DNA from: Arachidicoccus rhizosphaerae
Lineage (GTDB): Bacteria; Bacteroidota; Bacteroidia; Chitinophagales; Chitinophagaceae
Direction of reading: 5' to 3'
NCBI RefSeq assembly: GCF_900107765.1
Contig: NZ_FNQY01000030.1
Location: 1-46,143 of the forward strand
Length of the DNA: 46,143 bases
Of this stretch, positions 1 to 46,143 are shown one piece after another. The position numbers and the translations under genes are program-made. Numbering within the stretch: the first letter of the stretch is position 1; each line of letters starts with the position of its first letter. The notes under the pieces were generated by a model. The model was not told where the DNA came from and did not search any database. It worked only from the letters and a program-made list of their open reading frames with translations.

Positions 1-2
1 TG

Positions 3-632
3 GTTGCCGGTATGGTAGCCGGGCTATTTATAGCAACCACACAAGGTTTTATGCCAATATGGATGGTGATAGTCAATATTGTGGGCTCGATAGGTTTGGG
101 CTGGTTATTCGTGTACATCTTTGTACGCTACCAAACAGCCAAATATAACAGCGCCCTCCATCAAAGTAAAGAACCGGGGCACACCGTCACCGCCCACATT
201 GACGATATGCAGTTCGCAGGCCTGAGACTAATGGAGCCCCATCAGCTGATGACTTTTCAGCTGACCGTATATCCTTCCCCGGGTGATATCTACCAGACAA
301 CGATCCGCCAATATATGACGCAGGAAGCCTTAAATAATTTGCAGGATATCCAATATATCAGCTTCCAGGAAGACCCGCTAAGTCCGGGCATGGGCACCAT
401 CTTAGCAAAGACACCGGAAAATAAAACCAGGCAACTTAATATAAATGCCGAGGACAGTGATAGCGAAAAAGAGCCCGTTAAAGCTGTAAATTATCCCCAT
501 CAGATATACAACAAGGAAGGCAAAGGTGCTTTGCTGACATTATTAGGTCAATCACAAAATAAGATTTCAAGAATCTTAAATACTTTTTTTGATCCTGGTC
601 CTATTTTTCACCGGTTTTCTGGTACCTTTTAA
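3..632 (+). CDS. Membrane protein, 5'-truncated by window edge
   Basis: The frame is open from the first complete codon, so the true start probably lies upstream; the first in-window ATG is at 12. Counting from that Met, one strong membrane segment spans about residues 14-38, followed by a soluble region of about 165 residues with an acidic, Ser-rich stretch near residues 145-155. I do not recognise the family. The reading frame ends in a low-complexity tail just after a run of seven T (584-590). In the +1 frame the same DNA encodes a hydrophobic segment that continues into the next reading frame. The two ORFs may therefore be halves of one gene broken by a one-base indel, or translationally coupled genes. 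Confidence 0.6.
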   Translation, partial: VAGMVAGLFIATTQGFMPIWMVIVNIVGSIGLGWLFVYIFVRYQTAKYNSALHQSKEPGHTVTAHIDDMQFAGLRLMEPHQLMTFQLTVYPSPGDIYQTTIRQYMTQEALNNLQDIQYISFQEDPLSPGMGTILAKTPENKTRQLNINAEDSDSEKEPVKAVNYPHQIYNKEGKGALLTLLGQSQNKISRILNTFFDPGPIFHRFSGTF

Positions 633-1101
633 GATGTCAGGTAATCTGGATTGGCTGAGGATCAAATTAAAATATTATCCTCAGAAATTCACCTTTCACT
701 ATAAAGGCAATTTTAACGAAGACGCCTTTAACATGGCTTACGACAAAGCCGTCGGCTTTATTGGCGACCAGAAAATTGAATCCCTGCTATTCTATAAGGA
801 TTTAATCAGCGTCAACTATGAGCCTGCAGATCATAAGGGCTATACGCAGCTGGTTAACATAAAAGGCAATACCGTAGAGAAAATATTCTCCCCCTCCGTT
901 ATCCGGGAACCGGAACGCTTATTTAACATCGATGCCGTTAGTCTGGACCGGTTTAAAAAGGCGATAGCCGCCATCCAGCAAACCAATGAGCTCCACAAGG
1001 TGATGTATTTCGGTGTCCGTAGTGACATATGGCCGAGACAGCCTCAGGCAGCGATCGATTTAAATGTCGTATTTGAAGATGGCAGAAAATCACTTCATTA
1101 A
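589..1101 (+). CDS. Hypothetical membrane-anchored protein, possibly the frameshifted continuation of the upstream ORF
   Basis: From the TTG at 589 the protein begins with a hydrophobic stretch (MILVLFFTGFLVPF) that could be a membrane anchor, then about 150 soluble residues. An ATG at 634 is the alternative start and lies one base after the upstream stop, but it would drop the hydrophobic segment. Removing one T from the T7 run at 584-590 joins this frame to the upstream ORF and gives a protein with two membrane segments. I do not recognise the family. Either start, or a fused gene, is possible, so the 5' boundary is uncertain. Confidence 0.55.
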   Translation: MILVLFFTGFLVPFKMSGNLDWLRIKLKYYPQKFTFHYKGNFNEDAFNMAYDKAVGFIGDQKIESLLFYKDLISVNYEPADHKGYTQLVNIKGNTVEKIFSPSVIREPERLFNIDAVSLDRFKKAIAAIQQTNELHKVMYFGVRSDIWPRQPQAAIDLNVVFEDGRKSLH

Positions 1102-1170
1102 TAAGCCAGGGAATTAAATTACCACTTGTAATTAGCAGGAACGGTTCTTCACTTTTCCCCCGGAAAATCA

Positions 1171-2052
1171 TTAGCCGCCGTTTGAGATACCGGCCAATTT
1201 TTCCATTTCCCTTCGGATGGAAGCGTAGCTTCCTATCCGGACTATTTTTCCTGATTTATCCACCAGAATCTTTGTCGGAAACTCCTGAATATCCAGTTTC
1301 TGTTCAATATAATCCTTAGCATCCGCCACGATGTCAAAAGCAAAACCCTGCTTTTGGAGAAAGTTTTCAATGGCAGTTTTACTATCCAGACAAAGACTTA
1401 AGAAGAGTACATCCTTTCTGTCCTTATTTTGATATACCCATTTATTCAGTTCAGGCATTTCCCTCACGCAGGCACCGCAACGGACAAACCAGGTATCAAT
1501 CACCAAAATACGTCCCTTACAATTTTCGTTAGTATAGCGTTTACCGTCAATGGCCGTCATGTTAAAACCGGGCAAAGGCTGCCCTTCCATTTTATAATCA
1601 TGCAGGGCCTTCGCAGTTAATTGTTCAATCAGACTTTTAATGACCGGATCTGAAGAGGAAGGCAAAGAAAGGAGTTGATATGTGTAAATATCCTGATTGA
1701 CATCTTTACGATCCGGCCTTTCAATCCGGGTGATGGCCGCCATGTATCTGCCGGTATGTAATTGCTTTAAAAATGCAAGCTTAGAAAGGGTATCCCCTTT
1801 TGTATCCAGGGGCAAAAAATCTCTTGTCAGATCGATACTGTCATACCAATAGTTCCAAAATGACTTAAAATCCGCCGTTAAACCGTGAACATCCGGCCGC
1901 AGTTGGAAAACCTTTACCGTATCCGGCTGTTTAGTTGTAGCCTCCCGAGGCGCTCCATGCTGACTTTGACAACCCGGTAACAGCCATCCTAGAACCAGCA
2001 AGCTGGTACAAAATAAAGCGTGATAAATCCTGCCTTTAGGTTCAACCAGCAT
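1171..2052 (-). CDS. Thioredoxin-like (TlpA/redoxin) lipoprotein
   Basis: 293 residues. The N-terminus has a hydrophobic segment ending in a lipobox (LLPGC, Cys28), so it is probably a lipoprotein facing the periplasm. A poorly conserved N-terminal domain (about 40-150) precedes a thioredoxin fold (about 155-290) with the redox pair Cys192-Gly-Ala-Cys195 in the context WFVRCGACVREMPEL, and the EFPT cis-Pro loop near residue 260. TlpA-like proteins reduce or shuffle disulfides of exported proteins; the substrate cannot be read from sequence. It lies 59 bases downstream of argH on the same strand and may be co-transcribed with it, with no evident functional link. Confidence 0.85.
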   Translation of the reverse strand: MLVEPKGRIYHALFCTSLLVLGWLLPGCQSQHGAPREATTKQPDTVKVFQLRPDVHGLTADFKSFWNYWYDSIDLTRDFLPLDTKGDTLSKLAFLKQLHTGRYMAAITRIERPDRKDVNQDIYTYQLLSLPSSSDPVIKSLIEQLTAKALHDYKMEGQPLPGFNMTAIDGKRYTNENCKGRILVIDTWFVRCGACVREMPELNKWVYQNKDRKDVLFLSLCLDSKTAIENFLQKQGFAFDIVADAKDYIEQKLDIQEFPTKILVDKSGKIVRIGSYASIRREMEKLAGISNGG

Positions 2053-2111
2053 CCCTGTACATTTAAAGGTTTAACGATAAAAACAAGCAATAAGCTAACC
2101 GGTCCTCTGCC

Positions 2112-3443
2112 TTACTTCAACAGTGCTTCTATCGCCTTATGATAAGTCGCAAAATCAAAGCTGTCCAGTGCTTTCTCCATATTGGATTTAATTTGCCCGG
2201 TGCACAGATTACCGATGCTTCCCTCATGGGTGTGGTGCACCTCGGTGGAATATTCAAACTTACCGGCTTCGATTTCCAGGCCGACCTTTTTATAGGCATC
2301 CCTGAAAGGCATACCTGCCAGTACCAGTTTATTGACCTCCTCCACACTGAAGATATATTTATACTTAGGATCTTCAACGATGCCTTTATTAACCTCCATA
2401 TGGCTGATCATAAGACCCGTCATCTCAATACAGTTATGCAGGGTTTGAAAAGCCGGGAACAGATGTTCTTTTAAAAGCTGCAACTCTCTGTGATAACCGG
2501 AAGGTAAATTGGTGGTCATCATCATAATTTCATTAGGAAGCGCCTTGATCCTGTTGCTATATCCTCTGATCAGTTCGAAGACGTCCGGATTCTTTTTATG
2601 CGGCATAATACTGCTGCCGGTAGTCAGTTCCGGTGGGAAAGAAATAAAGGAGAAGTTCTGAGAGAGGTATAAACAGCAGTCCATGGCCAGCCTGCTCAGT
2701 GTTTCTGCAATCCCCGCCATCGCCATAGCGGTCACCCTTTCCGCCTTGCCTCTTCCCATCTGGGCATACACCACGTTATGGTTCAGATCCGCAAACCCCA
2801 GCAACTGCGTAGTCAGGGTCCGGTTAACGGGGAAGGAAGAGCCATATCCGGCAGCCGATCCTAACGGGTTTTTATTCACCACCTGATAGGCAGCCTGCAG
2901 GCTCAGCATATCATCTGCCAAGCCTTCCGCATAAGCACCCAGCCATAATCCAAAAGAGGAAGGCATGGCGATCTGCAGGTGGGTATAACCCGGCAATAAA
3001 ATATCCTTATAAGCTTCACTTTTCTCTATCAGTAAATCAAATAAGGAGCGGACGTCCCGGGTAATTTTTTCAATTTCAGAACGTAAAAACAACTTCAGGT
3101 CTACCAGAACCTGATCGTTACGACTTCTGGCCGCATGGATCTTTTTCCCGGTATCTCCCAGTTTCCGGGTCAAAATAAATTCCACCTGAGAATGGATATC
3201 TTCCACATCATCCTGTATACGAAAGTCACCGGCCTCTATCTGCTTATAAATATCCTTTAAGGCAACCAGCAAATCCTCTTTTTCCCCTTCGGTCAGCAAC
3301 CCGATGGTGGATAACATCGTGGCATGGGCCATATTTCCCAGTACATCAAAAGGTGCCAGTTGGGTATCAAATTCCCGGTCCTTGCCAACCGTAAATTGTT
3401 CAACTTCTTTGAGTGCCGTGGTACTTTTTGCCCAGAGTTTCAT
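2112..3443 (-). CDS. argH: Argininosuccinate lyase
   Basis: 443 residues, usual length for the fumarase/aspartase superfamily. It splits argininosuccinate into arginine and fumarate, the last step of arginine synthesis, in the cytoplasm. The superfamily signature GSSIMPHKKNP lies at residues 276-286 on the flexible loop carrying the catalytic Ser; ARSRND (105-110) and PGYTHLQ (151-157) match conserved substrate-binding and base regions. The gene is on the same strand as the arginine operon but about 3 kb downstream of its last gene (argE), with gntK, a TMEM175-type gene and three small genes between, so it must have its own promoter or rely on the thioredoxin-side unit. The start MKLWAKS fits the family. 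Confidence 0.95.
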   Translation of the reverse strand: MKLWAKSTTALKEVEQFTVGKDREFDTQLAPFDVLGNMAHATMLSTIGLLTEGEKEDLLVALKDIYKQIEAGDFRIQDDVEDIHSQVEFILTRKLGDTGKKIHAARSRNDQVLVDLKLFLRSEIEKITRDVRSLFDLLIEKSEAYKDILLPGYTHLQIAMPSSFGLWLGAYAEGLADDMLSLQAAYQVVNKNPLGSAAGYGSSFPVNRTLTTQLLGFADLNHNVVYAQMGRGKAERVTAMAMAGIAETLSRLAMDCCLYLSQNFSFISFPPELTTGSSIMPHKKNPDVFELIRGYSNRIKALPNEIMMMTTNLPSGYHRELQLLKEHLFPAFQTLHNCIEMTGLMISHMEVNKGIVEDPKYKYIFSVEEVNKLVLAGMPFRDAYKKVGLEIEAGKFEYSTEVHHTHEGSIGNLCTGQIKSNMEKALDSFDFATYHKAIEALLK

Positions 3444-3546
3444 GGATATTGCTTTTATTTAATATTTCAACTGATAATGGCAGACTGATCCATTAAACCA
3501 GTGCCGATTTCATCTGCAAAGAAACAGTATTTAGGGCGGATTATGA

Positions 3547-3554
3547 TATCTTTG
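3547..3554 (+). promoter_or_regulatory. -7 box (TATCTTTG) of gntK promoter
   Basis: TATCTTTG matches the Bacteroidetes -7 consensus TAnnTTTG exactly and lies 19 bases before the gntK ATG, giving a very short leader. No clear -33 TTG is visible at the usual spacing. Confidence 0.55.
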
Positions 3555-3573
3555 GAAGACAAATACTAGAAAG

Positions 3574-4092
3574 ATGCAGGGAAAATGTATAATCGTAATG
3601 GGGGTTTCAGGTTGTGGCAAGTCCACTATAGCAAAGGCCATTGAGAAAAAAACCGGTGCGATATTTCTGGAAGGCGACGATTTTCACTCCCCTGAAAATA
3701 TTGCCAAAATGCATAACGGTCACCCCTTAACGGATCAGGACCGGGCCGGTTGGCTGGCCGCCATCCATACCAAGGTAGGGGAACTCACCAGCGAAGGGAA
3801 AGAGGTGATTGTCAGTTGTTCGGCTTTGAAAGAAAACTACCGGAACACCTTAAGGAACCATATCTCCAAAATACAGTTTATCTATTTAAAAGGTTCTTTT
3901 TCCCTGATACACAAATGGATGGCGGCAAGAAAAGGCCATTTTATGCCGGCCGCCTTACTTAAAAGCCAGTTTGATACGCTTCAGGAACCTACAACTAAGG
4001 AAAAGGATGTCATTACCATATACCTGCAACCCAATCTTAAAAAAGAAATCTATGAGGTCTATGAAAGACTCCGGGCCAAAGGATTTATGTAA
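3574..4092 (+). CDS. gntK: Gluconokinase, GntK/IdnK type
   Basis: 172 residues, normal for the small thermoresistant gluconokinases. The family phosphorylates D-gluconate to 6-phosphogluconate with ATP, feeding the pentose-phosphate or Entner-Doudoroff pathways. The P-loop GVSGCGKST lies at residues 10-18; the EGDDFHSPENIAKMHNG block (about 34-50) and the LTDQDRAGWL block are typical of GntK, as is the KGSFSLIHKWMAARKGHFMP lid region. It is divergent from argH. No other gluconate gene is nearby, so the source of the gluconate is not shown by context. The 3' end is tail to tail with the next gene. Confidence 0.9.
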   Translation: MQGKCIIVMGVSGCGKSTIAKAIEKKTGAIFLEGDDFHSPENIAKMHNGHPLTDQDRAGWLAAIHTKVGELTSEGKEVIVSCSALKENYRNTLRNHISKIQFIYLKGSFSLIHKWMAARKGHFMPAALLKSQFDTLQEPTTKEKDVITIYLQPNLKKEIYEVYERLRAKGFM

Positions 4093-4151
4093 CGATCTTA
4101 TTTTCAATAAGTTGATTTCAGCCTATTTTTACTCCTATTCCTCCTTTCCAC

Positions 4152-4835
4152 CTACTTGCCGGCTTTGCCTGCCCTGACTTCTTTTTTCTCTTTCGGATCA
4201 TCTTTTATCAACCGGAAGTAAAACGGAATCAACATTAATAAATATCTGCCCCAGACTGCATCAAATATCCAGCAGGCCATAAAGGATATAAAAAATGTAA
4301 AAGGGAGCACCAAAGCCCTGAGTTTCGCATTACGTACAAATCTTTTTGGGAAGACCTGTTTGCAGACCGGGTTCCCCGGTTTGGTAATATAGACCCAGAT
4401 CCAGAAATTAGCCAGCCCGCAAAGGATTATATTCAGACTATATATTAAAAACGGCCCGAGCAGATGTACATATTTCTCCGAGACATAGGCGCTATAAACC
4501 TGTGTGGAGAAAGGCATCAGAACAATAGCGGCCAGTAACACCAGATTTAAAAAGATCAGCTTTGGACTATAATCTGTTATATAACCAAATACAGCGTGAT
4601 GTTTGGACCAGTACAGGCCTATGAGCGCAAAACTCATAAAAAAGCCGATAAATTCCGGTATCATCTCCGCCATTTTCTCACCAAAAGCGCTATCTGTTGC
4701 AGGAAGCCCCTCTAAGCTGGGTGGGTGGATTTCAATAATCAATAAGGTAATGGCGATCGCGAAGACTGCATCGCTAAATAAAATAAGCCTGTCTACCTGA
4801 AATCTTTTTCTTTCTTCTGTCAGCAAATCATGCAT
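4152..4835 (-). CDS. TMEM175/DUF1211-family integral membrane protein, possible potassium channel
   Basis: 227 residues with about six hydrophobic segments. The first carries the family hallmark FSDAVFAIAITLLIIEI (residues 21-37), the FSD motif that lines the filter region in TMEM175. Bacterial homologues form tetrameric potassium-permeable channels of this size, and animal TMEM175 carries two such repeats. The C-terminal tail is basic and charged (KDDPKEKKEVRAGKAGK). Physiological role in bacteria is poorly defined, and nothing in the neighbourhood narrows it. Confidence 0.82.
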   Translation of the reverse strand: MHDLLTEERKRFQVDRLILFSDAVFAIAITLLIIEIHPPSLEGLPATDSAFGEKMAEMIPEFIGFFMSFALIGLYWSKHHAVFGYITDYSPKLIFLNLVLLAAIVLMPFSTQVYSAYVSEKYVHLLGPFLIYSLNIILCGLANFWIWVYITKPGNPVCKQVFPKRFVRNAKLRALVLPFTFFISFMACWIFDAVWGRYLLMLIPFYFRLIKDDPKEKKEVRAGKAGK

Positions 4836-5038
4836 AAAAGCGTGTAATTATTTAAAAAATAAGGGTGTATTTCTTTAATTATTATCCTAAAATTAAGACC
4901 TCGGGGAGGATTTCCGGCAGATTTTTCACAGTTTTTATATCCAATATCCCGTTTTTTAGCTACTTTTAAATGGAAGTCAAGGCAAAATCTCCGGATTATT
5001 GTGGGAAACGCCCCACTAAAACCCCAAAATATTTACCT

Positions 5039-5302
5039 ATGATGGAAGAAGCAAAAAATAACAAGGGCAAGCATAATCTTTTCGATTTAAAGCACCTGAA
5101 TAAAAGCAAGGTCATCTGGCTAAGTGTTCTATGGGTACTGGCAGTTATCTGTTGCCTGATCTATATGAGCGACTTTTTCAGTCGTTCTGTCTTTACCAGA
5201 AAATCCTTTACACTCTGGGTTATCCTGTTAGCCTCTGGCTATACAATGATTAAAATCCACAGAACTTATAACCGCCAGAAAAGAGGAGAAGAAATCTCCT
5301 GA
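5039..5302 (+). CDS. Small two-pass membrane protein, unknown function
   Basis: From ATG 5039 the protein has 87 residues: a Lys/Asn-rich cytoplasmic-looking head, two hydrophobic segments (about 27-46 and 55-72) with a short loop, and a basic tail. The frame is open back to ATG 4970, but a promoter-like TACTTTTA at 4958-4965 lies immediately before that codon, so the downstream start is more likely. I do not recognise the family. It is divergent from the TMEM175-type gene. Confidence 0.5.
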   Translation: MMEEAKNNKGKHNLFDLKHLNKSKVIWLSVLWVLAVICCLIYMSDFFSRSVFTRKSFTLWVILLASGYTMIKIHRTYNRQKRGEEIS

Positions 5303-5389
5303 TTGCTTTTCTTTTACCCGGATGTTCACACTCGGCAGGCCCCAGGTCGCATTTCCCTTTGACATAAGCATGGGGCAATTATAGCCCTT

Positions 5390-5419
5390 TGCGCGGGCTT
5401 ATCAATTTGCACCCGCGCA
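5390..5419 (+). other. GC-rich hairpin in an AT-rich intergenic region
   Basis: TGCGCGGG (5390-5397) pairs perfectly with CCCGCGCA (5412-5419) across a 14-base loop. No T-tract follows, so it is not a classical terminator. The 361 bases from 5303 to 5663 contain no convincing ORF; besides this hairpin they hold the palindrome at 5599-5627. Confidence 0.4.
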
Positions 5420-5598
5420 GCCTCAGTTAACAGTTAGAACCTTCTCATTTTATGTTTTACGGCGGCCTTATTCTGGCTCCTATTTGTCTAAGCGTCATAT
5501 TCTCAAGGTTGAATTGCCCTAATAGTCCTTTTTTACATTCCTCCTGCGCTTTACTAAAGCATCTCATTGAATGAATTTTTACATTTTAATAAAACGGT

Positions 5599-5627
5599 AA
5601 ATATTTATTGTTTTTCAATAAATATTT
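5599..5627 (+). promoter_or_regulatory. Perfect 12-bp palindrome upstream of the DUF2975/HTH pair, likely operator
   Basis: AAATATTTATTG, a TTTTT spacer, then CAATAAATATTT: a perfect inverted repeat 37 bases before the DUF2975 ATG and adjoining a TATTTTTA box (5629-5636) that resembles a -7 element. Its position suggests an operator overlapping the promoter. The best candidate binder is the HTH protein encoded at 6188-6412 in the same unit; that is inference. Confidence 0.5.
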
Positions 5628-5663
5628 ATTATTTTTACAACCATAAATTAAAACCTAATTGTT

Positions 5664-6182
5664 ATGACAAAACGAGATAATCTAATCTTAACCGGAGCAA
5701 AAGTTATTACATGGCTTATTTTTATCGGTTTATGCATCCAGGCAGGTGTACTGTTATTTAATTACCCATCTATTTCGGCTGCCTTTAACCAAAAAACGGC
5801 AGTCACCGGCCCTGACAACCACAACAGGTGGATTTTCCCTTCTATGTTCAGTCTCGCTGTTTTCATTACCTTTTTAAAAGCTTACCTGTTTTATTTAGTC
5901 ATCAGACTTATGCAAACTCTGGACATATCCAACCCTTTTCAGCTTCCTGTGGCAATGCAGATCAGTAAAATCAGTAAGACCACGTTTTCCATCGGCCTTA
6001 TCAGCTATATTGCCTTTCAATCAGCCCGGAATATGGACCATCATGGTCTGATCACCGGTAGTCTTAACACATTTTGGGGTGACAGCCAGGCGTATATCTT
6101 AATGTCCGCAATTATTTATATTATTGCCCTTATTTTCAAAAGAGGAATTGAAATGCAGGCAGAAAACGATTTAACCATATAA
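5664..6182 (+). CDS. DUF2975-like membrane protein
   Basis: 172 residues with four hydrophobic segments at about 12-34, 58-79, 108-122 and 145-165. Size, topology and the direct linkage to a small Cro/CI-type regulator five bases downstream match the DUF2975 plus YozG-like pairs common in Bacteroidota and Firmicutes. The biochemical function of the family is unknown; the recurring pairing suggests that the membrane protein and repressor form one signalling or self-controlled unit. The leader contains a perfect palindrome at 5599-5627. Confidence 0.72.
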   Translation: MTKRDNLILTGAKVITWLIFIGLCIQAGVLLFNYPSISAAFNQKTAVTGPDNHNRWIFPSMFSLAVFITFLKAYLFYLVIRLMQTLDISNPFQLPVAMQISKISKTTFSIGLISYIAFQSARNMDHHGLITGSLNTFWGDSQAYILMSAIIYIIALIFKRGIEMQAENDLTI

Positions 6183-6187
6183 TATCC

Positions 6188-6412
6188 ATGCCCATAATAA
6201 TCAATCTCGACGTCATGATGGCAAAGCGTAAAATGTCTCTAAATGAACTTTCTGAAAAGGTCGGACTGACGCTTTCCAATTTATCTATTTTGAAGACCGG
6301 AAAAGCAAAAGCCATCCGGTTAAGTACCCTGGAATCTATCTGCCAGGCCTTAAATTGTCAGCCGGGTGATATTTTAGAATATGTGGATAACGGGCTGGAT
6401 AATCCATTGTAA
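6188..6412 (+). CDS. YozG-like Cro/CI-family HTH regulator
   Basis: 74 residues, almost entirely one helix-turn-helix domain. LNELSEKVGLTLSNLSILKTGKAKAIRLSTLESICQALNCQPGDILEY is the typical XRE/Cro-CI (HTH_26) pattern, with the recognition helix around residues 28-38. It starts five bases after the DUF2975 stop, so the two are surely co-transcribed. Proteins of this type usually repress their own operon; the perfect palindrome before the operon is a plausible site. A strong terminator follows at 6431-6476. Confidence 0.85.
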   Translation: MPIIINLDVMMAKRKMSLNELSEKVGLTLSNLSILKTGKAKAIRLSTLESICQALNCQPGDILEYVDNGLDNPL

Positions 6413-6430
6413 GCACAACAGCTTAAAATA

Positions 6431-6476
6431 AAAGGCAACTTAATCAACACCTAAGTGTTTTAATTAAGTTGCCTTT
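6431..6476 (+). terminator. Bidirectional terminator between the HTH gene and argE
   Basis: AAAGGCAACTTAAT (6431-6444) pairs perfectly with ATTAAGTTGCCTTT (6463-6476), with further pairing of AACAC and GTGTT inside. A-rich and T-rich ends on both sides let it serve the rightward HTH operon and the leftward arginine operon. Confidence 0.85.
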
Positions 6477-6520
6477 TATTTGTTACCTATTTTAGTCGTT
6501 GTTAACGCCGGTCCAATCTC

Positions 6521-7636
6521 CTATCCCGCAAACTGTGTCGTTTCCAGCATCTGGATATAGCGCTGAATACCGTTTTTGATTTCTTCCAGATAGATGTATT
6601 CATCGGCAGTATGCGATCTCGCACTATCGCCGGGTCCGCATTTAAGTGCCGGGAATGGCATAAGCGCCTTATCGGAGCAGGTTGGAGAACCGTAAGGCTT
6701 ACCTCCTAATTTAATGCCAGCAGCGACAAGCGGATGTTCTACTTCGATACGGGTAGAACGAAGCCGGATGCTGCGTTCCTTAAAATCACTTTTAATGTTT
6801 TGTCGTATAATTTCCAGCACCTGTTCATGCGTATAACAATCCGGGATACGGATATCCACTACAAAGCTACACTCTGCAGGTACAACGTTATGTGCTTTAT
6901 TTTCTGTTTCAATAACCGTTACCGTCTGATGCACTTCTCCCAACCACTCGGAATCCTCGGGATATTTAAAATGCTCGAACCACTCGATATCTTTAAGAGC
7001 GATATACAGCGCATTGACGCCTTCGTTGCGGGCAGCATGCCCGGCCTTTCCCTGAGCCTTGGCATCCAGCACCATCAGTCCCTTTTCGGCAATGGCCAGA
7101 TCCATCTTAGTGGGCTCCCCTACAATGGCAGTGAACCGATCCTGCTGATTTTTAAAATCAGGATGATGCAGGCTGCCCAGAAATTCATAATGTTTCAGTA
7201 AGGCTTCGATACCATCCTTACCGGTGATTTCTTCCTCAGCCGTTGCCGCAATAACCAGATTAAAAGGAAGGTTCTCCTTATCATAAAAATGAACAAAAGT
7301 GGCGATTAGTGACACCAGGCAACCGCCGGCATCATTAGAGCCAAGACCATATAATTTGCCCGCTTCAACTTCCGGAACAAATGGGGAACGGGTATATTTC
7401 GGGTTGGGTTTTACGGTATCGTGATGAGAGTTCAGGACAATGGTTGGCTTTAAGGGGTCAAAATATTTATTGGTGGCCCACACATTATTCAGATATTGCC
7501 TGGCAGCAATATCTTTATTATGTAAAAAAGTCCGGATAATAACCGCCGTCTTTTCCTCCTGTCTGGAGTAAGAAGGCGTTGCTATCAGTTGCTTGAGTAA
7601 ACTGACAGCATCTTCATAAAGAAAATCTAAGTCCAT
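6521..7636 (-). CDS. argE: M20-family deacylase of the arginine pathway (ArgE-like)
   Basis: 371 residues, last gene of the arginine operon. M20 metallopeptidase landmarks: HHDTV at 71-75 (metal ligand His, then Asp), the bridging Asp in GLGSNDAGG (Asp102), the catalytic Glu in ATAEEEITG (134-136), EPT near 185, and a closing His in RSHTADEY near 345. Because the operon encodes an ArgF'-type transcarbamylase, the likely substrate is N-acetyl- or N-succinyl-citrulline, releasing citrulline for ArgG, rather than acetylornithine. That assignment follows from the known Bacteroidetes/Xanthomonas pathway and not from residues visible here. Confidence 0.87.
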   Translation of the reverse strand: MDLDFLYEDAVSLLKQLIATPSYSRQEEKTAVIIRTFLHNKDIAARQYLNNVWATNKYFDPLKPTIVLNSHHDTVKPNPKYTRSPFVPEVEAGKLYGLGSNDAGGCLVSLIATFVHFYDKENLPFNLVIAATAEEEITGKDGIEALLKHYEFLGSLHHPDFKNQQDRFTAIVGEPTKMDLAIAEKGLMVLDAKAQGKAGHAARNEGVNALYIALKDIEWFEHFKYPEDSEWLGEVHQTVTVIETENKAHNVVPAECSFVVDIRIPDCYTHEQVLEIIRQNIKSDFKERSIRLRSTRIEVEHPLVAAGIKLGGKPYGSPTCSDKALMPFPALKCGPGDSARSHTADEYIYLEEIKNGIQRYIQMLETTQFAG

Positions 7637-7729
7637 GCGTTTTTGTTTTCCAGGTATATCTAATCCCTGAATTGCAAGATACCCGTCTCACAATCAGCAA
7701 ATTATAATATATCTGCGTTTTATTTTTGT

Positions 7730-8521
7730 TTAATAAATGATGAGCGTGCCTGTTGTATCTTTCGTTGTGTTGGCTAAGAGATCACTACTGTCTCCGATCA
7801 AAACTTCCCTGACGCCGCTATTGATGGCATCAAAAGCATTATCAATTTTCGGAATAATCCCTTCAAATAATTTTTTTTCTGTCAGTAGCTGCTGATAGAG
7901 CGCATGGTCAATTCTGCCGATGACTGAGTGGTCATCTTCGACATCCATCAGCACGCCTTTTTTCTCAAAACAATAAATGAGCCTTACGTCAAAAGCACCG
8001 GAAAGCGATACGGCTAACTGGGAAGCAATGGTATCAGCATTGGTATTTAATATATGTCCCTGATTATCGTGTGTTAAAGCAGCAAATACAGGAGTAATAT
8101 CCTGACTGAATAAAGAAACTAAAAACGAAGTATTGATGCTGTGCCGGGGGATGTCTCCGACCCAGCCAAAATCAATTTCCTTGACCGGTCTTTTGACAGC
8201 ACGAATCACATTGGCATCAGCACCTGTCAGACCAATACTGTTGTTTCCAAGCGCCTGCAGGCTGGCTACAATCTTTTTATTGACCAGGCCGCCGTAAACC
8301 ATAGTTACCAGATCAATGGTTTTGTCGTCGGTAATACGTCGTCCCTGGTGATAATTAGGTTCTATTCCTAATCCCGTTCCGATTTTGGTAGCAATCTTGC
8401 CGCCCCCGTGTACCAGAATCTTTTTACCTTTTACGGAGGCAAAACTTCTTAAAAATCCCTCTAGTTTCTGGGGGTCATCAATTACATTCCCACCAATCTT
8501 AATTACAAATAATTGTTCCAT
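7730..8521 (-). CDS. argB: N-acetylglutamate kinase
   Basis: 264 residues from the chosen ATG at 8521 (MEQLFVIKIGGNVID). The frame is open 15 codons further, but those residues are not family-like. It phosphorylates the gamma carboxyl of N-acyl-glutamate. The amino-acid kinase fold is shown by KIGGNVI (8-14), HGGGK near 40, the substrate loop GRRITDDKTIDLV (about 65-77) and NTNADTIASQLA near 160, the conserved ATP-side motif. It lies between argF' and argE in the operon. A stable hairpin sits in the 5' flank at 8590-8619. Confidence 0.93.
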   Translation of the reverse strand: MEQLFVIKIGGNVIDDPQKLEGFLRSFASVKGKKILVHGGGKIATKIGTGLGIEPNYHQGRRITDDKTIDLVTMVYGGLVNKKIVASLQALGNNSIGLTGADANVIRAVKRPVKEIDFGWVGDIPRHSINTSFLVSLFSQDITPVFAALTHDNQGHILNTNADTIASQLAVSLSGAFDVRLIYCFEKKGVLMDVEDDHSVIGRIDHALYQQLLTEKKLFEGIIPKIDNAFDAINSGVREVLIGDSSDLLANTTKDTTGTLIIY

Positions 8522-8589
8522 AAATTTATTCAAAAGTAAATGTCGGTTGGACCCGTCACCCATCATTTACCTTTGAAGTTCTTCAGCCT

Positions 8590-8619
8590 CCGTCAGGCCG
8601 GCTTTTGGCGGCCTGACGG
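8590..8619 (-). repeat. REP-like intercistronic hairpin between argF' and argB
   Basis: CCGTCAGGCCG (8590-8600) and CGGCCTGACGG (8609-8619) form a perfect 11-bp stem with an 8-base loop. On the transcribed minus strand no T-run follows, so termination is unlikely. Such elements in operons usually stabilise the upstream message or mark processing; I saw no second copy in the window. Confidence 0.5.
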
Positions 8620-8642
8620 GACTCAATTCCGGAACAATGCAC

Positions 8643-9671
8643 CTAGCGTCGCAATAGTTCGCTGATAACCGCCTGAGCTGCCCAGACCCGGTTACCCGCT
8701 TCCTGTGTTACGATGCTATGGGTACTGTCCAGTACCTCATCGCTGAGTTCAACATTACGTCGAACAGGTAAACAATGCATGACTCTTGCCTGACGGGTCA
8801 GCTGTAATTTTTCCAGCGACAACATCCAGGACGGGTCATTTTCAAAAATCTTTCCGTAATCATTATAAGTGCTCCAGTTCTTGACATAGACAAAATCCGC
8901 ATCTTTCAGCGCTTTGTCCTGATCGTATTCTATGGTGGCACTACTAGTAAACTCGCCGGCCAGTTCGTAATGCTCGGGGTGTGTAATCACAAATTCACTC
9001 TTCCCCTGCCAGGCACACATCCACTGCGAAAAGCTATTGGCCACACACTGTGGCAATGGTTTTACATGGGGCGCCCAGGTCAGCACTACCTTAGGCTTGC
9101 GGCCTTTAAAATCCGCTGAGCGCTGCTGAACCTGCTCCGTGATGGTAATCACATCGGTCAAAGATTGCAGCGGGTGCAGTGTCGCACTCTCCAGACTGAT
9201 TACCGGTCTGCCGCAATATTTGATAAATTCACTGATATAGAGCTCACTATAATCATCCGCTCTGTTGACCAGAGACGGGAACGTCCGTATACACAAAATG
9301 TCAAAATAGCTTCCCAGAATAGGCGCCGCATCCTTCACATGTTCAGAAGTATTACCACTCATGATAGCACCTTCTTCAAATTCCAACTGCCATCCTTCCT
9401 TATCTACATTAAACACGATGGCTTCCATGCCCAGATTTCTGGCCGCGATCTGCGTACTCAGACGTGTCCTCAGGCTGGGATTTAAAAACAGCAGGCCGAT
9501 GCGCTTTCTGGCACCCAGCTGACTGTCTTTATAAGGATCTGCTTTATATTCAAGCGCCTTTTTTACGAGTGCATCAATATCTGATACATCCGTTGCTGTC
9601 GTAAACTTACCGGTTAATAGAGAGCCGGTTTCTTTTAATTTGACAGACCCCGCGGGAATTGATTCTTCCAT
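8643..9671 (-). CDS. argF': N-acyl-ornithine carbamoyltransferase (ArgF' type)
   Basis: 342 residues. It belongs to the transcarbamylase family variant that carbamoylates N-acetyl- or N-succinyl-L-ornithine instead of ornithine. Visible marks: carbamoyl-phosphate motif SLRTRLST (66-73, where ordinary OTCases have STRTR), the Pro-rich loop WAPHVKPLPQ typical of this subfamily, and MHCLPVRRN near the C-terminus. As I recall it, the residue that separates succinyl from acetyl specificity is Pro90 in B. fragilis and Glu92 in Xanthomonas; here the aligned residue appears to be Ser109 (GNTSEH), which leans towards the succinyl type. About 21 extra residues precede the usual N-terminus, but no other Met is available. 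Confidence 0.88.
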   Translation of the reverse strand: MEESIPAGSVKLKETGSLLTGKFTTATDVSDIDALVKKALEYKADPYKDSQLGARKRIGLLFLNPSLRTRLSTQIAARNLGMEAIVFNVDKEGWQLEFEEGAIMSGNTSEHVKDAAPILGSYFDILCIRTFPSLVNRADDYSELYISEFIKYCGRPVISLESATLHPLQSLTDVITITEQVQQRSADFKGRKPKVVLTWAPHVKPLPQCVANSFSQWMCAWQGKSEFVITHPEHYELAGEFTSSATIEYDQDKALKDADFVYVKNWSTYNDYGKIFENDPSWMLSLEKLQLTRQARVMHCLPVRRNVELSDEVLDSTHSIVTQEAGNRVWAAQAVISELLRR

Positions 9672-9841
9672 TTTTCGAACTAATTAAAACGATTAATTAT
9701 TGACCAAATTACAAAAAACAAAAAACAAAAAAAACGATATAACTGCTTTAGAGGCCAGAGGCATATTTTGTCCAAGACATGCCAGTAGACCGGTAAAGAT
9801 ACTTAATTGTTGGTGTGATAACGCATATTGCCTTTACAAAA

Positions 9842-10993
9842 CTAAGCCTGCACGCCGCTTAACGCTTCTACTGATTCTACCAGCAGCCCCAGGAATTGTT
9901 CCAGTTCAGGCTTACTGATGGCCAAAGAAGGCAACAGCCTTACAACATTTGGTTTGGCAGTTCCTGTAAATACCTTTTTATCAAATAATAGATGCTTGCG
10001 TAAATCCTTTAATGAATCATCGGTATCAAAACCAATCATCAGGCCCTTACCCCGGATATTTCTCAGACCCGGCACTGCGTCCAGCGCTTCCATCAAGAAC
10101 TGACCATGATCTGCTGCCTGCTGGATTAAATGATCTGATTCCATGACTTCCAGAACGGCCAGTGCTGCAGCACAGGCCAGGTGATTGCCTCCGAATGTAG
10201 TACCCAGCATGCCGAAAGAGGCCTTGATTTGCGGGGCGATCAGAATACCGCCAATAGGAAACCCATTACCCATGCCTTTAGCCATAGAGTAAATATCCGC
10301 ATTCACACCGCTATGATCATGAGAGAAGAATTTACCGCTTCTGCCATAACCGCACTGCACGCTGTCGGCAATGAAAACGGCGCCGCTTTTATCGCACAGG
10401 CTGCGGATCAGCTGCAAAAAGCTGTCCGTGGCAACTCTTATTCCACCTACTCCCTGAATACCTTCAATGATAACACCTGCCACCTGATCACCGTTTTTAG
10501 CAAAATAGTCACTTAACGCCGCTTCATCATTAAATGGCAGAAAGTCAATATTATCCGTTTCATTCACAGGCGCCACGATGGCCGGATTGTCTGTAGCAGC
10601 GACCGCCAGCGAGGTTCTGCCGTGAAAACTGCCTTTAAAGGCAACGATCTTCTTTCTGCCCGTATGAAAAGAGGCCAGTTTTAAAGCATTTTCATTGGCT
10701 TCCGCTCCACTGTTACATAAGAACAGCTGATAATCTTTTTTACCGCTAACCTGGCAGAGTTTTTCCGCCAGCTGTTCCTGTAAAGGAATATGTACGGAGT
10801 TGGAATAAAAAGCGATCTGATGGAGCTGATCTTCAATACGCTTCACCCAATGCGGGTGCGTATGACCAATGGAGATGACGGCATGACCGCCATACATATC
10901 TAAATAAGATTGTCCTTTGTCATCCCAGACCGTGGAACCCAGGGCTCTGGTGATGGCAATATCATAAAGTGGATATACGGGAAACAGAGACAT
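9842..10993 (-). CDS. argD: Acetylornithine aminotransferase
   Basis: 383 residues, class III PLP aminotransferase that converts N-acyl-glutamate semialdehyde to N-acyl-ornithine using glutamate. The Schiff-base lysine is Lys239 in SMAKGMGNGFP; NSGAEANENALKLA (94-107) binds the PLP phosphate; Asp210 in FIADSVQCGYGR holds the pyridine nitrogen, with Ser where many relatives have Glu (DSVQ instead of DEVQ). Its place between argC and argF' fits the pathway order. An untranslated stretch of 170 bases separates it from argF', longer than other gaps in the operon, with no clear hairpin. Confidence 0.92.
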   Translation of the reverse strand: MSLFPVYPLYDIAITRALGSTVWDDKGQSYLDMYGGHAVISIGHTHPHWVKRIEDQLHQIAFYSNSVHIPLQEQLAEKLCQVSGKKDYQLFLCNSGAEANENALKLASFHTGRKKIVAFKGSFHGRTSLAVAATDNPAIVAPVNETDNIDFLPFNDEAALSDYFAKNGDQVAGVIIEGIQGVGGIRVATDSFLQLIRSLCDKSGAVFIADSVQCGYGRSGKFFSHDHSGVNADIYSMAKGMGNGFPIGGILIAPQIKASFGMLGTTFGGNHLACAAALAVLEVMESDHLIQQAADHGQFLMEALDAVPGLRNIRGKGLMIGFDTDDSLKDLRKHLLFDKKVFTGTAKPNVVRLLPSLAISKPELEQFLGLLVESVEALSGVQA

Positions 10994-11052
10994 AATTTTT
11001 GTAGTTTAACCGCTTTGCAGCTTACAATCATTTAAAAGCTGACCAAGCGAGA

Positions 11053-12051
11053 TTAGAAATAATTGGCTTTCAGGTTCAGACCAGTTGTTTCTTCCAGCCC
11101 GAACATCAAATTCATATTTTGAACGGCCTGTCCGGAAGCGCCCTTTAACAGATTATCGGTAGCCGAATGTACCACCAGTTTTGAGCCGACCTTTTCCAGA
11201 TAGATCACACAAAGATTGGTATTGACCACCTGTTTTAAGAAAATCGGCTGTTCACTGACAAAGGTGAAACGGGCCTCTTTATAAAAATCCTGATACAGTG
11301 CGTTTAATTCAGCGAGATCCTTATCACAGGTAATCGTGGAGCTGACATATATTCCCCTGGGGAAGTCCCCTCGCCATGGAACAAAATTGATGATTTCTTT
11401 ATTTTCCGCCCATGTCGGCAGTAAGGGCTGCAACTGATGCAGCGACTGCTGGATCTCATCCAGATGCTGATGGGTCAGGGTTTTATAAGCCTGGATATTA
11501 TTAGCCCGCCAGCTAAAATGAGAAGTAGCAGAAAGTCCTTGTCCGGCTCCGGTGGATCCAGTTATACCAGTAGTATAAACTTCACTTAAAAGACCCGCAG
11601 CGGCCAGCGGTAATAACCCTAGCTGGATACAGGTAGCAAAACAACCCGGATTGGCCACATCTTTAGCCGTTTTAATGGCTTCCCGGTTGATTTCCGGTAA
11701 CCCGTAAACAAAATCTCTTCCTTTAAACGCTTTATCTTTTACCAGCCTGAAGTCATTGGCCAGATCTATAATACGGATCCTTGCATCTATTTCATTTTCT
11801 GCCAGGAACTTTTTAGAATTGCCATGCCCCAGACAAAGAAACAGAACGTCTACGTCACTGGAAAGTTCTTTGGTAAAGATCAGTTCCGGATGGTTAATCA
11901 GATCCTGGTGCACCTGATAGACCGGATTGCCACCGTTACTGTTACTATGCATAAAAGTCAGTTCCACCTCAGGATGTGTGATTAATAATCGGATCAATTC
12001 GCCGCCTGTGTAACCGGCTGCGCCGATAATACCAACTCTTATTTTAGCCAT
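11053..12051 (-). CDS. argC: N-acetyl-gamma-glutamyl-phosphate reductase
   Basis: 332 residues. It reduces N-acyl-glutamyl phosphate to the semialdehyde with NADPH. The Rossmann start VGIIGAAGYTGGELIRLL (6-23) includes the dinucleotide-binding GxxGxxG, and the catalytic cysteine is Cys137 in NPGCFAT. The conserved ITGSTGAG segment and HQHLDEIQ follow as expected. Start at ATG 12051 gives the canonical N-terminus. It lies between argG and argD, 93 bases after argG. Confidence 0.95.
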   Translation of the reverse strand: MAKIRVGIIGAAGYTGGELIRLLITHPEVELTFMHSNSNGGNPVYQVHQDLINHPELIFTKELSSDVDVLFLCLGHGNSKKFLAENEIDARIRIIDLANDFRLVKDKAFKGRDFVYGLPEINREAIKTAKDVANPGCFATCIQLGLLPLAAAGLLSEVYTTGITGSTGAGQGLSATSHFSWRANNIQAYKTLTHQHLDEIQQSLHQLQPLLPTWAENKEIINFVPWRGDFPRGIYVSSTITCDKDLAELNALYQDFYKEARFTFVSEQPIFLKQVVNTNLCVIYLEKVGSKLVVHSATDNLLKGASGQAVQNMNLMFGLEETTGLNLKANYF

Positions 12052-12143
12052 AATAACCTCTCTTTTATTTATATTCTGTCAATAATTAATGCGGTACCTA
12101 CTAGTTTGTCCCGCCAAATATGCTGAAATTCCAAAGTCTCTTT

Positions 12144-13349
12144 CTAACTTTCTTTTCCCTGCTGATCTTCTTTAATGGATTCATAAATAGCGACCTGGTT
12201 ACCGAAGATCTTCGAGAATCCTCTCACGTCTTCACCGGTCCACCCGCTGTTCATTTCCCCATATTTACCAAATTTGGCGCTCATCAGATCAAAAGGGGAT
12301 TCTATACCCAGTACCTGAAAACGGTAGGGATACAGCTGTAAAAAGACATCACCCGTTACGTGTTTTTGTGCACTGGTCATCATGGCTTCCATGTCCCGCA
12401 TAACAGGATCCAGTATCTGGCCTTCATGCAGCCAGTTACCATAAAACGCGGCAATCTGATCTTTCCAGCTCAGCTGCCATTTGGTCAGCACATGTTTTTC
12501 CAGACTATGGTGGGCTTTAATGATGATGACCGGAGCGGCCGCTTCAAAACCCACGCGACCTTTGATTCCGATAATGGTATCCCCTACATGGATGTCGCGG
12601 CCGATACCAAAAGGTCCGGCTATTTGCTGCAGGTACTGAATGGCTTTGGTAGGATGATCAAACTTCTGGTCGTTGACGGCGCAAAGCTCTCCTTTGACAA
12701 AAGAAAGTTTCAAGGCTTCAGGTTCTGTCTTGGTCACCTGCGTAGGCCAGGCCTCATCGGGTAAAAAGCCATTGGAAGAAAGTGTTTCTTTTCCGCCGAC
12801 GCTGGTACCCCAAAGTCCTTTATTAATGGAATAAGCTGCTTTTTCAAAATTCATGTCTACACCTTTTTCCTTCAGATAGGCAATCTCCTGTTCCCGGCTT
12901 AGTTTCAGATCCCGGATCGGTGTAATAATTTCAATACCCGGAGTAACCGTATTTAAGATCATATCAAAACGAACCTGATCATTACCGGCGCCTGTGCTTC
13001 CATGTGCCACGGCGTCAGCTCCCAGCTTCTTGGCGTGCTCTGCCATATGCAGCGCCTGCACCAGTCTTTCGGCGCTGACACTAAGCGGATAGGTATTATT
13101 TTTTAAGACATTGCCAAAGATCAGATACTTTACAATGCGGTCGTAATAATTTTCAATGGCATTGACGGCGGTATGGGTTTTCACGCCCAGCTTATAGGCA
13201 TGCTCCTCAATTTTTTTAAGTTCCTCATCAGAGAAACCGCCCGTATTTACAATAATAGAATGGATATCATAACCTTTGTCCTGAAAATGCTTCACACAAA
13301 AGGTGGTGTCCAGTCCACCACTAAAACCCAGTACAATTGATTTTGCCAT
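12144..13349 (-). CDS. argG: Argininosuccinate synthase
   Basis: 401 residues from ATG 13349 (MAKSIVLGFSGGLDTTFC). The frame extends 24 codons upstream, but those overlap a poorly conserved, basic stretch and are not family-like. It joins citrulline and aspartate using ATP. The pyrophosphatase loop FSGGLDT is at 9-15; HGSTGAGNDQVRF (about 116-128) is the conserved citrulline/aspartate-binding region. It is the second gene of the arginine operon. Its product is the substrate of ArgH, whose gene lies about 3 kb beyond the operon's end. Confidence 0.95.
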   Translation of the reverse strand: MAKSIVLGFSGGLDTTFCVKHFQDKGYDIHSIIVNTGGFSDEELKKIEEHAYKLGVKTHTAVNAIENYYDRIVKYLIFGNVLKNNTYPLSVSAERLVQALHMAEHAKKLGADAVAHGSTGAGNDQVRFDMILNTVTPGIEIITPIRDLKLSREQEIAYLKEKGVDMNFEKAAYSINKGLWGTSVGGKETLSSNGFLPDEAWPTQVTKTEPEALKLSFVKGELCAVNDQKFDHPTKAIQYLQQIAGPFGIGRDIHVGDTIIGIKGRVGFEAAAPVIIIKAHHSLEKHVLTKWQLSWKDQIAAFYGNWLHEGQILDPVMRDMEAMMTSAQKHVTGDVFLQLYPYRFQVLGIESPFDLMSAKFGKYGEMNSGWTGEDVRGFSKIFGNQVAIYESIKEDQQGKES

Positions 13350-13442
13350 AATGCTTACTCGTTTACATTTTTGTTTGCCCTTTGCGAAATGCCCCTGAAA
13401 GAACCTTACTTTCATCTGCACTCCCGGAAGTGGTAATATAAA

Positions 13443-14204
13443 TTATAATCCTAATTTTTCAAAAAAACCATTAAATGGTTTGTTATGTGGCTGCGAGGCC
13501 TGCATTTTTTTATTGTTATTATCCTTCTTACGAAAAGCCTGTAAAAACTTATGCTGTTTTAAACGCAGCAGCCTTTCATAGATTTTAGATTTTTCCTTAA
13601 AATGCTCCTGTGTTTCTTCGGGCTGATAATGATCCTTGGGATCAAAAAGCATCGCCGTACACATGCAATTCTTCCGGCCTTTGCTCATCAGAATGTCATA
13701 GTTCACACAGCTCTTGCATCCGGCCCAGAAAGCTTCGTCATCGGTCAGTTCGCTATAGGTAACCGGTTCATAACCCAGGTCTGAGTTAATCTTCATAACG
13801 GCTAACCCGGTGGTGAGACCAAAGATTTTGGCATCCGGATATTTTTTCCGGGACAGCGCAAAGGTATTCTCTTTGATTCTTTTGGCCACACCGCTTTTGC
13901 GGAAATTAGGAGAAACGATCAGACCGCTATTGGCGACAAACTGACCATGGCTCCACTCCTCAATATAACAGAAGCCGACCCATTGTCCGCCGGTGGTCAG
14001 GGCAATAATCGCCTTGCCTTCCAGCATTTTATTAGCCACGTACTCCGGGCTACGTTTGGCAATACCGGTTCCACGAACTTTGGCAGATGAAGCCATTTCA
14101 TCTACGATTTCCTGCGCATAGTGCGTATCACCCTCACAGGCTACACGAACTACAATATCATTATTGTTGTTGTTGTTGTTATTATTCACGTTTGATAGAT
14201 ACAC
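13443..14204 (-). CDS. GNAT acetyltransferase heading the arginine operon, putative N-acylglutamate synthase
   Basis: 253 residues. A GNAT domain spans about 15-170, with the acyl-CoA loop in VSPNFRKSGVAKRI (Q/RxxGxG/A-like) and an NSDLGYEPV segment. After it comes a Cys-rich motif (CKSCVNYD...NCMC) and a basic tail. GNAT proteins of this form commonly begin arginine clusters in Bacteroidetes and are taken to make N-acetyl- or N-succinyl-glutamate in place of ArgA/ArgJ; that is family knowledge by context. The start is a GTG at 14204, followed by a run of nine Asn encoded by an AAY repeat; the start is uncertain because no ATG occurs before residue 38. The operon leader lies upstream. Confidence 0.75.
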   Translation of the reverse strand: MYLSNVNNNNNNNNNDIVVRVACEGDTHYAQEIVDEMASSAKVRGTGIAKRSPEYVANKMLEGKAIIALTTGGQWVGFCYIEEWSHGQFVANSGLIVSPNFRKSGVAKRIKENTFALSRKKYPDAKIFGLTTGLAVMKINSDLGYEPVTYSELTDDEAFWAGCKSCVNYDILMSKGRKNCMCTAMLFDPKDHYQPEETQEHFKEKSKIYERLLRLKQHKFLQAFRKKDNNNKKMQASQPHNKPFNGFFEKLGL

Positions 14205-14220
14205 TAATGGTGTAACAATT

Positions 14221-14249
14221 AAACTCCACCGCCCTAACAGGCGAAGTTT
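14221..14249 (-). promoter_or_regulatory. Terminator-like hairpin in the arginine operon leader
   Basis: On the minus strand AAACT...CGCC pairs with GGCG...AGTTT (14245-14249 with 14221-14225; 14240-14243 with 14230-14233), followed by AATTGTT. The T-run is weak. It lies between the leader peptide and the first structural gene, where an attenuator terminator would be expected. CCAC just 5' of it can also pair with GTGG inside, giving an alternative fold. Confidence 0.4.
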
Positions 14250-14264
14250 GTGGGTTTCAAAGTA

Positions 14265-14297
14265 AGGCTCTATATAGGGATATAGAAATTAAAGCCT
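14265..14297 (-). promoter_or_regulatory. Hairpin overlapping the leader-peptide stop
   Basis: On the minus strand AGGCT (14297-14293) pairs with AGCCT (14269-14265), enclosing a perfect CTATAT/ATATAG stem with a CCCT loop. The 5' arm lies in the last two sense codons of the leader peptide, so ribosome position would decide whether it forms. Confidence 0.45.
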
Positions 14298-14360
14298 CGG
14301 TCGTCGGCTTACTGGGAAAAATGAGCGGGGTGCATTAACAATAGAAATCTTAGCACACAT
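14289..14360 (-). CDS. Putative Arg-rich leader peptide of the arginine operon (23 aa)
   Basis: ATG at 14360 opens a 23-codon frame, MCAKISIVNAPRSFFPVSRRPRL, ending at TAA 14289. Four Arg codons occur, three within the last five positions, using CGA, CGA and AGG, codons that look uncommon in the surrounding genes. It lies in a leader of about 250 bases, 84 bases before the GTG of the first gene, with a hairpin starting in its last codons and a terminator-like hairpin after it. This is the geometry of transcription attenuation by ribosome stalling at arginine codons. Too short to recognise by homology; no clear Shine-Dalgarno site, which is normal in this phylum. A longer ORF in another frame overlaps but has no protein-like features. 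Confidence 0.45.
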   Translation of the reverse strand: MCAKISIVNAPRSFFPVSRRPRL

Positions 14361-14463
14361 AAAGACGATATGCGTGTCCTTCAGATTGTAGTATTTGTGA
14401 TAATTTTTCAACTTCTCTTAAAGATGAAATGTGAATCAAAATTGTTAATTTGCTTTTGCGCTG

Positions 14464-14492
14464 TAAAGGTACACTACATATATGGACTACAA
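14464..14492 (-). promoter_or_regulatory. Probable promoter of the arginine operon
   Basis: On the minus strand TTG (14492-14490), 18 bases, then TACCTTTA (14471-14464), one mismatch from the Bacteroidetes TTG-N19-TAnnTTTG pattern. Transcription would begin near 14458 and give a leader of about 250 bases before the acetyltransferase gene. Confidence 0.45.
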
Positions 14493-14598
14493 TCATTTTT
14501 GCCAAAAAATTTGTGGAATTTTGGCAATAAGGAGGATATTGAGGGTAAAAAGCCCGCACTACTAATGTTTGTTCGCAGCGCAGGTCTCCAAAAAAGTC

Positions 14599-15009
14599 TT
14601 ATAAGTTTCCGCTGAAGGTGTATTTAAGATCCACCTTCCAGCCGTTATCTGTCTTAACCGCCTTCAATTTACGGGTAATCTTATCATAAGAGTTCTGATA
14701 GGTAATGATCTCCTCGCTGGGCGATACGACTTCGTCATTTTCTATGATCGTATTGGAGGACCGGTATTCCACCCGCTGATCACTACTATTATGATAATAA
14801 GCTTCTTTCAACGCAGCCAGCTGCTGATTATTGGTCGAATCAGCGGACAGATAATAAGCGGCCTGTTTAAAATCTCCTTTAAGACAACCACCTAAAAACT
14901 GCTGGGCGGCGACTAAAGCATTGTCCGCCGGTGTAAAATCCGAAGAAGAACCGCAGGAACTAAAAATGGCTATCACCAACCCCAGCGCAAAACAGACAAT
15001 ATTTTTCAT
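14599..15009 (-). CDS. Small lipoprotein with a DUF4878-like domain
   Basis: 136 residues from ATG 15009 (a GTG one codon earlier is possible). An N-terminal hydrophobic segment ends in a lipobox (IFSSC, Cys about 19). The rest looks like the SnoaL/NTF2-like DUF4878 fold: helical start AQQFLGGCLKGDFKQAAYYLSAD, then strands ending in NGWKVDLKYTFSGNL. Such lipoproteins are frequent in Bacteroidota and have no known role. It is divergent from queG. Confidence 0.7.
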   Translation of the reverse strand: MKNIVCFALGLVIAIFSSCGSSSDFTPADNALVAAQQFLGGCLKGDFKQAAYYLSADSTNNQQLAALKEAYYHNSSDQRVEYRSSNTIIENDEVVSPSEEIITYQNSYDKITRKLKAVKTDNGWKVDLKYTFSGNL

Positions 15010-15069
15010 CACCCTCGTGTATTTTTAATGCTATAAATAAAGAACCATGGCTATCCAAAGTGACTTTGC

Positions 15070-15077
15070 TAACTTTG
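15070..15077 (+). promoter_or_regulatory. -7 box (TAACTTTG) of queG promoter
   Basis: TAACTTTG matches TAnnTTTG exactly, 73 bases before the GTG start of queG. No TTG at the usual -33 distance is visible. Confidence 0.5.
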
Positions 15078-15150
15078 CCCCTAGCCTGGAATGTGTCAAA
15101 AGTACCTACTTTGCAGGCATAATTATCTAAAAGAGCCTTAATTTTTACCG

Positions 15151-16086
15151 GTGGACCTGGAGACCAGAACCCATATTATTAAAACTATTGCCGCAGCACT
15201 CGGCTTTGAGCACTGCGGGATTGCCAAAGCCGCTCCGCTGGATCAGGATGCCCGCAGGCTGGAAGCCTGGCTCAACAAAGGCATGCATGGCAACATGCAT
15301 TATATGGAAAATTATTTTGAACTCAGAACAGATCCCACGAAGCTGGTACCCGGTGCCAGATCCGTGATTACCCTGCTGAAAAACTATTATCCGTCCGAGA
15401 CGCAGAAGCCTGACCGCCCTAAAATTTCAAAATATGCTTACGGGAATGACTACCATGAAATTATAAGAGCCCGGCTGCATGAATTTATCCACCAGCTCAG
15501 AGAAAAGATCGGAGATGTCCAGGGCCGGGGCTTTGTAGACAGCGCCCCGGTGCTGGAGCGTACCTGGGCCGGCAGAAGCGGCCTGGGCTGGGTAGGCAAA
15601 AACGGGATGCTGATTAATAAAGGCGCCGGGTCCTATCACTTTATCGCTTCTCTGATTATTGATTGGGAGCTGATCTATGATCAGCCGCTGGCCAAAGATT
15701 TCTGCGGCAGCTGTACGCGTTGCATTGACGCCTGCCCTACAGATGCGATACTGCCTGATAAAGTCATCCAGGGCAATAAGTGTATCAGCTATTTTACCAT
15801 AGAACTCAAGGATTTACTTTTACCGGGTGATCTGAAATCTGATTTTCAGAACTGGGCCTTTGGCTGTGATATCTGCCAGGAGGTCTGCCCCTGGAACCGG
15901 TTCAGCACACCGCACAAGGATGCCGCTTTTACCCCTATTGCGGAGATTTTGGATTTTACCACCGAACAATGGCTGGATCTTACCGAAGACGCATTTAAAA
16001 AGATTTTCCGGCTATCGCCATTAAAGCGATCTAAATACCAGGGCATTATGCGCAACCTGAAGTTCATCTCCCAGGACGGCATTTAA
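15151..16086 (+). CDS. queG: Epoxyqueuosine reductase
   Basis: 311 residues, GTG start. It reduces epoxyqueuosine to queuosine in tRNA, using cobalamin and two 4Fe-4S clusters. The cluster ligands are visible: Cys185, Cys188, Cys191 and Cys195 in CGSCTRCIDACPTDAI, and Cys239, Cys242 and Cys246 in GCDICQEVCPWN, with Cys211 as the probable eighth. The conserved Asp in FVDSAPVLER (Asp130) and the GWVGKNGMLI block are typical. Length is near the short form of the family that lacks the C-terminal HEAT repeats. Confidence 0.95.
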   Translation: MDLETRTHIIKTIAAALGFEHCGIAKAAPLDQDARRLEAWLNKGMHGNMHYMENYFELRTDPTKLVPGARSVITLLKNYYPSETQKPDRPKISKYAYGNDYHEIIRARLHEFIHQLREKIGDVQGRGFVDSAPVLERTWAGRSGLGWVGKNGMLINKGAGSYHFIASLIIDWELIYDQPLAKDFCGSCTRCIDACPTDAILPDKVIQGNKCISYFTIELKDLLLPGDLKSDFQNWAFGCDICQEVCPWNRFSTPHKDAAFTPIAEILDFTTEQWLDLTEDAFKKIFRLSPLKRSKYQGIMRNLKFISQDGI

Positions 16087-16195
16087 CCCGGGCTATCTCC
16101 CGCTTTGAATATTTTCCCAAGGGAGATACTTCTTAAGCTGGTAATTTAGCGTAACTTACCGCAAGTTTTTCATTTTATCATTAAAAACAGCACCG

Positions 16196-17350
16196 ATGAA
16201 AAAAGAGCGGTATTACTCTTTGGATGTATTCCGTGGCATGACAGTAGCCCTGATGATTACCGTCAACAATCCAGGCTCCTGGTCTCATATTTACGCGCCG
16301 CTGGATCATGCCCAGTGGGCAGGATGTACCCCCACCGACCTGGTCTTTCCGTTTTTTCTTTTTGTGGTGGGCAACGCCATGGCTTTCGTCATTCCCAGAT
16401 TACGCGATGAGGGTAATAAAGCCTTCCTGACAAAAGTGATACGCAGAAGCCTCCTCATCTTTGCGATCGGATTATTTCTGAACTGGTTCCCCTTTGTGCA
16501 GTGGGATGGGGATCATTTAGTGGCTAAATCCTGGGAGCATATCCGCATCTTTGGCGTCTTGCAACGCATTGCGGTAGCTTACCTGTTCGGATCCCTTATT
16601 GTTTATTATTGTACGCCCAAAAAGGCTATTATTATCAGCGTGCTGATACTGCTGGGCTATTGGTGGATATGTTATGCGCTGGGTGCCCCCGGCGATCCAT
16701 ATAGTTTACAGGGCTGGTTTGGTACCGGACAGGTGGATATACCTGTTTTAGGTACCAATCACATGTACCACGGGGAAGGCGTTCCCTTTGACCCGGAAGG
16801 TATCGCCAGCTCGGCAGCGCCTGTTGTGCAGGTAATAATAGGATATCTGACCGGGCGATATATTCAGCTGAAAGGCAAGAGCTATGAAATGGTCACCCAT
16901 CTGTTTGTAGCCGGTGCCCTGCTGCTCTTTGTGGGAGCTTTCTGGGGACAGTTTTTTATCGTCAGCAAAAAAATCTGGACCAGCACCTTTGTACTGCTGA
17001 CCTCAGGATGGGCGCTGACCATACTGGCTGTGGTTATTTATTTTATTGAACTTAAAAACAAACGGATCTGGCTGGATAAATTCTTTAATGTCTTTGGAAA
17101 AAATCCGCTGTTCATTTTTGTACTCAGTGGTTTATTGCCCCGTATTTTATGGCTTATCCGCATCCCGGCCGGTACAGAAAACGGGCAGCCGGTGTATACC
17201 AATCCGCTGGCCTGGTTTTACGACCATGTCTGTAAACCGGTATTCAGCAGCGAATACAACAGCAGCCTGCTGTATGCCATCTGCTTTATCATCTTTATGT
17301 GGATCATCGTTTATTTTATGGATAAAAAGAAAATCTACGTCAAGGTGTAA
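16196..17350 (+). CDS. DUF5009/HGSNAT-like membrane acyltransferase
   Basis: 384 residues with about ten membrane segments. The opening RYYSLDVFRGMTVALMITVNNPGSW is the signature of the heparan-alpha-glucosaminide N-acetyltransferase catalytic family (COG4299/NagX), followed by DHAQWAGCTPTDLVFPFFLFVVGNAM. The animal relative moves acetyl groups across the lysosomal membrane onto glucosamine ends; bacterial members are assumed to acylate sugars at the inner membrane. The adjacent GH59 gene, on the opposite strand, may hint at glycan use, but no operon link exists. A very stable terminator follows. Confidence 0.85.
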   Translation: MKKERYYSLDVFRGMTVALMITVNNPGSWSHIYAPLDHAQWAGCTPTDLVFPFFLFVVGNAMAFVIPRLRDEGNKAFLTKVIRRSLLIFAIGLFLNWFPFVQWDGDHLVAKSWEHIRIFGVLQRIAVAYLFGSLIVYYCTPKKAIIISVLILLGYWWICYALGAPGDPYSLQGWFGTGQVDIPVLGTNHMYHGEGVPFDPEGIASSAAPVVQVIIGYLTGRYIQLKGKSYEMVTHLFVAGALLLFVGAFWGQFFIVSKKIWTSTFVLLTSGWALTILAVVIYFIELKNKRIWLDKFFNVFGKNPLFIFVLSGLLPRILWLIRIPAGTENGQPVYTNPLAWFYDHVCKPVFSSEYNSSLLYAICFIIFMWIIVYFMDKKKIYVKV

Positions 17351-17407
17351 GACACTTTCTTAAGTAATACGCTGTCCTGAGAACCGGAAATCAACTACCT
17401 CCAACAT

Positions 17408-17450
17408 CCATCCGCCCTTGTATACGTGTATACAAGGGCGGATGGTTTTA
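17408..17450 (+). terminator. Very long perfect hairpin terminator
   Basis: An 18-base arm (17408-17425, beginning CCATCCGCCC) is followed after two bases by its exact complement (17428-17445), then TTTTA. It ends the acyltransferase unit and, lying between convergent genes, may also serve the GH59 gene. Confidence 0.85.
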
Positions 17451-17495
17451 TACAGAGAGTCCGGGCCCAGGCAGCAGGCAGCAGCCCGCCATACG

Positions 17496-19625
17496 CTACC
17501 GGTACATTTTACCCGTTACTCTTTCCGTGGAGGGGGCACCTGGTACCGTAGCTGCCCCTGTCAGTTGACCTTGTGCACTGACAGGGGCAATATACAGATT
17601 ATCAAATTCAGCGACGGTTCTGTAAGAAGCGGACTCTCCGTTCTCAGCCTGGCCTGCGCCGGCCTTTTCCATAGGCATATCCAATGTCATAAGGCCTGCC
17701 ATCCCGCTTTTATAAGTACTGTCTGATACACGCAACTGCATTTTACCGTCTAACAATCCTGTTATCTGCGCTCCTTCAAAAACCAGCGTTAACCGGTGCC
17801 ACTGGTCAGCGCGGATATCTTTTACTGAGGCTGCCGCCAGTTCTCTGGGTGGGACTTTCTCATCCTGGCTGACAACATATAATGCCAGACGGCCGCTATC
17901 TGAGAGTGTCATATAATAGGCGTTGGGCTGCACGCCGAACCCGTAGCCCGTCGCGTTAACTTTACCCATAATGCCGGCAGCTCCTTTATGTTCAATATAT
18001 ACGTCCGCAGCGACCTGATAATCCTTCCAGGCAGGATCTCCGATAATGGTATACGGCTCCCATTCCGGCGCCCAGCATTGCGGTTTTTCAGGCAATACCT
18101 GTTTTAAGCATTTTCCGCTTCGGTCGCTGCGGGAACTTAGTTCAAATACGCCGGCAATATCTGCGGTATAGTTCGGTAGATAGCCATAGGATCTGGGGTC
18201 TTTATACCCTTCAAAATCATCCTGATAAGGGAAAGGAAAATGCCGGGAAGCAGCTACGTCCTTAAAGCCTCCTTTTTGTTGTCCCCGGGTAGTCGTCAAC
18301 GAATAAATAGCGCCGGTATCCAGCGTGATAGAAAATCGTCCGCTTACAGGAGCGATATCAGTTAGCCGGACAAACTGAGCCTGATGATCGCTTTTCCAGA
18401 CAGCCAGTGTCCCCGTTGACATCCCTTCTTTTAACGCAAAATTCAGTGTCTGTTTCCCGGTGGCACCCTTGGTTTCAATAATAATACTATAATCTCCGCC
18501 CTCCGGAGCTTTAAGCGTAACATAACTGCCTCCATTTTTTAAGGTATCACACGCTCCCCGGATATATTGCCAGCCCACTTTGGTGAACTGTCCGTAATGG
18601 GCATACCCCCAGAAAGCCTCCCGCAACTCGTAATGGCCGCTCCAGGGTTCTCTTGCAATCATCATGGGCGGTTGCGCGGCAAATGGTTCAATATCATAAG
18701 TAGAACCGACCAGGTACCAGTTCACGATTTTGGTGGCTCCGCTCACAATATAATTTTTATTAAAAGCATCCACTATCCCCAGGGCGCAGTCAAAACCGTC
18801 CAGATAGACATGTTCCTCAGAATTCCAGATGGGTTTATGAAGTTTTGCTGCCAGCTCTTTTACAGAATCCGGCGTCGGTATCTCGCTCATCGTATGAGCA
18901 CTTAAAATAGCCACTGAACTGCGCAGTACACTGTCTTGCAACATGGCAAAAGCCCAGTCAAATTTGTCTTTCTGCCAGTTATCAAATGCGTGGATCCTGA
19001 CCTGATTCAAACCGTTAGCGTCCAGCGTTTTTCGTAACATCTTAACGTAATCCAGATTCACCCCTCTTTCATTGCGGCATCCTATGGCGTCCAGTATCAA
19101 CCCATGTTCGGATTTTAATCCCTGGATCCATTTAACCACATAATCACACATTTGCTGCGTCCAGAACTGATGATGACTAATCCAGCCGGGGGCACTCCAT
19201 ACATTGGCATCCAGCGTCAGATCCGGGTTACGTTTTTTGGCTTCTTTCATCAGCCACCATTCATATCCTCTGTAGTAATTCAAATCACCGCTGCTATGCA
19301 TGTGGCTGGGTTCGGACCCCTGCGTGGAGTTGCCGTCACCCGGCACTTCCACCAGTAAAGCCGACACGGAGGCCCCGAACCGGGGCTTAAAAAGTAAATC
19401 CAGAATCTGCCGCCGTACAGCGGCCGGATAATCTTTCAACAGCAGGGAAGTGCCGCCGCCTCCGCTTACGGCGCCGATACCGTCAAAACGGTCCAGCTTC
19501 CCGTGTCCGTCAATTGCAATGGATTGCGCAAATACATCAAAAGAAAGAAATACACTGATAATCAAAAAAATAACAGCTTTTGCTGGCTTTAAAAAACAGT
19601 TGGCATAAAATGGCTGCTGCATCAT
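17496..19625 (-). CDS. Glycoside hydrolase family 59 galactocerebrosidase-like enzyme
   Basis: 709 residues. A signal peptide (about 1-34, ending VFAQS) sends it out of the cytoplasm. The GH59 TIM barrel spans about 36-370: DGIGAVSGGGGTS, acid/base Glu186 in GCRNERG, and nucleophile Glu270 in IWNSEEHVY, matching the two catalytic glutamates of galactosylceramidase. A beta-sandwich and a C-terminal lectin/laminin-G-like domain (about 470-680) follow, as in animal GALC. Family enzymes remove beta-galactose from galactolipids or glycans; the bacterial substrate is unknown. No SusC/SusD genes are nearby, so it is not within a visible polysaccharide utilisation locus. Confidence 0.9.
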   Translation of the reverse strand: MMQQPFYANCFLKPAKAVIFLIISVFLSFDVFAQSIAIDGHGKLDRFDGIGAVSGGGGTSLLLKDYPAAVRRQILDLLFKPRFGASVSALLVEVPGDGNSTQGSEPSHMHSSGDLNYYRGYEWWLMKEAKKRNPDLTLDANVWSAPGWISHHQFWTQQMCDYVVKWIQGLKSEHGLILDAIGCRNERGVNLDYVKMLRKTLDANGLNQVRIHAFDNWQKDKFDWAFAMLQDSVLRSSVAILSAHTMSEIPTPDSVKELAAKLHKPIWNSEEHVYLDGFDCALGIVDAFNKNYIVSGATKIVNWYLVGSTYDIEPFAAQPPMMIAREPWSGHYELREAFWGYAHYGQFTKVGWQYIRGACDTLKNGGSYVTLKAPEGGDYSIIIETKGATGKQTLNFALKEGMSTGTLAVWKSDHQAQFVRLTDIAPVSGRFSITLDTGAIYSLTTTRGQQKGGFKDVAASRHFPFPYQDDFEGYKDPRSYGYLPNYTADIAGVFELSSRSDRSGKCLKQVLPEKPQCWAPEWEPYTIIGDPAWKDYQVAADVYIEHKGAAGIMGKVNATGYGFGVQPNAYYMTLSDSGRLALYVVSQDEKVPPRELAAASVKDIRADQWHRLTLVFEGAQITGLLDGKMQLRVSDSTYKSGMAGLMTLDMPMEKAGAGQAENGESASYRTVAEFDNLYIAPVSAQGQLTGAATVPGAPSTERVTGKMYR

Positions 19626-20081
19626 GAGTGGTCGTTTGTTTTACGGTTTTTATAAATTGTTGAATGGGCTGCTCAGGACAAATACCTATCTTCAGAACAG
19701 GCTGCATCTTCTTTTTGTTGTTTCCCCTCCCCTTCAAAAAAAATCCTGTAACTCTTAACATCACAGGGATTACTAAATCACAAAGATCACTGCCCCTCAG
19801 CAATAACAGGGTTCCCGATTTCAAAAATAACCAAAAACTTTTAAGCCACCCTCTATTGAAGGCAAATTCAGGCAGCACTTCTGAAAATCAGGTAAAAGTT
19901 CTGTAAATCTGTTTAAATTATCCGCATCAAGCGGAAAAAGCAGAAAAAATCCCGGAAAAATAACCCGAAGATTTCCGGTTTTTAGGCAAAAAAACCTAAA
20001 TTTAGCTTAGAATCTCAAATCAAAGAAATCAGATATGTAACCCTACTTCCCACCCTTTTAAACCTGTAAAATTGAAATCGT
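19626..20081 (+). other. Intergenic region with one terminator-like hairpin
   Basis: 456 bases between divergent genes. CCGGAAA (19952-19958) pairs with TTTCCGG (19972-19978), followed by TTTTTA, so it would terminate rightward transcripts, though none is evident upstream. TCCGC/GCGGA (19921-19934) forms a smaller stem just before it. Short ORFs here show no protein-like character. Promoters for both neighbours must lie here, but I cannot place them with confidence. Confidence 0.4.
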
Positions 20082-20510
20082 ATGAAAACAGTCCAATTTA
20101 TTCTGAACCAGAAGCCGGATGTACTCTATTCAGTGACCAGCGACAGCTCCGTCTATCATGCCCTGGAGTTAATGATGGACAAAAATATCAGCGCGCTGCT
20201 GGTCATGCGTGAGGACAGCCTGGAAGGTATATTCACAGAAAGAGATTATGCCAGAAAAGTGATTTTACAGGGAAAAGCCTCTAAGACCACTTCCATGCAG
20301 GAAGTAATGACCAGTCAAGTAATTACCGTCAGCCCCTCAGAGCCTGTAGAAAAATGTATGGCTATCATGACCGACAGGCATATCCGGCACCTGCCGGTAG
20401 AAGAAAACGGTAAAATTGTGGGATTTATTTCCATTGGTGATCTGGTGCGCCATGTTATTGAGGACCAAAAATCAACCATTGAACACCTGCAAAGCTATAT
20501 CAGCAGTTAA
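20082..20510 (+). CDS. CBS-domain pair protein
   Basis: 142 residues made up almost only of two CBS motifs (about 10-65 and 75-130), a Bateman module that binds adenosine nucleotides or S-adenosyl compounds. Typical elements are ALELMMDKNISALLVM...GIFTERDYARKV and MTSQVITVSPSEPVEKCMAIMTDRHIRHLPVEENGKIVGFISIGDLVRHV. Stand-alone CBS pairs act as energy or ligand sensors for other proteins; no partner gene is adjacent. It is monocistronic, ended by the large hairpin at 20601-20674. Confidence 0.88.
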   Translation: MKTVQFILNQKPDVLYSVTSDSSVYHALELMMDKNISALLVMREDSLEGIFTERDYARKVILQGKASKTTSMQEVMTSQVITVSPSEPVEKCMAIMTDRHIRHLPVEENGKIVGFISIGDLVRHVIEDQKSTIEHLQSYISS

Positions 20511-20600
20511 ACGCACGTTAACACCGTTCAAAAGACTGCTAGTACGTCAGGTTACTTGAAAGGATGGCTGACAAAACTTGTAGTTTACCTGTAGAAAGGG

Positions 20601-20674
20601 CCTGTCTTGCCAGGTGGAAAAAGCGTCCGGAGCACGCTGACTTTTTCCCGGGTCTTAAGACAGGTTCTTTTTTG
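20601..20674 (+). terminator. Long nested terminator after the CBS gene
   Basis: CCTGTCTT (20601-20608) pairs with AAGACAGG (20657-20664). Inside, GGAAAAA pairs with TTTTTCC and AGCGT with ACGCT. A T-rich run (TTCTTTTTT) follows. At about 64 bases the structure is much longer than a usual terminator. Confidence 0.75.
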
Positions 20675-20788
20675 CCAAATAGCAGGATGGCGCGGCATCA
20701 AGGTCCATTACTATCATGACAAGCTTCTGTAAATCAATATTCAGTGAAAAAGGACCCTTTAAAATTCAGGGTTGTTTTCCGGTGAATC

Positions 20789-21196
20789 CTAATCACTCAG
20801 TTCATCTTCCGTCCCTTCTTCCAGGTCATCTCCAAAGAGTTCACGTTCAATTTCTTCCATTTGTACGATGTCCCAGGCCTCGCTTTCTGTCGGCGTTAAC
20901 TGGAATACATCAATCAGATCCAGGCCCTGCATCGCGGATTTAACCCGGGGGCAGACCCCGAAAAAGACAAAGGAAGCCCCATTTTTCTGACAAAGTTGAA
21001 AGAGTGTAGCCAGTTCTACCAGCGCCTGTTCATCCGCCTGGTCTACCCCGGTCATATCAACAATGGCGTTTTTAGCTTCGGATCCGAAGCCATGGGTAAC
21101 GATTTTAACGATTTCATCTGCCATTATTACAGATAATTCCGGTTCTTCGGGCCTTAAAACCTGAAATTTTTCTTTGGTATCAACTTTGATTTTCAT
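20789..21196 (-). CDS. STAS-like protein lacking the phosphorylatable serine motif
   Basis: 135 residues. A STAS/SpoIIAA-like fold is suggested by NAIVDMTGVDQADEQALVELATLFQLCQKNGASFVFFGVCPRVKSAMQGLDLIDVFQLTPTESEAWD (about 43-112), matching the strand-loop-helix order of anti-sigma-factor antagonists. At the loop where classical antagonists have D-S-S-G, this protein has Q-A-D-E (53-56), so regulation by Ser phosphorylation is unlikely. The last 22 residues are strongly acidic. It is divergent from clpC by about 205 bases; no anti-sigma kinase is in the window, so its partner is unknown. Confidence 0.7.
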   Translation of the reverse strand: MKIKVDTKEKFQVLRPEEPELSVIMADEIVKIVTHGFGSEAKNAIVDMTGVDQADEQALVELATLFQLCQKNGASFVFFGVCPRVKSAMQGLDLIDVFQLTPTESEAWDIVQMEEIERELFGDDLEEGTEDELSD

Positions 21197-21401
21197 GATA
21201 GAGGCAAAATTAAGTAACCTTCCTTGATTTTAAGAGTCAAAGATAAAATCTTAATAAGGACTTTGAGTTCTATTTATATTTTTCGGCCGATAATTTTTTA
21301 ATGAATAATATCACGATTTTAAACATTGTGCCGTATCTTACCGATAGAAACCCATCATGTTCTGGCATTTTTAAAGAATTACGCAACAACAACCTACAAT
21401 T

Positions 21402-23963
21402 ATGGACAGTAACTTCTCACCACAAGTAAAAGAAATCATCACCTTCAGCCGTGAGGAAGCCTTACGACTGGGCAACGACTTTATTGGCACAGAACATCTG
21501 TTATTAGGACTCATCAGAGAGGGCGACAATGCCGCCATCCGGATTTTAAAGCAGCTGAATGTAGACCTGTTTGAGCTCCGCAAGGAAATCGAACTGGCCG
21601 TTAAGGATAAAACGGGTAAAAACATTGGAGACATTAATTCCCTGCCACTGACCAAGCAGGCAGAGAAAGTTATCCGTATTACCGTTTTAGAAGCTAAATC
21701 CCTTAAAAGTCCACAGATTGAGACCGAACACCTGATGCTCTCAATATTGAAAAACAGAGAGAACATCGCCACACAGATTTTAAATCAGTTCGACGTAGAT
21801 TACGACTTGTTTCGCTCAGAAATCGGCATCGTCCGTGACCGTGAAACACCCAAATCTGAATACGAAGAACATGAAGAAGATTTTGAAGATGAAAAACGCA
21901 GCTTTGGACCGCAACAGCCGCCAAGGCCTGCTGCAGGCAATGCTAAAAGCCGCACACCGGCATTGGATAATTTTGGACGGGACATCACCCGCCTTGCAGA
22001 AACGGGTCAATTAGATCCTATCGTAGGCAGGGAAACAGAAATCGAGCGAGTCTCTCAGATTCTTTCCAGAAGAAAGAAAAACAACCCCATTTTAATCGGG
22101 GAACCGGGCGTGGGTAAGACAGCCATCGTAGAGGGTCTGGCGCTGCGCATCGTACAGCGCAAGGTCAGCCGTGTACTGTTTGACAAAAGGGTTATCTCCC
22201 TTGACCTGCCGGCCCTGGTCGCCGGTACGAAATACCGTGGTCAGTTTGAAGAGCGCATGAAATCCATCATGAACGAGATGGAGAAAAACAAGGATATTAT
22301 TCTGTTTATTGATGAAATCCACACGATCGTGGGCGCCGGTGGCGCCAGCGGTTCTCTGGACGCTTCCAATATCTTCAAGCCGGCGCTGGCCAGAGGAGAT
22401 CTGCAATGCATTGGCGCCAGTACCCTGGACGAATACAGAAATTATATCGAAAAGGACGGCGCCCTGGACAGAAGATTCCAGAAAGTACTGATTGAACCAC
22501 CAAGTGTGGAAGAAACCATTCAGATATTAAACAATATCAAGGGTAAATATGAGGATTACCACAGTGTCACTTACGACCCTGAGGCCATCACTGCCTGCGT
22601 TAAACTCAGCGACCGTTATATGACCGACCGTCTGTTACCGGACAAAGCGATTGACGTACTGGATGAAGTAGGAGCCCGTGTACACTTAAAGAACATTAAT
22701 GTTCCGCAAAGTATGCTGGATCTGGAAAAGAAAATTGAAGAGATCAAGGTAGAAAAAAATAAAGTGGTCAAAAATCAAAGATTTGAAGAAGCGGCCACTT
22801 TAAGAGATAAGGAAAAGAAACTGGGCGAAGAACTGGAAAAAGCAAAAGCCGACTGGGAAGAGGAAAGCAAAAACAAACGCTATCCAATTACTGAGGATGC
22901 GATTGCTGAAGTCATCTCCATGATGACGGGTATTCCTGTTAAACGCATGGTACAGGCAGAGACAGAAAAGCTGCGTAAAATGCATGACGACATGAGTCAG
23001 ATGGTGATCGGACAAGACGATGCCATTAGCAAAGTCGTCAAAGCCATCCAGCGTAACCGTGTCGGGCTGAAAGATCCGCGTAAACCTATCGGAAGTTTTA
23101 TCTTCCTTGGGCCTACCGGTGTCGGCAAGACAGAACTTGCCCGCTCACTGGCCAGGCATTTATTTGACTCAGAGGATTCTCTCATTCGGATCGACATGAG
23201 TGAATACATGGAGAAATTCTCCGTCAGCCGTTTGATCGGCGCCCCTCCCGGCTATGTAGGCTATGAGGAAGGCGGTCAGTTAACCGAAAAAGTCAGACGT
23301 AAACCTTATAGTGTCATCCTGCTGGATGAGATCGAAAAAGCACATCCGGATATCTATAATATCCTGTTACAGGTGCTGGATGACGGCGTACTGACAGACG
23401 GACTGGGACGCAAGATTGACTTTAAAAATACACTGATCATTATGACCTCCAACATTGGTGTCCGCCAGCTGAAGGAGTTTGGAGACGGTGTAGGTTTTGC
23501 TACAGCCGCCAAAGTTCAGAATCAGGAAGAGAACAATAAGGCAGTCATTGAGAAAGCCCTTAAAAGAACGTTCTCCCCTGAGTTCCTGAACCGTATTGAT
23601 GATGTAATTATCTTCAACTCGCTGACAAAGGAAAATATCTTCTCCATCATCGATATATTGATGAAGAAAGTATATGCCAGATTAGCCACCCTGGGTCTGA
23701 ACCTGGAAATAACGCAGGAGGCCAAAACCTTTATCGCAGACAAAGGATATGACATTCAGTTTGGTGCCAGACCGCTGGGCCGCGCGATTCAGAAATATCT
23801 GGAGGATCCGCTGGCTGAAGAGATCTTAAACCATAAGGTGGCCGAAGGCGATCAGCTCACCGCTCATTTTGACAAGGAAAAATCCGCCGTCTACTTTGAG
23901 ATTAAGAAAAAACCAAAGCCCAAGGCAGAAGGCAGTCAGAAAGAACCTAAAACAGAGTCCTAA
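21402..23963 (+). CDS. clpC: ClpC-type AAA+ unfoldase
   Basis: 853 residues. Order: two Clp_N repeats (about 1-145) for substrates and adaptors, a linker rich in acidic and Pro residues (150-185), AAA-1 with Walker A GEPGVGKT at 233-240 and Walker B ILFIDEIH near 300, a short coiled middle domain with a UVR-like segment (about 430-480), AAA-2 with Walker A GPTGVGKT at 570-577 and [12 protein letters not shown] near 645, and a Clp_D2-small domain. The short middle domain separates it from ClpB. It feeds unfolded proteins to ClpP, which is not encoded here. A strong terminator follows. Confidence 0.93.
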
Positions 23964-23980
23964 GGACATTGCATAAAAAT

Positions 23981-24024
23981 CAAAAGCCTGTCATTTTATT
24001 GATTAGTAAAATGACAGGCTTTTG
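23981..24024 (+). terminator. Terminator after clpC
   Basis: CAAAAGCCTGTCATTTTA (23981-23998) and its exact complement (24007-24024) form an 18-bp stem with an 8-base loop and A/T-rich flanks. It lies between convergent clpC and the M48 gene and could work in both directions. Confidence 0.85.
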
Positions 24025-24111
24025 ATATGATATGGATGATATGATTTGGCGGCCACTGCTGATTGACTCCGCCGTCTCAACCTGTATATCGCTTCCATAC
24101 AACCTCCCGGA

Positions 24112-26169
24112 TCAACTATTTTGCAGCTCTTGCTGATAATTCAATAAATGCTTTTTCATCAGAAAATATTTTCTGGAAATCAGAAATGAATAGCCGTGCA
24201 AACTATCAAACAGTAATCTTAAAGCATCATCGTTATAAACCTTGCCTTCAAAGTAAATCCAGTTATCTGAGACAAATTTCCGAAGATCACTTCTGAACGG
24301 ATCTTTGAGTTCAGCCGTTAAAAAAGGATCCTCTAATAATTGGCAGATACCCTCTTTCAGTAACTGCTCCCTGGGTTGCAATTGTTCAAAATTCCGGACA
24401 ATCTGATCAAACGGAGTGGTCACCTCCACAAACTGCAGCGCTGACATCATTTCCTTATACAACTCATTTTTTTCATCAAAAGCTTTATCAAAACTGAAAA
24501 AATCCATATACATCTGCCGGAGCCTGCCCGGCGTATCCTTTAGTGCTTCCAGGCTTAAAAAATACAGGTAAATATCCGTATCATTTTCCCGGAGCCTGGT
24601 ATTTGTCATTTCCAGTTCTGACTGCAGCTGAGCTGCCAGTATTTTTGCATCTTTTCTGCCATGCCTGATTCCGTCATAATCAAAACTTTTAATAGGGGCC
24701 TTCCCTTCATAAATATCGCTCAGCAACTGTATATCATTTTTCAGTGCGATGCCGGTGTAGACCCATTCGACTTTCTGGTCTGAGAACAGCTCAGAAGGCG
24801 TCTGCACCTCTTCATTCCTTTTTTGTTCCAGATCTTCCAGAGCCAGGATGTCCAGATTCCTGTGATCATAATACCCATTGTAGATTTTCCCGAAACTACC
24901 TTTTAAAACGCTTTCTTTATACGTTTCCAGGAAGACAGCCGTTGAAAGGGTTTGCGGCTCTGCTTCATATTGAACCTGCTTAAAGACGACTTCGGTCAGT
25001 CGGTGCTGCATTTGGTGTATATCCGGAATTAACCCGTTTGCCAGTGTCTGCTCTGTTGGCGAAGCATCTACCTCTAATTGTTCCAGGCGGCTGATTCTGT
25101 CTTCTATGGAAGGATGCGAAGCCCACTGATTTTTGATCACTAGTTTTGATTTATTATACTTAGCCTGTTCCCCTGAGGGGATATCGGGTAACCCGTTGGT
25201 AAAGGAGTAATCATTCAGATGGCCCAGAAATTCCATGACAGCAAAATGTTCTAAATAGATATTTTCACTTTTGATATTTTCGGGAATCTTCCTGTCATAA
25301 TAATCCAGAACATTACTATAGGAATCATCCGCAAGACCCGTTCTCAGCAGCGCTTTTTTCAGCGGCTCCACTCCCGTGATACTGGCCGCTATGGCGTCTG
25401 CGTGAAACTCCATCTCCCGGGACAAGCCCAGATAGCTTTTATTCACGACCCCGTATAACCGTTTCAATACCCATTGAATCCCCGCGTTGATCTGTATAGC
25501 TAAATAGGCAAAGAACCGCATATAGCTGATTTTACCAAAGCTGTTCAGCCCTCTTGTATAGCCTTCGTTTTCATAGAGCATATTAAAGATGATCTGATTC
25601 ACGTTATAGACATAACTGCCTACTTTCATCGTCCGCTGCGAAAAATGCCCAAATTCATGCGCCAGAATGGCTCTTAATTCCTCATCGGTTACCGCATTAA
25701 TCAGCCCAAGGCCTATCTGTAAATTCTTTTTAACGGGTAAGAACATACTCCAAAAGGTGGATTGATAAAAGACGGATGCATTTACATCTGCTGATAGATA
25801 TACTTTTTTGGGGAAACTCGTCTCTGCCTCCGTTGCCAGAGACTCCAGCATGGAAAAAAGACGGGGCGCATCTGCTCGCTGGATCTCCACCATATGATTC
25901 AGATCCTTTTTATTTTTCTTCCCGATAAATTTAAACAGGAATACCAGAACAAATATTCCCAGGGAGGCCAGCCCGACTCCTACAGCCAGACCAAAAATGC
26001 CCGGAATTTCGCCGATGGCATACATACCCACATAAAAACAGGCCAACGTCAGACAGATCGCCAGTAAAACAATAATCAGATAGGAAAATGCAAATAAGCA
26101 AATGGCCGCAATAGCCCGTGTCGCCTCCTTTTTAAATGCCGGAGAAAGTATAACCGTTTTATTTGTCAT
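24112..26169 (-). CDS. Membrane-bound M48-family zinc metallopeptidase
   Basis: 685 residues. Two membrane segments (about 20-52 and 58-82) are followed by the peptidase domain. The zinc motif HEFGH lies at 171-175 in AILAHEFGHFSQRTM, with the third ligand likely the Glu in LSREMEFHADAIAA near 247. M48 enzymes of the HtpX/Ste24 group act at membranes; the long C-terminal part (about 300-685), largely helical, has no assignment and is typical of a Bacteroidetes subgroup of large M48 proteins. It lies convergent to clpC, and proteostasis could be a shared theme, but they are separate units. Confidence 0.87.
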   Translation of the reverse strand: MTNKTVILSPAFKKEATRAIAAICLFAFSYLIIVLLAICLTLACFYVGMYAIGEIPGIFGLAVGVGLASLGIFVLVFLFKFIGKKNKKDLNHMVEIQRADAPRLFSMLESLATEAETSFPKKVYLSADVNASVFYQSTFWSMFLPVKKNLQIGLGLINAVTDEELRAILAHEFGHFSQRTMKVGSYVYNVNQIIFNMLYENEGYTRGLNSFGKISYMRFFAYLAIQINAGIQWVLKRLYGVVNKSYLGLSREMEFHADAIAASITGVEPLKKALLRTGLADDSYSNVLDYYDRKIPENIKSENIYLEHFAVMEFLGHLNDYSFTNGLPDIPSGEQAKYNKSKLVIKNQWASHPSIEDRISRLEQLEVDASPTEQTLANGLIPDIHQMQHRLTEVVFKQVQYEAEPQTLSTAVFLETYKESVLKGSFGKIYNGYYDHRNLDILALEDLEQKRNEEVQTPSELFSDQKVEWVYTGIALKNDIQLLSDIYEGKAPIKSFDYDGIRHGRKDAKILAAQLQSELEMTNTRLRENDTDIYLYFLSLEALKDTPGRLRQMYMDFFSFDKAFDEKNELYKEMMSALQFVEVTTPFDQIVRNFEQLQPREQLLKEGICQLLEDPFLTAELKDPFRSDLRKFVSDNWIYFEGKVYNDDALRLLFDSLHGYSFLISRKYFLMKKHLLNYQQELQNS

Positions 26170-26609
26170 TGATTCGTTATTAACTCGCCTTGAAATCTTT
26201 CAGTTTTGGACATCAGTTTTGTTCTGGCTATGAATATTTTAATCCACTGAGAAATATTTCACCAAGATAACAAAAATTCAACAATTCAACAGGCGTACAT
26301 TTTTTTTAATGCTTCTTTTTAAATATTAAAATTCCTGATATTCACATACATGTTGCCACCCTTAATGTTCTTATTTAAAAAAAACGGTATACTTAAGGTG
26401 ATGAACAGCCCTTTTACCCACCATTAAATGCTCAATCTCTGGCGCACCAAACATATAGCTTATTATAAAATATATCATCTTTGTCTTATTTTCCATTAAA
26501 AAATCAGCTGCGCAGTTTTTTTGTCATAAAACTCTCAGATTTTCCATTTTTAATCAGGTTTAACAATAATTATTCTTTAGTTTTTCCGGGAGGCATTATT
26601 TTTACCTAC
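26170..26609 (+). other. AT-rich intergenic region
   Basis: 440 bases between divergent genes. On the minus strand, TATCTTGG at about 26263-26270 resembles a -7 box for the M48 gene. No strong hairpin. The reading frame of the next gene is open upstream to 26481, but the encoded residues are not protein-like. Confidence 0.35.
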
Positions 26610-26909
26610 GTGAAACAAAAGTTGATATCCATCGTATTAATCCTGGTCTTTATGGTCCAGATACTACCTGTAAAGGAAGTAGCTTCGCTACTCACCAGCG
26701 GGCAGATGACGGAGGATATCCACGACATCGGCGCTAAAAAACCGAACCCCAATGAAGAGGTGCATAAAAAACTCTTCTTCTATGCTTCCTTATTGCCATC
26801 TGATGATGCTGGCCTTCATCAGAAAAAGAATCAATATGTACCTTCCGATCAGGCCCTGATCAATAATCTGTTGCAGGAAGTACTGATCCAGCCTCCGGAT
26901 ATCAGCTGA
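26610..26909 (+). CDS. Small exported or membrane-anchored protein, unknown
   Basis: 99 residues from a GTG at 26610 (MKQKLISIVLILVFMVQILPV), which gives a basic N-terminus and a single hydrophobic segment, either a signal peptide or an anchor. The remainder is hydrophilic, with a KKPNPNEEVHKKLFF core and an amphipathic C-terminus. The frame is open back to 26481 but that would bury the hydrophobic segment behind 43 atypical residues. I do not recognise the family. Confidence 0.5.
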   Translation: MKQKLISIVLILVFMVQILPVKEVASLLTSGQMTEDIHDIGAKKPNPNEEVHKKLFFYASLLPSDDAGLHQKKNQYVPSDQALINNLLQEVLIQPPDIS

Positions 26910-27331
26910 TATCCAACCATCCGGTTACGTTTAAACAAATCTTCATCATCCTGCTATACAGTAAGGATGCTGACGAGCATATGTCTGATCAGGACGATAT
27001 CTGCTGCATTAGCGCCAGGTAACTACCAGGATAAAGCTTTATTATTTTAAATGGTAATGCCAGGGTGTGTTGTCACTAACCTCTTCAGATTATATTCACC
27101 TTAGCCTGTTCAGTCAGTATACACAGAGCGCCGGCAACTGGCATCCTGCCAGTTAAGCCGCAAGATCCAGTAACCATTGCTGTACGGTAAAGATATGCCG
27201 GCAGTCAGCGGTATCCGGCTCTTCAGCCGCTTACTGCCGGCAAAGGACATATAATCCCTCCTGGTGCATCCCCGTGCCCCGGCACGCGTATGCACATCTG
27301 TATTCCGCATCAATTTTTAATGTAAGTTTTT
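26910..27331 (+). promoter_or_regulatory. Structured leader upstream of sulP
   Basis: 422 bases without a convincing gene. Two strong hairpins: AACTGGCA (27136-27143) with TGCCAGTT (27147-27154) and a TCC loop; and a 15-bp stem with one mismatch, 27197-27211 (GCCGGCAGT...) with 27227-27241. No T-run follows either. An ORF on the opposite strand (27110-27313) has unusual composition and overlaps these stems. The region may be a long 5' leader of sulP or a decayed element; I recognise no riboswitch class. Confidence 0.35.
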
Positions 27332-29020
27332 ATGACAAAATATTCATCTAGTTCAACAACAAATACCCATAAGCCAGCCAGGTCTTCTTTTCTAAAAAAG
27401 GATCTGATAGCCGGACTCATCGTTTTCTTAATTGCCCTGCCATTATGCCTTGGAATCGCTCAGGCGTCTAATGTTCCGTTATTTGCGGGGATTGTTTCCG
27501 GCATCATCGGCGGCATTATCATTGGGATGCTCAGTGGCAGTACTTTTAGTGTCAGCGGGCCGGCGGCCGGTCTAGTAGCCATTATTATCGGGGCCATGGA
27601 AGATCTGGGCGCTTTTGAAATTTTACTGTGCGCCACCTTGCTGGCAGGCGTGTTTCAACTGCTCTTAGGATTTGCAAAGGCAGGCACATTCGCTAATTTC
27701 TTTCCTTCCAGTGTGATTGAAGGCATGCTGGCAGGGATCGGTCTGACCATTATTTTTAAACAGCTGCCCGATGCGGTCGGCTTTCATGGTGAGCTGCCTT
27801 TTTTGCAGGATGCAGAAAGAGGGATTAATTTTTCCATGCTGTCAGGCATTACGGATAACCTGCACTTCGGAGCGGTCATTATTTCGGTGATATGTCTGGC
27901 CATTCTGATACTCTGGCAAACCAATATACCGGGTAAGGCAAAGGTTATCCCGGCAGGGCTGCTGGTGGTATTAATCGGTACCGGGCTGCACCTGGCCTTT
28001 CAATCCTCTGCCCAGGCGCTGGCACTTCAGGATAAATACCTGGTTCATCTAAGCATCCCCAGTTCCTTTAAGGATTTCCTGGGTCAGTTTACCACTCCTG
28101 ATTTCTCAGGTTTTCTAAATCCGCAGGTCTGGCGATACGGCGCCGTCATTGCCGTAGTGGCTTCCATTGAAACCCTGCTTTGTATTGAGGCAACGGATAA
28201 GCTGGATCCTTTAAAACGCAGCACCTCGGGTAACAGGGAACTAAAGGCTCAGGGAATCGGTAATATCCTCAGCGGACTGATCGGTGGACTGCCGATCACA
28301 TCGGTTATCGTCCGCTCCAGCGCCAATCTGAACTCAGGGGCTAAATCCAGATTATCTACCATTGTACATGGAGCACTGTTGCTGATCTGTGTAGCCACCA
28401 TTCCGGCGATTTTAAACCTGATTCCTAAAGCTGCTCTGGCCGCGATTCTGATTTTTACCGGTTACCGGCTGGCCAGGCCTTCCATATTCCGGCATATGTA
28501 TAAGGTAGGACCCACAGAGTTTATTCCTTTTGTGGTGACAGCCATCGCAGTAGCCGTACCTTTCCTCGGACTGCTTAAAGGCGTCGCCTTAGGCTTCGTG
28601 ATCAATATCTTTTATCTGTTACGTGGCAATATGCGGATTCCCTATTATTACCAACGGATTCAGTCAAAAAACGGAGACGCGATTACCTTAAAACTAGCCG
28701 AAGAGGTTTCTTTTTTAAACAAAGGCAGCATCAAAAAGACGCTCGACGCCTTTGCACCGGATAGCACCATTATTATAGATGCGACCCGCAGTGCCTATAT
28801 TGATTATGATGTGCTGGAGGTTATCCGGGAATTCCATGACGTGAAGGCAAAGGAGAAAAACATCCAGGTCTCCCTGGTTGGGTTTAAAAACAGTTACCGG
28901 ATTCCGGAGGGCAGTGAAGTCAATTACCTGATGAATGAAATCAGTCAGGATAAGGCGGCCAAAAGATCTTCAGGCAAACATACCAAGTTGCTGGAAGAGC
29001 TGAAAATGGCTTCCGTCTGA
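27332..29020 (+). CDS. SulP/SLC26-family anion transporter, probable bicarbonate transporter
   Basis: 562 residues. Opening FLKKDLIAGLIVFLIALPLCLGIAQASNVPLFAGIVSGIIGG is the classical SulP start; about 10-14 membrane segments occupy 20-440, including the GPAAGL motif of the anion site. A C-terminal STAS domain follows (about 455-540). SulP proteins carry sulfate, bicarbonate or other anions. The gene immediately downstream encodes a beta-carbonic anhydrase, a pairing found for SulP bicarbonate uptake systems, so bicarbonate is the likely substrate. The long structured leader upstream may control it. Confidence 0.88.
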   Translation: MTKYSSSSTTNTHKPARSSFLKKDLIAGLIVFLIALPLCLGIAQASNVPLFAGIVSGIIGGIIIGMLSGSTFSVSGPAAGLVAIIIGAMEDLGAFEILLCATLLAGVFQLLLGFAKAGTFANFFPSSVIEGMLAGIGLTIIFKQLPDAVGFHGELPFLQDAERGINFSMLSGITDNLHFGAVIISVICLAILILWQTNIPGKAKVIPAGLLVVLIGTGLHLAFQSSAQALALQDKYLVHLSIPSSFKDFLGQFTTPDFSGFLNPQVWRYGAVIAVVASIETLLCIEATDKLDPLKRSTSGNRELKAQGIGNILSGLIGGLPITSVIVRSSANLNSGAKSRLSTIVHGALLLICVATIPAILNLIPKAALAAILIFTGYRLARPSIFRHMYKVGPTEFIPFVVTAIAVAVPFLGLLKGVALGFVINIFYLLRGNMRIPYYYQRIQSKNGDAITLKLAEEVSFLNKGSIKKTLDAFAPDSTIIIDATRSAYIDYDVLEVIREFHDVKAKEKNIQVSLVGFKNSYRIPEGSEVNYLMNEISQDKAAKRSSGKHTKLLEELKMASV

Positions 29021-29104
29021 TCACGGTTGCCGGACAAATAAAAAAAGTCCGTTTCGGCCAGGGGGCCGTATGGCTTTCATTTTTCAAACATTTAATCTTT
29101 CAAA

Positions 29105-29776
29105 ATGAGATATTTTCAAGCAAATAACAATAATACCGGGTTTCCCGGCCTCGTCTCTCCCTTACCCATTACAGATCCCTATCAGGCACTGGAGATCCTG
29201 AAAAACGGCAATCGCCGTTTTCTGGAAAACAGCCGTTTAAACCGCGACCATCATAGTCATATTCACGCAACCAAGGACGGGCAGCAGCCTTTTGCAGCGA
29301 TCCTTAGTTGTATGGACTCCCGGGTGGCAGCCGAGCTGGTTTTCGATCAGGGCATCGGAGACATATTCAATATCCGAATTGCGGGTAACATCATCACCCC
29401 GGAAGTACTCGGCTCACTGGAATATGCAGTGGAAGTCAGCGGCACCCCGGTTATTCTGATTCTGGGTCATACGGGTTGCGGTGCCATCGGCGGTGCCTGT
29501 GACCAGGTCAGTCTGGGTAATCTGACCGGGCTTCTGGAAAAAATCAGCCCTGCCATCCAGACAGAAACCTCGGAAACAGAGCGCAGCAGTAAGAACCCGG
29601 AGTTCGTCCGCAAAGTCACTTTAATACACCTGAAAAACGTACTCAAGGACATGCTGGAGCACAGCCCTGTCATTGAAAACGCGGTTAAGTCAGGTAAGGT
29701 ACTGGTGGCAACAGCCATTTATGATATCGCCACAGGTCAGGTCCAGTTTCTGGAGGACAGCCGTAAATTTATCTGA
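29105..29776 (+). CDS. Beta-class carbonic anhydrase
   Basis: 223 residues. Zinc ligands and the catalytic dyad are visible: Cys69, Asp71 and Arg73 in CMDSR, then His122 and Cys125 in GHTGCGA. It interconverts CO2 and bicarbonate. It lies 84 bases downstream of sulP and ends at a good terminator, so the two probably form a bicarbonate supply unit. The N-terminal 20 residues look like a flexible extension rather than a convincing signal peptide, so a cytoplasmic location is more likely. Confidence 0.93.
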   Translation: MRYFQANNNNTGFPGLVSPLPITDPYQALEILKNGNRRFLENSRLNRDHHSHIHATKDGQQPFAAILSCMDSRVAAELVFDQGIGDIFNIRIAGNIITPEVLGSLEYAVEVSGTPVILILGHTGCGAIGGACDQVSLGNLTGLLEKISPAIQTETSETERSSKNPEFVRKVTLIHLKNVLKDMLEHSPVIENAVKSGKVLVATAIYDIATGQVQFLEDSRKFI

Positions 29777-29805
29777 TAAAAATTTCAGCCAGACCAATAA
29801 AAAGA

Positions 29806-29841
29806 GGGTAAGCATCTTTAAAAGTGCTTACCCTTATTTTT
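29806..29841 (+). terminator. Terminator after carbonic anhydrase
   Basis: GGGTAAGCA (29806-29814) pairs with TGCTTACCC (29825-29833), followed by TTATTTTTT. It may also serve the convergent methyltransferase gene. Confidence 0.85.
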
Positions 29842-29904
29842 TCAATCCAAAATTTAAAAAATGAAAAAAAACAAAGAAAAACCATCAGATATTTATGTCC
29901 CGGC

Positions 29905-30426
29905 TTAAAACCACCTGCGGACGGATTTTTTATATAACTTATACTCTTTGCCAAACCTGCGCCTCAAATACTTTTCTTCCCTTTTAATGACATAGAGTTT
30001 CATGATCATCACCAAAAATGGAGAGAGGATAAAACTCCACCAGTTACCCCAGAAGATGGCTGCCCCAAAATATAAAAAGAACAGGCTTACATACAGCGGA
30101 TTACGGGAATACCGGTATACGCCACTGGTTTGTAAGCTATGGGCTGATTTAATGGTGACAATGGAATTACGGCTGCGGATAAACTGAATCAGGGTCATCA
30201 GCCCTACTCCCACTCCGATCAGGCAGAGTACCCAGCCGATAAACTGCTGATTAGGCCTTCTTAAAAAACCAATGCCCAGCGCAAAATCATGTTCCAGCAG
30301 TAAGGAAAAATAAAAAAAGGCAATATAAAATAAAGGGGGCGGGATATAAACGCCCGGATGATCTTTATGAACCTGGGCATCCACCTGCCCGGGATAGTTT
30401 TGATGCAACTTTTCAGTGGTGGCCAT
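29905..30426 (-). CDS. Isoprenylcysteine/phospholipid methyltransferase-like membrane protein
   Basis: 173 residues with four hydrophobic segments. The C-terminal half has the ICMT/PEMT SAM-binding pattern: TSGVYRYSRNPLYVSLFFLYFGAAIFWGNWWSF, then VIKREEKYLRRRFGKEYKLYKKSVRRW. Bacterial members methylate small membrane-associated substrates of unknown identity. It is monocistronic and downstream of rimM on the same strand with a 129-base gap. Confidence 0.82.
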   Translation of the reverse strand: MATTEKLHQNYPGQVDAQVHKDHPGVYIPPPLFYIAFFYFSLLLEHDFALGIGFLRRPNQQFIGWVLCLIGVGVGLMTLIQFIRSRNSIVTIKSAHSLQTSGVYRYSRNPLYVSLFFLYFGAAIFWGNWWSFILSPFLVMIMKLYVIKREEKYLRRRFGKEYKLYKKSVRRWF

Positions 30427-30555
30427 AAGTTGGTAATTTAATTCAGCAATAGCAAGTATGCTCGCAGCAAATCCCTGCTTATTTCAGAGTTAAATTACAA
30501 CATCCGGCTTAAAATTCCAAGACTTTTCTAACAATCATTCGGAAGTTTTTGAAAA

Positions 30556-31089
30556 TCAGGCTTCCAGATAAATTTCCAGCAATCCGTCAGGCAGTTCCAC
30601 ATGCACTTTGCGACCTTTAGGGTCCACACTCTTTAGTGTTTCACTATGCAAAGGGATTAATACTTCTTTTTCCTGGTAAGTGATCTTCAGTAATATCTGA
30701 TGGGGTTGCTCGATCACCTCTTCGACCTCAGACAGCAATCGCCCGTTATCCATTACGGTATAACCAATTAAGGATACCGGCTGAAAGCCTTCTATCAGAC
30801 TGTCAAAAACGCTGCGCTCCAGCCAGAGGTTTTTACGGGTAAGTAATTTAGCGGCTTCCTTGGTTTGCGTCCCTTCTAATTTCAGCAGCCATTCGCCCTG
30901 GTTTTTAACCGTAATCTTCTCCACAAAATAAGGAATATAAGACCCTTTGACCGGTTCTATGAAAACCGCCTTCACCCTGGACAGAGCCCCTGATTTTAAT
31001 TGCTCTCCCAGCGCATGTTCAACAATTAAATCTCCTTTAATGCCGTGTGTTGCGACAAGCTTTCCTACCTGTATATATTCTGTTGCCAT
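30556..31089 (-). CDS. rimM: Ribosome maturation factor RimM
   Basis: 177 residues. The N-terminal RimM barrel begins YIQVGKLVATHGIKGDLIVEH and the C-terminal PRC barrel covers about 95-175 (LIGYTVMDNGRLLSEVEEVIEQPHQILLKI). It assists 16S rRNA processing and assembly of the 30S head, where S19 and S13 bind. It follows rpsP as in most bacteria, but a strong terminator lies between them. trmD and rplS do not follow. Confidence 0.92.
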   Translation of the reverse strand: MATEYIQVGKLVATHGIKGDLIVEHALGEQLKSGALSRVKAVFIEPVKGSYIPYFVEKITVKNQGEWLLKLEGTQTKEAAKLLTRKNLWLERSVFDSLIEGFQPVSLIGYTVMDNGRLLSEVEEVIEQPHQILLKITYQEKEVLIPLHSETLKSVDPKGRKVHVELPDGLLEIYLEA

Positions 31090-31110
31090 TTAAATTTGCG
31101 TCATCCGAAA

Positions 31111-31152
31111 GAAAAAAAGCAGGCTGTCAAAACCTGAATTCTGACAGCCTGC
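31111..31152 (-). terminator. Terminator between rpsP and rimM
   Basis: On the minus strand GCAGGCTGTCA (31152-31142) pairs with TGACAGCCTGC (31129-31119), then CTTTTTTTC. Its place between two genes usually co-transcribed suggests partial termination. Confidence 0.85.
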
Positions 31153-31193
31153 CATTAATAACATGCTAATAATGCCTTAGGCGGTAGCCGGGA

Positions 31194-31661
31194 CTAAGCC
31201 TCAGCAGGACCTTCAGCCGGAGCTTCAGGAGCTTTTTGTTCAGCTGGAGCTGCTTTTCTAACAACTGGACGCTGACGGCTTGCACGCTGCTGCTTTTTAT
31301 GTTCCTCAGTACGTTTCTGCACTTTGGCTTCATGATCTGAAAACCATGCCTGAAATTTCTGCATGGCAGCTGCTTCATCAAACAGACCTAATTTTACACC
31401 TCTTAATAAATGTTTCAGGTATAAAACACCTTTGAAAGATAAAATCTGACGAACGGTGTCTGTAGGTTGAGCACCTTTGTGTAACCATTCTAAAGATTTT
31501 TGACGATCTAATTGAATAGTTGCCGGAACGGTTAGCGGATTGTAAGTTCCCAGCTTCTGAATGAACTTACCATCCCTTGGAGAGCGGGCGTCTGCTACTA
31601 CGATAAAATAAAACGGACGTTTCTTGCTCCCGTGTCTTTGTAATCTAATTTTCACTGCCAT
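31194..31661 (-). CDS. rpsP: 30S ribosomal protein S16 with long C-terminal extension
   Basis: 155 residues. The first 80 are canonical S16 ([42 protein letters not shown]). The remainder is a helical, basic stretch followed by an Ala/Pro/Glu-rich tail, making the protein nearly twice the size of the E. coli form; such tails are usual in Bacteroidota. It has a good promoter at 31716-31745. Confidence 0.96.
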
Positions 31662-31715
31662 ATTAAATAGAAATTTAAAGGCTAAAGGATTTGGTTAAAA
31701 AAATATTTTGGAAGG

Positions 31716-31745
31716 CAAAGTTAACCAAAATAAGCAGTAAACCAA
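31716..31745 (-). promoter_or_regulatory. Promoter of rpsP
   Basis: On the minus strand TTG (31745-31743), 19 bases, then TAACTTTG (31723-31716): an exact match to the Bacteroidetes -33/-7 pattern, 54 bases before the rpsP ATG. It is the cleanest promoter in the window. Confidence 0.7.
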
Positions 31746-31801
31746 AAATTGTTCACTTCTTTAATTTTTTCTTTTTTGTCCCTCCCAAATTGTTAAAAGA
31801 A

Positions 31802-32992
31802 TTATGACTTAATCACACCCAAATCCTTACCCACTTTGGTAAAGGCGGCAATAGCCTGATCCAGATGGCGCTGCTCATGGGCAGCACTCAGCTGTACCCT
31901 TATACGGGCCTGCCCCTTAGGCACAACGGGGAAGAAAAAGCCGGTAACATAAATACCTTCATCCTGCAGGGCAGCCGCAAATTTCTGGGCAATCACTGCA
32001 TCATAGAGCATAACCGGAACAATCGGATGGATACCTTCTTTGATGTCAAATCCGGCAGCCGTCATATTATCCCTGAAATATTTTGTATTGGCCTCCAGCT
32101 TATCTCTTAAATCTGTTGTCTCGCTGAGCATATCCAGTATAGAGATGGAACCTCCTACAATACTGGGCGCCAGTGTATTTGAGAATAAATAAGGCCGACT
32201 GCGCTGACGCAGCAGCTCAATGATTTCTTTTCTGCCTGAGGTAAATCCGCCACTGGCACCCCCCAGCGCCTTACCCAGGGTTCCGGTAATAATATCAATA
32301 CTTCCCATCACCCCTCTGAACTCATGCGTGCCTCTGCCGGTTTTACCAATAAAACCGGTGGAGTGGCTTTCGTCACTCATAACGATGGCATCATATTTTT
32401 CAGCCAGTTCGACAATCTTATCCAGCTGGGCAATGGTGCCATCCATGGAGAAAGACCCGTCGGTAACCACAATCCGGCTACGGTGTCCCGCTGCTTCTTT
32501 TAATTTAGCCTCCAGGTCTTCCATATCATTATGGTTATAACGGTATCTGGCCGCTTTACAGAGTCTGACCCCGTCTATAATGGAGGCGTGATTTAAAGCG
32601 TCACTGATAATGGCATCCTCCGGCCCGAATAAAGGTTCAAACACACCGCCATTGGCATCAAAGGCGGCTGCGTATAGTATCGTATCTTCTGTTCCTAAAA
32701 ACTTTGAGATCTTGGCTTCCAGTTCCTTATGAATATCCTGGGTTCCGCAGATAAAACGAACACTGCTCATCCCGTAACCTCTGTTATCAATGGTAGCTTT
32801 TGCGGCTTCCAGCACTTTAGGATGCGAAGAAAGACCCAGATAATTATTGGCACAAAAATTAAGTACGGTCTTACCGCCTACCTTGATTTCCGGTCCCTGC
32901 GCACTCTCAATGCTTCTTTCTTTTTTAAACAGGCCGGCCGCTTCAATTTCCTGGAGTTCCTGACCTATACGCTGTACAAATGCTTCATTCAT
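31802..32992 (-). CDS. kbl: Glycine C-acetyltransferase (2-amino-3-ketobutyrate CoA ligase)
   Basis: 396 residues, alpha-oxoamine synthase family. PLP Lys241 lies in TGTLGKALGGASGG; SDESHSTGFIGKTGRGTHEF (206-225) holds the Asp and His that contact the cofactor. Kbl condenses 2-amino-3-oxobutyrate with CoA to glycine and acetyl-CoA in threonine breakdown. Close relatives make sphinganine precursors (serine palmitoyltransferase, also found in this phylum), but the overall sequence (MNEAFVQRIGQELQEIEAAGLFKKER) fits Kbl better. Threonine dehydrogenase is not adjacent. Confidence 0.9.
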   Translation of the reverse strand: MNEAFVQRIGQELQEIEAAGLFKKERSIESAQGPEIKVGGKTVLNFCANNYLGLSSHPKVLEAAKATIDNRGYGMSSVRFICGTQDIHKELEAKISKFLGTEDTILYAAAFDANGGVFEPLFGPEDAIISDALNHASIIDGVRLCKAARYRYNHNDMEDLEAKLKEAAGHRSRIVVTDGSFSMDGTIAQLDKIVELAEKYDAIVMSDESHSTGFIGKTGRGTHEFRGVMGSIDIITGTLGKALGGASGGFTSGRKEIIELLRQRSRPYLFSNTLAPSIVGGSISILDMLSETTDLRDKLEANTKYFRDNMTAAGFDIKEGIHPIVPVMLYDAVIAQKFAAALQDEGIYVTGFFFPVVPKGQARIRVQLSAAHEQRHLDQAIAAFTKVGKDLGVIKS

Positions 32993-33129
32993 AAAGATAT
33001 ACTTATTTAAATTTAAATAAAGGTAATTAAGTTCGGCAATAATTCGTTGTTAAAACGTTTGCGGAAATTCTCTGCCCGGCAAAGATTCGTTGAACGCTGG
33101 CCTGTCGGCGCTTATTTCCTTCCCGCTCC

Positions 33130-34452
33130 TTACAGGAACTCCACCAGTTTTTCCAGCTGATTGCTTCTGGACCCTTTGACTAAAACAAGGCTGTTTGTCA
33201 GTGGCCCCGTGGCAAGAAAAGAGCCCGCGGCATGCTGATCTTTAAACCAGCTATAATCCGTATTCAGCGCCAGCCGCTCAAATTCCGGCCCTATCAGAAT
33301 TACCTGTTGCCAGCCCCCGATCCGGTCTATCTGTGACTTTAGTTTAAGATGCTCGGCCTCAGAGTCCTGCCCCAGTTCTTTCATCCCCCCTAAAATCAAT
33401 ACTTTATGCTGGCCCTGCATCCTTGCAAAATTCTCAATAGCCGCCTGCATGCTGGAAGGGTTGGCATTGTAGGCATCCAGGATAATCTGATTGCTGTCCT
33501 TTTGAATCAGTTGGGACCGGCTGTTGGAAGGCGTATATGCCTGGATGGCCTGTTCGATTCTCTCATCCGAAATATCAAAATAACGACCCAGCGCAATGGC
33601 AGACAGCACATTGGGCAGATTATACGCGCCTACCAGCTGCGTCTTAATAATGCGGTCCGCTTTATGCAGGGCCTGCAGCTTTATCTGTAAAAAAGGATCG
33701 CTCTGAAAAATAGTACCGGCAGCCATCAGGTTCGGCTTGTTACAGGTAGCGCTTTCACTGTACCAGTACTGCCGTTCAATCCCCTGGGTCATATCGGTAA
33801 AATAAGGGTAATCTGCAAAGGAAAAACTGGTTCCGTTATGCGCTCTCAGATAATCAAATAACTCTCCTTTTCCCTTGCGTACCCCGGCCTCGCTGCCAAA
33901 ACCCTCCAGGTGGGCCTTACCGCAATTGGTAATCAGCCCGATGGTGGGCCGGGTATATTCGCAATACCCGGCAATCTCTCTTAAGTGATTGGCTCCCATT
34001 TCAATAACGGCAATATCCGCATCTTTTTTAATGGATAAAATCGTCAGCGGAATACCGATATGGTTGTTCAGGTTCCCCTGCGTGGTATAGGTTGTATAAG
34101 ACTGGCTGAGCACGGCATGCACCAGTTCCTTGGTCGTGGTCTTGCCATTGCTGCCGGTAATGGCAATAAAAGGGATATCAAAAGTCTGCCGGTGAAACGC
34201 GGCCAGCTGCTGCAGACAGGTTAAAACGTCTTCTACCAGGATAATCCGGTCTGCCGCGCCGTCACCGGCGCCGACCGCCTCATCCACGACGGCGTAAGCA
34301 GCGCCGTCCTTTAAAGCCTGCCCGGCATATAGATTCCCATTAAAATTCGGGCCTTTCAAGGCAAAAAACAAATCTCCCGCCTGGATTTTACGGCTGTCCG
34401 TGGTCACAGAGGGATGTTTTGTGTAAATCTCGTACAGTTCTTCTATCGACAT
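33130..34452 (-). CDS. murF: UDP-N-acetylmuramoyl-tripeptide--D-Ala-D-Ala ligase
   Basis: 440 residues from ATG 34452 (MSIEELYEIYTKHPSVTTDSRK). The frame is open 12 codons further, but those come from the end of the group II intron and the join, so they are not native. It adds D-Ala-D-Ala to the peptidoglycan precursor. The Mur ligase P-loop TGSNGKTTT is at 99-107; the N-terminal uracil-binding domain, the central NLNNHIGIPLT block and the C-terminal DAYNANPSSM motif are all MurF features. Only 34 bases separate its start from the intron, so its promoter is interrupted or displaced. Confidence 0.93.
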   Translation of the reverse strand: MSIEELYEIYTKHPSVTTDSRKIQAGDLFFALKGPNFNGNLYAGQALKDGAAYAVVDEAVGAGDGAADRIILVEDVLTCLQQLAAFHRQTFDIPFIAITGSNGKTTTKELVHAVLSQSYTTYTTQGNLNNHIGIPLTILSIKKDADIAVIEMGANHLREIAGYCEYTRPTIGLITNCGKAHLEGFGSEAGVRKGKGELFDYLRAHNGTSFSFADYPYFTDMTQGIERQYWYSESATCNKPNLMAAGTIFQSDPFLQIKLQALHKADRIIKTQLVGAYNLPNVLSAIALGRYFDISDERIEQAIQAYTPSNSRSQLIQKDSNQIILDAYNANPSSMQAAIENFARMQGQHKVLILGGMKELGQDSEAEHLKLKSQIDRIGGWQQVILIGPEFERLALNTDYSWFKDQHAAGSFLATGPLTNSLVLVKGSRSNQLEKLVEFL

Positions 34453-34486
34453 AATGATTGGATAATTTTTTATTGAACCAGCTGCC

Positions 34487-36477
34487 ATCGGGTAGGTAGG
34501 TAGCGATTAGTTCGCTACCTGACCTCCCACACCACCGTACGTACGGTTCCGTATACGGCGGTTCTATTAACTTTTTAAGTGGGTTGGGCCGTTTGGTTAG
34601 CATGAAAAGCCTTAAGGCCATCCACAAAACTAAAGAGTCGCAATCCATCAAAATATTTCTTAGGAAAAGCCAGGTTCATATGTGGCGCTCCCGAGTTGAA
34701 CCATGGACCACGCTGATTAAAGGCTGAACGAACGGCCCTCTGCTCGGACAACCCAGCCTTCCTCAGGTGGGTGAATCTTGTCCAATTACGTTTCCATTGT
34801 CGCCAAAGGATATTTCGTAGTCGGTGCCGCAGCCATTCGTCGAGTTCATGGGCCAGCGTCTTCATATCGGCATAGCGATAATAATTAAACCAGCCTCGGA
34901 TGACAGGATTGAGCCGACGGAAGATAAAGACGGGTAACTTCTGCCCTCTGCCTTGTTGACAGAGGCTTTTGATGGTTTCCTTAAGGCGTATAACGCTTTT
35001 GGGAGCTACACGAATACCCATTGAATTCCCTTTCTTATAATAGAAAGAAAAACCCAGAAATTTCCGTTTTACCGGCCTATCTACAGCGCTTTTTTCCTTG
35101 TTGACCTTTAACTTCATCTTATTTCCTATAAAATTCTGGATGGAGGCAAAGGCTCTTTCTCCGGCTCGGCGGGTCTTCACATACACATTACAATCATCGG
35201 CATATCTTGTATGCCGGTGACCGCGTTTCTCTAACTCTTTATCCAGTTCGTCCAGTACGATGTTCGATAAAATCGGACTAGCTGGGGACCCTTGCGGGGT
35301 GCCCTTTTCTCGTTCCTCCACTATTCCGTCTTTCATCATGCCGGCTGATAGATATCTATGAATAAGCTTGTGAATTTCCCACTCACCGGGTGTTTTTAGC
35401 ATGATTTTACTCATTAGCCTTTGGTGAGGAACCTCATCAAAGAATTTTGAGAGATCTATGTCTATAACTATTCGGTAGCCGTCATCCTGATATTCTTTCG
35501 CCCGGTTTACCGCATCTATTGCCTTTCTTCCCGGGCGAAAGCCGAAGCTGTTGTCGGAGAAAATGGGCTCCCAGATAGGAGTAAGAACTTGTAATAGAGC
35601 CTGTTGTATCAACCGGTCCAGTACCGTAGGAATGCCTAGCATTCTTACACCTCCGTCGGGTTTAGGTATTTCTACCTTCTTCACTGGCTGCGGTTGATAC
35701 TTACCCTGTTTTAGCTGCCCTTCAATTGTTGTCCAGTTTTTCCTTAGAAATAATTTTAAATCGCCCACTTCCATCCCGTCCACTCCTGCCGCTCCTTTAT
35801 TGTCTACGACTTTTAAGAAGGCCTCGTTCAAATTATCCACATTAAGGAGTTTGTCGATTAAGCGGAGTTCGGGGGGATCACATCCTTTCTTTATGGGATC
35901 TACAGGAACGGCACCATCAGCGGCCCATGCCTTTTCGGAAGGCTTTACTTCCCTTGATGATGAAGATGTCTGCATCTTCTTTTCTGCTTCTGACTGTGGA
36001 TTCATAATGATGATTTTAATCCATTTCGTTAATAGTTCGGCCCTTCGTCCTTTCCGTGAGTCTTCCTGCGTTACCTTTTAATTGGGGTCGCAAGCTCGTC
36101 TCGGGCTTACTATGGCTTCTGCTGACTTCTGATACCTTAGCCTGATGTTCCCATCAGGGTTGTTCCGGTTTAGAATACCTCACGTTCCTCCCGCAAACGA
36201 GATACCAGATCTCCCCGGGTAAGATGCACTTCTGTCACGCTTATACACGCCGTATATACTGCTTACCTTTCCGTGTAAGTATCGGACTTTAGAGATAATT
36301 GCCTCCTCATCCAGATAAACAGCCTCATACGATTCCTGTACGTCATGTCAGCGCTTTGCCTGCGGCTTCCTTCAGATTCTGGGTCACCCCAGACACCCTT
36401 GCCGTTCGGCTAATTGTTCCCCTTACCGGGCCAATAGAGGTCTTTCACCTCCTAGAAATACACCATGCCGGGCGCAC
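34487..36477 (-). mobile_element. Group II intron, probably bacterial class C (IIC)
   Basis: On the minus strand the intron starts GTGCGCCCGGCATGG (36477 downward), close to the Oceanobacillus IIC intron start, and contains the conserved AACGGCAAGGGTGTC...AATCTGAAGGAAGC segment. Domain V is visible as GAACCGCCGTATACGGAACC followed by GTACGTACGGTGG, at 34561-34527. Domain VI follows as GGTAGCGAACTAATCGCTACC with a bulged A. The 3' end is TACCCGAT at 34487. It encodes a reverse transcriptase/maturase in domain IV. Insertion immediately after an intrinsic terminator (36486-36512) is the hallmark of class C introns. End points are inferred by eye, within a few bases. Confidence 0.8.
34575..36005 (-). 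CDS. ltrA: Group II intron reverse transcriptase/maturase
   Basis: 476 residues. RT motifs in order: GAAGVDGMEV (71-80), RMLGIPTVLDRLIQQAL (121-137), FGFRPGRKAIDA (154-165), DIDLSKFFDEVPH (182-194), GTPQGSPASPILSNI (235-249), and the catalytic YADD at 268-271. A maturase X domain (about 340-430) includes RGWFNYYRYADM. No HNH endonuclease domain is visible at the C-terminus, as expected for class C introns that insert without target cleavage of the second strand. All catalytic residues are intact, so it may be active. Confidence 0.93.
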   Translation of the reverse strand: MNPQSEAEKKMQTSSSSREVKPSEKAWAADGAVPVDPIKKGCDPPELRLIDKLLNVDNLNEAFLKVVDNKGAAGVDGMEVGDLKLFLRKNWTTIEGQLKQGKYQPQPVKKVEIPKPDGGVRMLGIPTVLDRLIQQALLQVLTPIWEPIFSDNSFGFRPGRKAIDAVNRAKEYQDDGYRIVIDIDLSKFFDEVPHQRLMSKIMLKTPGEWEIHKLIHRYLSAGMMKDGIVEEREKGTPQGSPASPILSNIVLDELDKELEKRGHRHTRYADDCNVYVKTRRAGERAFASIQNFIGNKMKLKVNKEKSAVDRPVKRKFLGFSFYYKKGNSMGIRVAPKSVIRLKETIKSLCQQGRGQKLPVFIFRRLNPVIRGWFNYYRYADMKTLAHELDEWLRHRLRNILWRQWKRNWTRFTHLRKAGLSEQRAVRSAFNQRGPWFNSGAPHMNLAFPKKYFDGLRLFSFVDGLKAFHANQTAQPT

Positions 36478-36512
36478 AACAAAAATAGCGATAGAATTGA
36501 TTACTACCGCTA
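36478..36512 (-). terminator. Terminator of the DUF4783 gene and IIC intron target; contains a possible murF -7 box
   Basis: On the minus strand TAGCGGTAG (36512-36504) pairs with CTATCGCTA (36494-36486; one G-T), followed by TTTTTGTT, and the intron begins at 36477. The T-run also reads TATTTTTG (36487-36480), an exact -7 match, 2 bases before the intron. That could be the original murF promoter. Confidence 0.6.
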
Positions 36513-36551
36513 CTTGTTTTATTTGAATATCTTAAAATATGATAAAAAACC

Positions 36552-36941
36552 TTAATTAATCCGGACCGTTACAATAGAAGCGGTGGAACCGCTGGTTTTA
36601 AGCATAAGGGTTATATTATAGCTTCTGGAGCCTCCTTTGAGTTTACCGGTCAGATATCCGGTACCCCCCATTTCTCTTTTGGAACTTAGATCAAATCCTT
36701 TAATGCTCTGTTCGGAATAAAAATTCTTCAAAATCAGTGTCGCCTGATTCTTGCTGACATTTTTCACTTCATCTTTTCCCGGAAGTTTAAAATCCACCGC
36801 ACTATCAAAATACTTGCTGACCTGGGTGGCATCATTCCCCTTTAACGCATCCACAATATCAGCGATACTGGCGGACAGCGTAGTAAAGGAAGCCAGCAAC
36901 AATACACCGGTCAAAATTGCTAAAATTCTTTTCATCTTCAT
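36552..36941 (-). CDS. DUF4783-family secreted protein
   Basis: 129 residues. A signal peptide (about 1-24, [13 protein letters not shown]) precedes a compact domain of about 100 residues: [46 protein letters not shown], then paired strands [23 protein letters not shown] and ASIVTVRIN. This matches the NTF2-like DUF4783 family found mostly in Bacteroidetes; function unknown. It is divergent from gpmI and followed by a terminator at 36486-36512, behind which the intron sits. Confidence 0.82.
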
Positions 36942-37136
36942 TTATTTAGTACACTTCCCATAAAGTGCAAAGAGTGCGCCAAAATGCATCACTTTCAAAG
37001 CCATCAGGTTCAGCGCCTTAAAATACTGATAACAGTTAGAGTAACTAACGCCGGAAAGGTTTAAATTCTTTAATTTTACTGCTTTGGAACGCAAATATAA
37101 CTGAAAATAAAGCAGAAAACATTAAAACAAAATTTC

Positions 37137-38663
37137 ATGCAAGCAAAAAAAGCCATTCTGCTCATCATGGATGGATGGGGACTGGGAAAAAGCAAACAAA
37201 CGGATGCCATTCAGGCGGCCAATACACCTTTTGTTGATGCCCTTTATGATAAATATCCACATACCACACTGGTTACCTTCGGAGAATCCGTAGGTTTACC
37301 CGATGGCCAGATGGGTAACAGTGAGGTGGGACACCTGAACCTGGGCGCCGGCAGAATCGTCTACCAGGAATTACAGCGTATTAACGTAGCTATCCGGGAA
37401 AAGCAGTTCCATAATAACCCGGCCCTGATTGCTGCTATCCAAAAAGCCAAATCCACCAGCAAGCCGCTGCATTTATTGGGTCTTGTCAGCAACGGTGGCG
37501 TTCATAGCCATATCAATCACCTGAAAGCCATTATAGATGTCTGTAAGGAACAGGCGTTAAATAATGTATTCATCCATGCCTTTACCGACGGCAGGGATTG
37601 TGATCCCCACAGCGGAAAAGGATTTATCCAGGATTTACTGGCGCATTTAAGCGCTACCGGCGTCGGACAGATCGCCTCAATTACGGGCCGGTACTATGCC
37701 ATGGACCGGGATAAACGCTGGGAAAGAGTAAAACTGGCTTATGATGCCATTGTGCATGCTAAGGGCGACGTCGCTGCGGATCTAGTGGCTGCCATTGAGG
37801 CCTCCTATAAAAACAATGTTTCTGACGAATTCATAAAACCGATTATTAATGCATCTCTTGCCGCTAATCCGGACAGCAGATTAAAAGACGGGGATGTGGC
37901 CATCTGTTTTAACTTTAGAACAGACCGTTGCAGAGAGATCACCCAGGTGCTGACACAGGAGGATTTCCCGGATTTTGACATGAAAAAACTGGATATCGAT
38001 TATACCACCATGACGGAGTATAACAAAGCCTTCAAAGGTGTCCATGTCATTTTCCAAAACGAAGACCTGAATAATACGATCGGAGAAGTTTTGGAACAAA
38101 ACGGCAAAAAACAGATCCGTATCGCGGAAACCGAAAAATACCCGCACGTCACCTTTTTCTTTAGCGGTGGCCGGGAAAAGGAATTTGAAGGCGAAAAACG
38201 CATCATGGCCGCTTCTCCAAAAGTAGCCACCTATGACTTGCAACCCGAAATGTCCGCCAACGAGATTACCGCTAAAATTCTTCCGGAAATAGAACAGGAG
38301 TCCGCAGATTTTATCTGTCTGAACTTCGCCAATACGGATATGGTGGGTCATACCGGCGTCTTCCCTGCAGTTATAAAAGCAGCGGAAACTGTCGACAACT
38401 GTGTATCACAGATCGTACCGCTGGCCCTGCAGCACGGTTATAATATCTTCCTGACAGCCGATCATGGCAATGCCGATAACATGGTTAATCCGGACGGCAC
38501 TCCCAATACGCAGCACTCTGTAAATCTGGTTCCTTTGTTTTTAATCACTAATGATTATAAGGGACCGTTGAAAGAAGGTAAACTGGGGGATGTGGCTCCT
38601 TCGATTTTAAAATCCATGGATATACCGCTGCCCAAAGACATGACAGGTACCCCGCTGTTTTAA
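37137..38663 (+). CDS. gpmI: 2,3-bisphosphoglycerate-independent phosphoglycerate mutase
   Basis: 508 residues, the usual length of the two-domain Mn-dependent iPGM. It interconverts 3- and 2-phosphoglycerate in glycolysis. The N-terminal metal Asp lies in IMDGWG, the phosphoserine nucleophile in GNSEVGHLNLGAGR (about 59-72), and the C-terminal metal site in LNFANTDMVGHTG and LTADHGNADNM. A terminator follows. It is divergent from the DUF4783 gene. Confidence 0.95.
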   Translation: MQAKKAILLIMDGWGLGKSKQTDAIQAANTPFVDALYDKYPHTTLVTFGESVGLPDGQMGNSEVGHLNLGAGRIVYQELQRINVAIREKQFHNNPALIAAIQKAKSTSKPLHLLGLVSNGGVHSHINHLKAIIDVCKEQALNNVFIHAFTDGRDCDPHSGKGFIQDLLAHLSATGVGQIASITGRYYAMDRDKRWERVKLAYDAIVHAKGDVAADLVAAIEASYKNNVSDEFIKPIINASLAANPDSRLKDGDVAICFNFRTDRCREITQVLTQEDFPDFDMKKLDIDYTTMTEYNKAFKGVHVIFQNEDLNNTIGEVLEQNGKKQIRIAETEKYPHVTFFFSGGREKEFEGEKRIMAASPKVATYDLQPEMSANEITAKILPEIEQESADFICLNFANTDMVGHTGVFPAVIKAAETVDNCVSQIVPLALQHGYNIFLTADHGNADNMVNPDGTPNTQHSVNLVPLFLITNDYKGPLKEGKLGDVAPSILKSMDIPLPKDMTGTPLF

Positions 38664-38683
38664 ATGACAACAGCTTAACATAC

Positions 38684-38721
38684 AAACGCTCCCTTCAATA
38701 TTTTATGTGAAGGGAGCGTTT
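38684..38721 (+). terminator. Terminator after gpmI
   Basis: AAACGCTCCCTTCA (38684-38697) pairs perfectly with TGAAGGGAGCGTTT (38708-38721). It faces the separate terminator of the minus-strand RNA at 38741-38776. Confidence 0.85.
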
Positions 38722-38740
38722 GGCTTTTCGTAAATGACAC

Positions 38741-38776
38741 AAAAAAAGCACTGAGGTTGCCGCCTAGTGCTTTTTT
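38741..38776 (-). terminator. Terminator of tRNA-like RNA copy 1
   Basis: On the minus strand GCACT (38770-38766) pairs with AGTGC (38752-38748), with AGG/CCT extending the stem, then seven T (38747-38741). It lies just downstream of the encoded CCA end. Confidence 0.75.
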
Positions 38777-38779
38777 AAA

Positions 38780-38993
38780 TGGCTGTAGGGGTAGGATTCG
38801 AACCTACACGAGGCAGTTGGCTACGGTACAAATCCGGTGGTCAACCCCGGTCTCCCTTGCGGGTGCTCTATACCAAGTTTATCCTGTGATCCTCACCCTC
38901 GAGACGAGAGGGCATGTCTGCCAAAAGTTTCATCACCCCACAATGTTTAAGATCTTTGAATGCTGCCAGCCATCTGCTGTTTTCATCCGTTGA
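38780..38993 (-). ncRNA. Unclassified structured RNA with tRNA-like 3' end, copy 1
   Basis: About 210 nt, no conserved reading frame. The 3' part is a textbook tRNA end: T-stem GTAGG, loop TTCGAAT, CCTAC; acceptor strand CCCTACA (38790-38784); G as discriminator (38783); CCA (38782-38780). The acceptor partner is TGTGGGG (38942-38936), giving seven pairs with one G-U. After it come T and G at tRNA positions 8-9 and an A at 14. GGCAG pairs with CTGCC in place of the anticodon stem, closing three more helices: CCCTC/GAGGG, CCC-GCAA-GGG, and CCGGGG-TTGA-CCaCCGG. A 5' domain (38958-38988) forms its own stem-loop. I do not recognise an RNA family: it lacks the tmRNA D-loop motif and a tag frame, and no group I intron elements are seen. 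Confidence 0.72.
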
Positions 38994-38995
38994 TA

Positions 38996-39006
38996 GTGCA
39001 AAGATA
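38996..39006 (-). promoter_or_regulatory. Promoter of tRNA-like RNA copy 1
   Basis: The minus strand reads TATCTTTGCAC, containing an exact -7 match (TATCTTTG, 39006-38999). The same 11 bases precede copy 2. Transcription should begin near 38993. No TTG at -33 is seen in this copy. Confidence 0.65.
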
Positions 39007-39053
39007 GAAAAAGAATTCTTTTGTTCATAATTTTCTAATAAATATTTTAAAAG

Positions 39054-39070
39054 TTTAGATAATATCTAAA
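39054..39070. promoter_or_regulatory. Dyad 1, TTTAGAT-N3-ATCTAAA, upstream of RNA copy 1
   Basis: Perfect 7-bp inverted repeat with a 3-base spacer, 47 bases upstream of the copy 1 -7 box. A matching dyad lies at the identical distance upstream of copy 2. The flanking TTTTAAAA (39045-39052) is also conserved in position. It is a likely protein-binding site. Confidence 0.6.
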
Positions 39071-39124
39071 TAATAATCAATTTTATTAAATACAATAAAA
39101 TACACCGCTTCACTTTCCGGAATC

Positions 39125-39141
39125 CTTAGATTTTATCTAAG
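39125..39141. promoter_or_regulatory. Dyad 2, CTTAGAT-N3-ATCTAAG
   Basis: Perfect 7-bp inverted repeat with the same core as dyad 1, 71 bases away centre to centre, between the divergent RNA copy 1 and the MFS gene. It could act on either promoter. The rest of 39007-39301 is AT-rich without genes. Confidence 0.55.
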
Positions 39142-39301
39142 CCATTTACGGCTTTCTGCCCTGAACGAAAAAGGTGGCAGATATTATCCTGCGCTGTGCA
39201 GATATTAGCAAACTTTCACAAAGAACTGTATTTTAGTCTAAAGATTGCCTTAAAACCGTAATAACGACTGTTCACTATGCGGCGAGCCTGTTTATTTATG
39301 C

Positions 39302-39309
39302 TAACTTTG
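39302..39309 (+). promoter_or_regulatory. -7 box (TAACTTTG) of the MFS gene
   Basis: Exact TAnnTTTG match 19 bases before the MFS ATG, implying a very short leader like that of gntK. Confidence 0.6.
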
Positions 39310-39328
39310 CGGCGCAAAACAAATTAAA

Positions 39329-40546
39329 ATGTCTCGTTTATCTAAGTCTGGTTCTTTGAACCTTTCTTTAAAAATCACGATCGCCAGTTATGTACTCTTT
39401 ACATTCTTTGGTTATCTGTGTATCGGATTACCCCTTGCAGTGCTGCCTATTTTCATCACCAAGCACTTAGGCTATTCTGCGATGATGGCAGGGATCGTCA
39501 TCAGCCTGCAATATGTCACGACTTTTCTGACCAGAGGCTGGTCCGGTACCCTGATTGATAAACACGGTCCCAAGCTCTCTGTCTATATCAGTATGGGCTG
39601 CATGGCCCTGAGCGGCGTGCTATTGTACATCACTTATTTAACCAGCGCACATGCCTTTTTAAGTCTTTTCGTACTGATTATCGCTAGACTGATCACGGGG
39701 TGCGCAGAAGGCTTTATCGGCGCCTCACCTATTACCTGGGCCATGCTGGCGGCAGGAGAAAAGCAAACCGCGACGGTTATTTCCTATAACGGTATCGCCT
39801 CGTACGGAGGAATCGCACTGGGTGCGACCCTGGGCGTTTTTATAAACCAGCATATTCATATCGGCGCGATCGGTGTATTAACCATTTTGCTGGGGCTGTT
39901 TGGTTATTTTCTGGCCACCAAAAAACCCAATATGATCGCCCCCGTGTCTGACCAGACCCAAAAGGATCCGATTTCATTTATGACGGTCCTGATAAAAGTC
40001 GCGCCTTATGGTATCTGTCTGATGCTGGCAGGTCTTGGCTTTGGAACCATCTCTAATTTCATTACGCTTTATTACGATCATTTTCACTGGGACCATGCCG
40101 CACTTTGCCTCAGCGTATTCAGCTTTTTGTTTATCATAGGCAGGATGTTCTTTTCCAATGCGATTAATGACTATGGCGGCATCAAGGTAGCCATGGCCTG
40201 CCTGGCCTGCGAGACCATCGGGCTCCTTATACTGGCTTTATTTACCCAGCCGGGATTCGCCCTTGTAGGGGCTGCCGTCACCGGCTTTGGCTTTTCGCTG
40301 ATGTTCCCTTCTCTGGGCGTTGAGGCGGTCAAATTATTTACGTCTGACCGCAGCGGAGCGGCACTGGCCGCTTACGGTCTGTTTATTGATATCTCCCTGG
40401 GCATTACCGGTCCCCTGATAGGCGGTCTGATTGAATCCTTTGGTATAGAATATATGTTTAGCTTTACAACGGTCATTGTACTGGCAGGATTTATCTATTG
40501 TTCCACCCTGAACCGTAAAATGGTCAGAAAACTGGCGACCCGGTAA
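39329..40546 (+). CDS. Major facilitator superfamily transporter (YfcJ/YhhS-like)
   Basis: 405 residues, twelve predicted membrane segments. The loop 2-3 motif appears as RGWSGTLIDKHGPK (about 70-83), a variant of the MFS GxLaDrxGrr pattern; residues 133-180 carry the GCAEGFIGASPITWAMLA region typical of the YfcJ/YhhS/SetA-like efflux group. Substrate unknown. The upstream region carries two TTAGAT dyads and the divergent RNA copy 1. A decayed second copy of its last 60 bases lies 32 bases downstream. Confidence 0.85.
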   Translation: MSRLSKSGSLNLSLKITIASYVLFTFFGYLCIGLPLAVLPIFITKHLGYSAMMAGIVISLQYVTTFLTRGWSGTLIDKHGPKLSVYISMGCMALSGVLLYITYLTSAHAFLSLFVLIIARLITGCAEGFIGASPITWAMLAAGEKQTATVISYNGIASYGGIALGATLGVFINQHIHIGAIGVLTILLGLFGYFLATKKPNMIAPVSDQTQKDPISFMTVLIKVAPYGICLMLAGLGFGTISNFITLYYDHFHWDHAALCLSVFSFLFIIGRMFFSNAINDYGGIKVAMACLACETIGLLILALFTQPGFALVGAAVTGFGFSLMFPSLGVEAVKLFTSDRSGAALAAYGLFIDISLGITGPLIGGLIESFGIEYMFSFTTVIVLAGFIYCSTLNRKMVRKLATR

Positions 40547-40577
40547 CGGCCGCCGTCCTTAATGTTTCTCTATATAA

Positions 40578-40639
40578 GCAGGATTTGCGGTTGTTCCTCT
40601 TTGAACTGTAAAATGGCTCGAAGACTGGCCATCCGTTAA
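40578..40639 (+). pseudogene. Decayed duplicate of the 3' end of the MFS gene
   Basis: The stretch starting GCAGGATTT and ending TTAA resembles 40484-40546, the last 63 bases of the MFS gene including its stop: both share GCAGGATTT, TTGTTCC, TGAAC and GTAAAATGG in order, with substitutions and a one-base gap. It no longer encodes the tail in frame. This points to a former tandem paralogue that was mostly deleted, or to a partial duplication. The rest of 40547-40880 holds only the dyad at 40811-40835. Confidence 0.5.
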
Positions 40640-40810
40640 GAGATCAGCAACGCAAGAGTTATGTCGCTTTAAAAACGTAAAGCAGCATTAGCCGGATTTG
40701 GTTTCAGATACGCAAAAAGAAAAAGATATTGCAAATGCAAGAGCTTTACACTATCATAACCGGACAGTAACTGTATCACATTCGAACACGAAATAAATAA
40801 ATTCAATATC

Positions 40811-40835
40811 TATTTACCTATATTACAGGTAAATA
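40811..40835. promoter_or_regulatory. Perfect 9-bp dyad before the ABC permease gene
   Basis: TATTTACCT, seven bases, then AGGTAAATA: a perfect inverted repeat 45 bases before the permease ATG. It is unlike the TTAGAT dyads. Likely operator for an unidentified regulator. Confidence 0.45.
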
Positions 40836-40880
40836 ATTTTTGGCATTATTTCTAGAGCCCCATAATTAACATTATGGTCC

Positions 40881-43259
40881 ATGGAAAATAATAACCTCAA
40901 AACGGCTTTCCGGAGCCTGAAAAAAGATCGGACATTTTCCTTACTCAATTTGGCAGGGCTTAGCCTCGCCTTGTTTTGCAGTTTAATGATCCTGCTTTGG
41001 ATCCGGGAACAAAAAAGTATCGATAATTTTCATAACAATGGCAAGGACATCTATATCATTTACGAGAATTTGCATGTGGAGGGTGATATTAATTCCAGTT
41101 ATCGGACTCAGGGCATACTGGCTGCACCGCTGAAAGAAAAAATTCCGGAAATTAAGGAGGCTTCTAATGTGGCATGGCTAAAAGATGAACCGGACAGAGC
41201 CATTTTTAAAGTCAATGCAAGGCAATATCAATTTGAGACCATCTTTGCCGACAGCAATTATTTAAAAATTTTAAGTTACCCACTGCTGGCCGGAGATCCC
41301 AATAAGACATTGAATTCCCCCAAAAGCATATGTATCTCTGAGAGCATGGCCAAAGCCTTATTCTCAGATCCCAACAAAGCCATCGGGCAAATCATCAGTT
41401 ATGACGGGAAAAAAGATTTAAAAATTACGGCCGTATTTAAAAACCAGCCTCCAGAAGCCTCGCAAAGATTCGACTGTATTATAAATTGGCCCACATTTCT
41501 GGAAGAGAATACCTGGGCTAAAGATTGGGGAAATGTAGGGACCAATACGTTGGTTATGCTTAAAAAAAGCGCAGACCCCAAATTAACGGCAAAAAAGATA
41601 AAACATTTTGTAGATACCTATGTTAAACCGGACAACCACTATCGTATAACGCTGGGCTTGCAAAGGTATGGGGATAGTTATTTACATGACAAATTTGAAA
41701 ACGGGCAAATTTCCGGGGGTAAAATCCAGTATGTGCGTCTGTTTAGGCTCATTGCACTTTTTATCATGATTATCGCCAGCATCAATTTTGTCAATCTTTC
41801 CACAGCCAGGGCCGTTACTCGTGCCAAATCTACCGCGGTGAGAAAAATTATCGGAGCAAGCCGGCGTTCCCTGATCTGGAATTATCTGACTGAAGCATTT
41901 ATAGTAACCCTGCTAGCCACCCTGATTGCCCTATTTGCCGTAGCGGCGGCGCTGCCAGGGTTTAATCAGTTAACGCACAGCCACAGCTATATCCCTGGAA
42001 AGGATCCGATATTCTGGGCAAAATTAATTCTTTTAGTACTTCTCACCTCCTTGGCTGCAGGCCTGTATCCGGCCATTATGACCACTTCTTTCAAACCCAT
42101 AGTCTTTTTACAGAAAACATTATCGGTGAATAAAAACTCACTGATATTTAGAAAAGGGTTGGTCGTTTTTCAATTTGTCCTGGCTAATTTGCTGATAGCC
42201 GGTACGGTGATCATCTTTCAACAAATTCATTATATTCATCATTTGGATTTAGGATTTGACCGCAATAACCTCATTGAATTGCCCGTAACCTCCAATATCG
42301 CCAGCAAATATGAAGCTTTTAAAAATAAGGCTCTGCAAATCAATGGTGTCCAGTCGCTTTCAAAAATGGGCGAAAACCCCACCTCTGTAGGTAGTCTAAC
42401 CTTTGGTGTAAGCTGGCCCGGGAAAAATCCAAATGATAAGATTATGTTCAATAATGCTGCCATCGGTTATGATTTTGTAAAAACCCTCAAACTTCATCTG
42501 AAAGCAGGAAGGGATTTTTCAAAGGCATACCCTTCGGACACCGTTGGTTATTTAATTAATGAGGCCGCTCAAAAGGTGATGGGATTAGACCAGGCAGTAG
42601 GTCAGCCGCTGAATTTCTGGGGCCACCAGGGTAGCATTATTGGCGTTTTGAAAAATTTTCATTTTTCTTCCCTCCATGATCCGATTAACCCAATTATTTT
42701 TTATTACGGCGAGAACAAAGACTGGGGTAATATTTTGATCAGGGTTGAGCCTTCCAAAACAAAGGTCGTGTTAACCAGCCTGGAAAAATTATACAAAAAC
42801 ATAACGGGTGGCGCTGAATTTACTTATACATTTTCAGATGACGATTTCAATAAGATGTACCAGAAAGAGCAGCTCCTAAGTAAATTATCCGGTTATTTTT
42901 CTTTTATCGCCATTTTCATTTCCTGCTTGGGGTTACTAGGCTTGATTATCTTTGCCGCAAACCAACGGACAAAAGAAATCGGTATCCGCAAAATCCTGGG
43001 AGCAAGGGTCGGGTCCATCCTAAAGATCCTGTTGAAGGAATTTGCGCAACTTATTTTTATTTCCATCGTCATTGCAACGCCCCTTTGTTTTTATCTGATG
43101 CAAAAATGGCTGGGAGGATACGCCTATAGAATCCAGATACATTGGTGGGTCTTTTTAATCGCCGGCTGTGTGTCCGTGATTATCGCCTTTTTCACGGTCG
43201 GCTATCAGACGCTTAAAGCGGCTGTAGCAAATCCCGTGGACAGTCTTCGCAGTGAATAA
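40881..43259 (+). CDS. FtsX/MacB-type ABC transporter permease
   Basis: 792 residues. Architecture of the eight-segment Bacteroidetes permeases: membrane segment at about 18-42, a MacB periplasmic domain (about 45-270), a FtsX block with three segments (about 285-405; FVNLSTARAVTRAKSTAVRKIIGASRRSLIWNYL), a segment near 430, a second periplasmic domain (450-660), and a second FtsX block (670-790; NQRTKEIGIRKILGARVGSILKILLKEF) ending in PVDSLRSE. Such proteins work with a separate LolD-like ATPase and transport lipoproteins, peptides or signals; no ATPase gene is adjacent. Two-component systems often control them, but none is here. A perfect dyad lies just upstream. Confidence 0.9.
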   Translation: MENNNLKTAFRSLKKDRTFSLLNLAGLSLALFCSLMILLWIREQKSIDNFHNNGKDIYIIYENLHVEGDINSSYRTQGILAAPLKEKIPEIKEASNVAWLKDEPDRAIFKVNARQYQFETIFADSNYLKILSYPLLAGDPNKTLNSPKSICISESMAKALFSDPNKAIGQIISYDGKKDLKITAVFKNQPPEASQRFDCIINWPTFLEENTWAKDWGNVGTNTLVMLKKSADPKLTAKKIKHFVDTYVKPDNHYRITLGLQRYGDSYLHDKFENGQISGGKIQYVRLFRLIALFIMIIASINFVNLSTARAVTRAKSTAVRKIIGASRRSLIWNYLTEAFIVTLLATLIALFAVAAALPGFNQLTHSHSYIPGKDPIFWAKLILLVLLTSLAAGLYPAIMTTSFKPIVFLQKTLSVNKNSLIFRKGLVVFQFVLANLLIAGTVIIFQQIHYIHHLDLGFDRNNLIELPVTSNIASKYEAFKNKALQINGVQSLSKMGENPTSVGSLTFGVSWPGKNPNDKIMFNNAAIGYDFVKTLKLHLKAGRDFSKAYPSDTVGYLINEAAQKVMGLDQAVGQPLNFWGHQGSIIGVLKNFHFSSLHDPINPIIFYYGENKDWGNILIRVEPSKTKVVLTSLEKLYKNITGGAEFTYTFSDDDFNKMYQKEQLLSKLSGYFSFIAIFISCLGLLGLIIFAANQRTKEIGIRKILGARVGSILKILLKEFAQLIFISIVIATPLCFYLMQKWLGGYAYRIQIHWWVFLIAGCVSVIIAFFTVGYQTLKAAVANPVDSLRSE

Positions 43260-43398
43260 GGCTACCCAAGATCTAGGCTATTGTTCAAAAATGCCGTCTT
43301 TACATAAATTACTCTTCATCGTTATTTGCTCCATACACATTTCACCCTAATTCCGGAGGTCTGTAAAGAGAACGGCTTTAAGCAATTACCTTCTTTCA

Positions 43399-43426
43399 GC
43401 AGCAGGGATCTATCGGATCCCGCTGC
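43399..43426 (+). terminator. Probable terminator after the ABC permease
   Basis: GCAGC-A-GGGATC, loop TATCG, GATCCC-GCTGC: eleven pairs with one bulged A, then ATCTTTAT. The T-run is modest. The short ORF spanning it (43326-43529) is not protein-like. Confidence 0.5.
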
Positions 43427-43468
43427 ATCTTTATCTAAACCAAGGATTTGGCACATTTATTTAAACAA

Positions 43469-43514
43469 AAAGGCAGCTATAACGGATGTATATAACATCT
43501 GTATAGCTGCCTTT
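43469..43514 (-). terminator. Terminator of tRNA-like RNA copy 2
   Basis: AAAGGCAGCTATA (43469-43481) pairs with TATAGCTGCCTTT (43502-43514), with inner CGGATGT/ACATCTG pairing; on the minus strand it ends in TTTTTGTTT. Its sequence is unrelated to the copy 1 terminator. Confidence 0.8.
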
Positions 43515-43532
43515 AAGGTAAGTTTTTAAAGC

Positions 43533-43747
43533 TTGCTGTAGGGGTAGGAGTCGAACCTACACGAGGCAGTTGGCTTAAGTACAAAATCCGGTGGTCAACC
43601 CCGGTCTCCCTTGCGGGTGCTCTATACTCAGTTTATCCTGTGATCCTCACCCTCGAGACGAGAGGGCATGTCTGCCGAAAAGTTTCATCACCCCACAATG
43701 TTTAAGATCTGTGAATGTCCCGGGATATTCCCGTTTTCATCCTTTGA
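43533..43747 (-). ncRNA. Unclassified structured RNA with tRNA-like 3' end, copy 2
   Basis: The core from TGTGGGG (43697-43691) to CCCTACA (43543-43537) is almost identical to copy 1, with about ten differences in 160 bases. T-arm: GTAGG-TTCGACT-CCTAC. All core helices (GGCAG/CTGCC, CCCTC/GAGGG, CCC-GCAA-GGG, CCGGGG-TTGA-CCaCCGG) are unchanged. The base after the acceptor is G, but then CAA instead of CCA, so a CCA end would have to be added after processing. In the 5' domain the inner hairpin is CGGGA-TAT-type (43721-43733), different in sequence from copy 1 yet still paired, while the outer stem GGATG/CATTC is kept. Differences are also seen around GTACTTAAG in the 3' internal loop. Confidence 0.72.
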
Positions 43748-43749
43748 TA

Positions 43750-43783
43750 GTGCAAAGATAGGCCCGGGGTATGTTTATTACAA
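43750..43783 (-). promoter_or_regulatory. Promoter of tRNA-like RNA copy 2
   Basis: On the minus strand TTG (43783-43781), 20 bases, then TATCTTTGCAC (43760-43750) with the exact -7 box TATCTTTG. Start expected near 43747. Confidence 0.7.
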
Positions 43784-43807
43784 ATTATTCAAACTTTTTT
43801 TTAAAAT

Positions 43808-43824
43808 ATTAGATTATATTTAAA
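43808..43824. promoter_or_regulatory. Dyad 3, imperfect TTAGAT-N3-ATTTAA, between RNA copy 2 and the Lrp gene
   Basis: ATTAGAT-TAT-ATTTAAA resembles the two perfect dyads near copy 1. It starts 48 bases upstream of the copy 2 -7 box end, exactly as dyad 1 does for copy 1, and ends 43 bases before the Lrp/AsnC ATG, so one site could control both directions. TTTTAAAA (43799-43806) is also position-conserved. Confidence 0.55.
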
Positions 43825-43867
43825 AATTAATTATTATATTTGATTAATAATTAAAACAGGGAGAAAT

Positions 43868-44350
43868 ATGAGCCAAAAATTAAATTTAGACAAATTGGAT
43901 TATCAGATTATCCAGGTCATGATGGAGAATGCAGAAATCTCTTATGCCGACCTGGGTAAAAAGCTATTTGTTTCAGGTGGCACTATTCATGTAAGGATAA
44001 AGAAGTTACAGGAATATGGTATTGTCACCGGCTCCCGGCTGAATATCAATACCAAGGCCCTTGGTTTTGACGTCATCACTTTTGTCGGCATCTATCTGGA
44101 AAAAAGCTCTATGTATGAAGATGTTGCAACAGAATTAAAAAAGATCCCGGAGATTGTCCGGTTAAATTATACAACCGGCACTTACAGTATGTTCGCCGAA
44201 ATTGTCTGCAAGGATATCCGGCAGTTAAAACATGTCCTGCATGATGAATTGCAAAATATCAAAGGCATTGAAAGGACGGAGACGCTGATATCTCTGGAAG
44301 AGAGCTTTAACCGTAATGTGCTCGTGCTTGACGAAGAAGAGATTAACTAG
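43868..44350 (+). CDS. Lrp/AsnC-family transcriptional regulator
   Basis: 160 residues. The N-terminal HTH is LDKLDYQIIQVMMENAEISYADLGKKLFVSGGTIHVRIKKLQEYGIVTGSRLNIN (about 6-60), with the recognition helix around SGGTIHVRIKKL. The C-terminal RAM/AsnC ligand domain covers about 65-145 and ends in TLISLEESFNR. These proteins form dimers to octamers that bind dyads and respond to amino acids. It is divergent from RNA copy 2 across a 100-base gap holding dyad 3, and therefore probably controls itself and the RNA. The ligand cannot be predicted. DUF2157 follows 43 bases later. Confidence 0.93.
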   Translation: MSQKLNLDKLDYQIIQVMMENAEISYADLGKKLFVSGGTIHVRIKKLQEYGIVTGSRLNINTKALGFDVITFVGIYLEKSSMYEDVATELKKIPEIVRLNYTTGTYSMFAEIVCKDIRQLKHVLHDELQNIKGIERTETLISLEESFNRNVLVLDEEEIN

Positions 44351-44393
44351 GCCTTCTTTTGCAGGTAAAATACGATTCACCTAAATCCTTGTT

Positions 44394-45521
44394 ATGCAAT
44401 TAAACCGCCCCCAGGCAGAAATACTCCATAAGGTACTGACACAGTGGGAGAACTCCGGCAAAATCACACCCGAGCAGGCCAGGGAGCTTAAACAAAGCTA
44501 TACGGTCCGGAGTTTTGACTGGAAGATGATGGCCCGGTATTGCTTTATCATAGCGATCCTTTTAGGCGTGGCGGGCGTGGTGGCTACCTTTGCGGACCGG
44601 GCACTGATCCGGTTCTTTCAATCCATGGTGGATAGGATTTACAATGCGCCTAATTTTATTCTGGCCGTTATATGCGCTGTTATCGGTTTCGTATTCTTTT
44701 ATTTCGGCGAAAAAAATAAACAAGCCCAGCCTTCCAGAATATTTACCAATGAAGGCTTTATCTTACTGGGCGCTACCTTTACCGCCTTTACGGCGGCCAA
44801 TCTTGCCGCCATGACCGGCACGGGCGATATTTATTATATCACCGTTTTTCTGGTCGCTACCCTACTGTATCTGGGACTTAGCCTGAAACTAAAAAATGCC
44901 TTACTCTGGTTATTTACCCTGATTTCTTTTACCGTTTGGCTAGGGGTTCTGACCGGCGTTTCCGTCCATTGGAAAGCTTACTTTCTTGGTATGAACTTCC
45001 CGGTGCGCTATATCCTGATAGGCGCGGTCCTACTCACCGTTTTCTGGCAAACAAGAAAATTCTCCTGGTGGAAAGGTTTTTACCCGATCAGCCATTTCTA
45101 TAGCCTGCTGCTGCTTTTCACCGCACTTTGGACAAGCTCCGTCTTTGGCAATACCGCTAACTTTGACATCTGGTCCAAAACACAGCAGTGGCATTACTGG
45201 CCCTGGGCCTTACTGTCCACAGGTTGGGCGGCGGCGGCCACCTACTGGGGCAGCCAGAAGCAGCAGTTACAATTACGAAGTTTTGGCATTGCCTTTTTAT
45301 TCTTAAATATCTACACCCGTTGTTTTGAGTATTTTTGGGAAGGCACGCCTAAAGCGGTTTTCTTTATCGCGCTGGCCGTTTCTTTCTGGCTGATAGGCCG
45401 CAGGGCTGAAAAAATATGGCACCTGGACCTGAAAGGCTCTAATAAACAACTCAGCCGCTCCGGCGCCCCCCGCTCAAAACAGGATGCCACTAAAGACTCC
45501 GACAAAAACCATAAGGGCTAA
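44394..45521 (+). CDS. DUF2157-family membrane protein
   Basis: 375 residues. A soluble N-terminal segment (LNRPQAEILHKVLTQWENSGKITPEQARELKQSY, 3-36) is the DUF2157 start; about nine or ten membrane segments follow (from about 45 to 345), then a basic, Ser-rich tail. Function unknown. It is on the same strand as the Lrp gene with a 43-base gap, so co-transcription is possible. Confidence 0.8.
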   Translation: MQLNRPQAEILHKVLTQWENSGKITPEQARELKQSYTVRSFDWKMMARYCFIIAILLGVAGVVATFADRALIRFFQSMVDRIYNAPNFILAVICAVIGFVFFYFGEKNKQAQPSRIFTNEGFILLGATFTAFTAANLAAMTGTGDIYYITVFLVATLLYLGLSLKLKNALLWLFTLISFTVWLGVLTGVSVHWKAYFLGMNFPVRYILIGAVLLTVFWQTRKFSWWKGFYPISHFYSLLLLFTALWTSSVFGNTANFDIWSKTQQWHYWPWALLSTGWAAAATYWGSQKQQLQLRSFGIAFLFLNIYTRCFEYFWEGTPKAVFFIALAVSFWLIGRRAEKIWHLDLKGSNKQLSRSGAPRSKQDATKDSDKNHKG

Positions 45522-45793
45522 AGGCGGTAATTATTGGCTAAATCTTATTTAGAGGTGCCGGCCAGGCCAGTCCAGAAAAAAAACAAAACCCATCCAATAT
45601 CGTCACTTTAAAGATAAGACCAATCTCCATTGACTCACAATAATTGTTATTTCTTACACCTAAAAAAAGGGCAAAAACGGTAAAAATGGCAGTTAAGTAT
45701 GGCTGGATGGCCGCCTGGGCTGATTTAGCGCTTATTCCACGAACTTAGCAGGTAGCAATATTTTTATCCCCTAACAGCACGCGCCGCTTGTCA
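45522..45793 (+). other. Intergenic region, nothing recognised
   Basis: 272 bases between convergent genes. A-rich runs at 45577-45592 and 45661-45690; no clear hairpin terminator, promoter or ORF. Confidence 0.4.
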
Positions 45794-46143
45794 TTAACAC
45801 TCCGCTACCTGGTATTGACTGACCTCCCGTTTTTCAGATGAGAAAGTAATGCCTACGGCCAGTTTCTTCCTGTTATCTGCTGCATAGGGCTGCAGATAAC
45901 CCCTGTCTTTGATCTGCTGCAGGGCTTCTTCCGCAGTCCCGTCCAGTTTTAACTCCAATGCATAAATAAACCGTTCCGTCTTGACGAGTACATCAGATCT
46001 GCCTTTTGCGCTATGTACTTCCGTATAAACGTCCACGCCCGTCAATTTAAATGTTAAGTATATAATTACATTGAAAATGGACTCCGTGCCGGCATTCCAA
46101 TGATCATAAGGAATAGTGGCTATCAGACTGTTTAGCTGAGTAA
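45794..46143 (-). CDS. C-terminal part of an AAA-ATPase-like/PD-(D/E)XK nuclease-family protein, cut by window edge
   Basis: The frame is open from the window end to the stop at 45794, about 115 residues, so the gene begins outside. Reading in that frame gives LIATIPYDHWNAGTESIFNVIIYLTFKLTGVDVYTEVHSAKGRSDVLVKTERFIYALELKLDG and ends with KKLAVGITFSSEKREVSQYQVAEC. The pattern G-R-S-D then A-L-E-L-K is the D...ExK core of the PD-(D/E)XK fold found at the C-terminus of the large AAA-ATPase-like/DUF1703 proteins that are abundant and mobile in Bacteroidetes. Their function is unproven. A TTG near 46045 could look like a start, but upstream residues are family-like. Confidence 0.8.
   Translation of the reverse strand, partial: TQLNSLIATIPYDHWNAGTESIFNVIIYLTFKLTGVDVYTEVHSAKGRSDVLVKTERFIYALELKLDGTAEEALQQIKDRGYLQPYAADNRKKLAVGITFSSEKREVSQYQVAEC

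Follow-up and report, generated by a model that had tools for sequence, protein, structure and literature searches.

An RNA gene that seems to be undescribed occurs twice in the stretch of 46,143 nucleotides from Arachidicoccus rhizosphaerae analysed here (the window), and its family is widespread in Bacteroidota. On balance, the RNA is probably a dedicated non-decoding tRNA acting as a carrier for asparagine synthesis and standing in for asparagine synthetase. A single function is proposed because three lines of evidence converge: the aspartate and amidation letters of the RNA, the AsnC-type gene divergent from it, and the pattern of GatB and AsnB across genomes. The elements concerned are the following.

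38782..38943, minus strand: tRNA-like RNA copy A, given from the base preceding U1 to C74 (match to the family covariance model, 169.1 bits; BLAST pair with copy B)
43535..43698, minus strand: tRNA-like RNA copy B, the copy adjoining the regulator gene (match to the family covariance model, 170.4 bits)
38996..39006, minus strand: promoter box TATCTTTGCAC of copy A (sequence)
43750..43760, minus strand: promoter box TATCTTTGCAC of copy B (sequence)
39043..39072, no strand assigned: candidate regulator-binding stretch upstream of copy A (24 of 30 bases as in the copy B stretch, at the same distance)
43797..43826, no strand assigned: candidate regulator-binding stretch in the interval separating copy B from the AsnC-type gene (sequence likeness)
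38741..38776, minus strand: terminator of copy A, a hairpin with a T-run (sequence read by eye)
43466..43510, minus strand: terminator of copy B, a hairpin with a T-run (sequence read by eye)
43868..44350, plus strand: AsnC-type regulator of 160 amino acids, divergent from copy B (PF01037, NCBIfam, structure match)

The first-pass annotation had described two minus-strand cores with a common promoter box and unrelated terminators, and this description holds: the cores lie 4,754 bases apart with 95% identity over 183 bases, both copies have the box TATCTTTGCAC, which we take to be the Bacteroidota -7 promoter type, and their terminator hairpins are unrelated when compared by eye. The shared core was correctly recognized, but its proposed limit was not, as the likeness continues further upstream, where 24 of 30 bases match about 37 to 66 bases before the promoter box, a level equalled by 1 of 2000 shuffles. 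Of 112 distinct intergenic sequences from relatives, 108 contain a loose TAnn(n)TTG box, by a pattern applied without a chance control; in 89 of these the box begins 108 to 112 nt from where the regulator gene starts. Copy A itself encodes its CCA (38782-38780, from sequence reading). By the BLAST search that had been advised, 34 of 59 genomes, counting the source genome, carry the RNA, so the two cores are not a product of chance.

A tRNA-like 3′ end had also been proposed; the tRNA likeness stands, yet it is not confined to the 3′ end. Both copies form a full cloverleaf: the acceptor stem and the D, anticodon and T arms are all there, as are a giant variable arm and G73-C74. The evidence for this fold is covariation across relatives and not the energy folding of single copies, which barely beats shuffles (z of -0.63 and -1.02, with 49/200 and 30/200 shuffles folding equally well). 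Across 48 relatives covariation is strong, with 97.9% of cells paired and none of 500 shuffles as high; in a wider set, whose alignment was fitted to the model, 96.7% of cells are paired and the anticodon arm covaries. Neither copy matches an Rfam family at gathering score: at relaxed thresholds copy A scored 15.4 bits with RF00005, whose cut-off is 29, and gave three unrelated chance-level matches, and copy B yielded no match. ARAGORN called neither tRNA nor tmRNA in the window, so that the family was missed by both tools here. A tmRNA, which has a tag frame and no anticodon arm, was set aside given the covarying anticodon arm and this ARAGORN result. Cloverleaf covariation and the lack of an Rfam match at threshold bear out the suggestion of a possibly new RNA family, and the titles and abstract openings of openly licensed PubMed Central papers hold no description of this RNA.

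The variable arm measures 43-126 nt (70 sequences) and contains a recurring GAUAAA/CUAA-type internal loop. Its end loop is near-palindromic and could pair two RNAs in 39 of 91 members; by the pattern used, such a loop is absent from the other 52, which makes a dimer site unlikely as the core function. By eye, the anticodon loop has no consistent pairing partner in the arm or leader. An acceptor stem of 8 bp, as in tRNA-Sec, was rejected: the base before U1 varies, being C or U in 84/91 members and A in 7/91, and ordinary tRNAs of the source genome also have C74 directly after the discriminator. For these two reasons the 7-bp acceptor with G73-C74 was kept.

U35, C36, C38, G73, C74, G2:C71 and U1:A72 are each present in all 91 distinct members. 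G34 is found in 88/91 and the anticodon is mostly GUC, the other three members having C or U at position 34 and hence a Glu-type anticodon; two of the three genomes concerned (G618 and G684) lack AsnA and AsnB. In the available part of the source, five strong determinants are listed for tRNA-Asp, namely G73, G34, U35, C36 and C38, with G2:C71 as a minor one, bacterial tRNA-Asp is strictly G1:C72, U1:A72 is read by GatCAB and confers amidation of Asp-tRNA-Asn, and U20a is an antideterminant for amidation in tRNA-Asp (PMC9976931). The invariant U1:A72 of the family thus departs from tRNA-Asp, and its invariant C36 from the GUU anticodon of tRNA-Asn. The D loop after GG reads CAGA or CAGC in 88/91 members with no U near, position 20a being hard to assign there, and G at position 10 is not conserved. 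Position 37 is T in 81 members, C in 5, G in 4 and A in 1, a pyrimidine in 86/91, whereas a purine at 37 is a general tRNA feature. U33 is found in 76/91 members and the window copies carry C33; judged from their letters, these two copies look unable to decode normally.

The identity list of tRNA-Ser comprises, in the available part of the same source, G73, C72, G2:C71, R4:Y69, C11:G24, G30:C40 and a large arm (PMC9976931). The family matches G73, G2:C71, the large arm and mostly R4:Y69, but has A72 instead of C72, mostly U:A at 11:24 and mostly no G:C at 30:40. Seryl identity was disfavoured for these misfits and for leaving the conserved anticodon loop unexplained, although SerRS may bind the RNA. 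The body of the RNA resembles class II tRNA-Leu, with which it has in common a three-pair D stem, the D-loop GG and a long variable arm, and the family model also picks up tRNA-Leu genes, at 62.9 bits at most. Where tRNA-Leu has A73 and G1:C72, family members have G73 and U1:A72; they differ from it further in the Asp-type anticodon loop and in the arm length given above. All five tRNA-Leu genes of the source genome have G1:C72 and A73, so that on a Leu-like body the Asp and amidation letters look derived.

The protein encoded at 43868..44350 has as its best listed NCBIfam match the AsnC model NF008384 at 161 bits, the Lrp model scoring 53, and its best solved structure match is 2cg4, an AsnC; with 161 bits below the cut-off of 227, it is AsnC-like and not a confirmed AsnC. 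A divergent AsnC-type gene lies 121-236 nt from the RNA in 132 of 166 loci (duplicates included). RNA-genome counts rest on matches of at least 85 bits plus the short member L200; model matches about 84-89 nt long were assigned to tRNA-Leu by length and score, one of them (L199) being checked with ARAGORN, and the stricter filters of the large genome searches lose weak matches. Among 395 genomes, the regulator is found at E 1e-42 in 40/40 with the RNA (at least 85 bits) versus 4/355 others; among these four is G381, which carries a short RNA member. At E 1e-50 or better, it was found in ten of 61 genomes searched for a regulator without RNA. The RNA is located elsewhere in the genome in G206 and G200, its start is cut by the contig end in G168 and G174 (L215, L222), and six genomes (G032, G235, G037, G289, G316 and G429) have the regulator with no RNA adjoining.

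Co-occurrence was counted in 80 genomes, as raw numbers uncorrected for ancestry and with a non-random choice of RNA-less genomes. GatB is present in 41/41 RNA genomes versus 1/21 RNA-less Bacteroidia, and in 15 of the 18 RNA-less genomes outside Bacteroidia. Conversely, E. coli-type AsnB is found in 0/41 RNA genomes versus 16/21 RNA-less Bacteroidia; AsnA occurs in 4/41 RNA genomes. The same pattern is seen within one family (f23), where the three genomes with the regulator alone have AsnB and no GatB, and seven RNA genomes have GatB and no AsnB above the cut-off. G351 has GatB, with RNA, AsnA and AsnB all absent above the cut-off. At 1e-60 the AsnB model missed its Bacillus subtilis control, and six RNA genomes have paralogues of 601-657 amino acids (207-238 bits), so that asparagine synthetase of another type is possible in RNA genomes.

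We propose that AspRS would read the aspartate determinants of the RNA and load aspartate, that GatCAB would read U1:A72 and convert the RNA-bound aspartate to asparagine, and that asparagine would then be released to feed AsnRS, leaving the RNA for reuse. AspRS and AsnRS are each encoded once in the source genome, in keeping with this scheme. The altered anticodon loop, with its pyrimidine 37 and sometimes without U33, would together with the giant variable arm bar the Asn-loaded RNA from the ribosome. Of the partners suggested earlier for a tRNA mimic (processing enzyme, synthetase, EF-Tu or ribosome), a synthetase, here AspRS, is the best supported; the neighbouring regulator, GatCAB and the tie to asparagine had no part in that earlier suggestion. 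More tentatively, the RNA gene could have replaced an asparagine synthetase gene, a recyclable, non-decoding tRNA giving free asparagine cell-wide and the variable arm, with its GAUAAA/CUAA-type loop, speeding release or sensing asparagine. Against a carrier role stand U1:A72 in place of the G1:C72 of tRNA-Asp, the unconserved G10, the Glu-type anticodons, the four RNA genomes with AsnA, the six genomes that keep the regulator without an adjoining RNA, the G351 pattern, the frequency of GatB outside Bacteroidia, and the need for a release step fast enough for protein synthesis without a named enzyme.

A non-discriminating AspRS and GatCAB could instead make asparagine on the ordinary tRNA-Asn, as in Bdellovibrio, with the RNA as a scaffold or helper joining both enzymes; we hold this to be possible but doubtful. 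The tRNA-Asn route is proven in Bdellovibrio, and Bacteroidetes are listed among 18 genera with AsnRS, GlnRS and GatCAB and without asparagine synthetase, according to the available part of PMC4206432. Moreover, a scaffold needs the same determinants and predicts the same co-occurrence with GatB and AsnB. However, at the position that is Leu in chain 1efw and His in chain 4rmf, an Asp/Asn ligase by name, the AspRS of the source genome has Phe, His presumably being the mark of the relaxed type; the tRNA-Asn of this genome carries U20a by the numbering used here, the amidation antideterminant of tRNA-Asp cited above; and a scaffold requires no decoding-blocking change in the anticodon loop. None of these objections is decisive.

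Somewhat less probable is a regulatory RNA that sequesters AspRS or reports its charging, adjusting the use of aspartate and asparagine under the AsnC-type protein. The aspartate determinants without decoding features, the adjoining AsnC-type gene and the near-palindromic loop that could pair two RNAs would suit such a role, which leaves U1:A72, the link with GatB and the absence of E. coli-type AsnB unexplained. The full cloverleaf, G73-C74, the mostly GUC anticodon and the frequent U33 would befit a specialised tRNA decoding Asp or, after amidation, placing Asn at Asp codons, which is nonetheless improbable given the rarity of purine 37, the C33 of the window copies, the size of the variable arms and the normal tRNA-Asp present in the genome. 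Finally, tRNA-like modules are known from bacterial Y RNAs, but a tRNA-mimicking Y RNA acting with Ro60 deserves hardly any credence and was set aside: the Ro60 (TROVE) domain PF05731 is absent from the source genome and present in only 2 of 51 genomes.

A carrier RNA, our preferred reading, would share AspRS, GatCAB and U1:A72 with the tRNA-dependent asparagine synthesis of Deinococcus, Thermus and Bdellovibrio, which in Bdellovibrio likewise occurs where AsnA and AsnB are missing, as far as the available parts of these papers tell (PMC9976931, PMC4206432). It would differ in that the carrier is an RNA of its own, seemingly non-decoding, whose anticodon is of Asp type and which has its own regulator, and in a product that needs release as free asparagine. 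Allo-tRNAs and selC-like tRNA-Cys also have a tRNA shape with altered arms, some being unusable for E. coli translation, but theirs is a longer acceptor branch of another type, and the available part of the paper mentions no link to AsnC or GatCAB (PMC7609411). If a carrier role is true, it would explain the supply of asparagine in many Bacteroidota without AsnA or E. coli-type AsnB, as well as the retention of GatCAB in a genome having its own AsnRS, and a dedicated metabolic tRNA would join the tRNAs acting outside translation. Should the more tentative reading of a replaced synthetase gene hold, this would be, to our knowledge, the first RNA whose sole role is that of carrier in the synthesis of a free amino acid.

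In E. coli, AsnC adjusts asnA according to asparagine, and the AsnC-type protein divergent from the RNA may similarly tune RNA levels to asparagine. The two gene pairs have in common a regulator divergent from an asparagine-making gene, a proposed one here, at a distance of about 150 nt (151 nt between asnC and asnA), except that an RNA gene stands where the enzyme gene stands in E. coli; if true, a regulated gene pair would here have an RNA where an enzyme is otherwise encoded. In G363, a genome that lacks the RNA, an AsnC-like and an AsnB-like gene point away from each other, with 118 nt between them.

The first-pass annotation had placed two paralogous structured RNA genes on the minus strand, and both loci are present as claimed, 4,754 bases apart, with 95% identity across 183 bases, the same box (TATCTTTGCAC) in front and a differing terminator for each copy.

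38782-38943, minus strand: RNA copy A (sequence and comparison with copy B)
43535-43698, minus strand: RNA copy B (sequence and comparison with copy A)

About 37-66 bases before the box, 24 of 30 bases are common to both copies, a likeness equalled by 1 of 2000 shuffles. Elsewhere in the window, a 49-base direct repeat (78% identity, 40498-40639) involves the end of an MFS transporter frame and the sequence just downstream, and a Mur ligase frame (33130-34488) directly adjoins a group II intron (34487-36393, minus strand) with a maturase frame (34575-36005).

Each RNA is a complete tRNA. The 5' half of the window RNAs comprises a T before U1, the acceptor strand UGUGGGG, UG, the D stem AUG/CAU enclosing a GG-bearing D loop, and G26 followed by the anticodon stem CCCUC/GAGGG with its loop UCGUCUC; U44, a variable arm of 87-88 nt as measured to the T stem, the T arm, CCCUACA, G73 and C74 make up the 3' half. 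Neither ARAGORN nor Rfam detects them. Across 48 relatives, covariation testing gave 97.9% of cells paired and double-sided change in 20 of the 41 pairs, none of 500 shuffles attaining any one of five measures, and shifting the pairing partners along the alignment lowered pairing to 43-57%. In a wider alignment of 94 distinct rows, fitted to the model and taking in one tRNA-Leu and one partial match, 35 of the 41 pairs changed on both sides. The RNA family is real, and is undescribed in Rfam release 15 and in the literature searched.

Members were compared over 66 loci chosen to cover families rather than every match; these gave 98 rows, and removal of L199 (a tRNA-Leu), the short member L200 and one partial row left 95, of which 91 were distinct. 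The variable arm has two stems, an outer one (GRRG/CYYC) and a short second one, then an internal loop, mostly GAUAAA or GACAAA opposite CUAA (CCAA in both window RNAs), and a longer helix; in 39 of the 91 members it is capped by a GGGUNGACCAC-type loop. Since this arm ranges from 43 to 126 nt in 70 sequences, and the 77-nt L200 (538-615, minus strand) has a variable loop of just 5 nt, the constant part is the tRNA body. At locus L154, two sites downstream of a full copy (976-1043 and 1294-1361, minus strand) matched only the model's variable-arm portion, and no tRNA body was matched around either.

Of 59 genomes from the genus, family and order, 34 yielded the RNA by BLAST (A. rhizosphaerae itself counted), and one exact pattern matched 43 public contigs titled as Chitinophagaceae or its genera, Sphingobacteriia or Bacteroidetes. 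With E 0.001 as the threshold, the covariance model R1 matched 226 of 298 genomes in the order, a figure that takes in weak matches likely to be tRNA-Leu. Among 395 phylum genomes, scores fell into two groups: 40 genomes reached at least 85 bits, and the next score was only 62.9 bits, a tRNA-Leu according to ARAGORN. When the tRNA genes of A. rhizosphaerae were searched with the family model, three tRNA-Leu scored 35-47 bits and two tRNA-Ser 25-29 bits; two further class II loci (one Leu, one Ser) gave no match. The most likely ancestor of the family is a Leu-type class II tRNA. The RNA occurs in tandem arrays (L185, L188, L192 and L193, with three or four copies at these loci; genomes G157, G197 and G249), and genomes of family f18 have as many as six model matches each when weak ones are counted.

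All 91 members carry U35, C36, C38, G73, C74, G2:C71 and U1:A72, letters favoured by the model that found the rows, which yet also reaches tRNA-Leu genes lacking them. G34 is present in 88 of the 91, with C in two and U in one. According to a review (PMC9976931), G73, G34, U35, C36 and C38 are the strong aspartate determinants and G2:C71 a minor one, U1:A72 confers amidation of Asp-tRNA-Asn, and G1:C72 and U20a block amidation in tRNA-Asp. Taken with these determinants, the invariant letters thus unite the aspartate set with the mark for GatCAB, the amidotransferase converting Asp-tRNA to Asn-tRNA. This combination looks derived, since all five tRNA-Leu genes of A. rhizosphaerae have G1:C72 and A73, and its tRNA-Asp has G1:C72. 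L200 has the anticodon AUC, with U37, C38, G73 and U1:A72; its genome, G381, also carries AsnA, and L200 may represent a member of the family whose former role is being lost.

An AsnC-type regulator gene lies divergently, 121-236 nt away, in 132 of the 166 loci where the RNA was placed (duplicates included; 112 distinct intergenic sequences), and no other arrangement of the two was seen among them. Of the 34 loci without the gene, 20 belong to family f18 and 5 to f28, several of whose genomes hold the regulator elsewhere; one is window copy A, and some of the rest stop near the RNA. A loose TAnn(n)TTG box occurs in 108 of the 112 distinct sequences, as a raw count without chance control, and lies 108-112 nt from the regulator start in 89 of these. 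The best model for the regulator is AsnC (161 bits, below the cut-off of 227; Lrp 53), as is the nearest solved structure (2cg4, 2e-34; Lrp 1e-10). E. coli asnC and asnA likewise form a divergent pair, 151 nt apart, the partner being asnA there and an RNA gene here. In RNA-less genome G363, an AsnC-like gene forms a divergent pair with an AsnB-like one (491 bits against a cut-off of 499), 118 nt apart; in 14 other RNA-less genomes with both places known, no listed regulator-like gene adjoins AsnB. The regulator occurs without the RNA in G032, G235, G289 and G037. In G037, locus L217 spans 480 bases ahead of the AsnC-type gene; the RNA was not found there, and its place is taken by a stretch that looks structured by eye and ends in a terminator-like hairpin.

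The RNA and regulator searches each drew 395 phylum genomes, the same ones by their handles. At E 1e-42 the regulator was found in 44: the 40 RNA genomes, G381, which raises the RNA genomes to 41 through L200, and G316, G429 and G657 (Fisher test on 40/0 versus 4/351, about 1e-50, ancestry ignored). A tie to GatCAB was predicted before being tested on 80 genomes, namely the 41, the 3 regulator-only genomes and 36 genomes without the RNA that were selected from the preceding searches (18 Bacteroidia, 18 of other classes). In that order, its subunit GatB was found in 41/41, 0/3, 1/18 and 15/18, E. coli-type AsnB above cut-off in 0/41, 3/3, 13/18 and 2/18, and AsnA in 4/41, 2/3, 0/18 and 0/18, so that 37 of the 41 RNA genomes have neither synthetase. 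In family f23, the three regulator-only genomes have AsnB, no GatB and no detected RNA, and seven relatives have RNA and GatB with no AsnB above cut-off; the two kits appear to substitute for one another. G035 and G113 (family f1) yielded no RNA at 85 bits, regulator, GatB, AsnA or AsnB, and G351 yielded GatB only. Bacillus subtilis asparagine synthetases are of another type; the AsnB model at 1e-60 (14 controls) gave no match in that species, and six RNA genomes hold paralogues of 207-238 bits (frames of 601-657 aa), so a B. subtilis-type synthetase may be present in RNA genomes.

A link of the RNA family to asparagine metabolism is well supported. We lean, by a modest margin, towards the RNA acting as a carrier tRNA: AspRS would charge it with Asp, GatCAB would amidate this to Asn, and the Asn would then be freed and used by AsnRS. 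The A. rhizosphaerae genome encodes AsnRS and a single AspRS; with an Asp anticodon on a dedicated RNA, loading could be left to a discriminating AspRS, while Asn would be kept from Asp codons provided that the RNA cannot decode. A pyrimidine at position 37 (86 of 91 members) and C33 (the window copies; 7 of 91 members) both speak against decoding. The absence from the family of the tRNA-Asp features G1:C72 and G10 counts against efficient loading, and Asn release is the weakest point of the proposal. The main rival is that Asn is made on tRNA-Asn, the RNA being a scaffold. A published survey independently reports 18 genera, Bacteroidetes among them, with AsnRS, GlnRS and GatCAB and no Asn synthetase, for which its authors propose Asn synthesis on tRNA-Asn (PMC4206432). 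The tRNA-Asn of A. rhizosphaerae has U20a (our numbering), and the AspRS of this species carries Phe at the position occupied by His in chain 4rmf, which is named an Asp/Asn ligase; both lean against that rival, though not decisively. Three members (L190, L191 and L170) read CUC or UUC at positions 34-36. This anticodon is of the Glu type, and these RNAs might conceivably accept Glu.
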